This document shows, piece after piece, positions 1-64,000 of a stretch of 64,000 nt of DNA (positions within the stretch are counted from its first letter, which is position 1; each line of letters opens with the position of its first letter). The translations under genes were made by a program, and so were the position numbers. This DNA is from Chloroflexota bacterium (lineage in GTDB: Bacteria; Chloroflexota; Dehalococcoidia; Bin125). The stretch is from contig JAPPJZ010000034.1 of assembly GCA_028874365.1 (NCBI GenBank), forward strand, positions 1 to 64,000, given 5' to 3'. The notes under the pieces are model-generated. The model worked only from the letters and a program-made list of their open reading frames with translations. It made no database searches and had not been told where the DNA came from.

Positions 1-524
1 TCTTCTGCGGGCTGAGATTGGACGATCTCCTGCTCTGGACTGGAGATCGTGGAATCGGGGTGGTCAGTTTTGCTCAATTCTGGGCTGGTTTCTGCTGGTT
101 TTTCTGCTGGTTCCTGCGGTTCCTGATCGTAGAGGTCGGGTTGGTCGGGGCGCTGGGCGGCTCTTTGCTGGACCTCGTGGGTGGTGCGGCGAACCTCGCG
201 GGCGAGGTTGTTGAGCTGCGCGGCCTGAGCTTCGCGGGCGCGCAGATACTCGACCGGCGCAAGGTGACCGGACACATTGCCGACGATGTCCTGATCGACG
301 ACCAACTGCAGACGTAGCTGCAAGAAGTTGAGCGACTCGAGCAGAAGGTCGTCGGCCGTGGCCGAGGCGAGACTGCTCCAATGGGTCTCGACCAGTTGCA
401 GGTCTGAGCGAACGGTGGCCTGGGAGACCTCGAGTGCCTCGGCGATTTGTCGGTGGGAGCGTCCCCGCTGGCTGAGGTAGTGGGCGTGCATGGCGCGGCG
501 TCGGCGTTTGGGGGTGATGTGCAT
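1..524 (-). CDS. Helix-turn-helix DNA-binding protein, C-terminus beyond the window
   Basis: The frame opens with ATG at 524 and is free of stops to the window edge, giving at least 174 residues. Residues 1-13 are basic (KRRRR). Residues 15-45 read as a homeodomain-like helix-turn-helix, with core GRSHRQIAEALEVSQATVRS, as in resolvase, terminase-small-subunit or ParB-like HTHs. The rest is Gln/Glu-rich and probably helical, with a Pro/Glu-rich stretch near the cut. Upstream, 561-590 is a short AT-rich island containing the 13-bp inverted repeat ATAG-AGAAA-CTAT (566-578), which could be its promoter or an operator. The partner DNA and role are unknown. Without the C-terminus it cannot be placed in a family. 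Confidence 0.6.
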   Translation of the reverse strand, partial: MHITPKRRRRAMHAHYLSQRGRSHRQIAEALEVSQATVRSDLQLVETHWSSLASATADDLLLESLNFLQLRLQLVVDQDIVGNVSGHLAPVEYLRAREAQAAQLNNLAREVRRTTHEVQQRAAQRPDQPDLYDQEPQEPAEKPAETSPELSKTDHPDSTISSPEQEIVQSQPAE

Positions 525-611
525 GGTTGGGCCTTCCACGGAGAAGTACGTGCGTTCTAGTCAATATAGAGAAACTATGTTCATGGTTGTGTGTCGTGGT
601 TGTCGGAGGGG

Positions 612-650
612 CCCTCACCCCAACCCTCTCCCAGAGGGAGAGGGAGTTAG
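612..650. repeat. Intergenic palindromic repeat, family B, copy 1
   Basis: The copy has the form CCCTCACCCCAACC followed by a hairpin, CCCTCTCCC-AGA-GGGAGAGGG. It lies between the 5' end of the HTH gene and the 3' end of the MFS gene. A second copy with the same CCCTCACCC(C/T)AACC lead and a hairpin of the same arm lies at 30081. It resembles the REP-like palindromes found between genes in many bacteria. No transposase is nearby. Confidence 0.75.
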
Positions 651-718
651 AGGGGGTATGACGAGGAAAGTGACGGAGGTCTGGGCCCCGCATCGAGTGC
701 GGGGCATCGGAGGGGGGA

Positions 719-2104
719 TCAGGTGCGGGCCTTGTTTGGGGCGGCGCGGAGGATGAATGTTGCGGCTCCGTTGAGCACGGTTCTTCCGGTCTGGACGGCC
801 TGGGCAATTGGCTCGGGGGGATGCTGCGGGACTCGGGCGCGGATGATGACGGGTCGGAAGACAATCAGCGCAGCCAAGACGGCGAGGACGGCGTAGGACA
901 TTGGCGGGAAGAGCGTCTCCATGCTGAGGGCCTGGGCGACGGCGCCCAGGGGCAGACCGGCCAGCTGGGCGATGCCCATGCCGAGGAAGATCAGGCCCAT
1001 GATGCGACCGCGCATCTCGTTGGGGGTCTCGTGAGCGAGCGTCGCGTTGGCGGAGACCATGGCGATCGACATGCCGACGCCGAGCAGCAGGTTGCCCATC
1101 ATCGCGTTGATGACGGTCGGCGGATTGGTGAACACGACGAAACCGAGGGCCATGACGATCACGCCGATTCCGGTGAGCAGGCCCTTGCGCTCGATCCAGG
1201 AGAAGCGGACGAGGAAGAGGGAGGCGATCATGGCTCCGCCGCCCCAGAAGACGGCGATATAGCTGAACTCGGACCAGGTTGCGCCAACGACGGTTGTCAC
1301 CCACTGCGGGCCGAGGGTTCCGGTCGGGGGCATGATCAGCGACATCATCAGGACGACGATCAGCACGGTCCAGAGGATGACCGACTTGGATCGGGCGTAT
1401 CTGAAGCCGGCGCCGATGTCGCGGATCGCCTGTCCCGGTCCCTGACCGCGTGCGGCAGCCAGATGAGCGGCGGAGAAGACGGTTCGGTAGGCCATCATCG
1501 CGAGGATGATGACTTCGCCGAGATGACCGAACGAGGAGATGGCGAAGACGGCGCCGTGGCCGAGGTGGTCGATCATCAGACCGGAGGCGAAGATGGCGAC
1601 AGGCATGGCGAATTGCATGGCGGCCGAGTTGAGGGCGATGCCAGATGGGGTGAGTCGGGGTCCGAGGATTTCGGGGGTGATCGCGTTCCTGGTGGGTCCA
1701 TCGATTGCGAGGGCGGCCGACGCGACGATGGTCAGGACGAAGAAGATGATGATGTCGGTGGTGCCGCCTGAACCGGTCCAGATCTTGACGGCGATCAGCA
1801 TGTTGCTGATGAAGGCAATGGCCTGGGTGACCATGAGGAGTCGGCGGCGATCGAAGCGGTCGGCGAGCGCGCCGCCGAAGAGACCGAAGCCGATCATGCC
1901 GATGCCGCGGATTGTGCCGATTGCACCGACCATGAGGATCTCGATGTGGTCGGGGGCGACGAGTTGGATCCAGGCGATTGAGGCGACGAACTGGAGCGGC
2001 ATCATCGACTGTCCGACGATGAAACCGGCCAGCAGCAGGCGGAACTCACGCAGGCGGAGCGGCTCCATCATGCCGGGTCGCGTGGCAGGCGGGCTGGCGC
2101 TCAT
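719..2104 (-). CDS. Major facilitator superfamily transporter
   Basis: This 461-residue integral membrane protein has about twelve hydrophobic segments. The loop after the second segment carries the MFS motif-A-like sequence GGALADRFDRRRLL (residues 77-90). The overall pattern resembles the EntS-like group of drug or siderophore exporters, but no substrate can be read from sequence. Its ATG overlaps the stop of the upstream methyltransferase (ATGA at 2101-2104), so the two are translationally coupled. It is the last gene of the minus-strand run that starts with the selenoprotein locus, so it may export that pathway's product; this is inference. Confidence 0.85.
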   Translation of the reverse strand: MSASPPATRPGMMEPLRLREFRLLLAGFIVGQSMMPLQFVASIAWIQLVAPDHIEILMVGAIGTIRGIGMIGFGLFGGALADRFDRRRLLMVTQAIAFISNMLIAVKIWTGSGGTTDIIIFFVLTIVASAALAIDGPTRNAITPEILGPRLTPSGIALNSAAMQFAMPVAIFASGLMIDHLGHGAVFAISSFGHLGEVIILAMMAYRTVFSAAHLAAARGQGPGQAIRDIGAGFRYARSKSVILWTVLIVVLMMSLIMPPTGTLGPQWVTTVVGATWSEFSYIAVFWGGGAMIASLFLVRFSWIERKGLLTGIGVIVMALGFVVFTNPPTVINAMMGNLLLGVGMSIAMVSANATLAHETPNEMRGRIMGLIFLGMGIAQLAGLPLGAVAQALSMETLFPPMSYAVLAVLAALIVFRPVIIRARVPQHPPEPIAQAVQTGRTVLNGAATFILRAAPNKART

Positions 2105-2733
2105 GTGGGTAGTTTCGCTGCTTCGAGCACGGTGTGTCGGGATCCCTGGTGGACTTTACGTACCTGGCGGGCTCCGAAGAGGTCGGCGAGGCGGCGCTGC
2201 AGGTAGCGGCGCAGTCCGTTGACGGCGACGACGGCGAGCGATCCGCCGTAGTTCAGTGCGTCGTGCGCGTCGAGCAGTAGCTGGTCGATGGCGTCGTTGC
2301 CGGCCTGAGCGGGGAGATTCGAGACGACGAGGTCGTAGGTTGATGCGTGTTCCTGGATCTCGCGGATTCCGTCGCTCAGGGTCACGGTGGCGTTGTCCAG
2401 GTGGTTGTGCTTGATGTTCTCGGCGGCGGCCTCGACGGCGCGGATGTCGGTGTCGACCAGATCGACGTGCGCGGACGGCCAGCGGGCCGCGATCGTGAGA
2501 CCGATGGGGCCGTAGCCGCAGCCGAGGTCGAGGACGCGCGGCAGTGGTTCGAGCGCCTCGAGTTCGCGGAGCAGCAGCGCGGTGCCTTCGTCGAGAGCCC
2601 GGGCCGAGAAGAGGCCGTGGCGAGTTGTCAACTCGATCGAACGGTCATCGAGGTCGATCGTGACGACGGGGTTTCTGGCGAGATGTTCGCGGAGTGCGTC
2701 GAGGCGATCTGAGTCGGCCATGGCGACGGTCAC
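2101..2733 (-). CDS. Class I SAM-dependent methyltransferase, RsmC/PrmA-like
   Basis: The protein has 210 residues. SAM-binding motif I reads VLDLGCGYGPIG (residues 67-78), and an acidic ribose-binding position follows in LVDTD (about 92-96). Motif IV reads SNLPAQ (138-143) instead of the NPPY of RNA or protein N-methyltransferases, so the target amine may differ. The compact methyltransferase fold with a C-terminal 'small methyltransferase' look resembles the catalytic half of RsmC (16S rRNA G1207). The GTG start shares GTGA with the upstream stop; ATG at 2721 is an alternative start. It is coupled to genes on both sides. The substrate is unknown: rRNA by family likeness, or a small molecule of this locus by context. 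Confidence 0.75.
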   Translation of the reverse strand: MTVAMADSDRLDALREHLARNPVVTIDLDDRSIELTTRHGLFSARALDEGTALLLRELEALEPLPRVLDLGCGYGPIGLTIAARWPSAHVDLVDTDIRAVEAAAENIKHNHLDNATVTLSDGIREIQEHASTYDLVVSNLPAQAGNDAIDQLLLDAHDALNYGGSLAVVAVNGLRRYLQRRLADLFGARQVRKVHQGSRHTVLEAAKLPT

Positions 2734-3821
2734 GTCGGCAGGATTCGCTTTGAGACCGGCGTGAATTGGTCCATGTGCTCGGGGTCCATGCGGCGGACGA
2801 TGCCGGGGTAGATGCCAGTTCTCTTGCCGGCGGTGGATCCGGCGACGGTGATCTGGATGTGGGACGGGTGGGAGACCTTGGACATCGGGTGATCGAGATC
2901 GGCGGGGCCGATGTTTTCGCGGCGCAAGGTTGATTCGGTGATGCCGCCGCCGACCCGATCGGTTGCCAGACGGTCGCGGATGGGCAGGGCGGTGAGCTCC
3001 ATGATTGCGTCGCGGATGTTGTCCTTGGACCAGTGGTCTCGGCGGAAGACGTCGGCGTGCTCGGGGCTGACGACGAGCATCGAGGGTCCGATCTGACCGT
3101 TGGGGCTGAAGATTCGCTGGAAACCCATCGACAATGAGCCGACGAGTGCTCGTGCGGTGCGACTGTACTCATCGACGCAGACGCGCGGGCCTCCGATGAC
3201 GGGCAGGAGGGTGACGACGCTGTCGTCGGGCTGATAGCCGTGCTCGACGTGCAGCGGCGGCCAGGGGGAGGCGTCTTCGTGCTCGGCGAAGGTGAGGGTG
3301 AACTTGTGGGCGCCGCCCTGGACGGTCTGATCGATTTCACCCTCCCTGGCTCCGCCGATGTTGCGCAGCACCAGCCGAAGGGCGCGGCCGATGGTCATGT
3401 TGGCCCGGTTGCCCTGGCCCAAGGCGTTGAGTCCCCAGTTCATGCCGATTCGTTCGCGGATTGGTCCGTTGACGATCATCATCGGCGAGATGCCGTCGGT
3501 GCTGGCGATGGTTCCGTGCAGGGGGAAGCGTCCGCCGGCGGCGGCCTCGACGGCGGCGATGATGACCGGGAGGTAGTCGGGCCTGGCTCCGGCGGCGACG
3601 GCGTTGATGGCGATCTTCTCGACGGTGGCCGGAGCGTAGTTGGGCGGGATCTCGCCGATGACATCGGACGGCGATCTGGTCGTTCCCGTCAGCATGCGCT
3701 CGACGCGTTGGCGGGTTGGTGGGACGAGCGGGAGGCCGTCAGTGATTCCTTGCTCGAACATGAACTCGTAGACATCGTCGTGCTGGGCGACGTCGATGGT
3801 GCGCGAGAGCAGCCGGCTCAT
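2730..3821 (-). CDS. Conserved protein of unknown function, TDGLPxVPPT family (paralogue 1)
   Basis: I do not recognise the function of this 363-residue protein. It is clearly paralogous to the genes at 3828-4937 and 5684-7363. All three share DDVYEFMF-type helix starts, TDGLPLVPPT (residues 27-36), a PPN.AP.TVEK.AINAV segment, NGPIR..IGMN, LG.GNRAN..IGRALRL, NIGGA, ASPW and a C-terminal VAGS. The conserved Asn, Gly, Arg and His residues suggest a soluble enzyme. There is no signal peptide, membrane segment or known nucleotide-binding loop. It is separated from paralogue 2 by 6 nt and overlaps the methyltransferase, so it is part of one operon. Confidence 0.8.
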   Translation of the reverse strand: MSRLLSRTIDVAQHDDVYEFMFEQGITDGLPLVPPTRQRVERMLTGTTRSPSDVIGEIPPNYAPATVEKIAINAVAAGARPDYLPVIIAAVEAAAGGRFPLHGTIASTDGISPMMIVNGPIRERIGMNWGLNALGQGNRANMTIGRALRLVLRNIGGAREGEIDQTVQGGAHKFTLTFAEHEDASPWPPLHVEHGYQPDDSVVTLLPVIGGPRVCVDEYSRTARALVGSLSMGFQRIFSPNGQIGPSMLVVSPEHADVFRRDHWSKDNIRDAIMELTALPIRDRLATDRVGGGITESTLRRENIGPADLDHPMSKVSHPSHIQITVAGSTAGKRTGIYPGIVRRMDPEHMDQFTPVSKRILPT

Positions 3822-3827
3822 GAACGA

Positions 3828-4937
3828 TCAGGAGCGGATGCGCGCCGAAGGGGGCACGAATGTTGGCGGCGGAGCGGCTGGGTTGCCGTCGCCGAAGATG
3901 CCCTGGTAGATGCTGGTCCACTTGCCGGCGTGGCTGCCGGCGACGGTGATGGCGATGAAGGAGGGGTCGGCGACCTTGGACATTGGCGTGTCGAGGTCTT
4001 CCTCGGTGAGTCCGTGCTTCTCGGGCAGGTACTCGTTGATGCCGCCGCCCATGGTCGGCGAGGCAAGCCGATCGCGCAGGGGCAGGGCGGTGAACTCCAT
4101 GATCGCTTCGCGGAAGTTGTCCTTGGTCCAGCCGCTGGCGCGGTAGACGTCGGCGTGTTCGGGGCTGACCACGAACATCGAGGGTGTGACCTGGCCTCGA
4201 GGCTTGAGTACCTGTTGGAAGGCCATGGCGATCGAGCCGGTTAAGGAGCGGGCGTTGCGGCTGTATTGGTCGATGCAAACGCGCGGGCCGCCGGTGATGG
4301 GGATGAGCGAGACGACGCTGTCGTCGGGCTCGTAGCCGTATTCGACGTGAAACGGATCCCAGGGCGAGGTGTCTTCGTCCTCGGCGTAGCTGAGGGTCCA
4401 CTTGTGTCCGCCGCCCTGGATGGCTTGCTCGATCTCTCCGGGGACGGCGCCGCCGATGTTGCGCAGCATGAGTCGGAGGGCTCGGCCGAGGGTTGAGTTG
4501 GCTCGGTTGCCCTGGCCGAGGGCGTTGAGGCCCCAGTTCATGCCGATTTCCTCGCGGACTGGTCCGTTGACGAGCATCATTGGAGCCAAACCGGCGGTCG
4601 TGGCGATCGAGCCGTGGAGGGGGAAGCTTCCGCCGGCGGCGGCTTCGACCGAGGCGAGGACGGTGGGGAAGTACTCGGGCTTGCAGCCGGCCATGACGGC
4701 GTTGATGGCGGCCTTCTCGACGGTCATCGGGGCCATGTTCGGCGGCAGGGTTGCGACGGTTTTCTGTGGGTCGCTCCAATGCTCGGGCGAGCAGGCGAGC
4801 ATGCGGTCGACTCGTTCGCGCGTGGGTGGGACGACGGGCAGGCCGTCGGTGATGCCCTGGGCGAACATGAACTCGTAGACGTCGTCGTGGTCGGCGATTT
4901 CGATGATTCTTGAGTAGAAGTCGGTGTCGCCGGGCAC
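3828..4937 (-). CDS. Conserved protein of unknown function, TDGLPxVPPT family (paralogue 2)
   Basis: This 369-residue paralogue of the preceding gene has TDGLPVVPPT at residues 30-39 and is colinear with paralogue 1 over its whole length. It keeps the same Asn/Arg-rich blocks (NGPVREEIGMNWGLNALGQG, GNRAN, NIGGA) and the C-terminal VAGSHAGK. The chosen start is GTG 4937, with AAGG about 10 nt upstream. The gap to the selenoprotein gene carries a palindromic repeat that could attenuate or stabilise the message. Two adjacent full-length copies that differ at many positions suggest an old duplication with distinct roles or a heteromer. Function is unknown. Confidence 0.8.
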   Translation of the reverse strand: MPGDTDFYSRIIEIADHDDVYEFMFAQGITDGLPVVPPTRERVDRMLACSPEHWSDPQKTVATLPPNMAPMTVEKAAINAVMAGCKPEYFPTVLASVEAAAGGSFPLHGSIATTAGLAPMMLVNGPVREEIGMNWGLNALGQGNRANSTLGRALRLMLRNIGGAVPGEIEQAIQGGGHKWTLSYAEDEDTSPWDPFHVEYGYEPDDSVVSLIPITGGPRVCIDQYSRNARSLTGSIAMAFQQVLKPRGQVTPSMFVVSPEHADVYRASGWTKDNFREAIMEFTALPLRDRLASPTMGGGINEYLPEKHGLTEEDLDTPMSKVADPSFIAITVAGSHAGKWTSIYQGIFGDGNPAAPPPTFVPPSARIRS

Positions 4938-4961
4938 GGAGATGCCTTATCGGACGGACTT

Positions 4962-5015
4962 GAGGGGGGATGCCCCCCTCTGCCTTCGGCATCTCCCCCC
5001 GCTTCGCGGGGGGAG
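4962..5015. repeat. Intergenic palindromic repeat, family A, copy 1
   Basis: The unit is GCCCCCCTC, a small hairpin TGCC-TTC-GGCA, then a strong hairpin CTCCCCCCGC-TTC-GCGGGGGGAG. It lies in the 115-nt gap between the selenoprotein and paralogue 2, inside a presumed operon, so as RNA it would form a stable stem there. Other copies are at 7846, 26314 and 33975, all in the same orientation. Confidence 0.85.
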
Positions 5016-5052
5016 AAAGAGATTTCAGGGTTCGAGACGCTCGATAGCTTGG

Positions 5053-5583
5053 TTACTCCACTGGAGCCATCAAGGTGTCGAGGATTTCGTCGACGAAGCG
5101 CTCGGCGTGGTCGTGCATCTCGGCGTCGGTGCGGTCCTGCATCGGATGCGGGATGAAGACTCGGCGGACCTCTTCGAGTCCGAGGCGTTCGGCCTGGTGG
5201 CTGGCGGCCTTGATGAACTCAGATGTGGCGACGAAGACGCTGGGCTTGCCCTGCAGTTCGAAGAAGACGGTGTCGTGCACACTGCACGTCGTGCAGGATC
5301 CTCAATCAGCGAGCGCTTCGATGACGAAGTCGCACTCCTCCAGGATCGCATCTTTGATCGGTTGCGGGGCCGGCTTGGCGACGGTCGGCTTCATGAAGCG
5401 ACGGGTCTCGACGCCGGGCGCGCGCTCGTGCAGGAGTTGCTCGAGTCGGTCGAGGAAGACGTCGCCTCGCGGCTTGGAGATGTCGAGCAGGGCGATGGTC
5501 CCATGCAGCGCCTCGGGGCGCGGCGTGAGTTGTCGCTTGATCGGCACTCGTTCGTCGGTGGGGTCAAGGATCTGGGTAACCAT
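5053..5583 (-). CDS. UGSC-family selenoprotein (in-frame UGA = selenocysteine)
   Basis: A 176-residue protein results if the single in-frame TGA at 5302-5304 is read as Sec94. The TGA is followed directly by Gly-Ser-Cys-Thr-Thr-Cys-Ser, so the redox motif is U-G-S-C-T-T-C. This is the hallmark of the UGSC (seleno)protein family, known from marine metagenome selenoprotein surveys. The N-terminal half has the family-like KPRGDVFLDRLEQLL and KPT..KPAP segments. The C-terminal half resumes at once with VHDTVFFEL, SVFVATSEF and IPHPM before TAA. The ATG at 5583 is preceded by GGAGAGG. A 6-bp hairpin lies 3' of the TGA (5274-5288). The usual reading as two short genes, or as a nonsense pseudogene, would split the conserved motif. 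The reaction is unknown, presumably thiol/selenol redox. The sel genes are not in this window. Confidence 0.88.
5274..5288 (-). promoter_or_regulatory. Candidate bacterial SECIS hairpin
   Basis: On the minus strand the sequence CGTGCA-GTG-TGCACG forms a perfect 6-bp stem. Its 3-nt apical loop begins with G, 19 nt after the UGA. This fits the described bacterial SECIS pattern: an apical loop about 16-37 nt from UGA with a G among its first two loop bases. A competing stem, CTGCAC-GAC-GTGCAG, overlaps it at 5282-5296. Which one SelB would bind cannot be told by eye. Confidence 0.55.
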
Positions 5584-5683
5584 TGGACCTCTCCATCAAC
5601 GCGCCGTCTGCAGGGTTATGGCGCGCTGTGTGTCTCCTGTATGTCTTCTGGGCAGTCTACTCTTCCCGGACTTGTGATCCGCG

Positions 5684-7363
5684 TCAGGGTCGGCGGATGT
5701 TGGGCTCGAACGCGCCGAGATCTTTGCCGCCGGAGCGGCGCTTGTCCATGTCGGCGCCGCTCCTTCCTCGGATCTCGAGTGCGCCGCCGGGTCCGATCCT
5801 GGCGCTGGTCGGGGTGGAATAGACGCCCCCTGCCCAACCTCCGAGGATGGTCGAGAACTTGGCGGCGGAGGAACCGGCGACGACGAGGATGATGTTCGAC
5901 TTGTCCTGGAACTTGGGCACGGGAAGGTCGAGCGCCTGCTCGCCGCCGAAACGTTCTACGACCGACGGCGGCAGGCCGGCGCCGGCCTGATCCGAGCGCA
6001 AGCGGTCCTTCAACGGGATCGCGGTTTCCTCCATGATGCACTCGCGGACGTCGTCCTTGGACCAACCGGAGCGGCCGAAGATGCCGGCGTGATCGGGCGA
6101 GAGGACGACCAGGGTGTCGACCATCGGTGATTTGGGGTCTTGCATGCAACTCATCGAGGCGGCCAAGGTTCCGGCCATGCCGCGGCCGTCGCGCGAGCGT
6201 TCGTCGGCGATCGTGGCGGGTCCGCCGGACATCGCCATGAGCGTGGCAACATCATCGGTGGGCTCGAAGCCGTACTCGACGGCGAGTGAGTCCCAGGGAC
6301 TGGCGTCCTCGTTCTCGGCGAAGTTCATGGTGAGCCGATGGGGTCCGCCCTGGGTGGCTCGGTCGGTGCCGCCGGGGACGCTGCCGCCGACGTTGCGGGC
6401 GCAGAGTCGTAGCGCTCGTCCGATGGCCGCGTTGGCACGGTTGCCGGAGCCGAGCGCGCCGTGCAGGTAGTTCATGCCGATTCGGTCGCGGATGGGCCCG
6501 TTGAAGATGCCGACCGGCGTGGCGCCCATGGTCGTGGCCAGGACGCCGTGGATGTTGAAGCTCTCGGTGCAGGCGGTCTCAACCAAGGCGATGATCGCAG
6601 GCATGTATTCCGGTTTTGCGCCGGCCATGACCGCGTTGATTGCGACCTTCTCGACCGTGATCGGGGCGAGGTTGGGGGGAACGATGGCCACTTCGTCCTG
6701 GGGATCGCGGGTCGTGCCCTGGAGCATTTTCCAGACGCGTTCGCGCGTCGGAGGCACGACCGGGAAGCCGTCGGTGTAGCCCTGGTCGTACATGAACTCG
6801 TGGATGTCGTCGCTGGAGGCGAGATCGACGAGGCGGGAGAGCAGATCGCCGCTCTTGAGCGCCTGCAGGCGCTCGTAGACGCCGGGCTCGTAGTTGCGTG
6901 CGCCGCAGCCGGGCCGCTGCTCCGGCAGCGACTCCCAATCGATTGATGTCTCTGAACCCGGACGGCCGGCGAGGGTCATCGACTCGCTGGCGATCTCGCG
7001 CCATTCGTGCTTGTCGAAGCCGAAGGTTTGCAGGGTGCAGTTCTGCTCTTCGTCGTAGAGGAACAGGGTCGGCACCGTGTCGATGTCGGTCTCGTAGGAC
7101 AGGTCGAGGGCGTCGTCGTCGAGCAGCGGCATCGTCAGATCGTGCCGGTCCTTGAGGACGGGAATGTCGTCGCGCTTCTGCACGGCGACCCAGACATCCA
7201 GTCCGTCATCGGTGTCTCGATGCACGGCCTCGAGTAAGGGGAGGGTCAGATTGCAGGTGTCACAGTCCTCTTTGACCAGTGCGAGCAGGACCGGCCCCTC
7301 GGGCGGGAACTGCATTTCCTGGCCGTCGGCGTCGAGCAGGGAGAATTTGGTAGGTGGGTGCAT
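5684..7363 (-). CDS. Thioredoxin-like domain fused to TDGLPxVPPT-family domain
   Basis: The protein has 559 residues in two parts. Residues 1-130 form a thioredoxin-like fold with a C34-D-T-C37 redox pair after a hydrophobic strand, and the cis-proline motif T-V-P98-T. From about residue 175 to the end it is colinear with the two shorter paralogues (TDGFPVVPPT at 197-206, NGPIRDRIGMN, GNANA-like block GNRANAAIGRALRL, C-terminal VAGSSAAK). The fusion ties the unknown domain to disulfide or selenol redox chemistry, matching the UGSC selenoprotein 100 nt downstream. No Shine-Dalgarno is evident; a TAAACT box ends 6 nt before the ATG, suggesting a leaderless transcript that starts the operon. Confidence 0.82.
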   Translation of the reverse strand: MHPPTKFSLLDADGQEMQFPPEGPVLLALVKEDCDTCNLTLPLLEAVHRDTDDGLDVWVAVQKRDDIPVLKDRHDLTMPLLDDDALDLSYETDIDTVPTLFLYDEEQNCTLQTFGFDKHEWREIASESMTLAGRPGSETSIDWESLPEQRPGCGARNYEPGVYERLQALKSGDLLSRLVDLASSDDIHEFMYDQGYTDGFPVVPPTRERVWKMLQGTTRDPQDEVAIVPPNLAPITVEKVAINAVMAGAKPEYMPAIIALVETACTESFNIHGVLATTMGATPVGIFNGPIRDRIGMNYLHGALGSGNRANAAIGRALRLCARNVGGSVPGGTDRATQGGPHRLTMNFAENEDASPWDSLAVEYGFEPTDDVATLMAMSGGPATIADERSRDGRGMAGTLAASMSCMQDPKSPMVDTLVVLSPDHAGIFGRSGWSKDDVRECIMEETAIPLKDRLRSDQAGAGLPPSVVERFGGEQALDLPVPKFQDKSNIILVVAGSSAAKFSTILGGWAGGVYSTPTSARIGPGGALEIRGRSGADMDKRRSGGKDLGAFEPNIRRP

Positions 7364-7465
7364 GTCCGTAGTTTAGCGTTGATCCGGGAATCGATTGACG
7401 CTGTGGCGGGATGGCGCGACACTATTGCAAACGCCATCGTGAGAACGGTTGAGGGGTGTGATCCA

Positions 7466-7807
7466 ATGGCTCAGCAGAGGCGCATTCTGGGACGGTTCCT
7501 GCTTGCTCTGGTGCTGGTCGGAGGATTGAGCGCGTTGACGCTGGGCGCGGCGGCGGCAGGTGAGTACGCCTTCAGTGAGCCGATGCAGATCGCCGAGGCG
7601 GGAGGGGACGAAGAGGATTCGATCCACGTCTCGGATGAGACGCTTGCGACCTCGCTGTTCATCCCGTTCTGCTTTGTCGGCGCGACGGTGTTGATCTTCA
7701 TCTGGGCGATTCGCAATCGGGCGAAGCCGATTGACGATGAAACCCCGATGCCGTGGTGGCGGACTCGGGAGTGGTACACGCGGGGGGGTGAAGAGGACGA
7801 GGCGTAG
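7466..7807 (+). CDS. Small membrane protein of unknown function
   Basis: The chosen ATG at 7466 has GAGGGG 9 nt upstream and gives 113 residues. A basic N-terminus (QQRR) leads into a hydrophobic segment (residues about 9-32) ending in Ala-Gly, either a signal peptide or a first membrane helix. An acidic stretch (GGDEEDS) follows, then a second membrane helix (LFIPFCFVGATVLIFIWAI) and a charged C-tail with three Trp. Earlier in-frame starts would put non-hydrophobic residues in front and overlap the divergent promoter region. I do not recognise the family. It is followed by a palindromic repeat and a convergent gene. Confidence 0.6.
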   Translation: MAQQRRILGRFLLALVLVGGLSALTLGAAAAGEYAFSEPMQIAEAGGDEEDSIHVSDETLATSLFIPFCFVGATVLIFIWAIRNRAKPIDDETPMPWWRTREWYTRGGEEDEA

Positions 7808-7845
7808 GGGTTGTAGAGGCTTCCAGGAGTTCGCCGGTCGTCCGA

Positions 7846-7894
7846 AGCCCCCCTCTGCCTTCGGCATCTCCCCCCGCTCACGCGGGGGGAGAGA
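7846..7894. repeat. Intergenic palindromic repeat, family A, copy 2
   Basis: The copy shows the same GCCCCCCTC-TGCCTTCGGCA-TCTCCCCCCGC core, but the main hairpin loop is TCAC instead of TTC, flanked by GCGGGGGGAG. It lies between the convergent ends of the small membrane protein gene and the thioredoxin-TPR gene, a place where it could act as a two-way terminator. Confidence 0.85.
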
Positions 7895-7947
7895 GCAAGT
7901 GGAGGGGGTTCGCCCACGTCTCGATGAACGCCGATGACAAGCTGTTG

Positions 7948-9063
7948 CTAGAAGAGCAGGCGGCCCAGGCGCTTGCGATATTCGACCACGACGGGCTGAT
8001 CGTCTCCGAGCATTGAGAAGATTCCGAGCAGCGTCTTCCGGGCTACTTCATCGCCGGCCGATTTGTCGATTCGAACCGACTCGAGCATCTCCTCGAGCGC
8101 CTGCGGCCACTGGCTCTCGACCGCAAGCAGGCAACCGTGGCGATATCGAGCCATCGGATCGTCGGGATTTGCCGCGGCGGCGCGGCGAACCTCGTCGGCC
8201 TCGAATCCCTCGAGAGCTGACGTCAGCTCCATCGAGGTCAACACGCTCTTGCTCATCGGATGATTGGGCCAGCGACGGGCGAGTTCAGCGCCACGCTCGT
8301 TCTCGCCCATACGCACGAGGATGGCTGCGAGCCCCACTCCGGCGGGCTCGTGGTTTGGGTCTTCCTCGAGCGCGGCCTCGAAGTGGAGCCGAGCGATCGG
8401 GATCTGATTCTCCTGCATCATCCGGTAGCCCTCGGCCGCCTTGATATCGGCCTCGGAGGGGATGAGGGAGTCGTAGAAGGCTCGGACCTGTTCCTCGGGG
8501 ACGGCGCCGACGAACTTGTTGACGAGCTGACCGCCGACGAAGGCGAAGACGGCGGGGATGCCTTCCACCTGGAGCGCCTGTGCGACCTGCGGGTTTTCGT
8601 CGGTGTTGACCTTGACGAGCTGGACCTGGCCGTCGCGCTCGTAGGCGAGCCTCTCGAGGATCGGGCCGAGGACGCGACAGGGTCCGCACCAGGGCGCCCA
8701 ACAATCGACCACGACGGGCAACTCGTGCGAACGCTCGATCACGTCGCGGGTGAAGGTTGCGTCTGTGGCGTCGATGACGGCGGCGACGTGGCCGTGCAGG
8801 CCTTGCGGCTCCTGCGGTTCGGACGAATCGGTTGATTCTTCAGGTTGCGCGGGGGGCGGGGGGCGTCGAAGCGGGACGGGCTCGGGCGGTGGAGGCGCGG
8901 TCGGCTGCTGTTGCACCCGGCGCATCGGTTGACCGGAGGCCGAATAGATCACCGGTCCGGACGGCTGCTGTTGTTGCTGCGGGGGCGGAGGCGCGCCACG
9001 TGGAGCTCCGGGCTGGACTCGGTCGCGCGGGAACGGGATGGGGTCGGGCGGACGCTGAGTCAT
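7948..9063 (-). CDS. Thioredoxin-TPR protein, YbbN/CnoX-like co-chaperone
   Basis: The protein has 371 residues. Residues 1-90 are a Pro/Gln-rich, probably disordered leader. A thioredoxin domain follows with W-C126-G-P-C129 and the cis-Pro segment GIPAV. From about residue 210 there is an all-helical tetratricopeptide-like region (ARLHFEAALEEDPNHEPAGV, PQALEEMLESV), ending with RKRLGRLLF. Thioredoxin plus C-terminal TPR is the YbbN/CnoX architecture, which holds substrates for GroEL and forms mixed disulfides; unlike E. coli CnoX, this protein keeps the full WCGPC. It lies downstream of the zinc ribbon, folP-like and pyruvate dehydrogenase genes on the same strand. Confidence 0.85.
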   Translation of the reverse strand: MTQRPPDPIPFPRDRVQPGAPRGAPPPPQQQQQPSGPVIYSASGQPMRRVQQQPTAPPPPEPVPLRRPPPPAQPEESTDSSEPQEPQGLHGHVAAVIDATDATFTRDVIERSHELPVVVDCWAPWCGPCRVLGPILERLAYERDGQVQLVKVNTDENPQVAQALQVEGIPAVFAFVGGQLVNKFVGAVPEEQVRAFYDSLIPSEADIKAAEGYRMMQENQIPIARLHFEAALEEDPNHEPAGVGLAAILVRMGENERGAELARRWPNHPMSKSVLTSMELTSALEGFEADEVRRAAAANPDDPMARYRHGCLLAVESQWPQALEEMLESVRIDKSAGDEVARKTLLGIFSMLGDDQPVVVEYRKRLGRLLF

Positions 9064-9099
9064 GCGGTTCTCCGGACGTTGGACTGATGATGAGGTGGA

Positions 9100-9300
9100 T
9101 TACCAGTTGGTGTAGCGCTTGCGTTTGGGGAAGTTGGCGGAGCGGTTCTTGGTCGAGTTGTTCTCGAAGATGCCGGAGACCACTCGCTCTGCTTCCGCCT
9201 CGCAGGTTGGGCAGGGATGGGGCTCCGAGGCTCGCGACATCGGACGGATTTTCTCGAAGCTCTCGCTGCACTTCTCACAGCGATAGGTGTAGACGGGCAT
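9100..9300 (-). CDS. FmdB/CxxC_CXXC-type zinc-ribbon protein
   Basis: This 66-residue protein starts MPVYTYRCEKC and has Cys pairs C8-x2-C11 and C30-x2-C33, the single zinc ribbon of the FmdB regulatory-protein family (putative regulators; mechanism not established). The tail is Lys/Arg-rich (NFPKRKRYTNW) and may contact nucleic acid or ribosome. It lies 25 nt after the folP-like gene and 37 nt before the thioredoxin-TPR gene, all co-oriented. Confidence 0.85.
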   Translation of the reverse strand: MPVYTYRCEKCSESFEKIRPMSRASEPHPCPTCEAEAERVVSGIFENNSTKNRSANFPKRKRYTNW

Positions 9301-9324
9301 GGCGTCATCTCCTCGTGCACAGGA

Positions 9325-10203
9325 TCATCGGATCGAGTTTACCGCGCCTTCGGCTCGGTGTATTGCTCGCGCGGCGGCGGAGACGTTGAGCGCCCAAGCG
9401 ACCTCGCGCACGTCGTGCACGCGAACGACGTGGGCGCCCATCCAGGCGGCGAGCGCGTTGAACGCGATGGTCGCCTCGAGCATGCCCGGTTTCGCCTGCG
9501 CGTCATGGGAGCGGAGTTCGCCGTGTCCCAGCATCTCGGCGAGGAATCCCTTGCGTGAGGCGGAGATCAGGACGGGGTGTCCAAGTTGAGCGAGGTTAGG
9601 CAAGTCGAGGAGCAGGCGCAGATTGTCATCGAGTCCGCGCCCGAACTGGAAGCCGGGATCGATCCATACTTCCGGCGCGCCGGCAGCCTTGATTTCACGG
9701 GCGCGGCTGCCGAGATACTCGCGCACTTCCAGCGTGACGTCCTCGTAGTGATGGGTGACGTCCCGGTGGCGCTGCGGCCGGCCGCGCATGTGCATTACGG
9801 CGATGGGCGTGCCGGTCTCGACAGCGACCTGCACGGTGTCCGGGTCTGCGCCGGTGATGTCGTTGATCAGATGGGCGCCGGCGTCGACTGCGGCGCGGGC
9901 GACCGAGGCCGTCCAGGTGTCGACGGAGACGAGATGACCCTCGGCGACGAGGGACTCCACGACCGGGGAGACTCGCGCGATCTCTTCGTCGGGAGCGATC
10001 TCTGCTGCGCCTGTGCGGGTCGATTGCGCGCCGACATCGATGATCGACGCGCCGGCGTCGCGCAGCTCGGCGGCGCGTCGAGGCGCGTCGCGGACGGCGA
10101 CGATCGAATCGGTGACCGGGGAATCGGTGGCGACGTTGAGGATGCCCATCACATGGCAACGGTCGGTGGCGTCGAGGGCTTGTCCGCCGAGCTCGATCAG
10201 CAT
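9325..10203 (-). CDS. folP: Dihydropteroate synthase-like pterin-binding enzyme (diverged)
   Basis: The protein is a 292-residue TIM barrel of the DHPS family, which joins pterin pyrophosphate to p-aminobenzoate in folate synthesis. Pterin-site residues look intact: VDT, IND, MHM, IDPGFQFGR, ASRKG and VRVHDV. The two flexible catalytic loops are changed. The family sequence NVTPDSFSDGG is NVATDSPVTDS here, and the ESTRPG loop is QSTRTG, so the Pro and the Ser-Phe-Ser of loop 1 are lost. It could be a diverged true FolP or a pterin-binding paralogue with another job, like mycobacterial FolP2. ATG 10203 is 10 nt after lpdA, with GAGG upstream. Confidence 0.75.
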   Translation of the reverse strand: MLIELGGQALDATDRCHVMGILNVATDSPVTDSIVAVRDAPRRAAELRDAGASIIDVGAQSTRTGAAEIAPDEEIARVSPVVESLVAEGHLVSVDTWTASVARAAVDAGAHLINDITGADPDTVQVAVETGTPIAVMHMRGRPQRHRDVTHHYEDVTLEVREYLGSRAREIKAAGAPEVWIDPGFQFGRGLDDNLRLLLDLPNLAQLGHPVLISASRKGFLAEMLGHGELRSHDAQAKPGMLEATIAFNALAAWMGAHVVRVHDVREVAWALNVSAAARAIHRAEGAVNSIR

Positions 10204-10213
10204 TGCGTCGGCC

Positions 10214-11647
10214 TCAGCGACGCCGGGTGAGGTAGTGGGGACTGCGGCCGAAGAAGACCTGCGCGGCTTCCATGATCGATTCGTTCAGCGTTGGATGCGC
10301 ATGGATCGATTCGGCCAGGTCGGAGGCGCGGGCGCCCAGTTCGACAGCCAGCACACCTTCTCCGATGAGCTCGCCCGCGCCGGGTCCGACGACCTGCATG
10401 CCGAGCACGCGCTCGGAGCCGCGTTCAATGACGAGCCGCGTCAGGCCATCGTTGCGCCCGGAGGCCGAGGCGCGACCCAGGGCGGCCCAGGGGAAGCTGA
10501 CGGTTGATGCTTCGATGTCGAGGGCGGTGGCTTCGGCCTGAGTGAGCCCGCACCAGGCGATCTCGGGGTCAGTGAAGATCACTGCGGGGACGGCGAGGGG
10601 ACGGAATGCGGAGGGCTCTCCGACGATCGCCTCGACCGCGACCGATGCTTCGGCGGTCGCCTTGTGCGCCAGCATCGGTTCACCGGCGACGTCGCCGATG
10701 GCGAAGATCGAGGACTCTGCGGTGCGTCGTTGTTGGTCGGTGACGATGAAGCCGTTGGGGTCGACGTGGGCCTCGGTTCGATGCAGTCCGAGGCCGGCGC
10801 TGTTGGGTCGGCGTCCGGTGGCGATCAGCACGCGGTCGAATCGTTCGGTCGTTTCGACTCCTTCATTGTCGGCGATCACCGCTTCAATGCCGTCCTCGAC
10901 CTCGGACAAGGAGACTACGGAGGTGTCGACCCTGATTGACTCCAGTCTCGAGCGGAGGCTGCGCTCGAGGATTCGCACGAGGTCGCGCTCGACGCCGGTG
11001 AGGATCTGCGGTAGCGCCTCGACGACGGTGACACGGGAACCGAGTTCGGCGTAGACGGTTCCCAGCTCGAGGCCGATGTATCCGCCGCCGATGACGAGGA
11101 GCGATTCGGGCACATCGGTCAGATTCAATGCGTCCGTCGAATCCATGATGCGGTCGGAGTCAACCTGAAGTGCGCGGGGCACGACCGGGGTTGAACCGGT
11201 GGCGACGATGAGGGCGTCGAACTCGATCGGCACGACTTCGCCGTTGGATTCGACGTTGAGCTGGCCGGCGTCGCGGATGCGTCCATAGCCCTGCTGGTAA
11301 CGGACGTTGTGCTGGCGTCGCAGGAGGCCGAGGCCGTTGGTCATCTTGCGGACGACGCCGTCCTTCCAATCGCGCAGGGCGTCGACGTCGATGGTGGGCT
11401 CGGCGAAGTTGATACCCCACTCGGAGGCGTGTCGGGCCTCGCGCAGTAGTTTGGCTACGTGCAAAAGCGCCTTGGAGGGAATGCAGCCCTCATAGAGGCA
11501 GATGCCTCCGGGTTGGGGACGGGTGTCGATCAGGGTGACATCGATGCCGCGTTCGGCGGCGTGAAAGGCGGCGGGATAGCCGCCCGGTCCCGCGCCGAGG
11601 ACGACGAGATGGAAGCCGCCGTTTGCGGGCGCGTCGGCGGTGACCAC
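10214..11647 (-). CDS. lpdA: Dihydrolipoyl dehydrogenase (E3)
   Basis: This 477-residue flavoprotein reoxidises dihydrolipoamide on the E2 subunit of pyruvate dehydrogenase and passes electrons to NAD. It has an FAD-binding GAGPGG near the N-terminus, the redox disulfide C-L-Y-E-G-C (usual form CLNVGC), an NAD-binding GGGYIGLE, the second FAD motif AIGDV, and the C-terminal His-Glu catalytic segment HAHPTLNE. The GTG start is placed 3 nt after the stop of the E2 gene, whose end (GGGGGA) supplies the ribosome-binding site. Together with aceE and the E2 gene it forms a complete PDH operon. Confidence 0.95.
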   Translation of the reverse strand: MVTADAPANGGFHLVVLGAGPGGYPAAFHAAERGIDVTLIDTRPQPGGICLYEGCIPSKALLHVAKLLREARHASEWGINFAEPTIDVDALRDWKDGVVRKMTNGLGLLRRQHNVRYQQGYGRIRDAGQLNVESNGEVVPIEFDALIVATGSTPVVPRALQVDSDRIMDSTDALNLTDVPESLLVIGGGYIGLELGTVYAELGSRVTVVEALPQILTGVERDLVRILERSLRSRLESIRVDTSVVSLSEVEDGIEAVIADNEGVETTERFDRVLIATGRRPNSAGLGLHRTEAHVDPNGFIVTDQQRRTAESSIFAIGDVAGEPMLAHKATAEASVAVEAIVGEPSAFRPLAVPAVIFTDPEIAWCGLTQAEATALDIEASTVSFPWAALGRASASGRNDGLTRLVIERGSERVLGMQVVGPGAGELIGEGVLAVELGARASDLAESIHAHPTLNESIMEAAQVFFGRSPHYLTRRR

Positions 11648-11650
11648 GGG

Positions 11651-13027
11651 CTATCCCCCGAGCGCCAGCACGAGCGGCTGGCGGATGACATCGGCGATCC
11701 AGGTCATGAATCGTGCACCGTCGGCGCCGTCCATGACGCGGTGATCGAAGGTGAACGACATGGGGAGGATGCTGCGCGGCTCCCAGCCGTCGAGGGCGTC
11801 GGACCACTCGGGGCGTTTTTCGGCGCGGCCGATTCCGAGGATCGCCGTGTTCGGGTGGTGGATGATGGGCGTGAAATGACCGGTTCCCATGCCGCCGAGA
11901 TTGGTCAGGGTGAAACTGCTGCCGCGGAAATCCTGCAGGTTCAGGTCTCCGGAGCGAGCGCGCTCGGAGATGTCGGTCAACTCGACGGAGAGCTCGACGA
12001 TGTTCTTCTTGTCGACATCGCGGATTACCGGTACGACCAAGCCGCGGGGCGTATCGACCGCGACGCCGACATTGACGTACTTCTTGAGCACGAGCTCGTC
12101 GTTCTCGGCGTCGATTGAGCTGTTCACGTGCGGATGCGCGAGGAGCGCGGCGGCGGTGATCTTGAGCAGGATCGCGGTGATGGTGAGGCGTCCGCCTGCT
12201 TCCTCGGCGCGGTCGCGGTAATCGCGGCGGACCTGCTCCAGTTCCGTCACGTCGGCGGTGTGGAACAGCGTGACGTGGGGGACCTCGTGCCAGGAGACGG
12301 TCATGTTGCGCTTGATGGTGCGACGCAGGCGGCTCATGGGTAGTCGCTCGACGGCGCCGAACTCGGAGAAGTCGGGGAGAGGCCCAGGGGAGCGCTCGGA
12401 GTGTCCCTGGTCCGGGGCCTGGGATGGCGTCTCGCGTGCGTGACGCTTGATGTCGGCCTGGTCGATCCTGCCGCCCGGTCCGCTGCCGTGCACCGTGCGA
12501 ATGTCGACGCCGATTTCGCGCGCGAAACGCCTCACAGACGGTGAGGCGAACACGGGTCGAGATTCGAGGTCGCCCTCGACCAGCGGCGCGGGTGCAGCGG
12601 GCGGGACGCGCAGGATCGGCGCCGGATGGTCGCGATCGACCTTTGGCTCGGTAGCTGGAGTCGGTTCGGGCTCTGCCTGGGGAACCGCTTCGACCTGCGG
12701 GGGCGATGACGAATTGGCGGCGGGTTGCGGCGGTGTTTCCTCGATGGGTGGCGGCGGCGGGGCAGGGGACGATGCGGCATCGACGGTGAGGACGGGATCG
12801 CCGGGGCGGATGGTATCGCCGGTGCGGACGTGGATCTCGGTGACGGTTCCGGCGACCGGCGAGGGTAGGTCCAGGGTGGCTTTCTCGGTCTCGATCTCGG
12901 CGATCGGCTGTTCGAGGACCACTTCGTCGCCGACGCTCACGTAGACCTGCAGGACATCAGCTTCTTCGATGTCCTCGCCTAGGTCGGGCAGGAGCACGAC
13001 GCCGGCGCCTGATGCGGTAGTCGTCAT
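11651..13027 (-). CDS. aceF: Pyruvate dehydrogenase E2, dihydrolipoamide acetyltransferase
   Basis: The protein has 458 residues. There is one N-terminal lipoyl domain with lipoylation site ETEK49A, then a Pro/Glu linker, a peripheral-subunit-binding domain (about 165-200: ASPSVRRFAREIGVD, GSGPGGRI), and the acetyltransferase core ending in FDHRVMDGADGARF with the catalytic His and Asp. It transfers acetyl from E1 to CoA. A single lipoyl domain with a homodimeric E1 is simpler than the two or three lipoyl domains usual for enterobacterial AceF. It lies between aceE (9 nt upstream) and lpdA. Divergent lipB-lipA supply its lipoate. Confidence 0.93.
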   Translation of the reverse strand: MTTTASGAGVVLLPDLGEDIEEADVLQVYVSVGDEVVLEQPIAEIETEKATLDLPSPVAGTVTEIHVRTGDTIRPGDPVLTVDAASSPAPPPPPIEETPPQPAANSSSPPQVEAVPQAEPEPTPATEPKVDRDHPAPILRVPPAAPAPLVEGDLESRPVFASPSVRRFAREIGVDIRTVHGSGPGGRIDQADIKRHARETPSQAPDQGHSERSPGPLPDFSEFGAVERLPMSRLRRTIKRNMTVSWHEVPHVTLFHTADVTELEQVRRDYRDRAEEAGGRLTITAILLKITAAALLAHPHVNSSIDAENDELVLKKYVNVGVAVDTPRGLVVPVIRDVDKKNIVELSVELTDISERARSGDLNLQDFRGSSFTLTNLGGMGTGHFTPIIHHPNTAILGIGRAEKRPEWSDALDGWEPRSILPMSFTFDHRVMDGADGARFMTWIADVIRQPLVLALGG

Positions 13028-13036
13028 GTTGATTTC

Positions 13037-15733
13037 CTAGCGCAACATCGGGTCGGGACGAGTCGGGTCGATTCCGAGGGTGTCGCGAGCCCTGAGCAGC
13101 AGGTCGCCGTCGATCTCGTCACGCCGGCCCAGGGCGCTGAGCGCGGACCAGGCGACGTGATTGGCGTCGACCTCGAAGAAGTCACGCAGGGCTTCCCTGG
13201 TGTCGGAGCGGCCGAAGCCGTCGGTTCCCAATGCGGTCAATGGACCGGGCAGCCAGCGGGCGACCAGGTCTGGGAGCGAGGCGGTGTAGTCGGTCGCGGC
13301 GACGATCGGGGCATCGCATCCATCGAGGGAGGACTCGAGCCAGGATGTGCGGCGCTCCTCGAAGGGATGCAAGCGATTCCAGCGATCGGTCTGTAGCGCT
13401 TCGCGTCTGAGTTCGGTGTATGAAGTGACTGACCAGACATCGGCTCGGATGTCGAATTCGTCACGCAGTATCTGTTGAGCGCGGCGAACCTCGTTGAGAA
13501 TTGGTCCGCTGCCGAACAGCCGAACCTGCGGCGCTTCGCACGGCACGAGCGGATAGATGCCGCGCAGGATGCCCTCGCGGACGATCTCCGATTCGGGCAT
13601 CGGGGGTTGTACGTAGGACTCGTTCTCGACCGTGATGTAGTAGAAGATGCTCTCGTCCTCATCGTGCATGCGGCGAATGCCGTCCTGGACGATGACGGCA
13701 ATCTCGTAGGCATACGCGGGGTCATAGGCGACAAGGTTCGGGATCGTTGAGGCGAGGACGTGGCTGTGGCCGTCCTGGTGTTGCAGTCCTTCACCGTGGA
13801 GCGTGGTGCGGCCGGCGGTTGCGCCGATGAGGAAGCCGCGCGTGTGCGCGTCGCCGGCTGCGAACGCGAGGTCACCGAAGCGCTGCAGTCCGAACATCGA
13901 GTAGAAGATGAAGAACGGGATCATCGGCACATTGAGGGAGGAATACGCCATGCCGCCGGCCATGAACGAACACATCGCGCCGGCCTCGGTGATCCCTTCC
14001 TCGAGGATCTGTCCGTCGCGCGATTCCTTGTAGAAGAGGAGCCGGTCGGAGTCGACGGGCTCGTAGAGTTGACCGGTCGAGGCATAGATGCCGAACTCGC
14101 GGAACATGCCTTCCATACCGAAAGTGCGGGACTCGTCGGGCACTATCGGGACGATGTGCTGGCCGAGTTCTCGGTCACGCATCAGGCGGCTGAGCATTCG
14201 AACGAAGCCCATGGTGGTTGAGGCTTCGCGCCCGCCTGTGCCTTCGTGGAACTCGGAGAACGTTTCGTCGGGTGGTGCGGTCAGGTTCGACTTCGGCGAG
14301 CGGCGCTCGGGCACGTGGCCCCCGAGGGTCGCCTTGCGCTCGGCGATGTAGTTGGCTTCGCGGCTTTCGCTCGCGGGACGATACAGCGGCGCTCCGACGA
14401 CCTCGGCGTCGGAGAGCGGGATCGCGAAGCGGTCGCGGAACTGCATGAGCTCGCGCTCGTTGAGTTCCTTTTGCTGATGCGTGATGTTGCGGCCCTCGCC
14501 GGCCTCGCCCAATCCGTAGCCCTTGATCGTGCGGGCCAGAATCACGGTCGGTGCGCCGCGATGGTTCACCGCCGCGTTGTAGGCCGCGTGCACCTTGAGC
14601 GGATCGTGTCCGCCCAAGCGCATCCGCCAGAGCTCGTCGTCGGAGATGTCGTCGACCATGCGCAGCAGTCGCGGGTCGACACCCCAGAAGTGCTGGCGGA
14701 TGTAGCTGCCTCCGGCGACGGTGTACTTCTGATATTCGCCGTCGACGACCTCACCCATTCGCTGGACGAGCAAGCCGTGCTCGTCCCGTGCCAGGAGCTG
14801 GTCCCACTCGGAGCCCCAGATGACCTTGATCACGTTCCAGCCGACGCCGCGGAAGACGGCTTCGAGTTCCTGGATGATCTGACCGTTGCCTCGAACCGGA
14901 CCGTCGAGCCGTTGGAGGTTGCAGTTGACGACGAAAATCAGGTTGTCCAGCTCCTCGCGAGAGGCGAGTGCGATGGAGCCGAGCGATTCCGGCTCGTCGG
15001 TCTCGCCGTCGCCGAGGAAACACCAGACCTTGCGGTCGGTGGGAGGAAGCAAGTCGCGGTTCTCGAGGTAGCGAATGAAGCGCGCCTGGTAGATCGCCTG
15101 GATCGGTCCGAGCCCCATTGAGACGGTGGGGAACTGCCAGTAGTCATCCATCAACCAGGGGTGCGGATAGGAGGGCAGTCCTCCGGACAGTTCCTGGCGG
15201 AACTTGTGCAGTCGGTCAGGGGAGAGTCGCCGTTCAACATAACCGCGCGCATAGATACCGGGCGCGGAGTGTCCCTGGAAGTAGACCAGATCGCCGCCTG
15301 AGCCGTGATCCTGGCCGCGGAAGAAGTGGTTGAAGCCGACCTCGTAGAGCGTTGCCGCAGAGGCGTACGTTGAGATGTGGCCGCCGATGCCGTGATTGAT
15401 CTGATTCGCCTCGACGACCATCGCCATGGCGTTCCAGCGGATAATCGACTTGATTCGGCGCTCGATGTTGAGATCGCCGGGATACGGGGGCTGCTTTTCG
15501 ATTGGGATGGTGTTGACGTAGGGCGTCTGCGACGTGACGGGTAATCGGATACCGGAACGCTGGGCTTCGATCTGCAGGGTCTGCAGCAGGCGCGAGACTC
15601 GCTCCGGTCCACGACGTCGGGCGACGTCCCTGAGCGAGTCAATCCAGTCGTTGGTTTCGAGCCAGTCGTCCGCTCCAGCGGCGTCTGGGACGCGGGCCAG
15701 CGCCGACTGCCAGGGAGACTCGGAGGTTGTCAT
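13037..15733 (-). CDS. aceE: Pyruvate dehydrogenase E1, homodimeric type
   Basis: The 898-residue thiamine-diphosphate enzyme decarboxylates pyruvate and acetylates the lipoyl group of E2. The length is typical of the homodimeric AceE family. It has the TPP motif GDGE..EPES followed by VVNCNLQRLDGPVRGNG, the family HPWLM and GHISTYAS segments, and the C-terminal TDGFGRSDTREALR. A TAGACT box ends 9 nt before the ATG and no Shine-Dalgarno is visible, so the transcript may be very short-leadered. It faces lipB across 94 nt. Confidence 0.96.
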   Translation of the reverse strand: MTTSESPWQSALARVPDAAGADDWLETNDWIDSLRDVARRRGPERVSRLLQTLQIEAQRSGIRLPVTSQTPYVNTIPIEKQPPYPGDLNIERRIKSIIRWNAMAMVVEANQINHGIGGHISTYASAATLYEVGFNHFFRGQDHGSGGDLVYFQGHSAPGIYARGYVERRLSPDRLHKFRQELSGGLPSYPHPWLMDDYWQFPTVSMGLGPIQAIYQARFIRYLENRDLLPPTDRKVWCFLGDGETDEPESLGSIALASREELDNLIFVVNCNLQRLDGPVRGNGQIIQELEAVFRGVGWNVIKVIWGSEWDQLLARDEHGLLVQRMGEVVDGEYQKYTVAGGSYIRQHFWGVDPRLLRMVDDISDDELWRMRLGGHDPLKVHAAYNAAVNHRGAPTVILARTIKGYGLGEAGEGRNITHQQKELNERELMQFRDRFAIPLSDAEVVGAPLYRPASESREANYIAERKATLGGHVPERRSPKSNLTAPPDETFSEFHEGTGGREASTTMGFVRMLSRLMRDRELGQHIVPIVPDESRTFGMEGMFREFGIYASTGQLYEPVDSDRLLFYKESRDGQILEEGITEAGAMCSFMAGGMAYSSLNVPMIPFFIFYSMFGLQRFGDLAFAAGDAHTRGFLIGATAGRTTLHGEGLQHQDGHSHVLASTIPNLVAYDPAYAYEIAVIVQDGIRRMHDEDESIFYYITVENESYVQPPMPESEIVREGILRGIYPLVPCEAPQVRLFGSGPILNEVRRAQQILRDEFDIRADVWSVTSYTELRREALQTDRWNRLHPFEERRTSWLESSLDGCDAPIVAATDYTASLPDLVARWLPGPLTALGTDGFGRSDTREALRDFFEVDANHVAWSALSALGRRDEIDGDLLLRARDTLGIDPTRPDPMLR

Positions 15734-15827
15734 CGTTTTTTCAGTCTAGTCAACACGGCGCGACCTGCCCGACGCGGACAGGGCCGCTCTATAGACTTAA
15801 ACAGACGGAAATCGACGTGGGAACGCT

Positions 15828-16538
15828 ATGTCTCGACGCCAACACGGCGCAGTCCTAGGGCGCGAGGAGCCCGGGTTTGAGCGGTCGAAGATCGTGCAGA
15901 TCGCGCATCCGGGTCTCGTCGAATATGAGGCAGCGCTGGCCTGGCAGGCCGATCGGGCCGGCTCGGTGGCGCAGGGCGCTCTGCCGGAGATCGTTGTGCT
16001 ACTGGAGCATCTACCCGTGTACACGCAGGGGCGTCGAGGCGGACGTGAGCACGTGCTCGCCTCGCTCAGGGCTCCGATCGTCGACACCGACCGGGGCGGC
16101 GATGTGACATTTCACGGTCGGGGACAGCTGGTTCTCTGGCCGATCCTGCGCCTGCGCGAACGGGGCATCGGCATTGCCCGCTATGTGCGGGGGCTGGAAC
16201 AGGTTGGGATAGACACGGCGGCACTGTTCGGCGTGGAGGCGGACCGAGTTCGCGGACGGCCGGGGGTGTGGATCGACAACCGCAAGCTCGCCAGCATCGG
16301 TGTTCGGGTGCAATCGGGCGTATCCCGGCATGGTCTGGCCTTGAACTGCGATGTCGACCTCTCCTGGTTTGACAGCATTCGCGCCTGCGGGGTTGAGGGC
16401 GGCGTCGCAACGTCGCTTTCGGCCGAGACCGGCGAGCGCGTCAGCGTTGCGGAATGCGTGCCGGTGCTGGAGCGAGCCATTGCGGACGTGTTTCAGTTGA
16501 GACTGTCACCAACGGCCGAGATCGACGGGCTGCCATGA
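15828..16538 (+). CDS. lipB: Octanoyltransferase
   Basis: The 236-residue protein moves octanoyl from acyl carrier protein onto the lipoyl domains of E2 subunits. Family blocks are present: RGGDVTFHGRGQLV with H96, RPGVWI, catalytic K153 in NRKLASIG, SRHGLALN, and the nucleophile C187 in RACGVEGG. The first about 20 residues lack family likeness, so a later start is possible. It overlaps lipA by ATGA and is divergent from aceE, so cofactor synthesis sits next to the enzyme that uses it. Confidence 0.93.
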   Translation: MSRRQHGAVLGREEPGFERSKIVQIAHPGLVEYEAALAWQADRAGSVAQGALPEIVVLLEHLPVYTQGRRGGREHVLASLRAPIVDTDRGGDVTFHGRGQLVLWPILRLRERGIGIARYVRGLEQVGIDTAALFGVEADRVRGRPGVWIDNRKLASIGVRVQSGVSRHGLALNCDVDLSWFDSIRACGVEGGVATSLSAETGERVSVAECVPVLERAIADVFQLRLSPTAEIDGLP

Positions 16539-17425
16539 CGACCCTGCGCGAACGTAAGCCGTCGTGGATCCGTGCCCAGTTTCCCGCTGGCGAACGGTAC
16601 ACGGAGGTCGTGCAACTGCTGCGCGATGAGACGCTGAACACGGTTTGCCAGGAGGCGCGCTGCCCCAACATCGGCGAATGCTTCAATCGGGGTACGGCGA
16701 CGTTCATGATCCTCGGCGACACATGTACGCGAGCGTGCGGATTCTGCGCCGTGACTTCGGGTCGGCCGGCGCCGATTGACTGGACCGAGCCGCGCCGATT
16801 GGCGGAAGCGGTCGAACGCCTGACTCTGTCGTACGTGGTGATCACTTCGGTCAATCGGGACGATGTCGCGGACGGCGGCGCGCAGATCTTCGCCTCGTGC
16901 ATCGAACTGATCCGACGGGCGAGTCCAGAGACGGCGGTCGAGGTGCTGATCCCCGACTTCGTCGGGAACTGGGACGCATTGGAGACGGTGCTGGAGGCTG
17001 GGCCGACGGTGCTGAATCACAATGTGGAGACTGTCGAGCGGCTGTACCCACGCGTCCGTTTCCAGGCGCGGTATGAACGATCTCTTGAGCTACTGCGGCG
17101 TGCCTCCGATTGGACGCCACATGTACCGACGAAGACCGGGTTCATGCTCGGGCTCGGCGAGGAGCGACGTGAAGTCTCGAAGCTGCTGGCTGATCTGCGG
17201 CGGTCGAATGTCGATCTGCTGACCGTGGGCCAGTACCTTCGCCCGTCCGACAAGCACTTGCCGGTCGCGCGCTACGTTCTACCTGCGGAGTTCGACGAGA
17301 TCCGCGAAGAAGCGCTGTCGTTGGGATTTCGGCACGTCGAGTCCGGGCCGATGGTCCGCAGTTCCTATCACGCCGACGAACAGGCTCGCGCGGCGCACCT
17401 CACCAACGTTGAGTTGCACCGCTGA
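16535..17425 (+). CDS. lipA: Lipoyl synthase (radical SAM)
   Basis: The 296-residue enzyme inserts two sulfurs into octanoyl-lipoyl domains. The auxiliary cluster is bound by C38-x4-C43-x5-C49, and the radical SAM cluster by C64-x3-C68-x2-C71 (CTRACGFC). The C-terminal RSSYHA supplies the serine ligand of the auxiliary cluster. ATG 16535 overlaps the lipB stop; the frame is open further upstream inside lipB, but that extension has no family likeness. It ends convergent with the LysM gene, 12 nt apart. Confidence 0.96.
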   Translation: MTTLRERKPSWIRAQFPAGERYTEVVQLLRDETLNTVCQEARCPNIGECFNRGTATFMILGDTCTRACGFCAVTSGRPAPIDWTEPRRLAEAVERLTLSYVVITSVNRDDVADGGAQIFASCIELIRRASPETAVEVLIPDFVGNWDALETVLEAGPTVLNHNVETVERLYPRVRFQARYERSLELLRRASDWTPHVPTKTGFMLGLGEERREVSKLLADLRRSNVDLLTVGQYLRPSDKHLPVARYVLPAEFDEIREEALSLGFRHVESGPMVRSSYHADEQARAAHLTNVELHR

Positions 17426-17437
17426 CGAAGTCCGTTG

Positions 17438-18262
17438 TTACGACTCTTCGCCCTCGTCGTCGACCTGAGGAATCAGCAGCACATCACCGGGGTGAATGAA
17501 GCTGAAGGCGTCGAGCTTGTTCAGATCCATGATCCCTTCGACGGTGGAGTCGTACCGAGCGGCGATGTCGTAGAGGGTGTCACCCTCCTCAACGGTGTAC
17601 TCGATCGCGGTGAGCGCCCTGGGGTCGATCTCTTCGACTTCGGCGTCCTCGTCCGCTGCGGATGCCGGTTGGGGCGCCTGCACGACGATCGGTTTGATCG
17701 GCGCGGATGACTGCGATGCGGTGTTCGCGGCGGCGTCCGGGGTTGTCGAGCTGGTACTTGTCACGGCGGTCACGGTCGCAGGGGCCGTCGTCTGTTGTGT
17801 CTGGTGCGCGGTCGGGGGCCGAACCTGCGGGGTTTGCATTGCGGTATCGCCGCTACGATCTATGGCCGTTACATCGTGCTGAATCGTGCTGACGACCTCC
17901 GGGGTCTGCGATTCACTCGAGCCGATCGCTCCACCGATGAACAGCAGGATCGATAGTGCAGCAATCGGCGCGACAACCGCGGCGAGTGGGACACCGGTCC
18001 GGCGCTGGCGGATGGCTTGCACGTTTGCCCCGCTCAGTCCGTATGCACCGACATCGGCGAACGGCGCGCGTTGGTGTTGTGACAGGTGAGTACTCTGAAT
18101 CGCGTTGCGAGCGTGGTACCACAATGCGGCTGAGGTCAATGCCAGTAACACGCCGAGGACGAGCAACCAGAGACCATGGCCGGGCCAGGTGAGGTGGAGG
18201 ATCAGTAAGAGCAGGAAGGCGGCGCCAGCGGCTGCCGCGGCGGGCTTGACGTCGAGTCGCAT
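17438..18262 (-). CDS. Membrane protein with C-terminal LysM domain
   Basis: Starting at ATG 18262 the protein has 274 residues. There are two membrane helices near the N-terminus ([15 protein letters not shown] and [18 protein letters not shown]), a third around residue 100 ([20 protein letters not shown]), then a long Ser/Thr/Gln-rich linker. A single LysM at the C-terminus reads [37 protein letters not shown]. The topology puts LysM outside, where it could hold peptidoglycan or another N-acetylglucosamine polymer. The frame extends to 18409, but that part lacks hydrophobic or domain features and overlaps the divergent promoter region. Confidence 0.78.
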
Positions 18263-18429
18263 GGTGGTCGTGGCCTCGCCGCCGAAGCACCGACAGACCC
18301 ACTCTAGCCCAAGATTGGCGCACTCGATTACCAGACCGATAACGCTGTTCGCGTACACTCGCGGGAAAGGTGCGGCTCGCCTCGCTTCGCTACCTGGCGG
18401 AGCATCCACGTGAGGGGGAGTGTCACTCG

Positions 18430-19716
18430 ATGACGCAGACGCAGTCGGATACGCCGTCGCTGAGTGAGTTAGCAGAGGCCGCCGGCCTACGCATGGAGGA
18501 GATGGACGGGCATCAACGCGAAGTTGGTTCGGCCGATATCTTCGAGCGCGTTTCGCATTTCCAGCTTGCCGATCAGGCCCGCGCAGCCGGCTTGTACCCG
18601 TTCTTTCAGCCGATCGAGCTGAACGAAGGGCCTGAGGCGGTGGTCGACGGCAAGCGGGTCGTCATGTTGGGCTCCAACAACTACCTGGGGCTCACGCGTC
18701 ATCCGGCTGTGTTGCAGGCAGCGCACGAGGCGCTCGAACGATACGGGCCGTCGATGACCGGCTCGCGGCTGCTCAACGGCACCAGCCCGATTCACCTGGA
18801 ACTTGAAGAGGCGCTCGCCGACTTTCTCGACACTGAAACCGCGATCGTGTTCTCGACGGGCTACCTAGCGAATCTTGGAGCCGTGTCGGCGCTGGTCGAT
18901 CGACATGGGGTGTCGGTCCTCGACCGCGATGTCCATGCCTCGATTTACGATGCGGCGGGCCTGGCGCTGGGCAAGTACACGAGATTCCAGCACAACGACC
19001 CCAAACACCTCGATCGGGTGCTGTCCAATCTGGGCCCCGAGCAGCCCAGGTTGGTGCTGATCGACGGGGCCTACTCGATGGGCGGCGACCTGGCGCCTCT
19101 GCCTGAGCTGCGTGAGGTCTGCCGCAAGCACAACACACGGATGCTGGTTGACGACGCACACGCGATCGGCACCGTCGGACCCAGGGGTCGGGGCACGCGT
19201 TCGCACTTCGAGCTGGAGGAGCCGGACGATCTCACGATCGGCACGTTCAGTAAGACGCTGGCCTCGGTCGGCGGCTTCTGCGCGGGACCGCGGATGGTGA
19301 TTGAGTACATTCGCCACTTCTCGCGGCCGATGCTGTTCACTGCCGCGCTGCCTCCCGCTTCGGCTGCCGCTGCGCTGGCGGCGTTGCGGCTGATTGATGA
19401 GGAGCACTGGCGGGTGAAGCGGGTCCAGGAGATTGGCATCCGGATGCGGCGGGAACTCGCTGCGCTCGGCTTCGACGTGGCTAACTCGGCCACGCCGATC
19501 ATCCCGATTCGTGTGGGCGACGAGGTGCGCACCGCCGCGTTCTGGCGCGATCTGCTCAACAACGGCGTCTATACCAATGCGGTCATCGCGCCCGCGGTGC
19601 CTCGCGGGCAGGCGATCCTTCGGACCTCATACATCGCTACGCACACGGACGAACAGCTTGAGCGTGCGCTGCAAGTCTTCGGGGAGGCCGGGCGGCGCCA
19701 CGGCGTGATCGAGTAG
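18430..19716 (+). CDS. PLP-dependent alpha-oxoamine synthase, serine palmitoyltransferase-like
   Basis: The 428-residue protein is of the KBL/ALAS/SPT family, which condenses an acyl-CoA or acyl-ACP with an amino acid. The PLP lysine is K275 in [13 protein letters not shown]241/H244 in VDDAHAIG and H169 sit as in the family. The N-terminal [21 protein letters not shown] and GSRLLNGT blocks resemble bacterial serine palmitoyltransferases more than BioF. It opens an operon with an epimerase/reductase, a HAD protein and a START-like protein, as expected for sphingoid-base synthesis, but 8-amino-7-oxononanoate or glycine acyl transfer cannot be excluded. ATG 18430 follows GAGGGGGAG; an in-frame GTG at 18370 lies 10 nt after a TACACT box. 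Confidence 0.85.
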
Positions 19717-19722
19717 CGCGTC

Positions 19723-20700
19723 GTGCGGGTGCTGCTGACCGGTGGCAGCGGTTTCGTCGGCGGCCATCTCGCGCATGTGCTTGCGGCCGAAGGCCACGAG
19801 TTGCGGCTACTGGTGCGACCGACGAGCGACACGTCATTTGTCGACGACGTTGAGTTTGAACGAGCGGTCGGGGACCTGCGTCAGGCAGAGACGCTCCATT
19901 CGGCTTGCGAGGGGATGGACGCGGTCGTGCATGCGGCTGCCGTGCTGCGGGCGGTGCAGCAACGCGATTTCATGCACGCCAACAGGCAGGGGACCAGGCA
20001 ACTTGCTGAGGCCGCGGCCAACGCGGGGGTTGAGCGCTTCGTCTACGTGTCGTCGATTGCCGCCAGAGGCCCGGCTCCGGGACTAGAGCCGGAATCGCCG
20101 GAGACGCCGCTGCATCCTGCCTCGGCGTACGGCCGTTCGAAGGCAGCCGGCGAAGAGGCGTTGCTCGAACATCGGGGGCGGTTCTCAATCACGATTATCC
20201 GGCCGCCGGTGGTCTATGGACCGGCCGACACCGGCTTGCAGGCGTTCTTCTGGATGGCGCAACGCGGATTCTGTGTGCGGCTTGACGACGGCAGCAATCT
20301 GATCGATGTGATCTACGGACCCGACCTGGCAGAGGCCGTGGGGGCGGTACTGCGCTCGTCACCGCAAGAGCTGGCTCAGTACGACCCGCGCAGCGAGGAG
20401 GGGCCATTCTCGTGGAATGACATGCTGACGTGCCTTGGGGACGTCGCTGGCAAGACGCTGTTGATCCCTTCGGTGCCGGGGGCGGTGTTTCACGGGTTTG
20501 CTCGCTGCCTCGAGTACTGGGCGGCGCTAAGCAACGGCGCGCCGCTGCTGGATCGGACCCGGGTGACAGAGATGCGACAGCGCGCCTGGATCTGCGATGC
20601 ATCGTCGCTGACGGTGGATACCGGTTGGCGGGCGAAGACGCCGCTTGCGGTTGGGATGCAACAAACGATGGCCTGGTACCTCGAACAGGGCCTCGCGTGA
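19723..20700 (+). CDS. NAD(P)-dependent epimerase/dehydratase (extended SDR), possible ketosphinganine/ceramide reductase
   Basis: The 325-residue Rossmann protein has the cofactor motif TGGSGFVGG (residues 6-14), a VYVSS catalytic serine segment and Y136-G-R-S-K140. The C-terminal part is hydrophobic-rich (FHGFARCLEYWAAL), as in lipid- or isoprenoid-acting extended SDRs. The GTG start is 6 nt after the SPT-like gene, so they are co-translated. Bacterial ceramide pathways use an epimerase-type reductase (CerR) after SPT, so a 3-keto-lipid reductase role is plausible but only inferred from context. Confidence 0.82.
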   Translation: MRVLLTGGSGFVGGHLAHVLAAEGHELRLLVRPTSDTSFVDDVEFERAVGDLRQAETLHSACEGMDAVVHAAAVLRAVQQRDFMHANRQGTRQLAEAAANAGVERFVYVSSIAARGPAPGLEPESPETPLHPASAYGRSKAAGEEALLEHRGRFSITIIRPPVVYGPADTGLQAFFWMAQRGFCVRLDDGSNLIDVIYGPDLAEAVGAVLRSSPQELAQYDPRSEEGPFSWNDMLTCLGDVAGKTLLIPSVPGAVFHGFARCLEYWAALSNGAPLLDRTRVTEMRQRAWICDASSLTVDTGWRAKTPLAVGMQQTMAWYLEQGLA

Positions 20701-20707
20701 CGCGCTG

Positions 20708-21286
20708 ATGTCGAGACTGTGGTCGTTCGATCTTGACGGAGTGTTGGCCGAACCGCCGTTCGGCTGGAACCCGGCGATCAACCGCAATGTGTCGCTTGAG
20801 CGGGCCACCGACGCTGCGTTGCCTCCGGTTCCCGACACTACGATGATCGACCGTCTGCTCACAGAGACCTGGTATCGCGTGCGGTACGTGTTGCGCCCGC
20901 CACGCCCCGGCGCGCTGGACGCCGTGCGATGCGCTTCGGAACGAGGACGGGTGATCGTACTGACGGGGCGACATGAGCGAGGTCGGCGGCAGACGCAGGC
21001 GTGGCTGATTCGATATGGCTTTGCCGAGCTGGTTGACGAACTCGTGATGAACGCTTCAGCGTTGGCATCCGCTCGGTACAAGGAGGCTTATCTGCGACGG
21101 AGCGGCGCGACACTGCATGTCGACGACGACGCGGCCACGGTGGCGCTGCTGGCGAGGAATGGAGTCAGGAGCGGATTGGTGGAATGGCCGCGGAACCGGA
21201 ATCTTACGTACCCGCCGGGGGTGACTCGCTGCGTTGACCTGCGCGAGGTGCAAGACCTGATCAGAGAGCTGTCAGCAGATGATTGA
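20708..21286 (+). CDS. HAD-superfamily protein, putative phosphatase
   Basis: The 192-residue protein has motif I FDLDGVLA (D8, D10), motif II threonine in VIVLTGRHE and motif IV as HVDDD. The length and the LTGRHERGRRQT stretch resemble nucleotidase- or swiss-army-type HADs. No cap insertion of note is present between motifs. The ATG at 20708 is 7 nt after the reductase gene, and its end overlaps the next gene by 8 nt. In a lipid operon it might dephosphorylate an intermediate; the substrate is unknown. Confidence 0.72.
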   Translation: MSRLWSFDLDGVLAEPPFGWNPAINRNVSLERATDAALPPVPDTTMIDRLLTETWYRVRYVLRPPRPGALDAVRCASERGRVIVLTGRHERGRRQTQAWLIRYGFAELVDELVMNASALASARYKEAYLRRSGATLHVDDDAATVALLARNGVRSGLVEWPRNRNLTYPPGVTRCVDLREVQDLIRELSADD

Positions 21287-21635
21287 GCCGGTTGAGATAG
21301 ACGCTGCCCCGAACTCTGTGTGGGACCTGTTGCGAGCGGAGGCACAGCTCGGAGCGGACGAGGGGCAGGCGACGGTGCTTTCGGAGTCGCGCGGGCGGGA
21401 ACTGTTGCTCGACGTTCGCATGGGCATCGGATTCCACGTTCAACACGCGTACCGAATCGAGCGGCGGGGCGACGGTTGCACGGTCAGCGATCGGATCCGC
21501 CCGATCGGCTGGCGCTGGCGACTGAGCAACGTGTTCCTCTTCGGGCGCGGGATCCGTCCGATCGAGGCTGCTGCGGAGCAAGGGTTGCGCAACCTTAAGG
21601 CGGCGGCCGAGGATCGCAGCGTGTCCGGGTCGTAG
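21279..21635 (+). CDS. Small SRPBCC/START-like ligand-binding protein
   Basis: The 118-residue protein begins IEPVEIDAAPNSVWDLL, the typical first strand and helix of SRPBCC (polyketide cyclase/START-like) proteins. Strand-rich segments follow (LLLDVRMGIGFHVQHAYRIE, GCTVSDRIRPIG), then a closing amphipathic helix. Such folds bind lipids or other hydrophobic ligands. It overlaps the HAD gene and ends the tight operon; the next gene is 137 nt away. It is a bit shorter than usual for the fold (about 140). Confidence 0.6.
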   Translation: MIEPVEIDAAPNSVWDLLRAEAQLGADEGQATVLSESRGRELLLDVRMGIGFHVQHAYRIERRGDGCTVSDRIRPIGWRWRLSNVFLFGRGIRPIEAAAEQGLRNLKAAAEDRSVSGS

Positions 21636-21772
21636 CGGCTGCGGGCGGAGCCAACAGCGTTGCTTGCCGAGATATCAACGATCCGTGAGGAGCGCGTGTA
21701 ATGCGGTCGATCTGTTATGTGTACTATGTTAATGGCGGATTGGGCACTTCCGAGTGAAGTTAGGCGCACAAG

Positions 21773-23161
21773 GTGCTTTCTGAACATGGACTGCGGACGG
21801 CCCGACTTCTCAGAATCTTCCTCCTCGGATCGGTCCTACTGACCGCGTTCCTGGCGGGCGCCGCGCTTCGTGTCGTCGATGCCGACGAGCCGAGCGAGGA
21901 GGAGGTCAACCGCGCTGAATCGACCGCCATCACTGCGGCCTCATATTCGAACAATCTCAGCGGTCGCGTTTACGTATGGGATCGCGGCCGCCTGCGTCCT
22001 GCCTCCGAGGCTCGGGTTTCAACAGGGAACGCGCTGGTGCGCACCGACACCAGCGGACGCTTTGAGTTCTCGGCTGATCAGAGAACGGGCTCGCTTTCTA
22101 TCGTTCAGCCCGGCTATGACACCGTGAAGCGGCCGATCTACTACGACCGGACCGTCATCGTGTTGCGCAGCCTCGTGGTACGTGCGATTTACATCCCGTT
22201 CGGAGAGGTGACCAAGCCAGCGGTGCAAGCATGGGCTCATGACCTGGTCGACCGCAATCTGATTAACGCTGTGGTCGTCGATCTCAAGGACGAATCGGGG
22301 CAGGTCTTCTCGATCGCTGCCACGCCGACAGTTGAGCAGATCGGGGCATCCCGAGACGGAAGCTCGGTCGCCGCATTCCTGGAGGAGCTACAGAACAAGG
22401 GGGTCTATCGAATAGGCCGGGTCGTGACGTTCCTCGACAACACGTACCCCTGGTGGTTTAGAGAGAATGCCCTTCATCATGTCAACGGCGGTCTGTTCTT
22501 CGATGGCATGGGCAGCACCTGGTCATCGGCCTACACTTCCGGCGCGCGTGCGTACAACGTCGAGATCGGGGTGGCCGCGGCCGACTACGTCGAAGAGATC
22601 CAGTATGACTACGTTCGCTTGCCGTACGAGAACGGGCTGCGGGAACGGATCGACCGAACCGAGGCGGATCGAGTTGGGGCGATCACACGCTTCGCTCAGG
22701 AGGCGAGCGAAGCGTTGCATCTCGCCGGCGTTGCGGTGTCGTTCGACACGTTCGGCGTAGTGTCCACCGCGGGCAACGACCAGGGCATCGGACAGTCGGT
22801 CGAAGGACTGGCGCAGTACCTCGACTACATCTCTCCGATGGTGTACCCGAGCGGCTGGCATGCCGGATCACTGGGCTTTGCCTACCCGCCCGCACATCCC
22901 GGCCCGGTGGTGCGGATCAATGTGGAGGCGACCGTCGACCGGGCTCGACCGCACGGGACGGCGCTGGTCCGTCCGTGGTTGCAGGACTTCCACGACTACG
23001 GTTCGCGCGGGCTCCGGTACTACGCGGAACAGGTGCATGCGCAGATCGCCGCGACGGCTGCCGCCGGCGGGATCGGATTCATGCTCTGGGATCCATCGCT
23101 TGCTTACGAAGAGCAGGCACTCCAACAGGCATTGGAATTGACCTGGTCGCCATACGGATAG
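21773..23161 (+). CDS. Putative glycoside hydrolase, DUF4015 family, membrane-anchored
   Basis: The 462-residue protein has an N-terminal membrane anchor or signal (LLRIFLLGSVLLTAFLAGAAL). A small beta domain resembling carboxypeptidase-regulatory repeats follows (about 65-130: LSGRVYVWDRGRLRPA, TDTSGRFEFSA), then a TIM-barrel domain of the DUF4015 'putative glycosyl hydrolase' type. Barrel marks are VVDLKDESG, YDYVRLPYE, VSFDTFG, YLDYISPMVYPSGW and GFMLWDPS; the Asp/Glu in these are likely catalytic. It probably acts outside the cell on polysaccharide. The GTG start has only a weak ribosome-binding site. An AT-richer stretch at 21710-21735 may hold its own promoter. Confidence 0.82.
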   Translation: MLSEHGLRTARLLRIFLLGSVLLTAFLAGAALRVVDADEPSEEEVNRAESTAITAASYSNNLSGRVYVWDRGRLRPASEARVSTGNALVRTDTSGRFEFSADQRTGSLSIVQPGYDTVKRPIYYDRTVIVLRSLVVRAIYIPFGEVTKPAVQAWAHDLVDRNLINAVVVDLKDESGQVFSIAATPTVEQIGASRDGSSVAAFLEELQNKGVYRIGRVVTFLDNTYPWWFRENALHHVNGGLFFDGMGSTWSSAYTSGARAYNVEIGVAAADYVEEIQYDYVRLPYENGLRERIDRTEADRVGAITRFAQEASEALHLAGVAVSFDTFGVVSTAGNDQGIGQSVEGLAQYLDYISPMVYPSGWHAGSLGFAYPPAHPGPVVRINVEATVDRARPHGTALVRPWLQDFHDYGSRGLRYYAEQVHAQIAATAAAGGIGFMLWDPSLAYEEQALQQALELTWSPYG

Positions 23162-23188
23162 CCACCTGATTGCCGGCTGTTCGGCTGC

Positions 23189-23971
23189 CTAGATCCCGTT
23201 TCCCCATCCGGCGTCGACCAGGAACCGGTTCAACTGGCCGTTGAACTCCTCAGCCCGTTCGAAGTAGACGCTGTGGCCAGTTGCGGGGATCTCGTAGTAT
23301 TGCGAGCCGGGCACGTGCGCCTGCGCGGCGCGCATCGCGGCCGGCGGGACCAACTGATCGTTGCCCCCGACGACCCAGAGGATCGGCATGGGCAGGTTGG
23401 CTACCGCGTCGGGGTCCGGCGCGAGCTCGCTCAGCGCTCCGAGGAGCGCCGGGTCCCTCGGCGGATTCATCGACATAATCTCTTCGTACAGGAACGCCAG
23501 CGCTGGATCCCTCTTGCGCAGGCCCTGGTCGAAGGCCAGTGCCTCAAGACCCCGGTCGCGTAGGGCTGCCCGGGATTCCTCCCAGACCGGGCGGATTTCA
23601 TCGTTGATCAGGCCACCGAGGGTGTCGGCCATGACCAGGGCGGCGACGCGATGCGGAGCCTTGAGAGCCGCACCTAGGCAGCTCCAACCGCCCATTGATT
23701 GCGCTACCAGGGCGGCCTGCTCGATGCGCAACTCATCCATGAGTGCGATCAAGTCGTCGATGAAGGCGGCAGGGCCCGGTCCGCCGGTGGGGAGGCTACG
23801 TCCCCATCCGCGATGGTCGAAGGCAATGCAGCGGTAGCTCTTCGCGAACACGGGCACTTGCTGCCACCAGGAGAGATGATTGCCGCCGGCGCCGTGCGCG
23901 AAGACGATGGCCGGACCGTCTCCGGTCTCCTCGTAGAAGATGTCGCAGTTCGGTCGTGACAACGTCGGCAT
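23189..23971 (-). CDS. Alpha/beta hydrolase
   Basis: The 260-residue protein has the oxyanion segment FAHGAGGNHLSWW, nucleophile elbow AQSMGGW (Ser in A-x-S-x-G, where most members have Gly first), acid region VVGGNDQLVP and catalytic His in ATGHSVYFE. There is no signal peptide. It resembles the esterase, epoxide hydrolase and 3-oxoadipate enol-lactonase group; the substrate cannot be told. GGGAGG lies upstream of the ATG. It is convergent with the glycosidase gene and divergent from the epimerase-like gene. Confidence 0.85.
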   Translation of the reverse strand: MPTLSRPNCDIFYEETGDGPAIVFAHGAGGNHLSWWQQVPVFAKSYRCIAFDHRGWGRSLPTGGPGPAAFIDDLIALMDELRIEQAALVAQSMGGWSCLGAALKAPHRVAALVMADTLGGLINDEIRPVWEESRAALRDRGLEALAFDQGLRKRDPALAFLYEEIMSMNPPRDPALLGALSELAPDPDAVANLPMPILWVVGGNDQLVPPAAMRAAQAHVPGSQYYEIPATGHSVYFERAEEFNGQLNRFLVDAGWGNGI

Positions 23972-24063
23972 GCGAACCTCCCAGGTCCCAACTCGTAGGC
24001 TTTTGATGCAACGGCGAGGCTAGCAGTCGACCTCCCTCTCGAAGGGACCGGGAGATGTCACCC

Positions 24064-24978
24064 ATGCGAGTCGCTCTGAGCGGATACGACCAACCGGTGG
24101 GCTCTGCGATTGCGAGCGAGCTGCGGCGGCATGACCTGGAATTGGTCCTGCTGGACATCGAGTCGGAGGGGGATCTCGAGGCAGTGGTCGGCGGCGTGAC
24201 TCATGTGGTCCATGCCTCGTCGCTGACCGAGCGGGGCCACTCCAGCTCGGTCTACACCGAGGCGAATGTCCATGCCACTACAGCGTTGCTGGACGCTTGC
24301 CGGCAGCACCAAGCGATGGAGCAGGTGGTGTTCGTCTCGACGACCGAGACGTACGGGCGGCGGCTGCCTCCGTGGCCGGTGACCGAGAGCTGGGTACCTC
24401 GGCCGATCGGGGCGGCGCTGCAAAGCCGAGTGGCCGCTGAGCGGGTGGCGCGGACGTATCGACGGCGCGTGCCCTTGTCGATTCTGAGACCGGCGCCATT
24501 GATCGGCGAGGGCGACAGTACGGTGATGAAGGTGCTTCGACACTTCATCTCGCGGCCTCGGGCGGCGCTGGTCGCGGGCGGAGCGGCGCCGGTGTCGATC
24601 CTCGCCGCGGCCGATCTCGGGCGATCGGTCTGGGCGATGCTGAGCCAGACGGAGGAGTCGGTGGACCAGGTCTTCCACGTGGCATCGGCGCACACGACCT
24701 GGCGGGAACTTGCCCTGGAGGCCTGTCAGTTGCGAGGGGTCGAGGCGCGGTTCTGGAATGCTCCCTACTTCTTCGCCCGCGGGCTGGACGCGATGCGCCT
24801 GTCGGGCTGGGTGTTACCGGAGCCTGAGGATGTTGACGCGTACACGGCGATCACGGGCCGTCCACATCTGATTGATGACTCGAGGGCGCGCGTGACTCTG
24901 GGATACGCACCGTTACTCGGCGCGCGGGCAGCGCTGGCTCAGGCGTTGGATGTGTATCGACGGCCGGACGAGGCCTAG
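24064..24978 (+). CDS. Epimerase-like extended SDR with degenerate cofactor and catalytic motifs
   Basis: The protein has 304 residues from ATG 24064, with GGGAG ending 9 nt upstream. It has the general extended-SDR outline (VVHASSLTERGHSS, VVFVSTTETYG, LSILRPAPLIGEG, VFHVASAHTTW). The N-terminal glycine motif is ALSGYDQPVGS rather than GxxGxxG, and no YxxxK is seen after ETYG. It may have lost catalysis or bind another ligand, such as atypical or NmrA-like regulators. It ends convergent with the malic enzyme gene; both stops are TAG in one CTAG. Confidence 0.7.
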   Translation: MRVALSGYDQPVGSAIASELRRHDLELVLLDIESEGDLEAVVGGVTHVVHASSLTERGHSSSVYTEANVHATTALLDACRQHQAMEQVVFVSTTETYGRRLPPWPVTESWVPRPIGAALQSRVAAERVARTYRRRVPLSILRPAPLIGEGDSTVMKVLRHFISRPRAALVAGGAAPVSILAAADLGRSVWAMLSQTEESVDQVFHVASAHTTWRELALEACQLRGVEARFWNAPYFFARGLDAMRLSGWVLPEPEDVDAYTAITGRPHLIDDSRARVTLGYAPLLGARAALAQALDVYRRPDEA

Positions 24979-26132
24979 CCGGCGGCCTGGACGGCGTCGG
25001 CGACCTTGTAGGCGAGCCCTTCCTCGAAGATGCTCGGCACGATGCGGTCGGGTGTGGGTTCTTGGACGAAGTCGGCGATGGCCTGGGCTGCGGCGATCTT
25101 GTGCTCGTCCTCGATCTTGGGGATGCCGCCGTCGAGCAATCCGCGGAACATGCCGGGGAAGCCGAGGGCGTTGTTGATCTGGTTGGCGAAGTCGGAGCGG
25201 CCGGTCGCGATGATCGCTGCGCCGGCCTCGGCCGCCTCGTCGGGCATGATCTCCGGAGTCGGGTTGGCCATGGCGAAGATCATGGAGTTGTCGTTCATCG
25301 AGGCGACGTCGGCGACGGTGACCAGGCCCGGGCCGGCGAGGCCGAGGAAGAGGTCGGTGCCACGCATCACCTGGGAGGTCTGGGGGATGCTGCCGTCGGG
25401 GTTGTTGCGATGCTCGCACCACTGGGCCGCGACGCGTTTCCAGGGGTTGAGGTCTTCGCGGTCGGTGGTGAGCAGGCCCTTGGAGTCGATCAAGGAAATG
25501 TCCTCGCAGCCCATTTCGCGCAGGATGGCTCCGCAGGCGATACCGCTGGCACCGGCTCCGAGGATGACGGTGCGAATGTCCTTGAAGTCGCGGTTCGTGA
25601 GACGCAGGGCGTTGATCACACCAGCGAGGGCAACAACGGCCGTGCCGTGCTGGTCGTCGTGCATGACCGGGATGTCAAGCGAGTCGTGCAATCGCTGCTC
25701 GATCTCGAAGCAGCGGGGAGCGGAGATGTCTTCGAGGTTGATGCCGCCGAGCGAGGGCGCGATCGCCTCGATTGCGGCGACGATGTCGTCGACTTCGCGC
25801 ACGGCGAGGGCGATCGGGATGGCGTCGACGCCGGCAAAGTTGCGGAAGAGAACGCACTTGCCTTCCATGACGGGCAGGGCGGCCTGGGGGCCGATGTCAC
25901 CAAGTCCGAGCACGGCGGAGCCGTCGGTGATGACGGCGACGAGGTTGCCGACGCCGGTCATGACGCGGGCGAGCGAGGGGTCGCGGGCGATTTCGAGGCA
26001 GGGCGCGGCGACGCCTGGGGTGTAGACGACGGAGAGGTCGTCGTGATTTTCGACGGTGACCTTCGACGCGTAGTCGACCTTGCCGCCCCATTCACGATGC
26101 ATCTCGATGGCGCGCTGGTCGTAGTCGCTCAT
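24975..26132 (-). CDS. NAD(P)-dependent malic enzyme, short type
   Basis: The 385-residue cytosolic enzyme oxidatively decarboxylates malate to pyruvate, feeding the PDH complex encoded nearby. Family blocks are VVYTPGVAAPCLEI, TDGSAVLGLGDIGP, VMEGKCVLF, NLEDISAPRCFEIE (metal binding), DDQHGTAVV, the dinucleotide loop GAGASGIAC, and AMANPTPEI. The length and SAVLGLGDIG match the bacterial MaeB core without the phosphotransacetylase-like tail, and the archaeal-type enzyme. NAD versus NADP use cannot be read safely. Confidence 0.95.
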   Translation of the reverse strand: MSDYDQRAIEMHREWGGKVDYASKVTVENHDDLSVVYTPGVAAPCLEIARDPSLARVMTGVGNLVAVITDGSAVLGLGDIGPQAALPVMEGKCVLFRNFAGVDAIPIALAVREVDDIVAAIEAIAPSLGGINLEDISAPRCFEIEQRLHDSLDIPVMHDDQHGTAVVALAGVINALRLTNRDFKDIRTVILGAGASGIACGAILREMGCEDISLIDSKGLLTTDREDLNPWKRVAAQWCEHRNNPDGSIPQTSQVMRGTDLFLGLAGPGLVTVADVASMNDNSMIFAMANPTPEIMPDEAAEAGAAIIATGRSDFANQINNALGFPGMFRGLLDGGIPKIEDEHKIAAAQAIADFVQEPTPDRIVPSIFEEGLAYKVADAVQAAG

Positions 26133-26313
26133 TGTCCCGCTCTTTCTGAGGCCCGCGAAGCGTCAGCCGGGGCCGGGAATTGGTATTCCTGCACTGTAGT
26201 ATCGGGAGCCGAGTCGGTCACTAGAGGTTGGCGGGATGATCAGCGTGAGGCTGAGTTTCGTAGCAATGGTTACATCCGTTCGGGTACTTGACTTATATGG
26301 GGCAGGGGGGACG

Positions 26314-26362
26314 TGCCCCCCTCTGCCTTCGGCATCTCCCCCCGCGGAGCGGGGGGAGAGGG
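26314..26362. repeat. Intergenic palindromic repeat, family A, copy 3
   Basis: GCCCCCCTC-TGCCTTCGGCA-TCTCCCCCCGC is followed by loop GGA and GCGGGGGGAG. It lies in the 289-nt spacer between the 5' end of the malic enzyme gene and the 3' end of the zinc-ribbon gene (both minus strand). The rest of that spacer shows no open frame with coding character. Confidence 0.85.
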
Positions 26363-26421
26363 GATGGGACGGGAGCAGGGAAGCGGGCTGGGCCCCTGTT
26401 ACGCCGGGGGACTGGGGATAG

Positions 26422-26796
26422 CTAGAGGAGGGTTCCTTCGAGGATGCCTCGGTGAGCTCGGAGGACGAGTTGGCCTTCTTCTCGACGCTCGACGATGAGG
26501 GGCTTGCGGCAATGGCGGCAGGGGGCGGTTTCCTTGCGGCGGAGCTGGCCTTTTGGTGGGACTCGCGCGACGGTCTGTTCCTTGCAGTAGGGGCAGGTTA
26601 CGTCCCAGCGCATGCAGGCTCTGATGCGCAACGGCTCGTCTTCCTTCTTGCCTCGAGAGACGACGAGATCGTAGTTGCAGCTCGCGCAGCGGGTGACGAC
26701 CCGGCGCGTGCGGCCGGTATCGGGGGGCACGCCCACATCTAGGGACTTCGAACAGTTGGGGCAACGGATGTGCCTGGTCTCGATGTTGGCAACCAT
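26422..26796 (-). CDS. Double zinc-ribbon protein of unknown function
   Basis: The 124-residue protein has two four-Cys zinc-binding units: C12-x2-C15 with C37-x2-C40, and C68-x2-C71 with C93-x2-C96. The linkers are rich in Arg and Lys. Each unit has the CPxC/CxxC knuckles of rubredoxin- or ribbon-type modules. It may bind nucleic acid or act as an assembly factor. No close family is recognised. The ATG is at 26796, divergent from the next gene. Confidence 0.75.
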   Translation of the reverse strand: MVANIETRHIRCPNCSKSLDVGVPPDTGRTRRVVTRCASCNYDLVVSRGKKEDEPLRIRACMRWDVTCPYCKEQTVARVPPKGQLRRKETAPCRHCRKPLIVERREEGQLVLRAHRGILEGTLL

Positions 26797-26885
26797 GCAT
26801 TCATCCTACCGAGCTGGCGGCGGAGGGACGCCGGCGGCCGCTTCGCGGTTACCGCAGATTCTGGTGGATGGCATACTCTGCCTGT

Positions 26886-27782
26886 ATGAGTCACCACTCG
26901 ATGGAGCCGCGCGGCGCCCGCGACTTCTCCAGCCCTCAAGTGCGAGTGCGAGGCGCCAACGACTTCAGGCAGTACTCGAATCAACGCCTACGCCTGCCAA
27001 ACGAGCGCCCACCTCTGGGCCCCAGATTCAGACGGACGATCGGCGCTCTGCTGAGCCTGGCGATTGTCGGCGGGATTGGCGTCGGGGTGTACTTCGGAGT
27101 CACGTTGTTGCTGGAAGAGGACGACGCGCCGGCGGCTGAAGTGGACGAGGTGGTCGAATCGGTGGAGGCGGACGGGTCGGAGGAGGAATCGGCGACGCCC
27201 GTCGACTCGGAGGATGGTCAGTCGGCAGATTCCGGCGCCGCGGAACAGTCGGCTACTGAATATGGCACGGAGCAGCAACAGTCGGCGGACGAGGAATCGG
27301 CCGGCGCGGAACCGGATTCAGCCGAATCGGCGGCTTCCGGACAGCAGAGCTCGCAGGTTCAGCAGAGCAGCGTCGCGATCTCTTCGATCGAGCCAACGGT
27401 GTCGGAGCAGCAGGTGACGCCGGCGCAGCTGGGCGGCGCGGAGATCGTGGCGGAGCGCGTGACGGCGGAACCGGTACCGTCGGGGATTCCGCGTTCGTTG
27501 GCCGATGGCGCGTCGTACGATCCGACTGAACCTGCAACGGTGTTCACCGCGCGCTGGCCGGTCGGCACGACGCTGCGATTGACGCGACTGCCGGGCGCCA
27601 CGGTGCTGAGCGACGAGGAGCAGGATCAGGTGGTTGGATCGGTGGCGATGGTGGTGGTGCGGGGCACCGAGTCGTCGAACACGGACCTACAGTTGAGCCC
27701 GGCGGCGTTCGAGCAACTTGCCTTCTATGGCACGGAGCGGATCATCGCGGTACGCGTCGAGGTGACGGCGGCGCCGCCATAG
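26886..27782 (+). CDS. Membrane-anchored protein with acidic linker and RlpA-like C-terminal domain
   Basis: The protein has 298 residues from ATG 26886. An Arg-rich cytosolic head is followed by one membrane helix (TIGALLSLAIVGGIGVGVYFGVTLLL). A long Glu/Ser/Gln/Ala-rich linker of about 110 residues leads to a C-terminal domain. That domain (GASYDPTEPATVFTA, PVGTTLRLTR, QLSPAAFEQLA, IAVRVEVT) matches the outline of an RlpA/double-psi beta-barrel domain, but without its catalytic Asp-rich loop being clear. A CATACT box lies 8 nt before the ATG and there is no Shine-Dalgarno, so a leaderless start is likely. It probably works at the cell envelope. Confidence 0.65.
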   Translation: MSHHSMEPRGARDFSSPQVRVRGANDFRQYSNQRLRLPNERPPLGPRFRRTIGALLSLAIVGGIGVGVYFGVTLLLEEDDAPAAEVDEVVESVEADGSEEESATPVDSEDGQSADSGAAEQSATEYGTEQQQSADEESAGAEPDSAESAASGQQSSQVQQSSVAISSIEPTVSEQQVTPAQLGGAEIVAERVTAEPVPSGIPRSLADGASYDPTEPATVFTARWPVGTTLRLTRLPGATVLSDEEQDQVVGSVAMVVVRGTESSNTDLQLSPAAFEQLAFYGTERIIAVRVEVTAAPP

Positions 27783-27791
27783 GCGGTGGAA

Positions 27792-28043
27792 TCAGGAGCG
27801 GCGGCGACGGCCGAAGGGCATTCGCAGTTCTTCGCCGTAGTTGAGGAAGTCTTTCTCGGCGCCGCACTTGGAGCAGCGGCCATGCGAGACCTGCTGCTTG
27901 GGCCGGTCGATTTCCCATGCGTGAGAGCATTCTTCAGGCTCGGGCGACACACTGGCGACCGGCTGATTGGCTGTCGCAGCCTGGCTGCGAGCCTTGGTTT
28001 GACGCTCGACCACGTTTTCCTCGTTGTCCACGGACACGCGCAA
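27792..28043 (-). CDS. Small Cys-containing protein, possible zinc finger
   Basis: The 83-residue protein has a disordered N-terminal half and a C-terminal module C-S-H-A-W-E..HGRCSKCGAEKDFLNYGEEL, then a basic tail RRRRS. The Cys/His set (one CSH and one CSKC) could hold one zinc. Short proteins with GxCxxCG followed by FxNY occur in several bacteria without known function. The start is uncertain: GTG 28043 is used. Confidence 0.55.
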   Translation of the reverse strand: MRVSVDNEENVVERQTKARSQAATANQPVASVSPEPEECSHAWEIDRPKQQVSHGRCSKCGAEKDFLNYGEELRMPFGRRRRS

Positions 28044-28127
28044 GTGGGCACAGCCTATGCCAACTAGCTAACACTTACAACTTATGACGTAACGAGCAGG
28101 TTTCGAGCCGTGGACAACGGCCGGGTC

Positions 28128-28559
28128 TCAGGAGGTGCGCTCGTACAGGGTGTGGTACTTGTCCCCGCCCGAAATCGCTTGCCTGATGTCCTCGCGGTCG
28201 AGTTCGTAGAGTCGGCCAAGTGCGGCGCGCGCGTCGTCCTCGGCTGTCGGGTCGCCGGCGCAGCGCTCCAAGATCCGCTCGAACAGTTCCGCTTCGACGA
28301 ACGAATCGACGCGACCGGCCCAGGGGAAGAAGACGAACGACTCGGGGTCGTCGAAGCTGGGTCGGAGCTTCCGGAGCTCGCGGATGCGGTCCTGGGGTGA
28401 CCGGACAGGCTCGACGACTCGGATGTAGGGACCTTCGCTGTCGTTTCGGCGGCCGTCGATTAGGAGTCGCTCCTGCAACCAACCGAAACCGATGACGACG
28501 ACATCGGCTTCACGCAGCGCGCGCAGGGTCTCTTCCAGGTCGAATCCCTCGTCAGCCAT
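28128..28559 (-). CDS. Conserved hypothetical protein
   Basis: This soluble 143-residue protein has an alternating pattern: an N-terminal helix, a hydrophobic strand VVVIGFGWL, an Arg-rich middle (PQDRIRELRKLRP), FVFFPWAGRVDSF, and helical acidic ends. No known motif is seen. Upstream, a consensus-like -10 box TATACT (28566-28571) ends 6 nt before the ATG, with no room for a Shine-Dalgarno, so the mRNA is probably leaderless. Confidence 0.6.
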   Translation of the reverse strand: MADEGFDLEETLRALREADVVVIGFGWLQERLLIDGRRNDSEGPYIRVVEPVRSPQDRIRELRKLRPSFDDPESFVFFPWAGRVDSFVEAELFERILERCAGDPTAEDDARAALGRLYELDREDIRQAISGGDKYHTLYERTS

Positions 28560-28657
28560 GCGCGCAGTATACGATCAGCCCGCGATTGATGACGAGAGCG
28601 CCGGCGCCGGGGGGTTGGGTATGATCGGGCAAACGAGGGGCCCGGGGCTCAGTTGAG

Positions 28658-29485
28658 ATGAAGCGATCGCCCAACGCCGTCCGACCGCATCGCAGCGCCG
28701 AGCAGGCGGAGGCGTTCCGGACGCTGTTCCGGCAGCAGAGCGATCGGCTGTGGAACGCGGACCGCGACGTGGACTGGGCGGGCGGCTCGGTGATACCGGA
28801 ATCGCGTCGCGGGCCTTGGCTGCGGATGATGAATGTGTTCCACGGGCTCGAGGTGATGGGTCTGGACACGATCCAGGTGATGATGAGCGAGGCGACGCAC
28901 CAGGTTCGCGATCCGGCGTTGAACCTCTACCTGGCGGCCCAATGCCAGGACGAGGCGCGGCACGTGTACGTGTTGGACCGCTACCTGACCGAGGTGGACG
29001 GGCACGGTTACATCTCGAAGCCGGAGGCGTTTCTGATCGAGCGCTTTGGCGGGATGGCGTCGTGGGGGTTCTATCGGGTGGAGAACTGGCTGACGTCGAC
29101 GCTGTTCAGCGAGAACTTCGCAGCGCTGTTCCTGCAGCAGGCGCTGGAAATCGACGATGTCGATCCTCTGGCCAAACAGATCTTCCGACTGATCCTCCGC
29201 GACGAGGTGCGGCATGTGAACTTTCTGCACACAATCCTGCCGCTGCTGATCGATCGGCTGCCGACGGCCGGGAAGTTCTACATCTGGCAGAGCCAGCTAT
29301 TGCTGGCCGGGGCAGTGGCGTTGGGGCTTCGGCGGATCAAAGGGGATGTGGCGGCCCTGGGGATCGACGTTGACGGTTACAAGACGACGCTGCTGGATAA
29401 TCTCGAGGTGCAGTTCAAGGATGCGGGACTCGACTCGTTTCTGAAGATCGAGACCTACGCCAGGGTGATCAACGCGGCAACATGA
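28658..29485 (+). CDS. Ferritin-like diiron protein
   Basis: The 275-residue, mainly helical protein has two ExxH iron ligand pairs in a four-helix pattern: D-E-A-R-H in QCQDEARHVYVL and D-E-V-R-H in LRDEVRHVNFL. Further Glu in HGLEVMGLD and ENWLTSTLFSENF may complete the site. This is the ferritin-like / ribonucleotide-reductase-like class, which includes oxygenases and desaturase-like enzymes. A hydrophobic segment near 220 (LLLAGAVALGL) could be buried or membrane-near. It is followed 10 nt later by the Nudix gene. The substrate is unknown. Confidence 0.75.
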   Translation: MKRSPNAVRPHRSAEQAEAFRTLFRQQSDRLWNADRDVDWAGGSVIPESRRGPWLRMMNVFHGLEVMGLDTIQVMMSEATHQVRDPALNLYLAAQCQDEARHVYVLDRYLTEVDGHGYISKPEAFLIERFGGMASWGFYRVENWLTSTLFSENFAALFLQQALEIDDVDPLAKQIFRLILRDEVRHVNFLHTILPLLIDRLPTAGKFYIWQSQLLLAGAVALGLRRIKGDVAALGIDVDGYKTTLLDNLEVQFKDAGLDSFLKIETYARVINAAT

Positions 29486-29495
29486 CAGACATCGC

Positions 29496-30074
29496 ATGAG
29501 CAGCATCGACGACTGGCGCAGGCTGAGCGCGGAGATCATTGAGGACTTCAGGTTCTTCAAGCTGCGCAAGGACATCTCGCGTCATCCGACCTCGGGCCGC
29601 GAGCATCGGTTCTTCATTTTCGAGTTTCCCGACTGGGTCAACATCATGCCGATCACGCCGGAGCGGGAGGTGGTGTTCGTCAACCAATTCCGACACGGGA
29701 CGCGCGAGCTGACGCTGGAGATTCCGGGTGGGATCGTTGATCCGGGCGAGTCGCCGAAGGACGCGGCGATGCGGGAGATGTTCGAGGAGTCGGGGTATCA
29801 CTCGCCGGATGCTTTGGAGCTGGGTTGGGTGCATCCCAATCCGGCGCTGCAGGAGAATCGCTGCTGGTCGTACCTGGCGCAGGATGTGACACGGGTGGTC
29901 GACGACGACCACGTGGTGGGGACATCAAGCGAAGCGATCGAGGTGACAACGGTGCCGTTGTCGGAGATTGCGGGACTGGTGAACGACAAGCTGATCACGC
30001 ACGCGTTGACGATTGCGGCGTTTGACCATTACTGGCGCTGGAGCGGTGAGGTGGGAGGAGATCGCTCTCGGTAG
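29496..30074 (+). CDS. Nudix hydrolase, ADP-ribose pyrophosphatase-like
   Basis: The 192-residue protein has a full Nudix box, GGIVDPGESPKDAAMREMFE continuing ESGY, with the G-x5-E-x7-REUXEE pattern. N-terminal strands (VVFVNQFRHGTRELTLEIPG) match ADP-ribose pyrophosphatases (NudF-like), which cleave ADP-ribose or other nucleoside diphosphates. It is probably co-transcribed with the ferritin-like gene. It ends at a palindromic repeat and a convergent cupin gene. Confidence 0.88.
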   Translation: MSSIDDWRRLSAEIIEDFRFFKLRKDISRHPTSGREHRFFIFEFPDWVNIMPITPEREVVFVNQFRHGTRELTLEIPGGIVDPGESPKDAAMREMFEESGYHSPDALELGWVHPNPALQENRCWSYLAQDVTRVVDDDHVVGTSSEAIEVTTVPLSEIAGLVNDKLITHALTIAAFDHYWRWSGEVGGDRSR

Positions 30075-30080
30075 CCGAGG

Positions 30081-30116
30081 CCCTCACCCTAACCCTCTCC
30101 CTCGGGGAGAGGGGAC
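30081..30116. repeat. Intergenic palindromic repeat, family B, copy 2
   Basis: CCCTCACCCTAACC is followed by the hairpin CCTCTCCC-TC-GGGGAGAGG. It lies between the convergent ends of the Nudix and cupin genes and could terminate both. It shares its 14-nt lead and hairpin with the copy at 612. Confidence 0.75.
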
Positions 30117-30146
30117 CGGAGGGAGGGAGGGAGAACGCGGCGTGCG

Positions 30147-30521
30147 TTAGGTGCGCAGGGTGTCGACGTCGAAGTCCTGGGGGAGGGGGATGAAGATGCT
30201 GCGACGAGGGCCTTCGAGATCTCGGGTGATGTGACCTCGGCCGGTGACGTCGTCGGCGAGGAGGACGTCTCCTCCGTGGAGCTGGACTTTGGAGCCGTCG
30301 CCGACTTCGATTTCGACCGTTCCGCTCAAGGTGACGACGAACTGTCGACGTGGGGCGTTGTGGAAGTCGAGTTCGCCGCCGACGGGCGTGGTGCGGAAGG
30401 TGACGCCTTCCGCATCAAACATGTCGGAGAGGCTTCCGTAGCGACTCTCCTTCAGGGGGATATCGATCGTTTCGAAGTGGGATTCGCCATCATCGCCGGT
30501 GTAGACGCGGGTGATCTGCAT
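30147..30521 (-). CDS. Cupin-fold protein (tandem copy 1)
   Basis: The 124-residue single-domain cupin has ELDFHNAPRRQFVVTLSG as the first half-motif and GGDVLLADDVTGRGH as the second. Metal-binding His residues are reduced to one per half compared with the HxH...E pattern. It shares a start (MQITR.Y.GDDG), DFHNAP and a C-terminal LP.DFDV with the next upstream gene, so they are a tandem duplication. AGGAG lies 9 nt upstream of the ATG. Its ligand is unknown. Confidence 0.82.
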   Translation of the reverse strand: MQITRVYTGDDGESHFETIDIPLKESRYGSLSDMFDAEGVTFRTTPVGGELDFHNAPRRQFVVTLSGTVEIEVGDGSKVQLHGGDVLLADDVTGRGHITRDLEGPRRSIFIPLPQDFDVDTLRT

Positions 30522-30543
30522 TGGGCTTACTCCTGCTAGCTGG

Positions 30544-30930
30544 TCAGTCGTCGAACGATCGGGCCCAGCGGTGGACGTCGAAGTCGTCGGGCAGCAGGAC
30601 CATCAGGCTCAGTCGAGGCCCCTCGATATCCGTAGTGCGATGACCAGGACCTTCAGCGTCCTCGGCGTAACAGATGTCCCCGGGACCGAAGGTTCGGGTC
30701 TCGCCGTTTGAGACTTCGGTCTTCACCGCGCCCCGGATGACAATGATCATGGACTTGCCGGGTGCGTTGTGCCAGTCCATGTGCCAGTCTTGCTCGGTCA
30801 CGCGGAAGCTGACGCTAGTGGGGAACAGCCGCCGGGTGACATCGCCGATGTCGAATTGTTTGAGCGCGATGTCGATGTCCTCAAAGTGGGACGTTCCATC
30901 ATCACCCTGGTACATGCGGGTTAGCTGCAT
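30544..30930 (-). CDS. Cupin-fold protein (tandem copy 2)
   Basis: The 128-residue paralogue of the preceding cupin starts at ATG 30930: AGGAGG sits 6 nt before it, and the protein start MQLTRMYQGDDG aligns with the paralogue's MQITRVYTGDDG. An ATG two codons upstream touches the ribosome-binding site. Motifs are WHMDWHNAPGKSMIIVIRG and GDICYAEDAEGPGH; here two extra His are present, so metal binding is more plausible than in copy 1. It is likely co-transcribed with the dehalogenase and dinB. Confidence 0.82.
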   Translation of the reverse strand: MQLTRMYQGDDGTSHFEDIDIALKQFDIGDVTRRLFPTSVSFRVTEQDWHMDWHNAPGKSMIIVIRGAVKTEVSNGETRTFGPGDICYAEDAEGPGHRTTDIEGPRLSLMVLLPDDFDVHRWARSFDD

Positions 30931-30954
30931 GGGCATCCTCCTGCGCCGTTGATG

Positions 30955-31641
30955 CTATCGCGAATAGAAGAGGCGCCAGTAGTCGCCAAGTTCAGCGAGG
31001 GACTGGACGATCAGATCGGGCCGGACGTCATCGGGGATCGGCTCATGCGCGCGGCGTACCCAGACCGTTGTGGCGCCGAGTTCTGAGGCCGGCCGGATGT
31101 CGTGGGCAATCGAGCCGGCGATGTGGAGTTGTTGATCGGCGATGATGTCACGGGACTCGTGGAGGGCGTTCCAGTGGTCGTGGTCGGGCTTGTAGCTCTC
31201 GACATCTTCGGCGGTGACGAACTGGTCGAAGTCGCCGCCGAGCTTGCGGACGCTGACGCCGAGGCTGGTCCTGGTGACGTTGGAGAGGATGGCTAGCGGC
31301 GTTCCGACAGTTGCCAGGCGGCGGAGAAACCCGCCGGCGTCCTGGAACGGCGGCCAGTTGGCGATCGAGTCGGCGAAGGACCGCGCGGACTCGGAGCTGA
31401 GGGCGACGCCGAACTCCGCGGAGGTTCGCTGGATGGAGATGGCGAGTACTTCGTCGTACGGGCGGTAGTACTCGTGCTCGACTTCGAGTTCGACCTCGAT
31501 CCGGCGAGCAACGAGTGCGTCGCGATCGACGCCGGCGAGTTCCGGTATCGCGTCGATGGCCGCTCTTGCGCCCGACTGCCAGTCGATGAGGGTGCCGTAG
31601 CAGTCGAACGACACCACGGCCGCGTCGCGCGGATGCATCAT
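30955..31641 (-). CDS. Haloacid dehalogenase-like hydrolase, type II
   Basis: The 228-residue protein has nucleophile motif SFDCYGTLIDW, the mark of type II (S)-2-haloacid dehalogenases (Asp, with Tyr-Gly-Thr and Asp-Trp after it). Motif II is LAILSNVTRTS, the motif III region is YKPDHDHWNAL with Lys, and motif IV is HIAGSIAHDIRPASELG. It may dehalogenate 2-haloacids or dephosphorylate; the F(D)CYGTLIDW form favours the dehalogenase group. Its ATG overlaps the dinB stop (ATGA). Confidence 0.85.
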   Translation of the reverse strand: MMHPRDAAVVSFDCYGTLIDWQSGARAAIDAIPELAGVDRDALVARRIEVELEVEHEYYRPYDEVLAISIQRTSAEFGVALSSESARSFADSIANWPPFQDAGGFLRRLATVGTPLAILSNVTRTSLGVSVRKLGGDFDQFVTAEDVESYKPDHDHWNALHESRDIIADQQLHIAGSIAHDIRPASELGATTVWVRRAHEPIPDDVRPDLIVQSLAELGDYWRLFYSR

Positions 31642-32900
31642 GGCGTTCTCCTGGTGGCGCCCGACTGTGGACCGGCCGATTGTGGGCCGCTTGATTGTGG
31701 ACCGAAGTGCACGATATCGCCGCCGTACTTCTGGTTGAGGTCTCGCACGGCGTCGTCGACGGCTCGCTGGCGCTCACGGCGGGCCGTCGATTGGGGAGGT
31801 TCGGCGGCGGGCTGCCCGGAGCGGTCGAAGAACGAGAGCTGGGACGCGACCGGGCGGTGTTCGAGGCCCGAGACGCCGACGCCGACGAGGCGGAATCGGC
31901 GCACCGGGGAGAGCTGTTCGCTGAGCAGGGCCAGTGCCGTCTGCTCAATTGTCTCGCGGTCGGTGGTGGGGCTGGACAGGGTCCGCTGGCGGGTGAAGGT
32001 GGTGAAGTCAGAGAGGCGGAGTTTGATCTGTACGGTGCGGGCGCGGTAGCCCTGCTCGGTGAGGCGTTTGGCGACGGAGGCGGTTTGCTCGGACACCACG
32101 GTTCGCAGCTTTGCCTGATCGCCCACGTCCTCGGCGAAGGTGGTCTCGGAGGAGATGGACTTGGTTTCATGTTCAAGCGAGACGCCTCGGTCGTCGATGC
32201 CGCGGGCGAGTTGCCAAAACCACTCGCCGCGGGAGCCGAAGCGGTCGATTAGCCAGGGGAGCGGCCGTTGGGAGAGGTCGCCGATGGTCTCGATGCCGGC
32301 AGCGCGGAGACGGTCGGAGGTCTTGGGACCAACGCCCCAGAGGTCGGAGATCGGGAGTGGGGCGAGAAAGGCTTCCTCGCCGCCCGGCGCGACGACGGTC
32401 AACCCGTCGGGTTTCTGGCGATCGGAGGCGATCTTGGCCACCGACTTGCTCGTCGCGACACCGCAGGAGACCGTGAGCTGGGTCTCGCGCTTGACGCGAT
32501 CGCGAATCCACTGGCCGACTTCGGCCGGAGTTGCGCCGTCCTCGACTCGTTGGGTGACGTCGACGAACGCTTCGTCGACCGAGAGCGGCTCCACGAGCGG
32601 CGAGACATCGCGCAGGATCGACATCACCTGAGCCGAAACCTCACGGTAGCGGGAGAAGCGGGGCCGCACGATCTCGGCGTGGGGGCAGAGGCGGACCGCG
32701 GTGCGCATCGGCATGGCCGAGCGGCAGCCGTAGACGCGGGATTCATACGACGCTGCCGCGACGACGCCGCGGCTCTGCGGGGACCCGCCGACGAGCACCG
32801 GCTTGCCGCGCAATTCGGGTCGATCGCGTTGCTCGACGGACGCGAAGAAGGCGTCCATATCGGCGTGGATGATGTGCCTGATTCGGGCGGCGGAACTCAC
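31638..32900 (-). CDS. dinB: DNA polymerase IV (Y family)
   Basis: The 420-residue translesion polymerase has catalytic acidic residues in HADMDAFFASVE and SVDEAF, a Y-family PVLVGG, helix-hairpin-helix DLWGVGPKTSDRL, and a little-finger domain. The C-terminal QLSFFD fits the beta-clamp-binding consensus. A short tail repeats GPQS three times. GTG starts the frame. No LexA box can be recognised because the operator of this lineage is unknown to me. Confidence 0.95.
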   Translation of the reverse strand: MSSAARIRHIIHADMDAFFASVEQRDRPELRGKPVLVGGSPQSRGVVAAASYESRVYGCRSAMPMRTAVRLCPHAEIVRPRFSRYREVSAQVMSILRDVSPLVEPLSVDEAFVDVTQRVEDGATPAEVGQWIRDRVKRETQLTVSCGVATSKSVAKIASDRQKPDGLTVVAPGGEEAFLAPLPISDLWGVGPKTSDRLRAAGIETIGDLSQRPLPWLIDRFGSRGEWFWQLARGIDDRGVSLEHETKSISSETTFAEDVGDQAKLRTVVSEQTASVAKRLTEQGYRARTVQIKLRLSDFTTFTRQRTLSSPTTDRETIEQTALALLSEQLSPVRRFRLVGVGVSGLEHRPVASQLSFFDRSGQPAAEPPQSTARRERQRAVDDAVRDLNQKYGGDIVHFGPQSSGPQSAGPQSGATRRTP

Positions 32901-32934
32901 GCCACTACGCTATCAATTCGGTGGAGATCGTCCG

Positions 32935-33549
32935 ATGAGCCTGCTGGATCGATTGCCCTGGAGACGATCGGACGCCGGCGTCGCGGCACGGGAGGCGGAG
33001 CAGCTTTCGTGTGCGGAAGCGCTGTTGCGGGCGGGCGCCGCGGTAGGCGAGATCCGGCGGCAGGCAGCGAGCGCGGGTCGACATAACGAGGTGGAACGGG
33101 CGTGGGCGGCGGTCCTGGTTGGCGACCTTGATGTGGCCCTGCGACACGGTTACGCCGCGGCCAGCGAGCGTCCGTACGATGTCGACTCGCGGATCGTCCA
33201 CGGGACGGTGCGGCTCGCGAGGAACGAGCTTGAGCATGCCCAGCATGAGTTTGAGGCGGTGATCGAGGAGTTCGGCGCGGAGTCGGACGCGATGGATGGC
33301 AAGCGGGCGGTGATCCTGGCGCAGGGATTCGCGCCACTCGACGAGCTGCCGGCCTCGGATGACGATTGGGCAGCGGCGGCGCGGTTGCTGACCACGTTGT
33401 GGCGCCTGGCGGAATGCGTCGATGTTCGGCTGGCGGACCTCGCGAGTGGGCATGCGGACGGTCTCGCGATGATCAGGGGCGCGCTCGCGGCTGGACGGTC
33501 GAGAGACCTCGAGTCGGATCATGGGGAGTTTGACCATGGGACTGTTTGA
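32935..33549 (+). CDS. Helical repeat (TPR-like) protein
   Basis: The protein has 204 residues starting MSLLDRLPWRRSD, with GGTGGAG upstream of ATG 32935. It is Ala/Glu/Arg-rich and helical. Segments such as ERAWAAVLVGDLDVALRHGY and RLARNELEHAQHEFEAVIEE look like two tetratricopeptide units. No catalytic motif is seen. It overlaps the next gene by 14 nt, so both are probably made together. It is divergent from dinB by 34 nt. Confidence 0.6.
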   Translation: MSLLDRLPWRRSDAGVAAREAEQLSCAEALLRAGAAVGEIRRQAASAGRHNEVERAWAAVLVGDLDVALRHGYAAASERPYDVDSRIVHGTVRLARNELEHAQHEFEAVIEEFGAESDAMDGKRAVILAQGFAPLDELPASDDDWAAAARLLTTLWRLAECVDVRLADLASGHADGLAMIRGALAAGRSRDLESDHGEFDHGTV

Positions 33550-33859
33550 CGGTTTGCGGCGAAAGCTCGCTGCACTGAACGATGTGCGCGAAGCGGCGCA
33601 AGCGGAGGAGGCGACGATGGCCGACGTCGCGACCGTTCGGCGGGCGCTGCTGCTCGAGTCCGAGCGGCTGGGCCGGCGCGAGCGAATATCGGTGACGATG
33701 CTGATGGAGCACTCGGAGGAAGATCTGCGTCGCCTGGACCTGTTTCAGATCATCGGTCACCTGGACGCGGAGGGGGAGATCGCCAACGTGGAGCAGGACT
33801 CGTTCGGGAATCTCAAGTTTGATCTGGCGACGCTTCGGGAGGGATCGGATCGGGATTGA
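33536..33859 (+). CDS. Small protein of unknown function
   Basis: The 107-residue protein starts MGLFDGLRRKLAAL, an amphipathic helix that could sit on the membrane surface. ATG 33536 has GGGGAG 8 nt upstream, inside the preceding gene. The body is helical with alternating charge (RRALLLESERLGRRERISV, HSEEDLRRLDLFQIIGHLD). No family is recognised. The start of both this and the preceding protein (short hydrophobic plus DGL/DRL motif) is alike. Confidence 0.55.
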   Translation: MGLFDGLRRKLAALNDVREAAQAEEATMADVATVRRALLLESERLGRRERISVTMLMEHSEEDLRRLDLFQIIGHLDAEGEIANVEQDSFGNLKFDLATLREGSDRD

Positions 33860-33974
33860 TGATCGCACTATGCAGGTTATGTTGTGTTTTGGGCTCTAGG
33901 GGCGACATAACGTGCCCTGTTGCGCTCACCGTAGTGCAGGTCAGGTTGCGGGCATCTTCCTACCCCGAGGTGAG

Positions 33975-34020
33975 TGCCCCCCTCTGCCTTCGGCATCTCC
34001 CCCCGCTTCGCGGGGGGAGA
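33975..34020. repeat. Intergenic palindromic repeat, family A, copy 4
   Basis: TGCCCCCCTC-TGCCTTCGGCA-TCTCCCCCCGC-TTC-GCGGGGGGAG is almost identical to copy 1. It lies in the 260-nt spacer between the convergent ends of the small plus-strand gene and the YceI gene. The spacer holds no further coding signal. Confidence 0.85.
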
Positions 34021-34119
34021 GGGAACACAGGGCATGCGGGCACGTGGGGCGTTCGGGGGTCCTCACCCACGCCTGCGCGCGGGCGACTTTGTGTGATGTG
34101 CGGATAAGAAGCAGCGGCT

Positions 34120-35151
34120 CTAGGGAGCGCGTTCGAAGACGAGTTCGAACTCCATGATCCCGGCTTCCTCGATGGAGAGGACTCGGAATCCGGTGGGGGC
34201 TTCGATGTCGTAGTCGGTGAGGACGATTTCGGTTGAGCCGGCGACGACGACGAGTCCGTCGACGTATTGGCCTTGCAGGGCGATGCTTACCGGGTTGGTC
34301 ACACCGTGGAGATCGAGCGTGCCGTTGACCGTGACGTTCAGCGTTTCGTCGCCGACCGGCAACGCGTCGATCGGGATCGGCTCGAGGAGGACGAAGGTGG
34401 CGAAGGGATAGGTGTCCGATTCGATCCCTCGGGTGCGCAGGGCGCTGTCGCGGAAGCCCTCGTCGCTCTTGAGGGTGCGCAAATCGGCCTCGATGGTCAC
34501 GGCGGTGATTGTGACGCCGTCGAACTCAAGCGTGGCCACGATGTCGCTGGTCCGTCCGACGGCGGTCGCGGTGCCAATATTGGCGAGTTCCTCGCCGATC
34601 CGGTAACCGACGAAGGAGATGCCGCGGTCGGAGATGGTCCACGTCCCGGCGAGATCCTGCAGCGAGGGATCTTCAGGAGTCATCACTTGCTGCTCTTGCG
34701 ATTCCTGTGAGGACTGCTGTTCGGCCTGTTGTTGGGTCTGCTGCTGGGTCGACTGCTCGTCGGCCTGCTGGGGCTGTTCCTGTTCTTGCTGCTGGGACCC
34801 GTAGCCGTAGGCGTCGGCCGACTGTTGTTGTTCGGCCTGGTGGGGTTGGTCCTGCGCGTAAGCCGATTGTTGTTGGTCGGCGTCGTCCTGCTGAGCGGCT
34901 GTCTGCTCCTGCGCCGAGTCCTCGACGGCGGGTTCGTCCGCTTGCTGCTGTTGAGTTAGTGCCGGTTGCTCCTGCTGCTCCTCCTGGCGGATCGACTCGA
35001 CGGCCGACTGCAAGGCGGCCGGCGGAGGGGGACTGTCGAAGACGCCGAGCTGCCAGAGGACGATCAAGAGGACGGCGAGCAGTGCGCCGCCGAGCACGAG
35101 GCTGATGGCGAACAGTCGGCGCGGGCCCATGTTCAGCAGTTGGCTCAACAC
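34120..35151 (-). CDS. Membrane-anchored YceI-like lipid-binding protein with Gln-rich linker
   Basis: The protein has 343 residues. One N-terminal membrane helix (LFAISLVLGGALLAVLLIVLWQL) is followed by about 110 residues dominated by Gln, Glu, Ala and Ser (runs of QQQ). A C-terminal YceI-type beta barrel has GTWTISDRGISFVGYRIGEE, FDGVTITAVTIEADLRTL, TYPFATFVLLEP, NGTLDLHGVTNPVSI and TDYDIEAP. YceI proteins bind isoprenoid or other amphipathic lipids outside the cytoplasm. It is the last gene of the rnc-smc-ftsY run, 26 nt after ftsY. Confidence 0.88.
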   Translation of the reverse strand: MLSQLLNMGPRRLFAISLVLGGALLAVLLIVLWQLGVFDSPPPPAALQSAVESIRQEEQQEQPALTQQQQADEPAVEDSAQEQTAAQQDDADQQQSAYAQDQPHQAEQQQSADAYGYGSQQQEQEQPQQADEQSTQQQTQQQAEQQSSQESQEQQVMTPEDPSLQDLAGTWTISDRGISFVGYRIGEELANIGTATAVGRTSDIVATLEFDGVTITAVTIEADLRTLKSDEGFRDSALRTRGIESDTYPFATFVLLEPIPIDALPVGDETLNVTVNGTLDLHGVTNPVSIALQGQYVDGLVVVAGSTEIVLTDYDIEAPTGFRVLSIEEAGIMEFELVFERAP

Positions 35152-35177
35152 TTCCGCCTCCTCAAGTTATGTCGAGA

Positions 35178-36170
35178 CTAGTCGTCGGCCAGCAACGCGT
35201 CGACGAACGCAGCAGCGTCGAATGGCGCGATGTCGTCGAGCTGTTCTCCGGTGCCGGCGAAGCGTACGGGAATGCCGAGCTCCTCGGCGATGGCGAAGAC
35301 GATGCCGCCTTTGCTGGTGCCGTCCAGTTTGGCCAGGCAGACGGCCGTCACGCCGGTGGCCTGCGAGAACTGACGCGCCTGGCTGAGGCCATTCTGTCCG
35401 CTGGTGGCGTCGATCACGAGCAGCACCTCGTGTGGTGCGCCGGTATGCCTCGATTCAACGACTCGGCGGACCTTGCCCAGTTCGGCCATGAGGTTTCGCT
35501 GGGTCTGGAGGCGACCGGCGGTATCGATCAGCACGACATCGACCTGCCTCGCGAGGGCGGACTCGATGGCGTCGTAGGCGACGGCGCCGGGGTCGGCGCC
35601 TTGCTGATGGGCGACGACGGGCGCGTTTATGCGCTCGCCCCAGGTTTGTAGCTGCTCGATCGCGGCGGCGCGGAAGGTGTCGGCTGCCGCGAGGATGACC
35701 GACTTGCCCTCTTCCTGATAGGCGTGGGCGAGCTTCGCGATCGAGGTGGTCTTGCCAGCGCCGTTGACTCCGACAACGAGAACCACGTGAGGTAGAGCGG
35801 TGGCGCCTGTGCCGTTCGTCGCGTTCCACAGCGCACCGTCGGTCTGGGGACGCTCCAGTCCGGCGATCATCCGCTCGCGCAGCAATTGCCGAATCGATGA
35901 GGCGTCCAGGCCGCGCGATTCCTCGCGGATCTCTTCAACCCATTGCGCCGAGGTGGCGCCGCCCACGTCTCCGAGAATGAGGGTTTCTTCGAGTTCCTCC
36001 CAGAAATCTTCGTCGACGCGGGTGCGGGTGAAGACGCGCCTGAGCGCTCCGAGTTGGCCTTGCCTGGTGTTGGCGACGCTGCGGCGGTACTCCTCACGGA
36101 CTTCCCGCGCGTCAATGTCGTCCGGCTTGGCGTCGGCACCTTGCCGCAGACGGCGGAACAGGCTGACCAT
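35178..36170 (-). CDS. ftsY: Signal recognition particle receptor FtsY
   Basis: The 330-residue SRP GTPase receptor has an N domain (about 20-110) and a G domain with [10 protein letters not shown] (P-loop), [21 protein letters not shown] and the C-terminal [13 protein letters not shown]. The long acidic A domain of E. coli FtsY is absent; only about 20 charged residues precede the N domain. It docks SRP-ribosome complexes at the membrane. The SRP RNA gene lies about 13 kb away in this window. ATG overlaps the esterase stop by 1 nt. Confidence 0.97.
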
Positions 36171-36835
36171 CAGCTGCCCGATCCGTCGCGGAGCAGGCGC
36201 TCGGTCAACCAGGCTGAGAGATCGTGCATGCTCTGACGGCCGATTTCGTGCTGCATCGGATACTCACGGTAGTCAAGATTCATGCGCATGGCCTGGAGTC
36301 GATCGCGGGAGTTGCGGCCGCGGTCGATCTCGACGAGGGGATCGTTGGTTCCATGCTGCACGAGGAGCGGCAGGTCGGGCGCGTCAATGTGTACGTCGTC
36401 GGCCGCTTCGTCGGATAGCCACGTCGAGAGCATCGCCGCGCCGCGCCATCGGTGCGGTTCGCTGAGCGCCAGTCGATATGCCAGCGAACCGCCCTGGGAG
36501 AAGCCCATCAGTGCCAGGCGCTCGCCATCGACGTTGTAGCGCTCGCAAGCTGAGTCGACGAACACAGAGAGCGCGGCGGCTACGCGTTCGAGTTCGCCGT
36601 CCAGGGGACGGTCGTTGGGGCCGCGCTGCATCCAGGTGAACATTGGGCCATAGGAGTAGCCGGCGCCCTCGAGGCGGAACTCGGCCTGGGGGCAGATCAC
36701 TTGCAGTCTTCCTTCGGCCAGCATGGGAGCTAGCGGGGCGAGGTCCTGGCAATGCGCGCCGTGTCCGTGGAGGGCGATCAATGTGGCGTGCGGTCCGGGG
36801 CCGGCGGGAGTCCAGACGGCGTGTACGAAGTCCAT
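36170..36835 (-). CDS. Phospholipase/carboxylesterase-family alpha/beta hydrolase
   Basis: The 221-residue protein has LIALHGHGAHCQDLAPLAP (oxyanion region), nucleophile GFSQGGSLAY, acid in LVQHGTNDPLVE and catalytic His in YPMQHEIG. This matches the small cytosolic carboxylesterases (YpfH/EstB-like). There is no signal peptide. It lies between smc and ftsY, a position usually without an esterase, so its link to them is probably only transcriptional. Confidence 0.87.
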   Translation of the reverse strand: MDFVHAVWTPAGPGPHATLIALHGHGAHCQDLAPLAPMLAEGRLQVICPQAEFRLEGAGYSYGPMFTWMQRGPNDRPLDGELERVAAALSVFVDSACERYNVDGERLALMGFSQGGSLAYRLALSEPHRWRGAAMLSTWLSDEAADDVHIDAPDLPLLVQHGTNDPLVEIDRGRNSRDRLQAMRMNLDYREYPMQHEIGRQSMHDLSAWLTERLLRDGSGS

Positions 36836-36892
36836 GGGGATCAGGTTAGGGCAGAGGTTGGCGCTTCAAGTAACGTCCACGACTGCGCTGGG

Positions 36893-39800
36893 TTAACCGT
36901 CCCGGTGCGGAAGATCGTCGACGCGGACGCTGAGGAGTCGGCTGACGCCTGCGGCGCCCATCGTGACGCCGTAGATGCTGTGGGCCTGTTCGATGGTGCG
37001 TCGGTTGTGCGTGATGAGGACGAACTGAGTCTTGGAGGCGCGCTCCTGGAGGGCGTTGACGAAGCGCTCGACATTTGCCTCGTCGAGCGCGGCGTCTACC
37101 TCGTCGAGGATGCAGAAGGGGGCGGGTCGCACTTCGAGCAGCGCGAACAGGAGGGCGATTGCGGTGAGGGCGCGCTCGCCGCCGGAGAGCAGGCCGAGGG
37201 CCGAGACGCGCTTACCGGGCGGTTGGGCCTTGATATCGACGCCGAGTCGTCGAGGTTGTTCGGTTGTTTCGGTATCTTCGTCGGAGCCGATCGATTCCTC
37301 GGTCAGTACGAGCTGGGCCTTGCCGCCGCGGAACATGAGCTGGAAGTAGCGCTGGAACGCCTCGTCGACGTGCCGGCAGGCCTCGCGGAAGCGGCTCTCG
37401 ATCAGTTGCTCGAGGTCGCGCTCTGCCTGGCGCAGGGAGGCTTCAGTGTCTTTGAGGTCCGCGATCTGGGTCTCGATGCCCTGCCAACGCGCCTGTTCTG
37501 CCTCGAACTCGTGCGCTGCTCCGGGATCGACCGGTCCCAGACGCTGCAGCTTGGCTCTGGCCTCGATGACGGCGGTGTGGAGCTCCGCGACGCTCGGAGC
37601 GGCGACGGCGACGGCGGTTGGAGTTCGCGAGACGGCCGGTGCAGCTCCGTTGCCCGAGCCATTACCTGACCCGTTGGTTGTCCCATTGCCCGCGTGATGC
37701 GCGGTTCCGTTGAGCTCGAAGGCCGACTGCGTTGCGTGATGCAGCGCGCTGAGATCGATGCCTTCGGCGGCGGCTTCGGCGGCGAGACGTGCGCGCGCGG
37801 ACTCGGACTCGCGCAAGGCAGCGGAGGTTTCGATGGCCTGTCGCTCGGCATTCAGGCGAACCTGTTGCAGGCGTTCGAGTTCGGCGGCGGCCTGCGTGCG
37901 ACGGTCATTGAGGAGATCGAGGTGCTCTCGAGCGGTTTCGAGTTTGTTGGATTCGGAGGCTGTGGCGGCGGCGCGTTCCAACTCCGGCTCACGCTCGCGG
38001 ATGTTTGATTGGACGACCTCGAGTTCGCGTTTCAGGGACGACAGTCGGGCGCGATCGGAGCGGGATCGTTCGCGGATTGCGTGCTGGGCTCTCGCTTCGG
38101 CCAGCTCGGCCGCGAGGCGGTCGCGCTCCACTTCCATTGCGCTGATTTCGATGGGGCTCTGTGAACGAGCATCCTGCAGCGCCTGGGCGGTCTGGCGGAG
38201 TTGCTGCCTCGCCTGGTCGAGCTTGGAGCGTAGCTGCGCGGCGTGGTTTCGAGCGGCGCTACGTTCGGCCATTGCGGCGGAGCGGCGGCGGTTGGCAGAT
38301 TCGAGCTCGACCGCCGCGTCGGACGCCGTAGCACGCTGTTCGTCGAGTTTGGCCCTGGCGGCGGCGAGCGCGGCCTCAAGCTCGCTAATCGATCTGCCGG
38401 CCCGGCGCTGGGCGTTCAGCGAGTCCAGCTCAGTATCGATCTGGTCGCGCTCGGCGCGGAGTTCGCTCAACTGCTCAGCCAGTCGTCTCGCGCCCGGTTG
38501 TGAACCGCCGGCCTGCACGACGCCGTCGGTCCTGAACACGATCCCTGCGTGGGTGATCGCTGTTCGACCTTCGGCTGCGGCCTGGCGGGCGGCCTCGATC
38601 CCGTCGACAAACTCGACGGCGGCGATCATGGAGTCGATCAGCTCGGTGACGCGATCCGCTTCGATGGCGGACACGCGTCCGGCGTCGGCTTCGAGCCCCA
38701 GGCGGGCGGAATCGATCGCTGCGTCGAGGCTGTCGTGCAACGTGGCGTCGAGCAGCTCGCCGAATATGGCGTCGGCGCGCGCCGGGTCGTTGAGTCGTTC
38801 GTGCACGATCTTACGGAGCGTGTCGGTCGGCGCGAGACGCCGCTCGAGCGCCTCGATCTGAGCGTCGATCTGATCTGTCCGGCGAGAGAGAGATGCGTAT
38901 TTACGCTGTTGCTCCTCGGATCTCTCACGAGCATCCGCGAACTCTCGATGCAGGCGCTCGAATTCTTGCTCGGATGACTGGCATGCCGTTTGCGAGCGTC
39001 GTACGTGGCACTCGGCCTCAGCGACGGCGCCGACGGACAGACGAGCCTGCGTGGCGGCGGCCTTCCAGCGGCGAACCAGTCGTTTTGCGTCGCTGCGGGC
39101 GATGCTCTCGTCGGAGAGCGCGCGCTGATGGAGCGTGGATGCAGTGGCCTGATCGCGTTCAAGCTGATCGCGCTGGTTTCTGGTCTCTGCCAGGGAGCGG
39201 TTGATGCGCGCCAAAGCGTCCTGAGCTGCCTGGAGGTCGATGGCAGACGAACCGCCTGGCTCGCGGCCCAGGCGAGAGGAGAGATCGGAGACCTCGCGAC
39301 TGAGCCAGGAGCGCTGCTGCTGATCGAGTTCCTGTTGGTGTTCGAGCGTTCGCAGTTGGGATCTGGCGGCGCCCAACCGGGCTGCGGACTCGTCCACGGT
39401 GCGACGCGCGAGCGCAGCTTCGCGTTCGACGGCTGCCAGGTTGTTGGTCGCGTCGTCTCGACGGCGCTCGGCGTCGGATCGGGCCGCCTCCGCGGTCTGC
39501 GCCGCATCGTGGCGGACGAGCAGGTCGTGTTCCGACTCGCCGACCGCAGCTGCGAAGTAGCGCCCTTGCGCTTCGTCGAGCTGTTGCTGCAGTTCGCCGA
39601 GCCGCCGGGCTCGGCGCGCGGAGCGCTCCAGACTCTTGAGTCTTGGCGCGAGTTCGTCCCGCAGCAGGCGAGCGCGCTCGAGATGCTCCTGGGCGCGGAG
39701 TCGGCGGCGGCGGGACTCTTCCATCTCGTGGCGATGCTGGCGAACACCGCCGACCTCCTCGATCGCCTGGCGTCGTTCGTGGGGTCGCAGGCGGAGCATC

Positions 39801-40246
39801 TCATCGACAAGACCCTGGCTCATCAGGGCGAACCCGCCCGTGCCGAGACCGCTGTTGCGGAACATGTCCTGCACATCCCTGAGACGTGCGACTCGGCCGT
39901 TGACTCGAATCTCGGCTTGGCCGTCGCGGTGAACGCGACGGACGATTTCGACCTCGGCGGCGTCGAGCTCCAGCCAACGGTCGCTGTTGTCGAACTGGAC
40001 GCGGACCTCGGCGAATCCGCTTGCGGCGCGGTCTCGGCCCCCGGAGAAGACGACATCCTCGGCCCGCCTGGTACGCAAGGCGCGGCCGGAGCCGGCTCCG
40101 ATGGCCCAACGGAGGGCGTCCATCACGTTTGATTTGCCTGAACCGTTGGGACCGACGATGGCGGTGACGGGCTCGTCGAACTGCAGCGACGTTCGGGCGG
40201 CAAACGACTTGTAGCCATGCAGATCGACCGCCCGGAGTCGTGTCAT
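36893..40246 (-). CDS. smc: Chromosome segregation ATPase SMC
   Basis: The 1117-residue protein has Walker A VGPNGSGKSN (about 31-40) behind HGYKSFAARTSLQF, and two long coiled coils around a hinge (about 500-640, with VVQAGGSQPGAR-like segment). The C-terminal ATPase half has LLSGGERALTAIALLFA signature and CILDEVDAALDEANVERF Walker B. It forms the condensin core. Between the C-terminal coil and the LGPVDPGAAHEFE block is a Gly/Asn/Thr-rich insert (NGTTNGSGNGSGNG) not usual in SMC. ATG 40246 overlaps the rnc stop (ATGA); a longer open frame inside rnc is not real coding. Confidence 0.95.
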   Translation of the reverse strand: MTRLRAVDLHGYKSFAARTSLQFDEPVTAIVGPNGSGKSNVMDALRWAIGAGSGRALRTRRAEDVVFSGGRDRAASGFAEVRVQFDNSDRWLELDAAEVEIVRRVHRDGQAEIRVNGRVARLRDVQDMFRNSGLGTGGFALMSQGLVDEMLRLRPHERRQAIEEVGGVRQHRHEMEESRRRRLRAQEHLERARLLRDELAPRLKSLERSARRARRLGELQQQLDEAQGRYFAAAVGESEHDLLVRHDAAQTAEAARSDAERRRDDATNNLAAVEREAALARRTVDESAARLGAARSQLRTLEHQQELDQQQRSWLSREVSDLSSRLGREPGGSSAIDLQAAQDALARINRSLAETRNQRDQLERDQATASTLHQRALSDESIARSDAKRLVRRWKAAATQARLSVGAVAEAECHVRRSQTACQSSEQEFERLHREFADARERSEEQQRKYASLSRRTDQIDAQIEALERRLAPTDTLRKIVHERLNDPARADAIFGELLDATLHDSLDAAIDSARLGLEADAGRVSAIEADRVTELIDSMIAAVEFVDGIEAARQAAAEGRTAITHAGIVFRTDGVVQAGGSQPGARRLAEQLSELRAERDQIDTELDSLNAQRRAGRSISELEAALAAARAKLDEQRATASDAAVELESANRRRSAAMAERSAARNHAAQLRSKLDQARQQLRQTAQALQDARSQSPIEISAMEVERDRLAAELAEARAQHAIRERSRSDRARLSSLKRELEVVQSNIREREPELERAAATASESNKLETAREHLDLLNDRRTQAAAELERLQQVRLNAERQAIETSAALRESESARARLAAEAAAEGIDLSALHHATQSAFELNGTAHHAGNGTTNGSGNGSGNGAAPAVSRTPTAVAVAAPSVAELHTAVIEARAKLQRLGPVDPGAAHEFEAEQARWQGIETQIADLKDTEASLRQAERDLEQLIESRFREACRHVDEAFQRYFQLMFRGGKAQLVLTEESIGSDEDTETTEQPRRLGVDIKAQPPGKRVSALGLLSGGERALTAIALLFALLEVRPAPFCILDEVDAALDEANVERFVNALQERASKTQFVLITHNRRTIEQAHSIYGVTMGAAGVSRLLSVRVDDLPHRDG

Positions 40247-40974
40247 ACGGTCTGCTCCTCGAGCATCGCCAGCGCGTGACAGGCGGCGTCCATCTCGGCG
40301 GCCTGCTTGCTGCGGCCCACGCCTTCGGCCAGTGCCCGACCTTCCACTTCGACTATGGCGCGAAACGAGCGGTCGTGCGGCGGTCCGGTCTCTTCGACGA
40401 TTGCGTAGGTGGGCTGTGCACCGTCCTGTGCCTGGACGAGCTGCTGGAGTTGAGATTTCGAATCGGGTTCGACATCGTCCTGCGACAGCGAATCGAGGTT
40501 GGGGGCCAACAGGCGCAGGATGACGTCGCTGGCAGCGGTATCGCCGCCGTCCAGCCAGACTGCGCCGAAGACAGCTTCCAACGAGCGGCTCAACACACTG
40601 AGGCGGTCCCGCGCACCGTCGTTGGCGATTCCGGCTCCCATGAGCAGGCATGCGCCCAGACCGATCTCGCGACCGATCCGCCCGAGCGTCTCGTTGCGCA
40701 CGAGCTTCGAGCGGGCGACGGTCAGCCAGCCCTCCGTGGCGTCGGGGAAGATGAGATAGAGCCGACGGGCCACGACGGCGCCGAGGATTGCGTCACCGAG
40801 GAACTCGAGCCGTTCGTTGGATTCGAGGCCGTGCTCGGCGGCCTCGTTGAGGTACGAGCGATGGGTCAGCGCCTGCCTCAACAGCCGGTCGTCAGCGAAC
40901 TGGTACTCGAGACGGTCCTGCAACGCCTCCAATACCGTGGGTGCAGACGAACGGGGACGCTCAATCTCGGACAC
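40243..40974 (-). CDS. rnc: Ribonuclease III
   Basis: The 243-residue enzyme cleaves double-stranded RNA and processes rRNA precursors. The signature NERLEFLGDAILGAV carries the metal-binding Glu and Asp, and a second Glu is in LEAVFGAVWLDGG. The C-terminal dsRNA-binding domain runs from LQQLVQAQDGAQPTY to KQAAEMDAACHAL. The GTG start at 40974 has GGGA about 9 nt upstream. It heads the rnc-smc-esterase-ftsY-yceI run. Confidence 0.96.
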   Translation of the reverse strand: MSEIERPRSSAPTVLEALQDRLEYQFADDRLLRQALTHRSYLNEAAEHGLESNERLEFLGDAILGAVVARRLYLIFPDATEGWLTVARSKLVRNETLGRIGREIGLGACLLMGAGIANDGARDRLSVLSRSLEAVFGAVWLDGGDTAASDVILRLLAPNLDSLSQDDVEPDSKSQLQQLVQAQDGAQPTYAIVEETGPPHDRSFRAIVEVEGRALAEGVGRSKQAAEMDAACHALAMLEEQTV

Positions 40975-41002
40975 GCTGCATTCCCAAGACTTGACGGAGC
41001 GA

Positions 41003-42226
41003 GTGCTCCGGTCGATACGTCGGCGATCGCCTGTCGCCGAAGCGCTGCTTCATACGTTATGTCATTTCGTATCTGAGCGCGACGAGTCGCTGTTTCTGGT
41101 CGGAGGTCTAGTTCGCGACGTTTTGGCCGGATCGGGCGACGTGGAGGGGAATCCACCGGATATCGATCTGGCGATCGATGGTGATCCCGAACCACTCGTT
41201 CCGCTGATCGCAGCGGCCGCGGTCGCGCAACCGGTCACACACGAGCGTTTCGGCACGGCAAGCGCGACTCTCGTTGACGGCACGCGAATTGACGTTGCCC
41301 TGACCAGGAGCGAGCGATACCCGTCGCCGGGCGCGCTGCCCTCGGTGTCGCCGGCGCCAATCGAGGTGGATATGGGTCGGCGCGATTTCTCAATCAATGC
41401 GATGGCGTTGGCGTTGACCGGCGGTCGCGCAGGTGAATTGCTTGATCCGTTCGGCGGTACTGCCGACCTCAAGCGCCGGCGGATCCGGACGTTGCATCCG
41501 GAATCGTTTCGGGATGACCCAACTCGTCTGATCCGGGCCGCGCGTTACGCCTCGCGGATTGGCGCCACGATCGAGCGCCGGACAGCGAGGGATGCCGCGC
41601 GAGAGCGTCATCATCTCGCAGCGTTGACGGCGGAGCGTTTCGGCGATGCGTGGCGGCTCCTCTTGCAGGAACCGGATCCCGCCTCGGCGCTGAGCGTCGC
41701 GCGGCGGTTGGAGATCCCGCAGTCGCGGGAGCCACGATGGACGTTGCCGGCGGCCGCGCTGCGCACGAGCCAGCCTGGGGAGGTGTTCTGGGCGGGCGTG
41801 GGGCTGCTGGCGACGGATCCGAGCATCTCGGACCGGCTGCCGGGGTCGGTGGGGATGCGGCGAACGGAGCGTACGGCACTCGCGGCGGGGGTCTGGCTGC
41901 GGGGAAGACGGAGGAGTCTAGGCGGGACTCGGCGACCGTCGCGCGTTGCCGACATGCTGAGCGGCGTTTCCGACTCCGCGCTGGAAGCGGCTACGCGGCT
42001 CTGGACGGGACGATCGGGGGCGGCGGTGTCCGCGTATCTGCATGGTCGGTCGGAGGTACGCTCGCCGATTTCGCCGTCGGTTCTGATGGAGCTTGGGGTA
42101 CGCGCCGGACCAGAGCTGGGGAAGACGATCACAGAGATCGAGGGGCTGATCTGGGATGGCGAGCTGGATCCTGAGGATCGCTCGGCTGTTGCGCGATTGA
42201 AGCAGCGGATACGATTGTCGCGATGA
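41003..42226 (+). CDS. tRNA nucleotidyltransferase / poly(A) polymerase family protein
   Basis: The protein has about 407 residues. The class II nucleotidyltransferase head has LFLVGGLVRDVLAG and PDIDLAIDGD (metal-binding Asp pair), then RRDFSINAMAL, DPFGGTADLKRRRIRT and FRDDPTRLIRAARYASRIG. This is the CCA-adding enzyme / PcnB family, which repairs or adds tRNA 3' CCA. The tRNA genes here already encode CCA, so repair or RNA tailing is likely its role. The tail lacks an HD domain and is Arg-rich. The start is uncertain: GTG 41003 is used; TTG 40991 or CTG 40976 are options close to divergent rnc. Confidence 0.85.
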   Translation: MLRSIRRRSPVAEALLHTLCHFVSERDESLFLVGGLVRDVLAGSGDVEGNPPDIDLAIDGDPEPLVPLIAAAAVAQPVTHERFGTASATLVDGTRIDVALTRSERYPSPGALPSVSPAPIEVDMGRRDFSINAMALALTGGRAGELLDPFGGTADLKRRRIRTLHPESFRDDPTRLIRAARYASRIGATIERRTARDAARERHHLAALTAERFGDAWRLLLQEPDPASALSVARRLEIPQSREPRWTLPAAALRTSQPGEVFWAGVGLLATDPSISDRLPGSVGMRRTERTALAAGVWLRGRRRSLGGTRRPSRVADMLSGVSDSALEAATRLWTGRSGAAVSAYLHGRSEVRSPISPSVLMELGVRAGPELGKTITEIEGLIWDGELDPEDRSAVARLKQRIRLSR

Positions 42227-42567
42227 CAACTGAGGCTCCTGCGTCTGAAGGCATCTGGCCGTGTGTGGTCTGCGGCGAACCGGCCGAACCTGAAGCTCGC
42301 TCGGACTGTTATCGGTGCGGCGAGTTCTTTCATCTGCGCCTGACGACGACGGCGACCGGTCCGGACTGCGGCGATGTGTGGATCGACGACGAGGTGATGG
42401 CGCTGCAGTTCGCTTGTCGGAACTGCCTCGCCGAGCAGGCCGGTGAACTGACGCCGGAAGTCGATGAGCCACCCGCAGCGGAGAGCGCACCGCAGCCGTC
42501 GAAGCCGCGAGCGCGCAGAGCGAGTGGCGGCGCGACGGCCCGCGATCTCGCGCGTCGGCGGCGTTGA
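42223..42567 (+). CDS. Small zinc-binding protein, RING/PHD-like
   Basis: The 114-residue protein has a Cys/His pattern C-V-V-C, C-Y-R-C, F-H and C-R-N-C within residues 14-65, like a cross-brace RING/PHD finger. A disordered Pro/Ala tail ends in a basic RDLARRRR. The ATG overlaps the nucleotidyltransferase stop (ATGA). It might be an RNA- or protein-interaction partner of that enzyme. No known family is assigned. Confidence 0.6.
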   Translation: MTTEAPASEGIWPCVVCGEPAEPEARSDCYRCGEFFHLRLTTTATGPDCGDVWIDDEVMALQFACRNCLAEQAGELTPEVDEPPAAESAPQPSKPRARRASGGATARDLARRRR

Positions 42568-42568
42568 G

Positions 42569-42859
42569 ATGCCTCGTCAGCGACCGCGTAGACGCCGGCG
42601 GCGCGCCGGTGCGACGGCTCCGGCTCCTCAGGTGACGGTTGACGAATCACGAATGGAGCGGGTGGGGGATCCGCGTCGCTGGTGGCTGCCGACGGCGGGG
42701 GTGGTGGCGGCGATGGGTCTGGGGATATGGCTCGGATGGGCCTTCTCGGGCTTTGGCGGCCTGGTGGAGCAGATCGTGCTGTGGGTAGGCGTGCTGATGG
42801 CGGGATTGGGCGGCGGGCGATTGTTTCGCCGATCCCTGCAGCGACGGCGCGAGCGCTAG
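42569..42859 (+). CDS. Small basic two-helix membrane protein
   Basis: The 96-residue protein has a strongly basic head (RQRPRRRRRRAG) followed by two membrane helices: WWLPTAGVVAAMGLGIWLGWAF and IVLWVGVLMAGLGGG. It ends in RRSLQRRRER. The ATG is 1 nt after the stop of the zinc-finger gene. It overlaps the convergent flavin-oxidase gene by 4 nt. No function is recognised. Confidence 0.6.
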   Translation: MPRQRPRRRRRRAGATAPAPQVTVDESRMERVGDPRRWWLPTAGVVAAMGLGIWLGWAFSGFGGLVEQIVLWVGVLMAGLGGGRLFRRSLQRRRER

Positions 42860-43275
42860 TCGCGGGTCAGGTTGACACCGCTGCCCTGCACGGAGTCGAG
42901 TCGGATGACGACGGCCGTGCCGGTTCGTTCCATGTCGCGTTGCTTCTCGAGGTCGTGCTGACCCTCCCAGATGCGGTCGCGGTCTGCGGGGTCGGTGGTC
43001 ACGGCGGCCTGTCCGCGGAGGATGTAGAACTTGCGCGCCGGCATGTTCGTGTAGATCACCGCGACATTGGGATTCTGAGCGATGGCGGCGAGGGTGGAGG
43101 AGGTCTCGCCTCGCACCCAGATGGCGAGGGCGTCGTCGCCGAACGTCTGGGTGCTGCCGCGGAAACTGACGACGGGGAGGGAGTCGGCGCTGACGGCCAT
43201 CATTGAGAGCGGGAAGCCTTCGTCGAGCGCGGCGTTGACCCGCTCGTGAATCTCGTCGGGAAGCACCAGTGACAT
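42856..43275 (-). CDS. Pyridoxamine 5'-phosphate oxidase-family flavin/heme-binding protein
   Basis: The 139-residue split-barrel protein has PVVSFRGSTQTFGDDALAIW, VAVIYTNMPARKFYILRGQA, and a C-terminal R-L-D-S-V-Q-G-S-G-V-N-L. Such small members bind FMN, F420 or heme and reduce or degrade small molecules; the cofactor here is not clear. The ATG is at 43275. It follows the GNAT gene by 42 nt on the same strand. Confidence 0.8.
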   Translation of the reverse strand: MSLVLPDEIHERVNAALDEGFPLSMMAVSADSLPVVSFRGSTQTFGDDALAIWVRGETSSTLAAIAQNPNVAVIYTNMPARKFYILRGQAAVTTDPADRDRIWEGQHDLEKQRDMERTGTAVVIRLDSVQGSGVNLTRD

Positions 43276-43317
43276 CGTGGACTCCTCGTGTTGCGGCTGA
43301 TGTGGAGGGAGAAGGCG

Positions 43318-43833
43318 TTAGGCGATTGGGCGCTGCATCCAGAGCGCGTCGCTCGGGAGACCCGCCGGCCAATCCTCGGGGCGGACCGCCACATCGCGCA
43401 GCGGCGTGTAGCCCAAGCGTAACCAGAAGTAGAGCGCCACTCCATTGTCGGGCGGCAGCGGGGCGAGCGCGATACGCGCGCCGGTCATCTCGGCGGCCTG
43501 TTCCAACAAGGGCACGGCGGCTCCTCCGTAGCCGTACGCGCGCCAGCGGGCATCAATCGCGAGCCAGGTCCAGACCAGGGCAGGCGTGCCGATCTCGTCC
43601 GACAGCTCGACGAGGCGACCGCACAGCGCGCCAACGATCAGATCGTCTCCGTGAATCCACCAGCCCTGGTCACCTTCGTCCAGCCGGTGTTCGATCAGAC
43701 ATGGCGCCGCTCGACCGGCGATCGCCTGGGCAGCCTCCGTAAGCCACTCGGCGTGGATCGCTTGCGTTTCGAAGCGGTGGATGGTCGCCCGCGCGCCGCG
43801 AATGGTCTGCGGCCAGTCGACTGCCGAGTTCAC
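43318..43833 (-). CDS. GNAT-family N-acetyltransferase
   Basis: The 171-residue protein has an acetyl-CoA-binding strand-loop at WRAYGYGGAAVPLLEQAAEM (the R/QxxGxG/A region) and the closing segment NGVALYFWLRLGYTPL, typical of the GNAT fold. The acceptor is unknown. Its GTG start shares GTGA with the dinG stop. Confidence 0.8.
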   Translation of the reverse strand: MNSAVDWPQTIRGARATIHRFETQAIHAEWLTEAAQAIAGRAAPCLIEHRLDEGDQGWWIHGDDLIVGALCGRLVELSDEIGTPALVWTWLAIDARWRAYGYGGAAVPLLEQAAEMTGARIALAPLPPDNGVALYFWLRLGYTPLRDVAVRPEDWPAGLPSDALWMQRPIA

Positions 43834-46610
43834 GGGCCGCCTCCGACCTTGGGTAGGAGCTGCTTGAGGTCCTCCGCGACGCGGTTGAGCGGTTCACGAA
43901 TGACCGGCGCGGGCGGGAGCGCGTCGATGAAGTGTCGGCCGTAACGACGGCTGGTGATTCGACCGTCGAGGATGACTGCGGCTCCGCGGTCCGATTGGGT
44001 TCGGATGAGCCTCCCGATGCCCTGTCGAAACTGCAGGATGGCGGCCGGCAACGAGAACTCCATGAACTCGTTGTCGTACTGCTCCCCTCGCGCTCTGAGG
44101 ACGGGATCGATAGGCGGGACAAACGGGAGCCGCGTCATGATCAGGAGGGAGAGCGCGTCGCCGGGGATGTCGACGCCGGTCCAGAGCGCGGCCACGCCGA
44201 AGACGACGAGCTTCGGATCGTTGCGTAGGGCCTCGACGATCGTCGCAGCGGCGCCATCGCGACCCTGCCTGAGCAGCACGAGCCCGGCTTGTTCAAGGTC
44301 GCTCTGGACTTGTCGGTGGACCTGGTTCATCGCGGCGTAGGAGCGGAAGAGGACCATGGTGCGACCGCCGGCGGCCTCGGCGAGGATCCGAACGGCCCTG
44401 GCCACGGACTCGTTGTGTTCGTGGTCGTCGGCGTCGAGCACATCGGTGGGGAGATAGATCCGACAGTTGCGCTCGTAGTCGAATGGTGATCCGTACTGCG
44501 CTTCCGACGCATCTTCAATGCCCAGTCGTTCGCGCAGATAGGCGAAGGCGGAATCCTCGTGCGCCCTAGTGGCGAGGGTTGCGCCGGTGAGGACGGTCGC
44601 GTGTAGGTCGTTCCAGAGCGGCTGCAGGTGTGGCGCGACGTTGAGCGGCGCTGCCTGAATGCTCGCCTCGCCGGACTTGCGGTGCTCGCGGGTGACCCAG
44701 GCGACTTCTTCCGAGGATTGTTCGAGGACGGTTCGCGAAAGCTGTTCAGTTCGCGCATTGAAGTCGTCGAGCAGATTGCGCGACTCCAGAGTGACTGAGT
44801 TGAACTCGCGTTCCTCGTCGCCCTGCGACTCCCTGGCCTGTTCCGCGCTGGCGTCTGCGATGCCTTCAATCGCCTCTCCGTACGCACTCAATGTCGCCTT
44901 GGTGTCTTCCCACAGGAGTTCGAGCTCGGACCAGGCCCGGCTGTTGCGGGTGCCGGGACTCAGAACGACGCGATCTTCGTTGCCTGTTCCGCCTTCCGCC
45001 TGCTCCGAGGCGTACACAGCGAGCCGCTCGTAGAAGCGGTCGATGGCTTCCCCGGATTGTGCGGCATGCTGTGCGAGGCGCTGAGACTCGGCGGTGAGAC
45101 CGACGTGTACGGCGCGGCGTACGAGGGCGTCCGTTCCTTCTGCGCCTCGGTGTAGCGGCTCGTTGATCCAGGCCTCGCTCATCTGGAGGGTGAGCTGGTC
45201 GGTAGCGACGTCCTCCAGTGCATGCGATTCGTCGACGATCACAACTGGTGCTTCAGGCATGGTGATCGCGCCGCTGGTCAGGGCACGGACGAGCAGGGCG
45301 TGGTTCGCGATCACGATGTTGGAGGTGGCTGCCTCTCTCTGAACCTGGAGCAGGAAGCAAGTGCCATTCATGGCGTAACGGCAGGTGCGGTCGGAGAGAC
45401 ATGCGGTGTTGCGCGCGGACAGTTGGTCCCAGCGGGAGAGCATCGGCGCGGGGATGCGCAGTTCGGAGCGATCGCCGCGCCGGGTGAGCGTTCTCCAGAC
45501 GGCGGCGCGGGCCAACAGGAGCGGATCTTCCCAGTCGGCGACCCGGCCCAGTTCGCGATCGAGGCTCTGCTGACAGAGGTAGTTGTCGCGACCCTTGACG
45601 ACGGTGGCCTTGAGCGCCTCGGCGGCTTCGGTCGAGACGCCGGCGATCAGGCGACGTGCGAACTCGACGTCTTTGCCTTCAAGTTGTTGTTGCAGGTTGA
45701 TCGTGTGGGTGCTGACGACCACAGTGCTGCCGGTCTTGAGCGACCAAAGCGCCGCCGGCACGAGATAGGCGAGCGACTTGCCGGTGCCGGTGCCGGCCTC
45801 GACGATTTGCGCGCCGCCGTACTGGAGCGTGTTGGCCACGTCGAGCGCCATCGCGCGTTGCTCCTCGCGCTGCTCGAAGTCGAGAGCGTCGGCCGAGTCG
45901 AAGGCTGCGCGAACAAGATCCTCAAGTGATCCTCGGGGCAGGTCGACGGGGGGCAGTCCCTGGGGGCTGGCTGACGCGTTCGGAGATCGACGCTGCGCCA
46001 ACCCTCGTGCGGCGGTTGCGCGTGACCAGTCTCGGATGACCCGTCCGGGCATCCAGAAGGCCGACGCGTTGCTGCTGAGCTCGGCGAGTTCATCCTGGGC
46101 CGCCGTCGGGAGGCGTGCGAAGCGATTGGCGAGTTCGAGCAAGAGTTGACGAGCCGCCTCCGCGTCGGCGAGGGCTCGATGGGCTGCGTCGATCTGGATG
46201 TCGTAGCGGCTGCAGAGGTCGCCGAGGCGATGCGAAGGGGCTGCGGGGTCGACGATCTGGGCGAGCGGCAGCGTGTCGATCGAGGGCCGGGAGAGTTCGA
46301 CGCCGGCGGCTTCGAGAAACCGTTCGTCGAAGGGAACGTTGTGACCGATCAGCGTGGCGCCGTCGATCAACTCCCGAAGCCGATCTTCAACTTCGTTCCA
46401 GGCGGGAGCGTCGACGAGCATCGACGGCGTGATCCCGGTGATGCGCTGCACGCGCAGCGGCGGCATCTCGAGTGGGCGCACGAGCGTGCTCCAGCGATCG
46501 AGTACCCGTTCGGGAGTGCAGCGGACGATGCCGACTTCGATGATCTCATCGAGGCCGGGCTTGAGACCTGTCATTTCCAGGTCGATGGCGGCGTAGATCC
46601 GGTCAGACAC
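43830..46610 (-). CDS. dinG: DnaQ-like exonuclease fused to DinG-type helicase
   Basis: The protein has 926 residues. Residues 1-170 form a DEDD exonuclease: AAIDLEMTGL, IGHNVPFDERFL and HRALADAEAA. A DinG/XPD-type superfamily 2 helicase follows with Walker A EAGTGTGKSLAYLVP, VVVSTHTINLQQQL, DEAH-box form VDESHALED, and C-terminal VVFGVAALWTGVDIPGDAL and GRLIRTQSDRGA. Cys residues between motifs I and II (NYLCQQS, ACLSDRTCRY, GTCFLL) can hold the 4Fe-4S cluster of this family. The exonuclease fusion is the Firmicutes-like DinG layout. It acts in DNA repair and R-loop removal. GTG 46610 is used as start. Confidence 0.94.
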   Translation of the reverse strand: MSDRIYAAIDLEMTGLKPGLDEIIEVGIVRCTPERVLDRWSTLVRPLEMPPLRVQRITGITPSMLVDAPAWNEVEDRLRELIDGATLIGHNVPFDERFLEAAGVELSRPSIDTLPLAQIVDPAAPSHRLGDLCSRYDIQIDAAHRALADAEAARQLLLELANRFARLPTAAQDELAELSSNASAFWMPGRVIRDWSRATAARGLAQRRSPNASASPQGLPPVDLPRGSLEDLVRAAFDSADALDFEQREEQRAMALDVANTLQYGGAQIVEAGTGTGKSLAYLVPAALWSLKTGSTVVVSTHTINLQQQLEGKDVEFARRLIAGVSTEAAEALKATVVKGRDNYLCQQSLDRELGRVADWEDPLLLARAAVWRTLTRRGDRSELRIPAPMLSRWDQLSARNTACLSDRTCRYAMNGTCFLLQVQREAATSNIVIANHALLVRALTSGAITMPEAPVVIVDESHALEDVATDQLTLQMSEAWINEPLHRGAEGTDALVRRAVHVGLTAESQRLAQHAAQSGEAIDRFYERLAVYASEQAEGGTGNEDRVVLSPGTRNSRAWSELELLWEDTKATLSAYGEAIEGIADASAEQARESQGDEEREFNSVTLESRNLLDDFNARTEQLSRTVLEQSSEEVAWVTREHRKSGEASIQAAPLNVAPHLQPLWNDLHATVLTGATLATRAHEDSAFAYLRERLGIEDASEAQYGSPFDYERNCRIYLPTDVLDADDHEHNESVARAVRILAEAAGGRTMVLFRSYAAMNQVHRQVQSDLEQAGLVLLRQGRDGAAATIVEALRNDPKLVVFGVAALWTGVDIPGDALSLLIMTRLPFVPPIDPVLRARGEQYDNEFMEFSLPAAILQFRQGIGRLIRTQSDRGAAVILDGRITSRRYGRHFIDALPPAPVIREPLNRVAEDLKQLLPKVGGGP

Positions 46611-46639
46611 GCCCCGTGCCAGTTGCGTTCAGCTGGTCG

Positions 46640-47371
46640 CTACGGAGCTTCGTCGTCGGAACAGGGTCCGAACGGGCGAAACTCGTTGATGTTGAGACCT
46701 TCGTAGCACACGGTTGCGCCGTCGTGCAGCAGTTGCACGGTGTGCTCGCGGCAGGTGAGACGCTCGGGGAAGACGGTCGAGTAGCTACCGATCCCGGAGG
46801 TTGAGTGCGCGTCGGAGCCGCCGGTGACGGGCTTGCCGAGGATACGGGCGACTTCGAGCGCGAAGAGGTTCTCGCGTCTCGTGTTGCCGCCGTTGCCGAC
46901 TTCGATCCCGTGCACGACCTGGAAGACGTGCATCTTCTCGGCCGCCTCTTCCGGGGTCATGGAGAAGGGTTCCTCGCCCTTGCGGCGGAAGGTCACGGGG
47001 TCGAAGAAGTGGCGGAAGGGATGGGCCACGGACATGAAGGCGCCGATTTCGTCGCACACCTCGCGTAGCCGCTCGGCCGATCGGATGCCCGGGTAGTACT
47101 GGTCGATGCCGAAGACGACGATGTGGCCAAGGTCGGTGGAGACCTCCATCCCGGGGTTCAAGTAGATCCCGGCGTCAACCATCTCCTCGCTGAACTGGTT
47201 CCAGTCGTAGCGCTCCCAGACGCGATCGTGTTCAGTCAGGTTGATGCCGGTGAGGCCGATACGAGTCGCTTCCTCGAGCAGTTCCGCTGGTTGCAGGGCG
47301 GAATCGGCGGCGCCGCGAACGGTGTGAATGTGTGCGTCCAGAATCGTGCCGGGCATCGACTGAGGATCCAC
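46640..47371 (-). CDS. PHP-domain metal-dependent phosphoesterase
   Basis: The 243-residue protein has metal-binding motifs DAHIHT, NLTEHDRVW, NPGMEVSTD, AHPFRH and the closing GGSDAHSTSGIGSY of PHP phosphoesterases (as in DNA polymerase III N-terminus, histidinol phosphatase and nucleotide phosphatases). The substrate is unknown. The GTG start has GGAG 5-6 nt upstream. It is 29 nt before dinG. Confidence 0.87.
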   Translation of the reverse strand: MDPQSMPGTILDAHIHTVRGAADSALQPAELLEEATRIGLTGINLTEHDRVWERYDWNQFSEEMVDAGIYLNPGMEVSTDLGHIVVFGIDQYYPGIRSAERLREVCDEIGAFMSVAHPFRHFFDPVTFRRKGEEPFSMTPEEAAEKMHVFQVVHGIEVGNGGNTRRENLFALEVARILGKPVTGGSDAHSTSGIGSYSTVFPERLTCREHTVQLLHDGATVCYEGLNINEFRPFGPCSDDEAP

Positions 47372-47444
47372 GGGGTCTCCAGGTCCAGGGTCGGAGTGGG
47401 TTACTCACCTGAGTATACGCACCGATCGGGAGAATCCCCGCCGG

Positions 47445-47864
47445 TCAGGCGGAGGCCAGATGCGGGAGCATCCAGCCGTAACATCCGGTCGCGAGCAAGG
47501 CGGTCAGGGCGAATCGACGCCAGAGCCAGCGTTGCCAGGCGACGGCACCGAGCGTTAGGAGCGACGCACAGGCAATGATCCCCGCCGTGAACTGCCAGGA
47601 GGGACTGCCAAGACCGAACGAGCCGCCGTCGGCCACGCTGAGGAAAAGCACACCCAACAGCAGCCCCAGCACCGCGCAGCCGGCCTGGACGACGAGGGCA
47701 GCACCGAGGCTGACCATGACCCAGTTGGAGGGGTCGGGAAACTGGCGGCGCAGCCAGTTGGTCGTGGGCACGTTGACCAACAGCGATCCAAAGACCCCGA
47801 GCCCCAGAACGCCCACGGCCGCGCCGGCGACAAACCCTGAGAACAACGCGGCCACGGTTTCCAT
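47445..47864 (-). CDS. Integral membrane protein of unknown function
   Basis: The 139-residue protein has about four hydrophobic segments: AALFSGFVAGAAVGVLGLGVF, WVMVSLGAALVVQAGCAV continuing to VLFL, FTAGIIACASLLTLGAVAW, and FALTALLATGCYGWML. There are no catalytic residues of note. It starts 2 nt after ispE and is probably coupled to it. It could be a polyprenyl or lipid-related membrane subunit, but nothing in sequence proves that. Confidence 0.65.
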   Translation of the reverse strand: METVAALFSGFVAGAAVGVLGLGVFGSLLVNVPTTNWLRRQFPDPSNWVMVSLGAALVVQAGCAVLGLLLGVLFLSVADGGSFGLGSPSWQFTAGIIACASLLTLGAVAWQRWLWRRFALTALLATGCYGWMLPHLASA

Positions 47865-47866
47865 GA

Positions 47867-48808
47867 TCAGACGGTCCAGATTTCGGTGCTCTCGGAGCTG
47901 CTCAGCGGCCTGGCACTCGCCGTGAAGCCGTTGGAACGCTGCAACTGCCTCGCGGCGTGGGTCGCCACCTGAGGCGAGAGCAGGGCGAAGATTGTGGGTC
48001 CCGCTCCGGCCAGCAACGGCATGACCGGTTCGTCGCCTAACTCAAGCGTCGAGCGGGCGAGCGCGGCTCCCATCCTGCGCCAAGCGGCGGCCAGGCCCTG
48101 CATCACCTCGCGGGCCGGGCGGTCGAACGAGTTGACGCAGTCGTCTTGCGTCGGTGGGCTGCCGTTCATGATGCGTGCTGCCAGCGTTTCCGTCGCGTCG
48201 CCGCGTCGGAAGTCAGATGACCGAAGCGAGCGATACATCGTCGCCGTTTTGTTGGCCGGAACAGGAATTTCGGGACGATGCAAGAGCACCGTGCAACCCT
48301 CGAGCGCGTTTGTCGGGTCGGAGAGCGGCTCGACTCGTTCCCCCCGACCGAACATGCGCACGGTTCCCCCGACGATGCAGGCAGGCACATCGGAGCCGAC
48401 CTGAGCTCCGATGCGGCAAAGCGCTTCATCGCTCAGGGGCAAGTCCCAGGCTGTACGCGCGAGTCGAAGAAATGCGGCGGCATCGGTGGAACCGCCGCCG
48501 AGACCGGCGGTGACAGGGATGCGTTTGACGACCTCGATCGAGGCTCCAGACGGAATCCCGACATGCCGATCCAGCTCGTCCCAGGCTCGGGCGACGATGT
48601 CGTCATCGGTTTCGATTGACGCTCGACGACCGCCCTCGGAGCGGTAGGAGATCGTGCGGGCGGAGTTCCATGGAGTGAGGCGGACTTCGTCGGCGAGATC
48701 CAGTGAGATGGCAATCGAAGCGAGGTCGTGAAAGCCGTCGTCGCGCTTGCCGATCACTTCGAGCGTGAGGTTGAGCTTGGCGGACGCCCTGGTGATCCAA
48801 GTAGTCAT
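47867..48808 (-). CDS. ispE: 4-diphosphocytidyl-2-C-methyl-D-erythritol kinase
   Basis: The 313-residue GHMP kinase of the non-mevalonate isoprenoid pathway has substrate-binding ASAKLNLTLEVIGKRDDGFHD, the ATP loop PVTAGLGGGSTDAAAFLRL and a C-terminal GAGPTIFAL. The length is slightly above the usual 280-290. Its ATG overlaps the rsmA stop, the common rsmA-ispE pairing. Confidence 0.95.
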   Translation of the reverse strand: MTTWITRASAKLNLTLEVIGKRDDGFHDLASIAISLDLADEVRLTPWNSARTISYRSEGGRRASIETDDDIVARAWDELDRHVGIPSGASIEVVKRIPVTAGLGGGSTDAAAFLRLARTAWDLPLSDEALCRIGAQVGSDVPACIVGGTVRMFGRGERVEPLSDPTNALEGCTVLLHRPEIPVPANKTATMYRSLRSSDFRRGDATETLAARIMNGSPPTQDDCVNSFDRPAREVMQGLAAAWRRMGAALARSTLELGDEPVMPLLAGAGPTIFALLSPQVATHAARQLQRSNGFTASARPLSSSESTEIWTV

Positions 48809-49647
48809 GGCTGCTGCTCGGCGTACTCGGCGATGTGCTCCTCACGCCACCAGGCGAGTGTTGCCCATTCATCGAGCGTGAGTGTGCCGGGCCGGCGGGT
48901 GGGATCGATGTCGCAGGCGGTGAGCCACTCGTTGGCGCCGCCGGGAGGCAGCCAGACCCCTTGCGATAGCGCGTTGTGTAGTTGTTTTCGTGGGCTGCGG
49001 AATCCTCCGCGAACGACCTCAAAGAACTTCTCGACGCTTGGTACGTGGACCGGCGGCTCGTTGCGCAGACGCAACATCACGACCGCTGAGCGCACCTGGG
49101 GCGCCGGGTCGAACGACCCTGGCTCGACGGGAAACAGCAACGCGGCGTCGGCGTAGAACTGGACGGACACGCCGATCAGCGACAGCCGACCGGGCCGGGC
49201 CGTAACTCGTTGGGCGACTTCGTGCTGGATCATGACCAGCATCCACTCGGGTTGTTGCGCCTCCAGTTCGAGGAACTTGCGGAAGATCGGAGCAGTGATC
49301 GCGTAGGGGAGGTTGCCGACCACGCCGTAGGGCGGACTCGCCGCGACTGTTGCGAGCGCCTCGGCGGGTTCGACCTCAAGCACGTCCTGTTCAATCACGA
49401 CGGTGCGGGCGTCTGAGGCGTTGTTGGCGAGTCGACGGCGGGCGCGGAAGGCCATGCCTTCGTCCAGCTCGACGGAGGCGAGTGGGCGTCCCAGGTGTGC
49501 CAAGCGCTCGGTCAGGGCCCCGTCGCCGGCTCCGATCTCCAGGATCGGTTGAGGATGCTCGGGCACTGCTTCGACGATCCGGTCGAGCACCTGATCGTCA
49601 CGGAGCAAATGCTGACCCAGGCGAGCTCGCCGTCGGCGTCCGCTCAT
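48805..49647 (-). CDS. rsmA: 16S rRNA dimethyladenosine transferase
   Basis: The 280-residue enzyme dimethylates A1518 and A1519 of 16S rRNA. It has LGQHLLRDD, SAM-binding ILEIGAGDGALTERL, the acidic motif II SVELDEGM, and motif IV NLPYAITAPI. ATG 49647 (MSGRRRRARLGQH) is chosen; an open stretch of 18 codons upstream runs into the SRP RNA 3' region and has no family likeness. The SRP RNA gene ends 44 nt upstream on the same strand. Confidence 0.94.
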   Translation of the reverse strand: MSGRRRRARLGQHLLRDDQVLDRIVEAVPEHPQPILEIGAGDGALTERLAHLGRPLASVELDEGMAFRARRRLANNASDARTVVIEQDVLEVEPAEALATVAASPPYGVVGNLPYAITAPIFRKFLELEAQQPEWMLVMIQHEVAQRVTARPGRLSLIGVSVQFYADAALLFPVEPGSFDPAPQVRSAVVMLRLRNEPPVHVPSVEKFFEVVRGGFRSPRKQLHNALSQGVWLPPGGANEWLTACDIDPTRRPGTLTLDEWATLAWWREEHIAEYAEQQP

Positions 49648-49691
49648 GGTCTGCCTCGAATGGTGCGTGGCAAGGGAAAGAAGGCGAGGGT

Positions 49692-49960
49692 GGTCGTGCA
49701 CCTGGCTTCGAACGCCGCCATGAGCTTGCCTCCGCTAGCCGGCTCCGCCCAGGCACTCCCGCGTCACCCGACCTGTCAACCGCTTACCGCTGCTTCCTCT
49801 CGGACCTGACGGGGTTCACGGCGGGCCGCCGCGCGGGACCCAGACTTCATCACTGCTTGGCGTCGGTAGGTCTCATGTCGTCGCCCTCAACCCAGGAATT
49901 CAACCCCGCTAGAGCGGATTGCGGGTACAGGGCACCGCTAGCTCCCCATCTAGCACGACC
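49692..49960 (-). ncRNA. ffs: Signal recognition particle RNA, long (Bacillus-type) form
   Basis: Transcribed right to left, about 269 nt. The S-domain signature GTCAGGTCCGAGAGGAAGCA and CAGCGGTAAGC is present at about 49779-49812. The 5' Alu-domain reads CGTGCTAGATGGGGAGCTAG, then CGGTGCCCTGTACC and CAATCCGCTCTAGC, matching the Bacillus scRNA Alu part. The ends pair: GGTCGTGC (49953-49960) with GCACGACC (49692-49699). Together this is the about 270-nt SRP RNA with Alu and S domains, not the about 110-nt 4.5S form. It partners Ffh (not in the window) and FtsY (35178-36170). Ends are set by pairing and accurate to a few bases. Confidence 0.92.
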
Positions 49961-49967
49961 GACCATA

Positions 49968-49973
49968 ATTCTA
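49968..49973 (-). promoter_or_regulatory. ffs: Likely -10 box of the SRP RNA gene
   Basis: TAGAAT on the minus strand ends 7 nt before the deduced 5' end of the SRP RNA, in a local AT-rich stretch (GATAGAATTATGG). No good -35 at 16-18 nt is seen; CTGACA (49995-50000) is 21 nt away. Confidence 0.5.
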
Positions 49974-50067
49974 TCACCGATGGTGTCGGACTCCTGTCAG
50001 AGTAAACTCAGAGGGAGCAGGTCGGAGCGTGAGCCGGTGAGCTGACCAACCTGCGAGGGGGCAGCCA

Positions 50068-51465
50068 GTGCGAATCATCTCTCTCGGCTGCCCGGTGCCC
50101 AGTCCCAGTGTCGACAATCACTCGATCGCCAACGCTCCCTCGATCTTCGACTACGACGCGTGCATCATCGATATGCAGGCCGTTTCGGAACAGATCGAGG
50201 GGATAGCGGCTAACACGCTCAACGCGAAGGCGCCCGACGGTCGAGCGGTGAGCTCGGGTGAGTCGGGAGCGTTCCACTTCGGCCTGGGGGAGCTGCTTGA
50301 GCTACGTCAGTTGGAGTTTCGTCAGCTGCTCGACAATGGCGGGCTCCTGGTGATGTTCGTCTATCCGAACGTCCGGCACCCCCGGGTCGCTTCGTTTCCC
50401 GGGCTCAACCGGTACTCGCTGATTCCGACGCCCGAAGGCGATCCGTTCAAGTGGCCGACGCTGCGTCCTGCCGACGGCAAGGACGTCGAGGTTGCCGTTG
50501 CGCAACACCCGGTGAGCGGCTTCCTTGAGGATCTTTCCAATCGAATTCGGTACCGCGCCATGTTCGATCTGCCCGCTTCGAGCAAGGCTGAGATCGTTGG
50601 ACGATCGGTCGGTGGCGCGGCGGTGGCGGCGGAGTTCCGGGTCGGTCCCGGGCGGATTGTGGCACTGCCACCGACCGACAACCTGGCGTCGACGCAGCGC
50701 AAGGCGTTCAGCGCGTCGCTGCTGGAGATGATCGAGCGATTGGTTGAGGAGCCAGATCTCTCGACGGCGCCGGTCTGGGTCCGGCGATATGACACCCCCG
50801 AGGCCTCAGCCGCGCGAGACGATTTGGCTGAGGCAGAAGCGGAGCTGAAGCAGGCCGATCGCCGGGTCAAGGAATCGCAAACCCTGGTTGTCGATTCGAC
50901 TCGCTTCCAAGGCATGCTCTGGCAGAGCGAGAACGCGTCGTTCCGTGAGACCGTGCATGATGCGTTCCGCGTGCTTGGGTACTCGGTCGCCGGGGCGGGC
51001 GGGGATGCCGAGATTCGCGATGGCGCGGAGATCGCACTGCTTGAGTTGGCGTCGGCGACGGGCGCGGTCAGCGATCGCCTGTATCTGACGCTGCAACAGC
51101 GGGTGGAGGAGCACTACCTGCGCCGACGAGGCCGTCCCAAGGGGATCATTGTCGCCAATGGACATCGTCAGACGGACCCTCGACTTCGACGCGAGCCGTT
51201 CCCCAAGGCGCTGGCTGAGGCATGCGAGACGTACGGCTACGCGCTGATTCCGGTCGAGGCGCTCTACGAACTGGTGACCTTCGCCGGCGAAGCCGCCGAT
51301 GAGCCGGAGATACTGGAGGAGATTCGGCGGTCGATCGCGGAAACCGCCGGTGTGCTGGAGGTTTCCCTGGAGGAAGAGGGAGAGGAAGGGGAAGGGGAGG
51401 ATGTGGAGGCGTCGAGCGTCACGGCCGGCAACGGGGCGGTGGCGGCCCCAGCCGAAGCATCCTAG
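50068..51465 (+). CDS. Conserved hypothetical protein
   Basis: The 465-residue protein has no signal peptide or membrane helix. The N-terminal half has strands and loops without known motif (FDYDACIIDMQAVSEQI, LLVMFVYPNVRHPRV). The middle has a coiled-coil segment (ARDDLAEAEAELKQADRRVK). The C-terminal part contains FRETVHDAFRVLGYSVAGAG, DGAEIALLELAS, KGIIVANGH and YGYALIPVEALYELV, an order of helix and strands reminiscent of restriction-endonuclease-like folds; that is only an impression. The tail is very acidic (EEEGEEGEGED). The GTG start has GAGGGG upstream. It faces away from the SRP RNA and converges on lepA, 6 nt apart. Confidence 0.7.
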   Translation: MRIISLGCPVPSPSVDNHSIANAPSIFDYDACIIDMQAVSEQIEGIAANTLNAKAPDGRAVSSGESGAFHFGLGELLELRQLEFRQLLDNGGLLVMFVYPNVRHPRVASFPGLNRYSLIPTPEGDPFKWPTLRPADGKDVEVAVAQHPVSGFLEDLSNRIRYRAMFDLPASSKAEIVGRSVGGAAVAAEFRVGPGRIVALPPTDNLASTQRKAFSASLLEMIERLVEEPDLSTAPVWVRRYDTPEASAARDDLAEAEAELKQADRRVKESQTLVVDSTRFQGMLWQSENASFRETVHDAFRVLGYSVAGAGGDAEIRDGAEIALLELASATGAVSDRLYLTLQQRVEEHYLRRRGRPKGIIVANGHRQTDPRLRREPFPKALAEACETYGYALIPVEALYELVTFAGEAADEPEILEEIRRSIAETAGVLEVSLEEEGEEGEGEDVEASSVTAGNGAVAAPAEAS

Positions 51466-51471
51466 TCGGCT

Positions 51472-53322
51472 CTAGTTCTTGCCGAGCTGGAGCACCGCCA
51501 GGAACGCTTCCTGGGGGATTTCGACGTTGCCGACGCGCTTGAGTCGCTTCTTGCCCTCGGCCTGACGTGCGAGCAGTTTGCGCTTTCGGGTGATGTCTCC
51601 GCCGTAGCACTTGGCGGTCACATTCTTGCGCAGGGCGCGGACCGTCTCGCGGGCGACGACTCTGCCGCCCACTGCCGCCTGGATAGGGACGTCGAAGAGC
51701 TGGCGCGGAATCAGTCGGCGCAGGCGATCCGCGAGTTCGCGCCCCTGGGTAGCGGCGGCATCAGCGTGCACGATTGCAGAGAGTGCGTCGACAGGCTCGC
51801 CGTTGATCAAGAGGTCGAGCTTGACCAGCTTGGCCGGTCGGTAACCGATCAGCGAGTAATCGAGGCTGGCATAGCCGCGAGTTCTCGACTTCAGTTCGTC
51901 GTAGAAGTCGGTCAGGATCTCGGAGAGCGGCAGTTCGTACTCGAGCAGGACGCGAATCTCGCCGGTCGCGGGGGCGTCGTCGCCGGCGCCGTTTGGCTGA
52001 CTGGTGCGCTGCAGATACTCCATGTGGTCGAACACGCCGCGCCGCGCGGTGACCGTTTCCATGACGGGACCGACGTAGTCGTGCGGCGCGATGATCGAGA
52101 TGCGCACCCAGGGTTCGCGAATCTCGGCCACGTGATTGGGTGCAGGCAGATCGGAGGGGTTCTCGATCAGGTTCACCTGGCCGTCGACGCCTTCGACCTC
52201 GTATTCGACTGACGGGGCCGTGAAGACCAGCTCGAGGCCGTATTCGCGTTCCAATCGCTCTTGCACGATTTCCATGTGCAGCAGGCCGAGGAAACCCATG
52301 CGATAGCCAAAGCCGAGCGCGGCTGAGGATTCCGCTTGATATTGAATGGAACTGTCGGACAGCCTCAGCTTGTCGAGCGCGTCGGAGAGCTCCTGGTAAT
52401 CGGCCGAGTTGGCCGGATAGAGGCCGGCGAAGACCATCGCCTTGGGCTCGCGGTAGCCCGCCAACGGATCGGGTTGGTTGCGTCCGCCGGCGGTCATCGT
52501 GTCACCGACGCGGACATCGGCGACATCCTTGAGACCCGTCGCTACGTATCCCACGTCGCCCGCCGACAGTGAGTCGAGCCGCTGCAGGTCTGGCGAGAAA
52601 CTACCAACCTCCATTGCTTCGAAGCGGCGATTGGTGGCGGACAATCGAAGGGGAGCCTGTCCCTTCGCGTCGCCGTCGACGACGCGCACGTGGGCGATGA
52701 CACCCTTGTACGGGTCGTATTCCGAGTCGAAGATCAGCGCCCGGAGCGGGTCGTTGGCATCACCAGTTGGAGGGGGAATTCGATCGACGATCGCTTCCAG
52801 CAGCTCGTCAATTCCCGCGCCTGTCTTGGCCGAGACGTAGAGGATCTCGTCGCGCCCGAAGCCGATGATGTCAACCAACTCAGAGGTGATCGCGTCGGGT
52901 CGGGCGACATCAAGGTCGATCTTGTTGATCACGGGGATCAGGGTGAGGTCCTGCTCCATGGCGAGGTAGACGTTGGCTAGAGTCTGGGCCTGGATGCCTT
53001 CGACGGCGTCGACGACCAGCAGCGCACCTTCGGCGGCCGCGAGGCTGCGAGAGACCTCGTAGGAGAAGTCAACGTGGCCAGGCGTATCGATTAGGTGCAG
53101 GCGGTGCGCGACGCCCATCGCTGATTGATAGTCCATCCGCACAGCGCGGGCCTTGATAGTGATTCCTTTTTCGCGCTCCAGGTCCATGGAATCGAGCAAC
53201 TGGTCGGACATGTCTCGCCGATCGACCGTGGCGGTCGCCTCCATCAGTCGGTCAGACAGGGTCGACTTGCCGTGATCGATATGGGCGACGATGCAGAAGT
53301 TGCGGATGCGAGCAGGATCCAT
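51472..53322 (-). CDS. lepA: Elongation factor 4 (back-translocating GTPase)
   Basis: The 616-residue protein has G1 AHIDHGKS (13-20), [10 protein letters not shown] switch region, [12 protein letters not shown] and SAKTG, then the EF-G-like domains and the LepA-specific C-terminus ([20 protein letters not shown]). The length matches the family (about 600). A TACGAT box ends 8 nt before the ATG with no Shine-Dalgarno, suggesting a leaderless mRNA. Confidence 0.97.
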
Positions 53323-53370
53323 CTGGGCGGATCGTATCAGTCAGGCGGCCGCACGCGGTGTGCGGGATAT

Positions 53371-53400
53371 GCGAAACGGGGCCATTCGGCCCCGTTTCGC
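53371..53400. terminator. Hairpin terminator after the oligopeptide ABC genes
   Basis: The stem GCGAAACGGGGC / GCCCCGTTTCGC is a perfect 12-bp palindrome with a 6-nt loop. It lies 22 nt past the oppF stop and before the lepA start. There is no T-run on the minus strand, so it may be a factor-aided terminator or an mRNA 3' stabiliser. Confidence 0.7.
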
Positions 53401-53422
53401 AAGTTGTGTCCGACTGCAGGCG

Positions 53423-54640
53423 TTAGACGCGATGGCAGCGAACGAAGTGGTCTTCGACGATCTCACGCCACTCGGGGTCTTCCTCACGACAGATGTCGAT
53501 GGCGATCGGACAACGGGTGTGGAAGTTGCAGCCGGGCGGCGGCGCGATCGGGTTGGGCACGTCACCGGTGAGGATCAGGCGCTCGCGTCGCCGTTCCATC
53601 GCCGGGTCGGGGATTGGGACAGCAGAGATCAACGCCTGGGTGTAGGGGTGCAGCGGATTCTCGTAAAGTCGGTCGGACTGGGCGAGTTCAACGATTTTGC
53701 CCAGGTACATCACCGCGATTCGGTGCGAGATGTGACGCACGACCGAGAGATCGTGGGCGATGAACAGGTACGTGAGACCGAAGTCGGCCTGCAGGTCCTC
53801 GAGCAGGTTGATGATCTGTGCCTGAATCGAGACGTCAAGCGCGGAGACCGGCTCGTCGCAGACGATGAACGCGGGCTCGACGGCGAGCGCGCGGGCGATG
53901 CCAATGCGCTGGCGCTGTCCACCGGAGAACTCGTGCGGGTAGCGGCTGGCGAAGTACGGATTGAGACCGACCGTCTCGAGCAATTCGCGCACTCGCTCCT
54001 TGCGGCGACCCCTTTGCAGGCCGTGAATGACCATCGGCTCGGAGACGATGCTGCCAACGCTCATGCGGGGGTTCAGGGACGCATACGGGTCCTGGAAGAT
54101 CATCTGCATCTGGCGGCGGTAGGCGCGCAAGTTGCGGCCGGCGAGCGTGGTCAAGTCGACCGGGCCGCCGTCGCCAAGGGCCGGAGCGGTGGTCTCGTCA
54201 GCGCCGTTCTCGTCAGCGCCGATGTGCGAGGTGTACTGCGGTTCGGACATGAACACCTGTCCGGCGGTCGGGCGATACAGCTGAAGGATCGCGCGACCGG
54301 TTGTGGACTTGCCGCAACCAGACTCACCCACTAGGCCGAGTGTCTCGCCTTCGCGAACGGCGAAGGAGATGCCATCAACCGCCTTGATGTCGGCGACCTT
54401 GCGCTTGAGCAAGAGACCGGCGGTGACCGGGAAGTACATCTTGAGGTCACTGACCTCGAGCAGGGTGTTGTCGTGCGGTTCGGTGCGCCCGCCCCCGGTG
54501 AACTCGGCGACGGCGGCAGCCGCCTGACCAACGGACGCGGCCGCGGCGGCGCGCATCTGTTCGGGCGTCATCGTCCCGGCGGCGGCCTCGTCCTGGGACT
54601 GCGGCTCTTCGACGACGTCAGGTTGTTCGTTCTCAGACAT
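53423..54640 (-). CDS. oppF: Oligopeptide/dipeptide ABC transporter ATP-binding protein (OppF/DppF type)
   Basis: The protein has 405 residues from ATG 54640. An Ala/Gln/Glu-rich head of about 60 residues precedes the nucleotide-binding domain: Walker [11 protein letters not shown]-loop [13 protein letters not shown], signature [14 protein letters not shown] and Walker [13 protein letters not shown]. The OppF-type C-terminal Cys cluster ([18 protein letters not shown]) probably binds an Fe-S cluster. An insert of about 35 acidic residues ([20 protein letters not shown]) sits between Walker A and the Q-loop. It overlaps oppD by 8 nt. No permease or binding-protein gene is in the window. Confidence 0.93.
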
Positions 54641-55679
54641 TGGCCGTCTCCTCTTCCAGAATTTCCTCGGTGTGGGCGCTGGCCAGGATGGCGTCAGCCT
54701 CAGACGCGACGGCTTCCGAGTTCCAGCAAGCAACGAGATGTCCGGGCGCGAATTCTTGCAGTACGGGACGCTCGTCCGTGCATTGGTCGGTGACGAAGCG
54801 GCAGCGCGGTGCGAAGGCGCAGCCATCGGGCATGTTGGTCAAGTCTGGCGGTGTGCCTTCAATCGGGATCAGACGCCCGGTCCGGGCGTCGAGTCGGGGC
54901 ACCGACTCGAGCAGCCCCAGCGTGTAGGCATGCTTGGGGCGCGCGTAGATCTCGGTCGCGGCCCCACTCTCGACGATGCGCCCGCCGTACATCACGTTGA
55001 CGCGGTCGGCGTAGCGGGCGACCACACCGAGGTTGTGTGTGATGACGATGACGGCGGTGCCGAGTTCGCGGCTCAGGCGAGCCATGACTTCAAGCACCTG
55101 AGCCTGGATCGTCACGTCAAGTGCCGTCGTCGGCTCGTCCGCGAGCAGCAGTTTGGGGTCACAGGAGAGCGCCATCGCGATCATCACGCGTTGACGCATG
55201 CCCCCGGAGAACTGGTGCGGGAAGTCGAATAGGCGCTGCTCGGCGGCAGGGATGCCGACCATGTTGAGCAGTTCGATTGCGCGCTCATTTGCCTGGTTCC
55301 GGCCGAGGCCCATGTGCAGCTCGATCGCCTCGGTGAGTTGGCGACCAATCGTCAACACGGGATTGAGCGAGGTCATGGGCTCCTGGAAGACCATGGCGAT
55401 GTCGTTGCCGCGGATCTCACGCATCCGCGAGTCGTCAACGCTCATTAGCTCTTCGCCATCGAACCAAACCTCGCCATTGACGATCTTGCCGGGCGGGTTG
55501 GGGATCAGGCGCAGCAAGGAGAGCGCGGAGACGCTCTTGCCGGAGCCGGACTCGCCGACCAGGCCCAGCGTTTCGCCGGGCATCAGGTCGTAGGAGACAT
55601 CGTTGACTGCCTGAACGACTCCTTCAGACGTGAAGAAACTGGTGGAGAGGTTCTGGACACTCAAAAGCGGGTCAGCCAT
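54633..55679 (-). CDS. oppD: Oligopeptide/dipeptide ABC transporter ATP-binding protein (OppD/DppD type)
   Basis: The 348-residue protein has Walker [17 protein letters not shown]-loop [13 protein letters not shown], signature [14 protein letters not shown], Walker [13 protein letters not shown] and the C-terminal Cys motif [18 protein letters not shown]. It pairs with OppF as the ATPase heterodimer of a peptide or nickel importer. AAGGAG lies before the ATG. The genes upstream on this strand are two tRNAs, so the membrane and binding subunits must be encoded elsewhere. Confidence 0.94.
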
Positions 55680-55754
55680 AAGAGCACTCCTTTAGCGACG
55701 CCTGTGGTTCCAATGTTCGCAACACGACCGACCGGTTCAGGGCCGAGCGAGCGT

Positions 55755-55839
55755 TGGTGGGGAAGAGGAGACTCGAACTCCTACGCCTTGCGGCACATGA
55801 TCCTAAATCATGCTCGTCTGCCAATTCCGACACTTCCCC
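55755..55839 (-). tRNA. tRNA-Leu (anticodon UAG)
   Basis: The 85-nt class II tRNA starts GGGGAAG at 55839 and pairs with CTTCCCC, followed by discriminator A and an encoded CCA. The anticodon arm is CATGA-TTTAGGA-TCATG, anticodon TAG. The variable arm is long, and the T arm reads GGAGTTCGAGTCTCC. It reads CUA and probably other CUN codons. Confidence 0.95.
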
Positions 55840-55925
55840 TGCCCGCGCGAAGACAGCCGGCGCGCCGGCTTCCTCAGGCGAGAGGTGCGAAGGGGCTGAC
55901 AAATCGCCGAATCCGTTGGTGTATC

Positions 55926-56001
<76 letters not shown>

Positions 56002-56257
56002 CCGCGCATGGGTCACTCCCGACGCCGGTTGCGCCGGGGCGTCCCCCAATCTTACACGGACTGCACGGCTCCCCTGCCGGGTGGCTGGCTGGCTCAATGT
56101 TGCGTCCCCAAACCCGCTCGATGTTCGGATGCTCGTCGCCGCCCCGTGGTCGGCTTGGCCTGCAAGCTAGCCAACGAGACGTGGAACGTCAACGAGTTGA
56201 CAGCAATTGTAGAGGTTGCCGCAGGCGTGTCGCGGGCGGGGCCAATGCGGCCGTTCG
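56002..56257. other. Non-coding spacer between divergent tRNA genes
   Basis: Together with the promoter after it, this is a stretch of 307 nt without a gene. It has no frame with coding character. A TAAGAT box on the minus strand (56049-56054), 48 nt before tRNA-Lys, could be the promoter of the Lys-Leu tRNA pair; no matching -35 is evident. Nothing else is recognised. Confidence 0.4.
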
Positions 56258-56287
56258 TTGACCAAGCCGACGGGCGAGGCATACGAT
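56258..56287 (+). promoter_or_regulatory. Promoter of tRNA-Val (and perhaps thrS)
   Basis: TTGACC (56258-56263) and TACGAT (56282-56287) are spaced by 18 nt. The predicted start is about 14 nt before the tRNA-Val 5' end. Five of six and four of six bases match the vegetative consensus. Confidence 0.6.
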
Positions 56288-56308
56288 GAATCGACACCGG
56301 ACAGGTGC

Positions 56309-56385
56309 GGGCGGTTAGCTCAGTTGGCTAGAGCGCTGCGTTGACATCGCAGAGGTCACTGGTTCAAGTCCAGTATCGCCCACCA
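56309..56385 (+). tRNA. tRNA-Val (anticodon GAC)
   Basis: The 77-nt tRNA has acceptor GGGCGGT pairing with ATCGCCC, D arm AGCTCAGTTGGCTAGAGC, anticodon arm CTGCG-TTGACAT-CGCAG (GAC), T arm CTGGTTCAAGTCCAG and encoded CCA. It lies 70 nt before thrS on the same strand. Confidence 0.96.
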
Positions 56386-56455
56386 TTCTTCCGACAGGTT
56401 CCTCGGCGACAGATCGACCGGCGATTTGCGCGGAGCCAGCGCTGATGGCAGGCGG

Positions 56456-58309
56456 ATGGCAGACGACCCGTACGACTCGGGCGCGGTCTTGGAGGCGGAG
56501 GACGCCGCCGCTGTCGCCGCCGCTGGCCGAGGCGATGTCGACGACGCCGATTGGCTGCAGCGGATGCGACACTCGGCCGCGCACGTGCTGGCCCAGGTCG
56601 TGTTGCAGATGTTCCCGGAGGGAAAGATTGGCATCGGTCCGCCGATCGACACTGGTTTCTATTACGACTTCGATCTGCCGCGTCCGCTAACTCCCGAGGA
56701 TCTGTCAGAGATCCAGAAGCGCATGCGCAAGGAGATCCGTCGCAATCACCGATTCGTCTGGGACGAGATTCCGCTCGCCGAGGCGCGCGAACGGTTTGAC
56801 GACCAGCCGTTCAAGCAGGAGTTGCTGGACCAGTTCTCGGCCGATTCGGATCATGTGGGAATCTGCACGCACGCCGAGTTCACCGACCTGTGCCGAGGCG
56901 GGCATGTCGAGTCGACCAAACAGATCGGCCCGTTCCGGCTAACCAATGTCGCCGGCGCGTACTGGCGCGGCGACGAGAAGCGGCCGCAGCTGCAACGGGT
57001 GTACGGCGCCCTCTTCCCGACCCGAGAGGAACTTGACGCACACTTCGCCCGACTCGAGGAAGCGCAACGCCGCGACCACCGCCGACTTGGACGCGAGCTG
57101 GAGCTGTTCGCCTTCTCGGAGCTGGTCGGCGCCGGGGTCCCCTTGCTGCTGCCGGATGGAGCGATCATTCGGCAGGAGATGGAGCGACTGATCCGTGAGT
57201 TGCAGGACGAGCGAGGCTACCGCGAGGTTTGGACCGGCCACCTCGCGAGGGGGGAACTGTTCCGCCGCTCCGGCCATCTGGACAACTATTCCGACGTCAT
57301 GTTCCCGGCGATGCATGAACATCCGGACGAAGTCGATGCTGGGGACGACGGCGATGCTTACTTCCTGAAGCCGATGAACTGTCCGGTCCACATGATGCTC
57401 TACAACAACTCGCTGCATTCTTATCGCGAACTGCCACTGCGCTACGCGGAGTACACGACGCTCTATCGCTACGAGAAGTCCGGTCAGTTGTCGGGACTGA
57501 CGCGGGTGCGATCGCTGACCCAGGACGATTGCCACATTTTCATCACGCCCGAGCAGATCTCGGATGAGGTCGCTCGGGTGCTGGAGCTGGTTCAAACGCT
57601 GTTCAGCACGTACGGGATGCCGAACTTTCGCTACGAGCTGTCGCTGCCCGGCGAGGGTGGCAAGTACGTCGACGATGCGGAAGCCTGGCGCACCGCGGTG
57701 TCGGCCTTGCGCGGCGCCCTCGATGAGGCCGAGATTGATTATGTGGAGCAGGAGGGCGAGGCTGCGTTCTACGGGCCGAAGGCAGACCTGTTCGTCTCCG
57801 ACGTGATGGGCCGCGAGTGGCAACTCTCAACGATTCAGCTGGACCTGATCCAACCGGCCCGGCTGGGCTGCGTGTACGTGGCAGACGACGGGGAGCGACG
57901 CACGCCGGTCGTGATTCACCGAGCGATTCACGGGTCGTTCGAGCGCTTCCTGGGCATTCTGATCGAGCACTACGCCGGGGCCTTTCCCCTCTGGCTCGCT
58001 CCGACCCAGGCGCGCTGCATTCCGATCGCGGACCGACACCTCGATTGGGCGCACACGGTGGCGGCCGAGCTGCGGCAGGCCGGGTTGCGAGTTGACGTGG
58101 ACGACGGCAACGAACGAATGCAGGCCAAGATCCGCAACGGCCAGCGGCGCAAGATTCCCTACATGCTGGTCATAGGCGACCGCGAGGTGGAGTCGCAATC
58201 GGCGGCCGTGCGAGTCCGCAACGGCGAAGACCTGGGAGCGATGCCGCTGGCGGAGATTCGCTCGATGCTGAGTGAACAGTACCGCTCGCGGGCGAACCAG
58301 CCCTCCTGA
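56456..58309 (+). CDS. thrS: Threonyl-tRNA synthetase lacking the TGS domain
   Basis: The protein has 617 residues from ATG 56456 (a TTG start ten codons earlier is possible). The N-terminus is an acidic about 35-residue stretch in place of the usual about 60-residue TGS domain. It then enters the editing domain at MRHSAAHVLAQVVLQMFP, with the TDLCRGGHV editing Cys and His. Catalytic motifs are MNCPVHMM (zinc Cys; Gly to Val compared with MNCPGH), RYEKSGQLSGLTRVR, TQDDCHIF and HRAIHGSFERF, and an anticodon-binding domain follows. It charges tRNA-Thr. Confidence 0.94.
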   Translation: MADDPYDSGAVLEAEDAAAVAAAGRGDVDDADWLQRMRHSAAHVLAQVVLQMFPEGKIGIGPPIDTGFYYDFDLPRPLTPEDLSEIQKRMRKEIRRNHRFVWDEIPLAEARERFDDQPFKQELLDQFSADSDHVGICTHAEFTDLCRGGHVESTKQIGPFRLTNVAGAYWRGDEKRPQLQRVYGALFPTREELDAHFARLEEAQRRDHRRLGRELELFAFSELVGAGVPLLLPDGAIIRQEMERLIRELQDERGYREVWTGHLARGELFRRSGHLDNYSDVMFPAMHEHPDEVDAGDDGDAYFLKPMNCPVHMMLYNNSLHSYRELPLRYAEYTTLYRYEKSGQLSGLTRVRSLTQDDCHIFITPEQISDEVARVLELVQTLFSTYGMPNFRYELSLPGEGGKYVDDAEAWRTAVSALRGALDEAEIDYVEQEGEAAFYGPKADLFVSDVMGREWQLSTIQLDLIQPARLGCVYVADDGERRTPVVIHRAIHGSFERFLGILIEHYAGAFPLWLAPTQARCIPIADRHLDWAHTVAAELRQAGLRVDVDDGNERMQAKIRNGQRRKIPYMLVIGDREVESQSAAVRVRNGEDLGAMPLAEIRSMLSEQYRSRANQPS

Positions 58310-58350
58310 ACCGCGTCGCGCATTGGATACTCTCCTCGTATCTCGACGGG

Positions 58351-58401
58351 TATGATCCATACGGCCACTTGCATGGCCGCGACGGCGAACGTCGCGCGGC
58401 C
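58351..58401 (+). promoter_or_regulatory. Putative promoter -10 and leader hairpin upstream of accC
   Basis: A TATGAT box (58351-58356) is followed by a hairpin GGCCGCGACG-GCGAA-CGTCGCG(C)GGCC at 58375-58401, 35 nt before the accC ATG. The stem has 10 pairs with a single bulged C. It would lie in the 5' leader. No -35 at standard spacing is seen. It has no T-run, so it is unlikely to be the thrS terminator. Confidence 0.4.
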
Positions 58402-58436
58402 TTGAGTGCGCGGCTGCGAATCCCAGAAGGCAGCGG

Positions 58437-59999
58437 ATGACTGACTACCAGCGCCCCTTCAAGAAGCTCCTGATTGCGAATCGCGGCGAGATCGCGGTCC
58501 GCGTGATTCGCGGCGCGCGCGACCTGGGGATCGAGACGGTGGCGGTTTTCTCCGACGCTGACCGGCGGGCCAGGCACGTGCGTATGGCGGACGAGTCGGT
58601 CCGCATCGGCGGACCGGCGCCGGCCGAGAGTTACCTGTCGATCGATGCGGTGATCAATGCGGCAAAGCAGACCGGTGCGGATGCGATCCACCCTGGATAT
58701 GGGTTTCTCTCGGAGAATGCGAACTTCGCCCGTGCTTGCCGCGAGCAGGGCATCGTGTTCGTTGGGCCGTCCCCTGAGGCGATCGAGCTGATGGGTGACA
58801 AGATCGAGTCGCGACGGACGATGAAGCAGGCCGGAGTTCCGATCATCCCGGGCGCGATCGACCCGCTCGTCGATCCCTCCGAAGCGCGCCAGATGGCCGA
58901 CGAGATCGGCTATCCGGTCGTGATCAAGGCGGCGGCCGGCGGCGGCGGGCGAGGCATCCGAATCGTCGAATCGGCCGGTGAGATCGATCGGGCGGTGCAG
59001 CAGGCGCAGGAGGAAGCGATCACGGCGTTCGGAGACGGAGCCGTGTTTGTGGAGAAGCTCCTGCGGCCGGCGCGGCATATTGAGATTCAGGTCGTGGCGG
59101 ACACGCGCGGCAACATCGTCTGTCTGGGCGAACGCGACTGCTCGGCTCAACGGCGGCGGCAAAAGCTGGTCGAGGAGTCTCCAGCGCCCGGCATGTCGCC
59201 GCAGTTGCGGGCGCGGATGGAGGAGGCCGCAACGAACGCGGCCCGCGCCTGTTCATACACGTCGACCGGCACCGTCGAGTTCCTGGTCTGGGACGACGCC
59301 CATGCCCCGGACGGACGCAACTTCGCCTTCCTGGAGATGAACACTCGGCTGCAGGTCGAACATCCGGTGACGGAGTTGGTTCGCGGCGTCGATCTGGTTC
59401 AGGACCAACTCAGGATCGCGGGTGGATTCCCGCTCGGCTACACGGCGGCGGAACGCCCGATCCGCGGCTGGGCGATGGAGTGTCGAATCACCGCTGAAGA
59501 CCCGTACAACGGATTCTCTCCCTCGGTCGGGCCGATCGCGTGGTTCCGCGAGGCCGATGGTCCCGGTGTACGGCTCGATTCGATGCTGGCGCGTGGCGTT
59601 GGGGTGAGTGCGCATTACGACTCGCTGATCGGCAAGCTGATCACTTGGGGCGAGACGCGAGATCAATGCATCCGGAGGATGAAGCGGGCGCTGGGGGAGT
59701 ACCTGGTGATCGGCGTGAGTACGTCGATTCCGTTTCATCAGGCCTTGATGGATGACGAATGCTTCCGCGACGGAGAGATCCACACGCTGTACGTGGAAGA
59801 AAACGAGATCCTCAATCCCGGCGACCGACCCGCGCATGGCGTGGAGGCGGCGTTGGCGGCGGCGCTCTTCTTCCACACGCAGGGCGAGCGGGCCGACCTG
59901 GAACGCAACGGACCACAACCGCGTCGGCGAGCCTGGGCTCAGTCCTCGCGCGGTCGACGATTCCCCGTGGAGCAAGGATGGCGAAGAACTACCGGCTAA
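58437..59999 (+). CDS. accC: Biotin carboxylase subunit of acyl-CoA carboxylase
   Basis: The 520-residue ATP-grasp enzyme carboxylates biotin. It has KLLIANRGEIAVRVIRGARD, HPGYGFLSENANFA, the glycine loop AAAGGGGRGI, ERDCSAQRRRQKLVEESPAP, FLEMNTRLQVEHPVTE (metal and catalytic Glu/Arg) and GWAMECRITAEDP. The C-terminus is about 60 residues longer than AccC (450), as in alpha subunits of propionyl-/acyl-CoA carboxylases whose carrier part is cut off. It overlaps the biotin carrier gene by 22 nt. The carboxyltransferase gene is not in the window. Confidence 0.95.
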   Translation: MTDYQRPFKKLLIANRGEIAVRVIRGARDLGIETVAVFSDADRRARHVRMADESVRIGGPAPAESYLSIDAVINAAKQTGADAIHPGYGFLSENANFARACREQGIVFVGPSPEAIELMGDKIESRRTMKQAGVPIIPGAIDPLVDPSEARQMADEIGYPVVIKAAAGGGGRGIRIVESAGEIDRAVQQAQEEAITAFGDGAVFVEKLLRPARHIEIQVVADTRGNIVCLGERDCSAQRRRQKLVEESPAPGMSPQLRARMEEAATNAARACSYTSTGTVEFLVWDDAHAPDGRNFAFLEMNTRLQVEHPVTELVRGVDLVQDQLRIAGGFPLGYTAAERPIRGWAMECRITAEDPYNGFSPSVGPIAWFREADGPGVRLDSMLARGVGVSAHYDSLIGKLITWGETRDQCIRRMKRALGEYLVIGVSTSIPFHQALMDDECFRDGEIHTLYVEENEILNPGDRPAHGVEAALAAALFFHTQGERADLERNGPQPRRRAWAQSSRGRRFPVEQGWRRTTG

Positions 60000-60493
60000 T
60001 CGTGCAAGGCGGGCTGCAGGAGGTTGCCATCGACGACGACGGCAACGGAACCTATCTCGCGGACTTCGGCGGCGAGAAGTACTCGCTCGAGCTGGAGTCG
60101 CTCGACGACAGCACGCTGTTCCGCCTGTGGATCGACGGCGAGAGCACGCCGTTGGCGATCCGCCGCGACGGCATGACGCTGGAGCTGTTCATCGGCCCCG
60201 ACCGCTACTCGGCCGAAATCGAACGCAGCGCCGGGGTACTGAGCCACGCCGGCCCCGCGATCGAAGGCGAGGTGCGGCTCGTCGCTCCGATGACCGGTCA
60301 GGTCACGGAGGTCCTTGTTGGACCGGGCGATCAGGTGGAGGAGGGCGCTCCGCTGCTGGTGATGGTGGCGATGAAGATGAATAATGAGATTCGCTCGCCG
60401 GCAGCCGGGACGATCGTGCAAGTGGACGTGGAGGCGGGGGACGCGGTCGATCAGGGCGATTTGATGCTGGTGATCGACACGGAGTCGGCGTGA
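59978..60493 (+). CDS. Biotin carboxyl carrier protein of acyl-CoA carboxylase
   Basis: The protein has 171 residues from ATG 59978, with GGAG 5 nt upstream. The N-terminal about 85 residues are beta-rich and resemble the BT/linker part of PccA or pyruvate carboxylase. The C-terminal biotinyl domain has LVAPMTGQVTEVLVGPGDQV and the biotin lysine in MVAMKMNNEI. With accC it forms a split version of a PccA-like alpha subunit. Its partner carboxyltransferase decides whether malonyl-CoA or methylmalonyl-CoA is made. Confidence 0.93.
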   Translation: MAKNYRLIVQGGLQEVAIDDDGNGTYLADFGGEKYSLELESLDDSTLFRLWIDGESTPLAIRRDGMTLELFIGPDRYSAEIERSAGVLSHAGPAIEGEVRLVAPMTGQVTEVLVGPGDQVEEGAPLLVMVAMKMNNEIRSPAAGTIVQVDVEAGDAVDQGDLMLVIDTESA

Positions 60494-60502
60494 GCGAGCG
60501 GA

Positions 60503-60537
60503 TGCTGACCGGCGCGGTTTGAAACCGCGCGTCGGCA
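60503..60537 (+). terminator. Hairpin between biotin carrier and infC
   Basis: The core GCGCGGTTT-G-AAACCGCGC is a perfect 9-bp stem, flanked by TGCTGAC and GTCGGCA that can extend it. It starts 10 nt after the biotin carrier stop, with no T-run. It could terminate the accC operon before infC. Confidence 0.5.
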
Positions 60538-60598
60538 GACCTACCATCTGCCTCAACGGAGCCAACGACAGACCGGCTCGTAGCGAAGGAGATTCGCC

Positions 60599-61228
60599 CT
60601 GGCAGTCAAGGACCAACGAGAACAGAAAGAGCAGCGCGTCAACGAAGCGATTCGCATTCGAGAGGTGCGGGTGATCGGGGCCGAAGGCGAACAGCTCGGG
60701 ATCATGCCCACCGTGCAGGCGCTGGACCTGGCGCGTGCGCAAGGACTCGATCTGGTTGAGGTCGCACCCAACGCGCGACCGCCGGTCGCGAAGATGCTCG
60801 ATTACGGCCGTTTCAAGTACGAACAGTCGAAGCGTGAACGCGAAGGTCGACGCCGGCAGAAGGGCTCGGCGCTGCATCAGATCAAGATGCGTCCGAACAT
60901 CGGCCGGCACGACATGGAGGCCAAGGGTCGAACGGCGGCTCGGCTGCTGCGCAACGGTGACAAGGTCAAGATTTCGATCACGTTCCGCGGGCGCGAGATC
61001 ACGCACCGGGACATCGGTCAGGAACGGATCCAGGAGATGCTCGACACGCTCGAGCAGAACGACGTTCCAACGATAATCGAGAAGCCGATTTCGACCGAGG
61101 GCCGGTTCATGTCGATCATCGTGGCCGAGGATAAGGTCAAGGCCAAAGCGATGGCGGACGCGAAGGCGGCAGTGGAGCCCGAGCAGGACGAGCAGCAGGC
61201 CCAGGCGGCTAGCGAAGCCGCTAGCTAG
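60599..61228 (+). CDS. infC: Translation initiation factor IF-3 (CTG start)
   Basis: The protein has 209 residues if the rare start CTG 60599 is used. AAGGAG lies 7 nt upstream, and the family N-terminus (QRVNEAIRIREVRVIGAEGE) begins within the first 15 codons. The later GTG at 60665 would cut off the conserved IF3 N-domain strand. Unusual start codons are typical of infC, where IF3 rejects non-AUG starts and so controls its own level. Domain blocks are DLVEVAPNARPPVAKMLDYG, LHQIKMRPNIGRHD and the C-domain KVKISITFRGREITH. The tail is Ala/Gln/Glu-rich. Genes rpmI and rplT follow. Confidence 0.92.
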   Translation: MAVKDQREQKEQRVNEAIRIREVRVIGAEGEQLGIMPTVQALDLARAQGLDLVEVAPNARPPVAKMLDYGRFKYEQSKREREGRRRQKGSALHQIKMRPNIGRHDMEAKGRTAARLLRNGDKVKISITFRGREITHRDIGQERIQEMLDTLEQNDVPTIIEKPISTEGRFMSIIVAEDKVKAKAMADAKAAVEPEQDEQQAQAASEAAS

Positions 61229-61303
61229 CGGCCGGTCCGCGTCGGACAGCCTGCAACCAAACGTTGCCTGTCTGATCGCACGGTCAATGTGTGTTCGGTC
61301 TCA

Positions 61304-61332
61304 TTGGACTCAGTACGATTTGCTCCTAAGCT
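61304..61332 (+). promoter_or_regulatory. Possible internal promoter for rpmI-rplT
   Basis: TTGGAC (61304-61309) and TAAGCT (61327-61332) are spaced by 17 nt in the 161-nt infC-rpmI spacer. The -10 match is weak. The spacer is longer than usual for this operon and might instead carry a ribosomal-protein leader structure; none is clear by eye. Confidence 0.3.
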
Positions 61333-61389
61333 GGGGAGACGCGCGGCTGCATCGTTGATGATCCGCGGCTGTGCTGGAGACGCTCACCG

Positions 61390-61596
61390 ATGCCGAAAAT
61401 GAAGACCCACAAGGGCGCCGCCAAGCGATTCCGCGTTACGCGCACGGGCAAGGTGCTGCGGATGAAGGGCTATCGCGGGCACAACAAGCAGAAAAAGAGC
61501 AAGCGCACCCTGCGTGCGCAGAGCCGGATGCACGAGGTCAAGCGTTCCGGCGACCAGAAGCGGGTCAAGCGCCTGCTGCCGTACGGATCGCCGTAG
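61390..61596 (+). CDS. rpmI: 50S ribosomal protein L35
   Basis: The 68-residue, very basic protein starts [20 protein letters not shown], the bL35 signature, and has [17 protein letters not shown] lies upstream. It is in the standard infC-rpmI-rplT order. Confidence 0.97.
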
Positions 61597-61644
61597 CGAT
61601 CGTCCGCAGAGCAGCACTGAGCACCGCAGAACAGGAACCCTGTC

Positions 61645-61995
61645 ATGCCACGAGTCAAGGGCGGTCCGCGAGAACGTCGGCGACACAAGAAGGTTCTCAA
61701 GCAAACCAAGGGTCATCACGGCGTCCGCCATCGCCTCTATCGGCGAGCGTCAGAATCCCGCCTGCACGCGCTCTCGTATGCCTACGCACACCGTCGCGAG
61801 CGCAAGGGCGACATGCGGCGAATCTGGATTCAGCGGATCAATGCCGCCGCGCGGCTGAACGGCACGACGTACAGCCGTCTGATCCACTCGCTGAAGCAGG
61901 CGGGCATCGAGATCGACCGCAAGGTGCTGGCCGAGATGGCGCTACATGACCCGGAGGGGTTCAGCGCCGTCGTCAAGCAGGCCAACGCCGCCTGA
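61645..61995 (+). CDS. rplT: 50S ribosomal protein L20
   Basis: The 116-residue bL20 protein has MPRVKGGPRERRRHKKVLKQ at the start, then RRASESRLHALSYAYAHRRE and the globular end RLNGTTYSRLIHSLKQAGIE. AGGAA lies upstream of the ATG. It is the last gene of the operon, followed by a terminator. Confidence 0.97.
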   Translation: MPRVKGGPRERRRHKKVLKQTKGHHGVRHRLYRRASESRLHALSYAYAHRRERKGDMRRIWIQRINAAARLNGTTYSRLIHSLKQAGIEIDRKVLAEMALHDPEGFSAVVKQANAA

Positions 61996-62020
61996 CGACT
62001 CTCCACAGCCAAGGCACAAC

Positions 62021-62061
62021 GAAGCCCGGCACCATCAGGTGGTTGCCGGGCTTCTCTTTGT
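62021..62061 (+). terminator. Rho-independent terminator of infC-rpmI-rplT
   Basis: GAAGCCCGGCA (62021-62031) and TGCCGGGCTTC (62044-62054) form a perfect 11-bp stem with a 12-nt loop, followed by TCTTTGT. It starts 26 nt after the rplT stop. Confidence 0.88.
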
Positions 62062-62078
62062 ACGTGACCGTACGACGA

Positions 62079-62594
62079 TCAAGAGCCTGTTGACAGCGCA
62101 GGAGTCTCGCTGGCGTCGAACGCGAGGTCAGCTGCATCGGCCTCGGGGAGATGCTCAGCCAGCCAGTCGCCGGCGTCTTCATCCTTCAGCCAGGGCAAGA
62201 TGTGCGTGAGCGCAATGAACTCGCGCATGTGCAGCGCGTTCTTGATCACGTCGAACTCAATCTCGCGGTTCCGCTCTCGCCACTCAGTAGGCAAGTCGAT
62301 GTGCGCGTCGGCAAACGCGCGCGCAGCGACGCGAGCGTCCTCCATGTTGAGCTGGAGGAAGGCGCGCAGTCGCCGGACGACCAGCTCGTGAGCCGCCTCC
62401 CACGATGCGGCGCCCTCACGTCGGGCCATGGCCCGCATGACGCGTCGCAGTTCGATGGGCGGCAGGGCGGTGGCGTCGTAGAGGGTTGCGGCGAGCTGCA
62501 AGTGGTCGCTCGCATCGTTCAATCGGTGCGTAAGGTCTCCCAGCTCGAACGCGCTGCCATAGTTCTCGGACAGGTTCGGATGCACGTAGGTCAT
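62079..62594 (-). CDS. Unknown protein under CIRCE (heat-shock type) control
   Basis: The 171-residue protein starts MTYVHPNLSENYGSAFELGD, with GGAAGGAA upstream of ATG 62594. An in-frame ATG at 62693 is upstream of the operator and would translate through it, so it is rejected. The protein is helical (LTHRLNDASDHLQLAATLYD, IELRRVMRAMARREGAASWE, EFDVIKNALHMREFIALTHI) and acidic at the C-terminus. It has no J, alpha-crystallin or AAA motif and no membrane segment. The promoter carries a CIRCE operator, so HrcA repression and heat or unfolding induction are expected. It could be a new stress factor. Confidence 0.75.
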   Translation of the reverse strand: MTYVHPNLSENYGSAFELGDLTHRLNDASDHLQLAATLYDATALPPIELRRVMRAMARREGAASWEAAHELVVRRLRAFLQLNMEDARVAARAFADAHIDLPTEWRERNREIEFDVIKNALHMREFIALTHILPWLKDEDAGDWLAEHLPEADAADLAFDASETPALSTGS

Positions 62595-62630
62595 GATCGG
62601 TTCCTTCCGCGTCGTTTGTCTTCGATTCCA

Positions 62631-62660
62631 ATTCTGGCACTCTCTGGCAGAGAGTGCCAA
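62631..62660 (-). promoter_or_regulatory. CIRCE operator (HrcA site) overlapping a promoter
   Basis: On the minus strand the sequence is TTGGCACTC, nine bases, then GAGTGCCAG (operator 62634-62660). The CIRCE consensus is TTAGCACTC-N9-GAGTGCTAA; the A-to-G and T-to-C changes are on paired positions, so symmetry is kept. TTGGCA (62655-62660) and CAGAAT (62631-62636), 18 nt apart, read as -35 and -10, so a bound HrcA would block the polymerase. It is about 40 nt before the ATG of the unknown gene. Confidence 0.88.
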
Positions 62661-62734
62661 CACAATGAGTTGGCGAAGAATCGAGTACGACAAGCAGGGA
62701 ACAGAGAAGCTGGAGGCTTATGACCAGTGTAGGT

Positions 62735-64000
62735 CTATGAGTCTCGTAGCGTCGCCTGGAACTGCGACTCCAGGCGTCGCACGATTCCACGACGTGCCTT
62801 CTCCACATCGCGGTCCGTGAGCGTCCGGTCGGGCGACCGGTAGTAGACACGGAAGGCCAGCGACTTCTTCCCGGCCGGAATCTGATCGCCCTCGTAGATG
62901 TCGAACAGATCGACCGCCTCGACCAGCCCATTTCCTCCGATGGCGGCGGCCAGTTCGCCGGCCGCAGTGTCGCGATCCACAATCAACGCCAAGTCCTCGA
63001 CCGCAGCGGGGTAGATCGATGGCGAGGGTACCGTCTCTGATTCCCGCAGCAGCGGGGCGAGGGCCCCGACAGACAACTCAAGCGCGAATACATCGCTTTC
63101 GATCCCGAACCGCGCGGCGAGGCTCGGCACCAACTTGCCGAGTGCTCCGACGGGTTTGCCGCGCACCGTGATTTGCGCCGACTCTCCGCGAACCAGCGCA
63201 GCGTCGTCAGCGCCGCCCTGCAGGCCGAATTCAACATCGAGGCCGGCCGCGAGTTGCTCGAGCACGCCTTTGGCATCGAAGAAGTCGAGCGTCCTGGCCG
63301 CCTCGCCGTGTACGGACGCGGGCGCCTCGCCACCGACCAGCGCCATGACCATGCGCTCTTCAATCGGTTGTCGACCCGGTCTTGCCTCGAACGTCTTGCC
63401 GACCTCGTAGATGCCTAGTCCGCCACGAGCTTCCTGCTGATTGGACGCGAAGGTTTCGAGTCCACGCGGCCGCAGGCTGGTGCGCAGGCGGTCTTGCGCC
63501 GCGTTCATTGGGTTCTGCAGCCTTACGGAGGACGGTCCGGAGGTCGCTTCGGAGGCGGTCGCGGACAGCTCAGAGTCCTGGACCGTGACGTAGGTGATGA
63601 TTTCGCGCAAGCCGAGACCGGTCAGGACGTCGCGGATGCGCTCGCCTAGATCTCGCTCCCGATCGATGTCGGGGTCGGGTACCGCGCCGGGCAGCGGCTC
63701 CGAGGGGAGATTGTCGTAGCCGAGGACGCGGCCGATCTCCTCCACGACGTCGTCCGGGACGGCGATGTCCGAACGCCAGGGCGGGCAACTGACTGCGAAT
63801 CGATCGGGCGGCAGCCAGCGATTCGAGATGCCCAGCGCCGAGAGGATGCCGCGCACCTCTTCGACGCTCGGCTGGACGGAGAGGATCTGGGTGATCCGGC
63901 GCTGCGGGACGACGACCTGGGGAGTATGCGCTTTGCCCGGGTAGGTATCGACGATTCCGGCAAATGCCGTGCCACCGGCTGTCTCGACGATCAGCGCCGC
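62735..64000 (-). CDS. pheT: Phenylalanyl-tRNA synthetase beta subunit (N-terminus beyond window)
   Basis: At least 421 C-terminal residues are present; the frame is open through the right edge. It has the B5 domain (PWRSDIAVPDDVVEEIGRVL, GYDNLP), the catalytic-like core (LREIITYVTVQ, LQNPMNAAQDRLRTSL, NQQEARGGLGIYEVGKTFEA) and the C-terminal anticodon-binding ferredoxin-like domain (PAAVEDLALIVDRDT, LFDIYEGDQIPAGKKSLAFR, RTLTDRDVEKAR). It charges tRNA-Phe with PheS, which is not seen here. It ends TAG. Confidence 0.95.
   Translation of the reverse strand, partial: AALIVETAGGTAFAGIVDTYPGKAHTPQVVVPQRRITQILSVQPSVEEVRGILSALGISNRWLPPDRFAVSCPPWRSDIAVPDDVVEEIGRVLGYDNLPSEPLPGAVPDPDIDRERDLGERIRDVLTGLGLREIITYVTVQDSELSATASEATSGPSSVRLQNPMNAAQDRLRTSLRPRGLETFASNQQEARGGLGIYEVGKTFEARPGRQPIEERMVMALVGGEAPASVHGEAARTLDFFDAKGVLEQLAAGLDVEFGLQGGADDAALVRGESAQITVRGKPVGALGKLVPSLAARFGIESDVFALELSVGALAPLLRESETVPSPSIYPAAVEDLALIVDRDTAAGELAAAIGGNGLVEAVDLFDIYEGDQIPAGKKSLAFRVYYRSPDRTLTDRDVEKARRGIVRRLESQFQATLRDS

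Follow-up and report, generated by a model that had tools for sequence, protein, structure and literature searches.

The UGSC locus

Selenoproteins of the UGSC family are among the most abundant in aquatic metagenomes, and the window analysed here (the whole stretch of 64,000 nucleotides) carries on its minus strand a gene predicted to encode a further member, together with neighbouring genes of the same orientation (Table 1). The genome is a bin of the Dehalococcoidia (Chloroflexota) comprising 3.12 Mb in 82 contigs, 96.1% complete with 2.3% contamination. The reading frame of the UGSC gene begins with an ATG at 5583-5581 and runs through 93 codons to a TGA at 5304-5302, beyond which a further 82 codons lead to a TAA at 5055-5053. 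The TGA is directly followed by GGA TCC TGC ACG ACG TGC (Gly-Ser-Cys-Thr-Thr-Cys), and when it is translated as selenocysteine (Sec, U) the product reads MVTQILDPTDERVP...EALAD-U-GSCTTCSVHDTVFF...LMAPVE. A first-pass annotation, made from the letters of the DNA, had described two segments of 93 and 82 codons joined by a single TGA, with a Shine-Dalgarno start and a TAA end; this layout proved exact, the ribosome-binding motif being GGAGAGG, and only the minus strand had to be supplied. Plus-strand open reading frames (ORFs) that overlie the interval (e.g. 4924-5892) are antisense frames in high-GC DNA.

Table 1. Features of the UGSC locus and further UGSC genes of the same genome.
Feature	Coordinates	Strand	Description and basis
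UGSC selenoprotein gene (predicted)	5053..5583	minus	176 aa, Sec at residue 94; translation with TGA=U, Pfam and NCBIfam profiles
Sec codon TGA (predicted), codon 94	5302..5304	minus	TGA in 80/80 relatives, Cys in 8/9 plasmid relatives
Shine-Dalgarno-like GGAGAGG	5588..5594	minus	Sequence; 4 nt 5' of the ATG
Putative bSECIS hairpin CGUGCA-GUG-UGCACG with outer G-C pair	5272..5290	minus	Conserved pairs, frozen codons
Upstream neighbour, 559 aa	5684..7363	minus	N-terminal thioredoxin-fold domain with CxxC (DCDTC), C-terminal N domain
Downstream neighbour, N domain protein, 369 aa	3828..4937	minus	Kinship to other N proteins
Second N domain protein, 363 aa	2730..3821	minus	63% identical to 3828-4937, 6 nt away
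Further UGSC genes of the genome (G000)	C43:14975 (L052), C80:178138 (L054), C67:39156 (L055)		Each with one TGA, each adjoining an N domain

Two other elements lie beside these genes. A methyltransferase gene (PF05175) and an MFS transporter gene (PF07690) occupy 719-2733 of the minus strand, 3' of the N genes and with overlapping ends, and are perhaps in one operon with UGSC. The 23-base near-palindrome CTCCCCCCGCTTCGCGGGGGGAG occurs in three copies (4993-5015, 26336-26358 and 33997-34019), where none is expected by chance in the window; it is an intergenic repeat family, one copy of which (4993-5015) lies in the gap that separates UGSC from the N gene following it.

UGA-94 as a selenocysteine codon

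The joined product is covered almost entirely by the Pfam family UGSC (PF24696; residues 4-172 of 176, E 9.3e-44, 150 bits against a cut-off of 25) and over residues 29-171 by the NCBIfam family UGSC_fam (NF041046; E 5.4e-45, 153 bits against a cut-off of 125). The family-like sequence reported earlier on both sides of the TGA is thus borne out by a single profile match that spans it, and the proposed identity as a UGSC selenoprotein is upheld by scores above both cut-offs and by the alignment of U-G-S-C with the Cys of Cys-type homologues. As had also been foreseen, a standard gene caller truncates the gene, closing the frame at 5302 (ORF 5302-5583, 93 aa), which is what would be expected if the TGA were a true stop or a sequencing error and the two segments separate ORFs or a pseudogene. 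The comparison with relatives makes that reading extremely improbable. Codon 94 is TGA in each of 80 relatives fetched from genome_contigs with peptide seeds that excluded the Sec codon, a sample biased to close relatives; these come from independent assemblies, and both flanks are highly conserved. Relatives with 94-99% identity at the UGSC protein belong to bins labelled Dehalococcoidia or Chloroflexi. Among the first 135 loci, which represent several phyla, 117 UGSC matches extend across the Sec position and every one has TGA there, so that its presence is not due to chance. Nearly all UGSC-family matches in 400 Chloroflexota genomes likewise contain exactly one TGA.

Homologues with Cys at the Sec position continue straight across it. 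The plasmid collection holds nine UGSC-family members, eight of which align across the TGA and have Cys (CGSC) exactly at that position, the comparison that the first-pass annotation had proposed as a check. The ninth, on plasmid p2-T1 of Acidovorax sp. T1 (NZ_CP021650.1; L172), has a TGA, and its deposited CDS of 96 aa ends there; in this case the UGSC-N gene pair is carried by an IncP conjugative plasmid. Two UGSC-like proteins, with Thr at the Sec place (G178:C21) or with Cys in a degenerate motif (G312:C10), are divergent paralogues lacking the TGA.

A frame that stays open across a TGA could also reflect reassignment of UGA to another amino acid, such as Trp, throughout the organism. This is equally improbable: the TGA occurs at one codon only and is kept across Chloroflexota, Actinomycetota, Acidobacteriota, Proteobacteria and others, the residue that replaces it is Cys and not Trp, a SECIS-like hairpin lies 3' of it, and the genome encodes a tRNA-Sec with anticodon TCA. 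Separate ORFs, a pseudogene and UGA reassignment were accordingly rejected on the combined evidence of the relatives, the Cys homologues and the sel genes described below. We put the probability that UGA-94 is read as Sec, and that the gene at 5583-5053 encodes a UGSC-family selenoprotein, at about 97%.

With this gene an established selenoprotein family gains a further member, one that no feature sets apart from the others. In the GOS selenoproteome, the "UGSC-containing protein" is counted with Sec in 255 cases and with Cys in 21 (PMC2398784), and the family described there shares with the present gene a full-length match, the Sec-Gly-Ser-Cys motif and fusion to an unknown domain. This genome differs in holding four copies of the gene, each with exactly one TGA; in one paralogue (L055) GGC replaces GSC after the Sec.

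Selenocysteine machinery of the genome

The first-pass annotation had reasoned that the organism must possess SelA/B/C/D and had suggested searching the rest of the genome for them. All were found above their cut-offs, with the reservation that the genome is a bin and that they lie on other contigs of it: tRNA-Sec on contig C2 (70.2 bits, above cut-off; 98 nt with anticodon TCA according to ARAGORN), selA on C63 (529.9 bits, cut-off 267.9), selB on C80 (342.5 bits together, in frame; cut-off 242.25) and selD on C18 (352.1 bits, cut-off 125). As a control of the selA profile, its cut-off was exceeded in only one of 14 well-known genomes. The presence of this machinery further argues against UGA-94 being a stop codon. 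The selD gene carries an in-frame TGA of its own (context CGG-U-GSKFGPEGL), and a PrdB/GrdB-like gene at C78:47442-47834 (L157), whose frame is crossed by a TGA within FLTPV-U-PFCTRSV, is probably another selenoprotein gene of this genome.

A SECIS-like hairpin downstream of the UGA

The putative bSECIS hairpin lies within UGAGGAUCCUGCACGACGUGCAGUGUGCACGAC, and its loop starts 19 nt past the UGA. The bSECIS model describes a 3-9 nt loop with G in the first two positions, located 16-37 nt from the UGA, on a stem of 4-16 bp with an energy of -7.5 kcal/mol or lower (PMC13188914). The geometry of the UGSC hairpin falls within these ranges (loop GUG, 19 nt, 6-bp stem with one additional outer pair), and the energy of its core, -7.0 kcal/mol, is slightly short of the value of the model. 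When 37 nt are folded freely, an alternative hairpin is preferred (-10.4 kcal/mol), and the folding energy downstream of the UGA in the single sequence is no better than that of shuffles (z about 0). Single-sequence folding is uninformative here because the two hairpins compete, and the comparative codon evidence was therefore decisive.

Across 76 non-redundant relatives, the five inner pairs are formed in every sequence, the loop-closing A-U pair in 72, and the next-but-one outer pair in 71 (G-C in 59, A-U in 10); some of the pairs covary. One inner pair appears as G-C in 69 relatives, G-U in six and A-U in one, and the paralogue L054 has CGUGGA-GUG-UCCACG, an exchange of C-G for G-C inside the stem. 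The codons that form the hairpin are frozen at synonymous sites, which is a further point against a stop codon: Ser-101 is AGT in 76/76 relatives, compared with 21 of 518 other serines of the same proteins (4%), Val-102 is GTG in 72/72, compared with 420/1053 elsewhere, and Cys-100 is TGC in 80/80. This conservation suggests that SelB, together with Sec-tRNA, would read UGA-94 as Sec under the direction of the downstream stem-loop.

Remote homology to GrdB and PrdB

GrdB and PrdB-like genes for comparison were taken from Chloroflexota, where many of them contain a TGA, with Sec regions of the form ILTAT-U-GTCTRCG or FLTPV-U-PFCTRSV. In hhalign, the C-terminal half of UGSC aligned with the C-terminal region of GrdB with a probability of 96.7 and a single-comparison P of 4e-10, with the Sec residues in register, over a stretch of only about 86 residues at 28% identity. 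Masking the columns of Sec and both Cys left a P of 1.3e-6, compared with 0.012 for the best of 20 column shuffles and 0.034 for the reversed profile. Both families are often Sec proteins, and within the aligned region the pattern Sec-x-x-Cys-x-x-Cys falls at equivalent positions in the two. The Pfam profile GRDB (PF07355) gave no match to the 43 members of the UGSC alignment even at E 10. Judged by these profile comparisons, UGSC and GrdB/PrdB are remotely homologous and, because the PF07355 profile is not reached, UGSC stands outside that family; unlike GrdB it has only 176 aa and lacks the N-terminal half. We found no description of this relation in the literature searched, parts of which were available as partial text.

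Predicted fold

An AlphaFold model of UGSC, built on the 43 aligned members (pLDDT 94.1), forms a single alpha/beta domain in which beta-alpha units alternate, and Sec-94 is placed between the third strand (86-92) and the helix 95-110, at the N-terminus of the helix. The best Foldseek match of the model was a flavodoxin (5lji, E 5.5e-6), and VIA matched it to receiver domains and lumazine synthases with Z about 9-10. The predicted topology is common to UGSC and proteins of the flavodoxin-like fold, with identities under 20%; as this fold is widespread, no function can be deduced from it. When the profile of UGSC was run against PDB sequences, it returned only weak partial matches to hydroxyacyl-CoA dehydrogenases (best E 0.025).

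UGSC has been grouped with thioredoxin-like proteins in papers from 2008 (PMC2398784) and 2026, and two features agree with a thioredoxin fold: the UxxC motif sits at a helix N-terminus, as in thioredoxins, and thioredoxin genes lie nearby. We nevertheless regard this assignment as unlikely, since the model shows the beta-alpha alternation and the similarity to flavodoxins, receiver domains and lumazine synthases described above, thioredoxins are absent from the sequence and fold matches listed (an absence that falls short of proof), and the profile homology is to GrdB, with Sec in register. On the model, itself a prediction, the fold looks flavodoxin-like rather than thioredoxin-like.

The N domain and thioredoxin partners

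The neighbours of UGSC contain a domain of about 350 aa, here termed N, for which Pfam and NCBIfam hold no family. The N-terminal part of the upstream neighbour (5684-7363) matches ResA-type thiol-disulfide oxidoreductases in profile searches (E 3.4e-7), and its C-terminal part is 50% identical to other N proteins. An N domain is encoded on the strand of UGSC within about 6 kb in 69 of the 80 relatives, beside all four UGSC copies of the genome and in all nine plasmid relatives, and the two are fused in several proteins (L137, L141 and L171). A thioredoxin domain is found near UGSC in 66/80 loci, and the gene order in Arthrobacter sp. ERGS1:01 is trxB-trxA-N-UGSC. N probably corresponds to "Unknown_1", which the GOS paper describes as a fusion partner (PMC2398784).

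The AlphaFold model of N reached a pLDDT of 90.6; no convincing match emerged from fold searches with it, Foldseek giving E 4e-3 at best and VIA a Z of no more than 6.8, and a PDB sequence search with N gave no match. Whereas the neighbour of GrdB is its pyruvoyl partner GrdE, that of UGSC is the N domain, and profile comparison detected no relation of N to four GrdE-like neighbours (P 0.22), to UGSC or to GrdB.

Proposed function of the UGSC-N-thioredoxin set

As the most likely function, we tentatively propose that UGSC may supply the redox subunit of a reductive enzyme of the Grd/Prd type that is fed by thioredoxin, an assignment that we hold at less than even odds. In such an enzyme, the selenolate of Sec-94 would attack or receive the substrate, a Se-S link would then form between Sec-94 and Cys-97, and this link would be reduced by thioredoxin, at this locus by the thioredoxin domain that forms part of the neighbouring N protein (5684-7363), while the N domain would act as the substrate-binding partner.

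The Cys form of UGSC on plasmids adjoins CoA transferases, tricarboxylate/TRAP/TAXI binding proteins, phosphosulfolactate synthase and PEP-mutase-type enzymes, and the UGSC enzyme may therefore reductively cleave a small organic acid. On four haloarchaeal plasmids (L168, L170, L174 and L175), Cys-type UGSC and N lie near genes for CoA transferase, CoA ester lyase, phosphosulfolactate synthase and TAXI/TRAP transporters, neighbours that hint at the catabolism of a small acid.

For the annotation of this locus, one 176-aa selenoprotein replaces a truncated ORF of 93 aa. For the organism, the result is a Dehalococcoidia genome equipped with the complete Sec pathway and with six or more predicted selenoprotein genes (four UGSC, SelD and one PrdB-like). 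The UGSC-N-thioredoxin set and the link to GrdB provide a lead that extends beyond the single gene: UGSC and N, with a fused or neighbouring thioredoxin, could possibly constitute a widespread reductive enzyme that depends on Sec and is distantly related to glycine and proline reductase. With the kinship to GrdB indicated by profile comparison, an apparently non-thioredoxin fold and a fixed partner domain, the question of the function of the UGSC family becomes concrete and testable.
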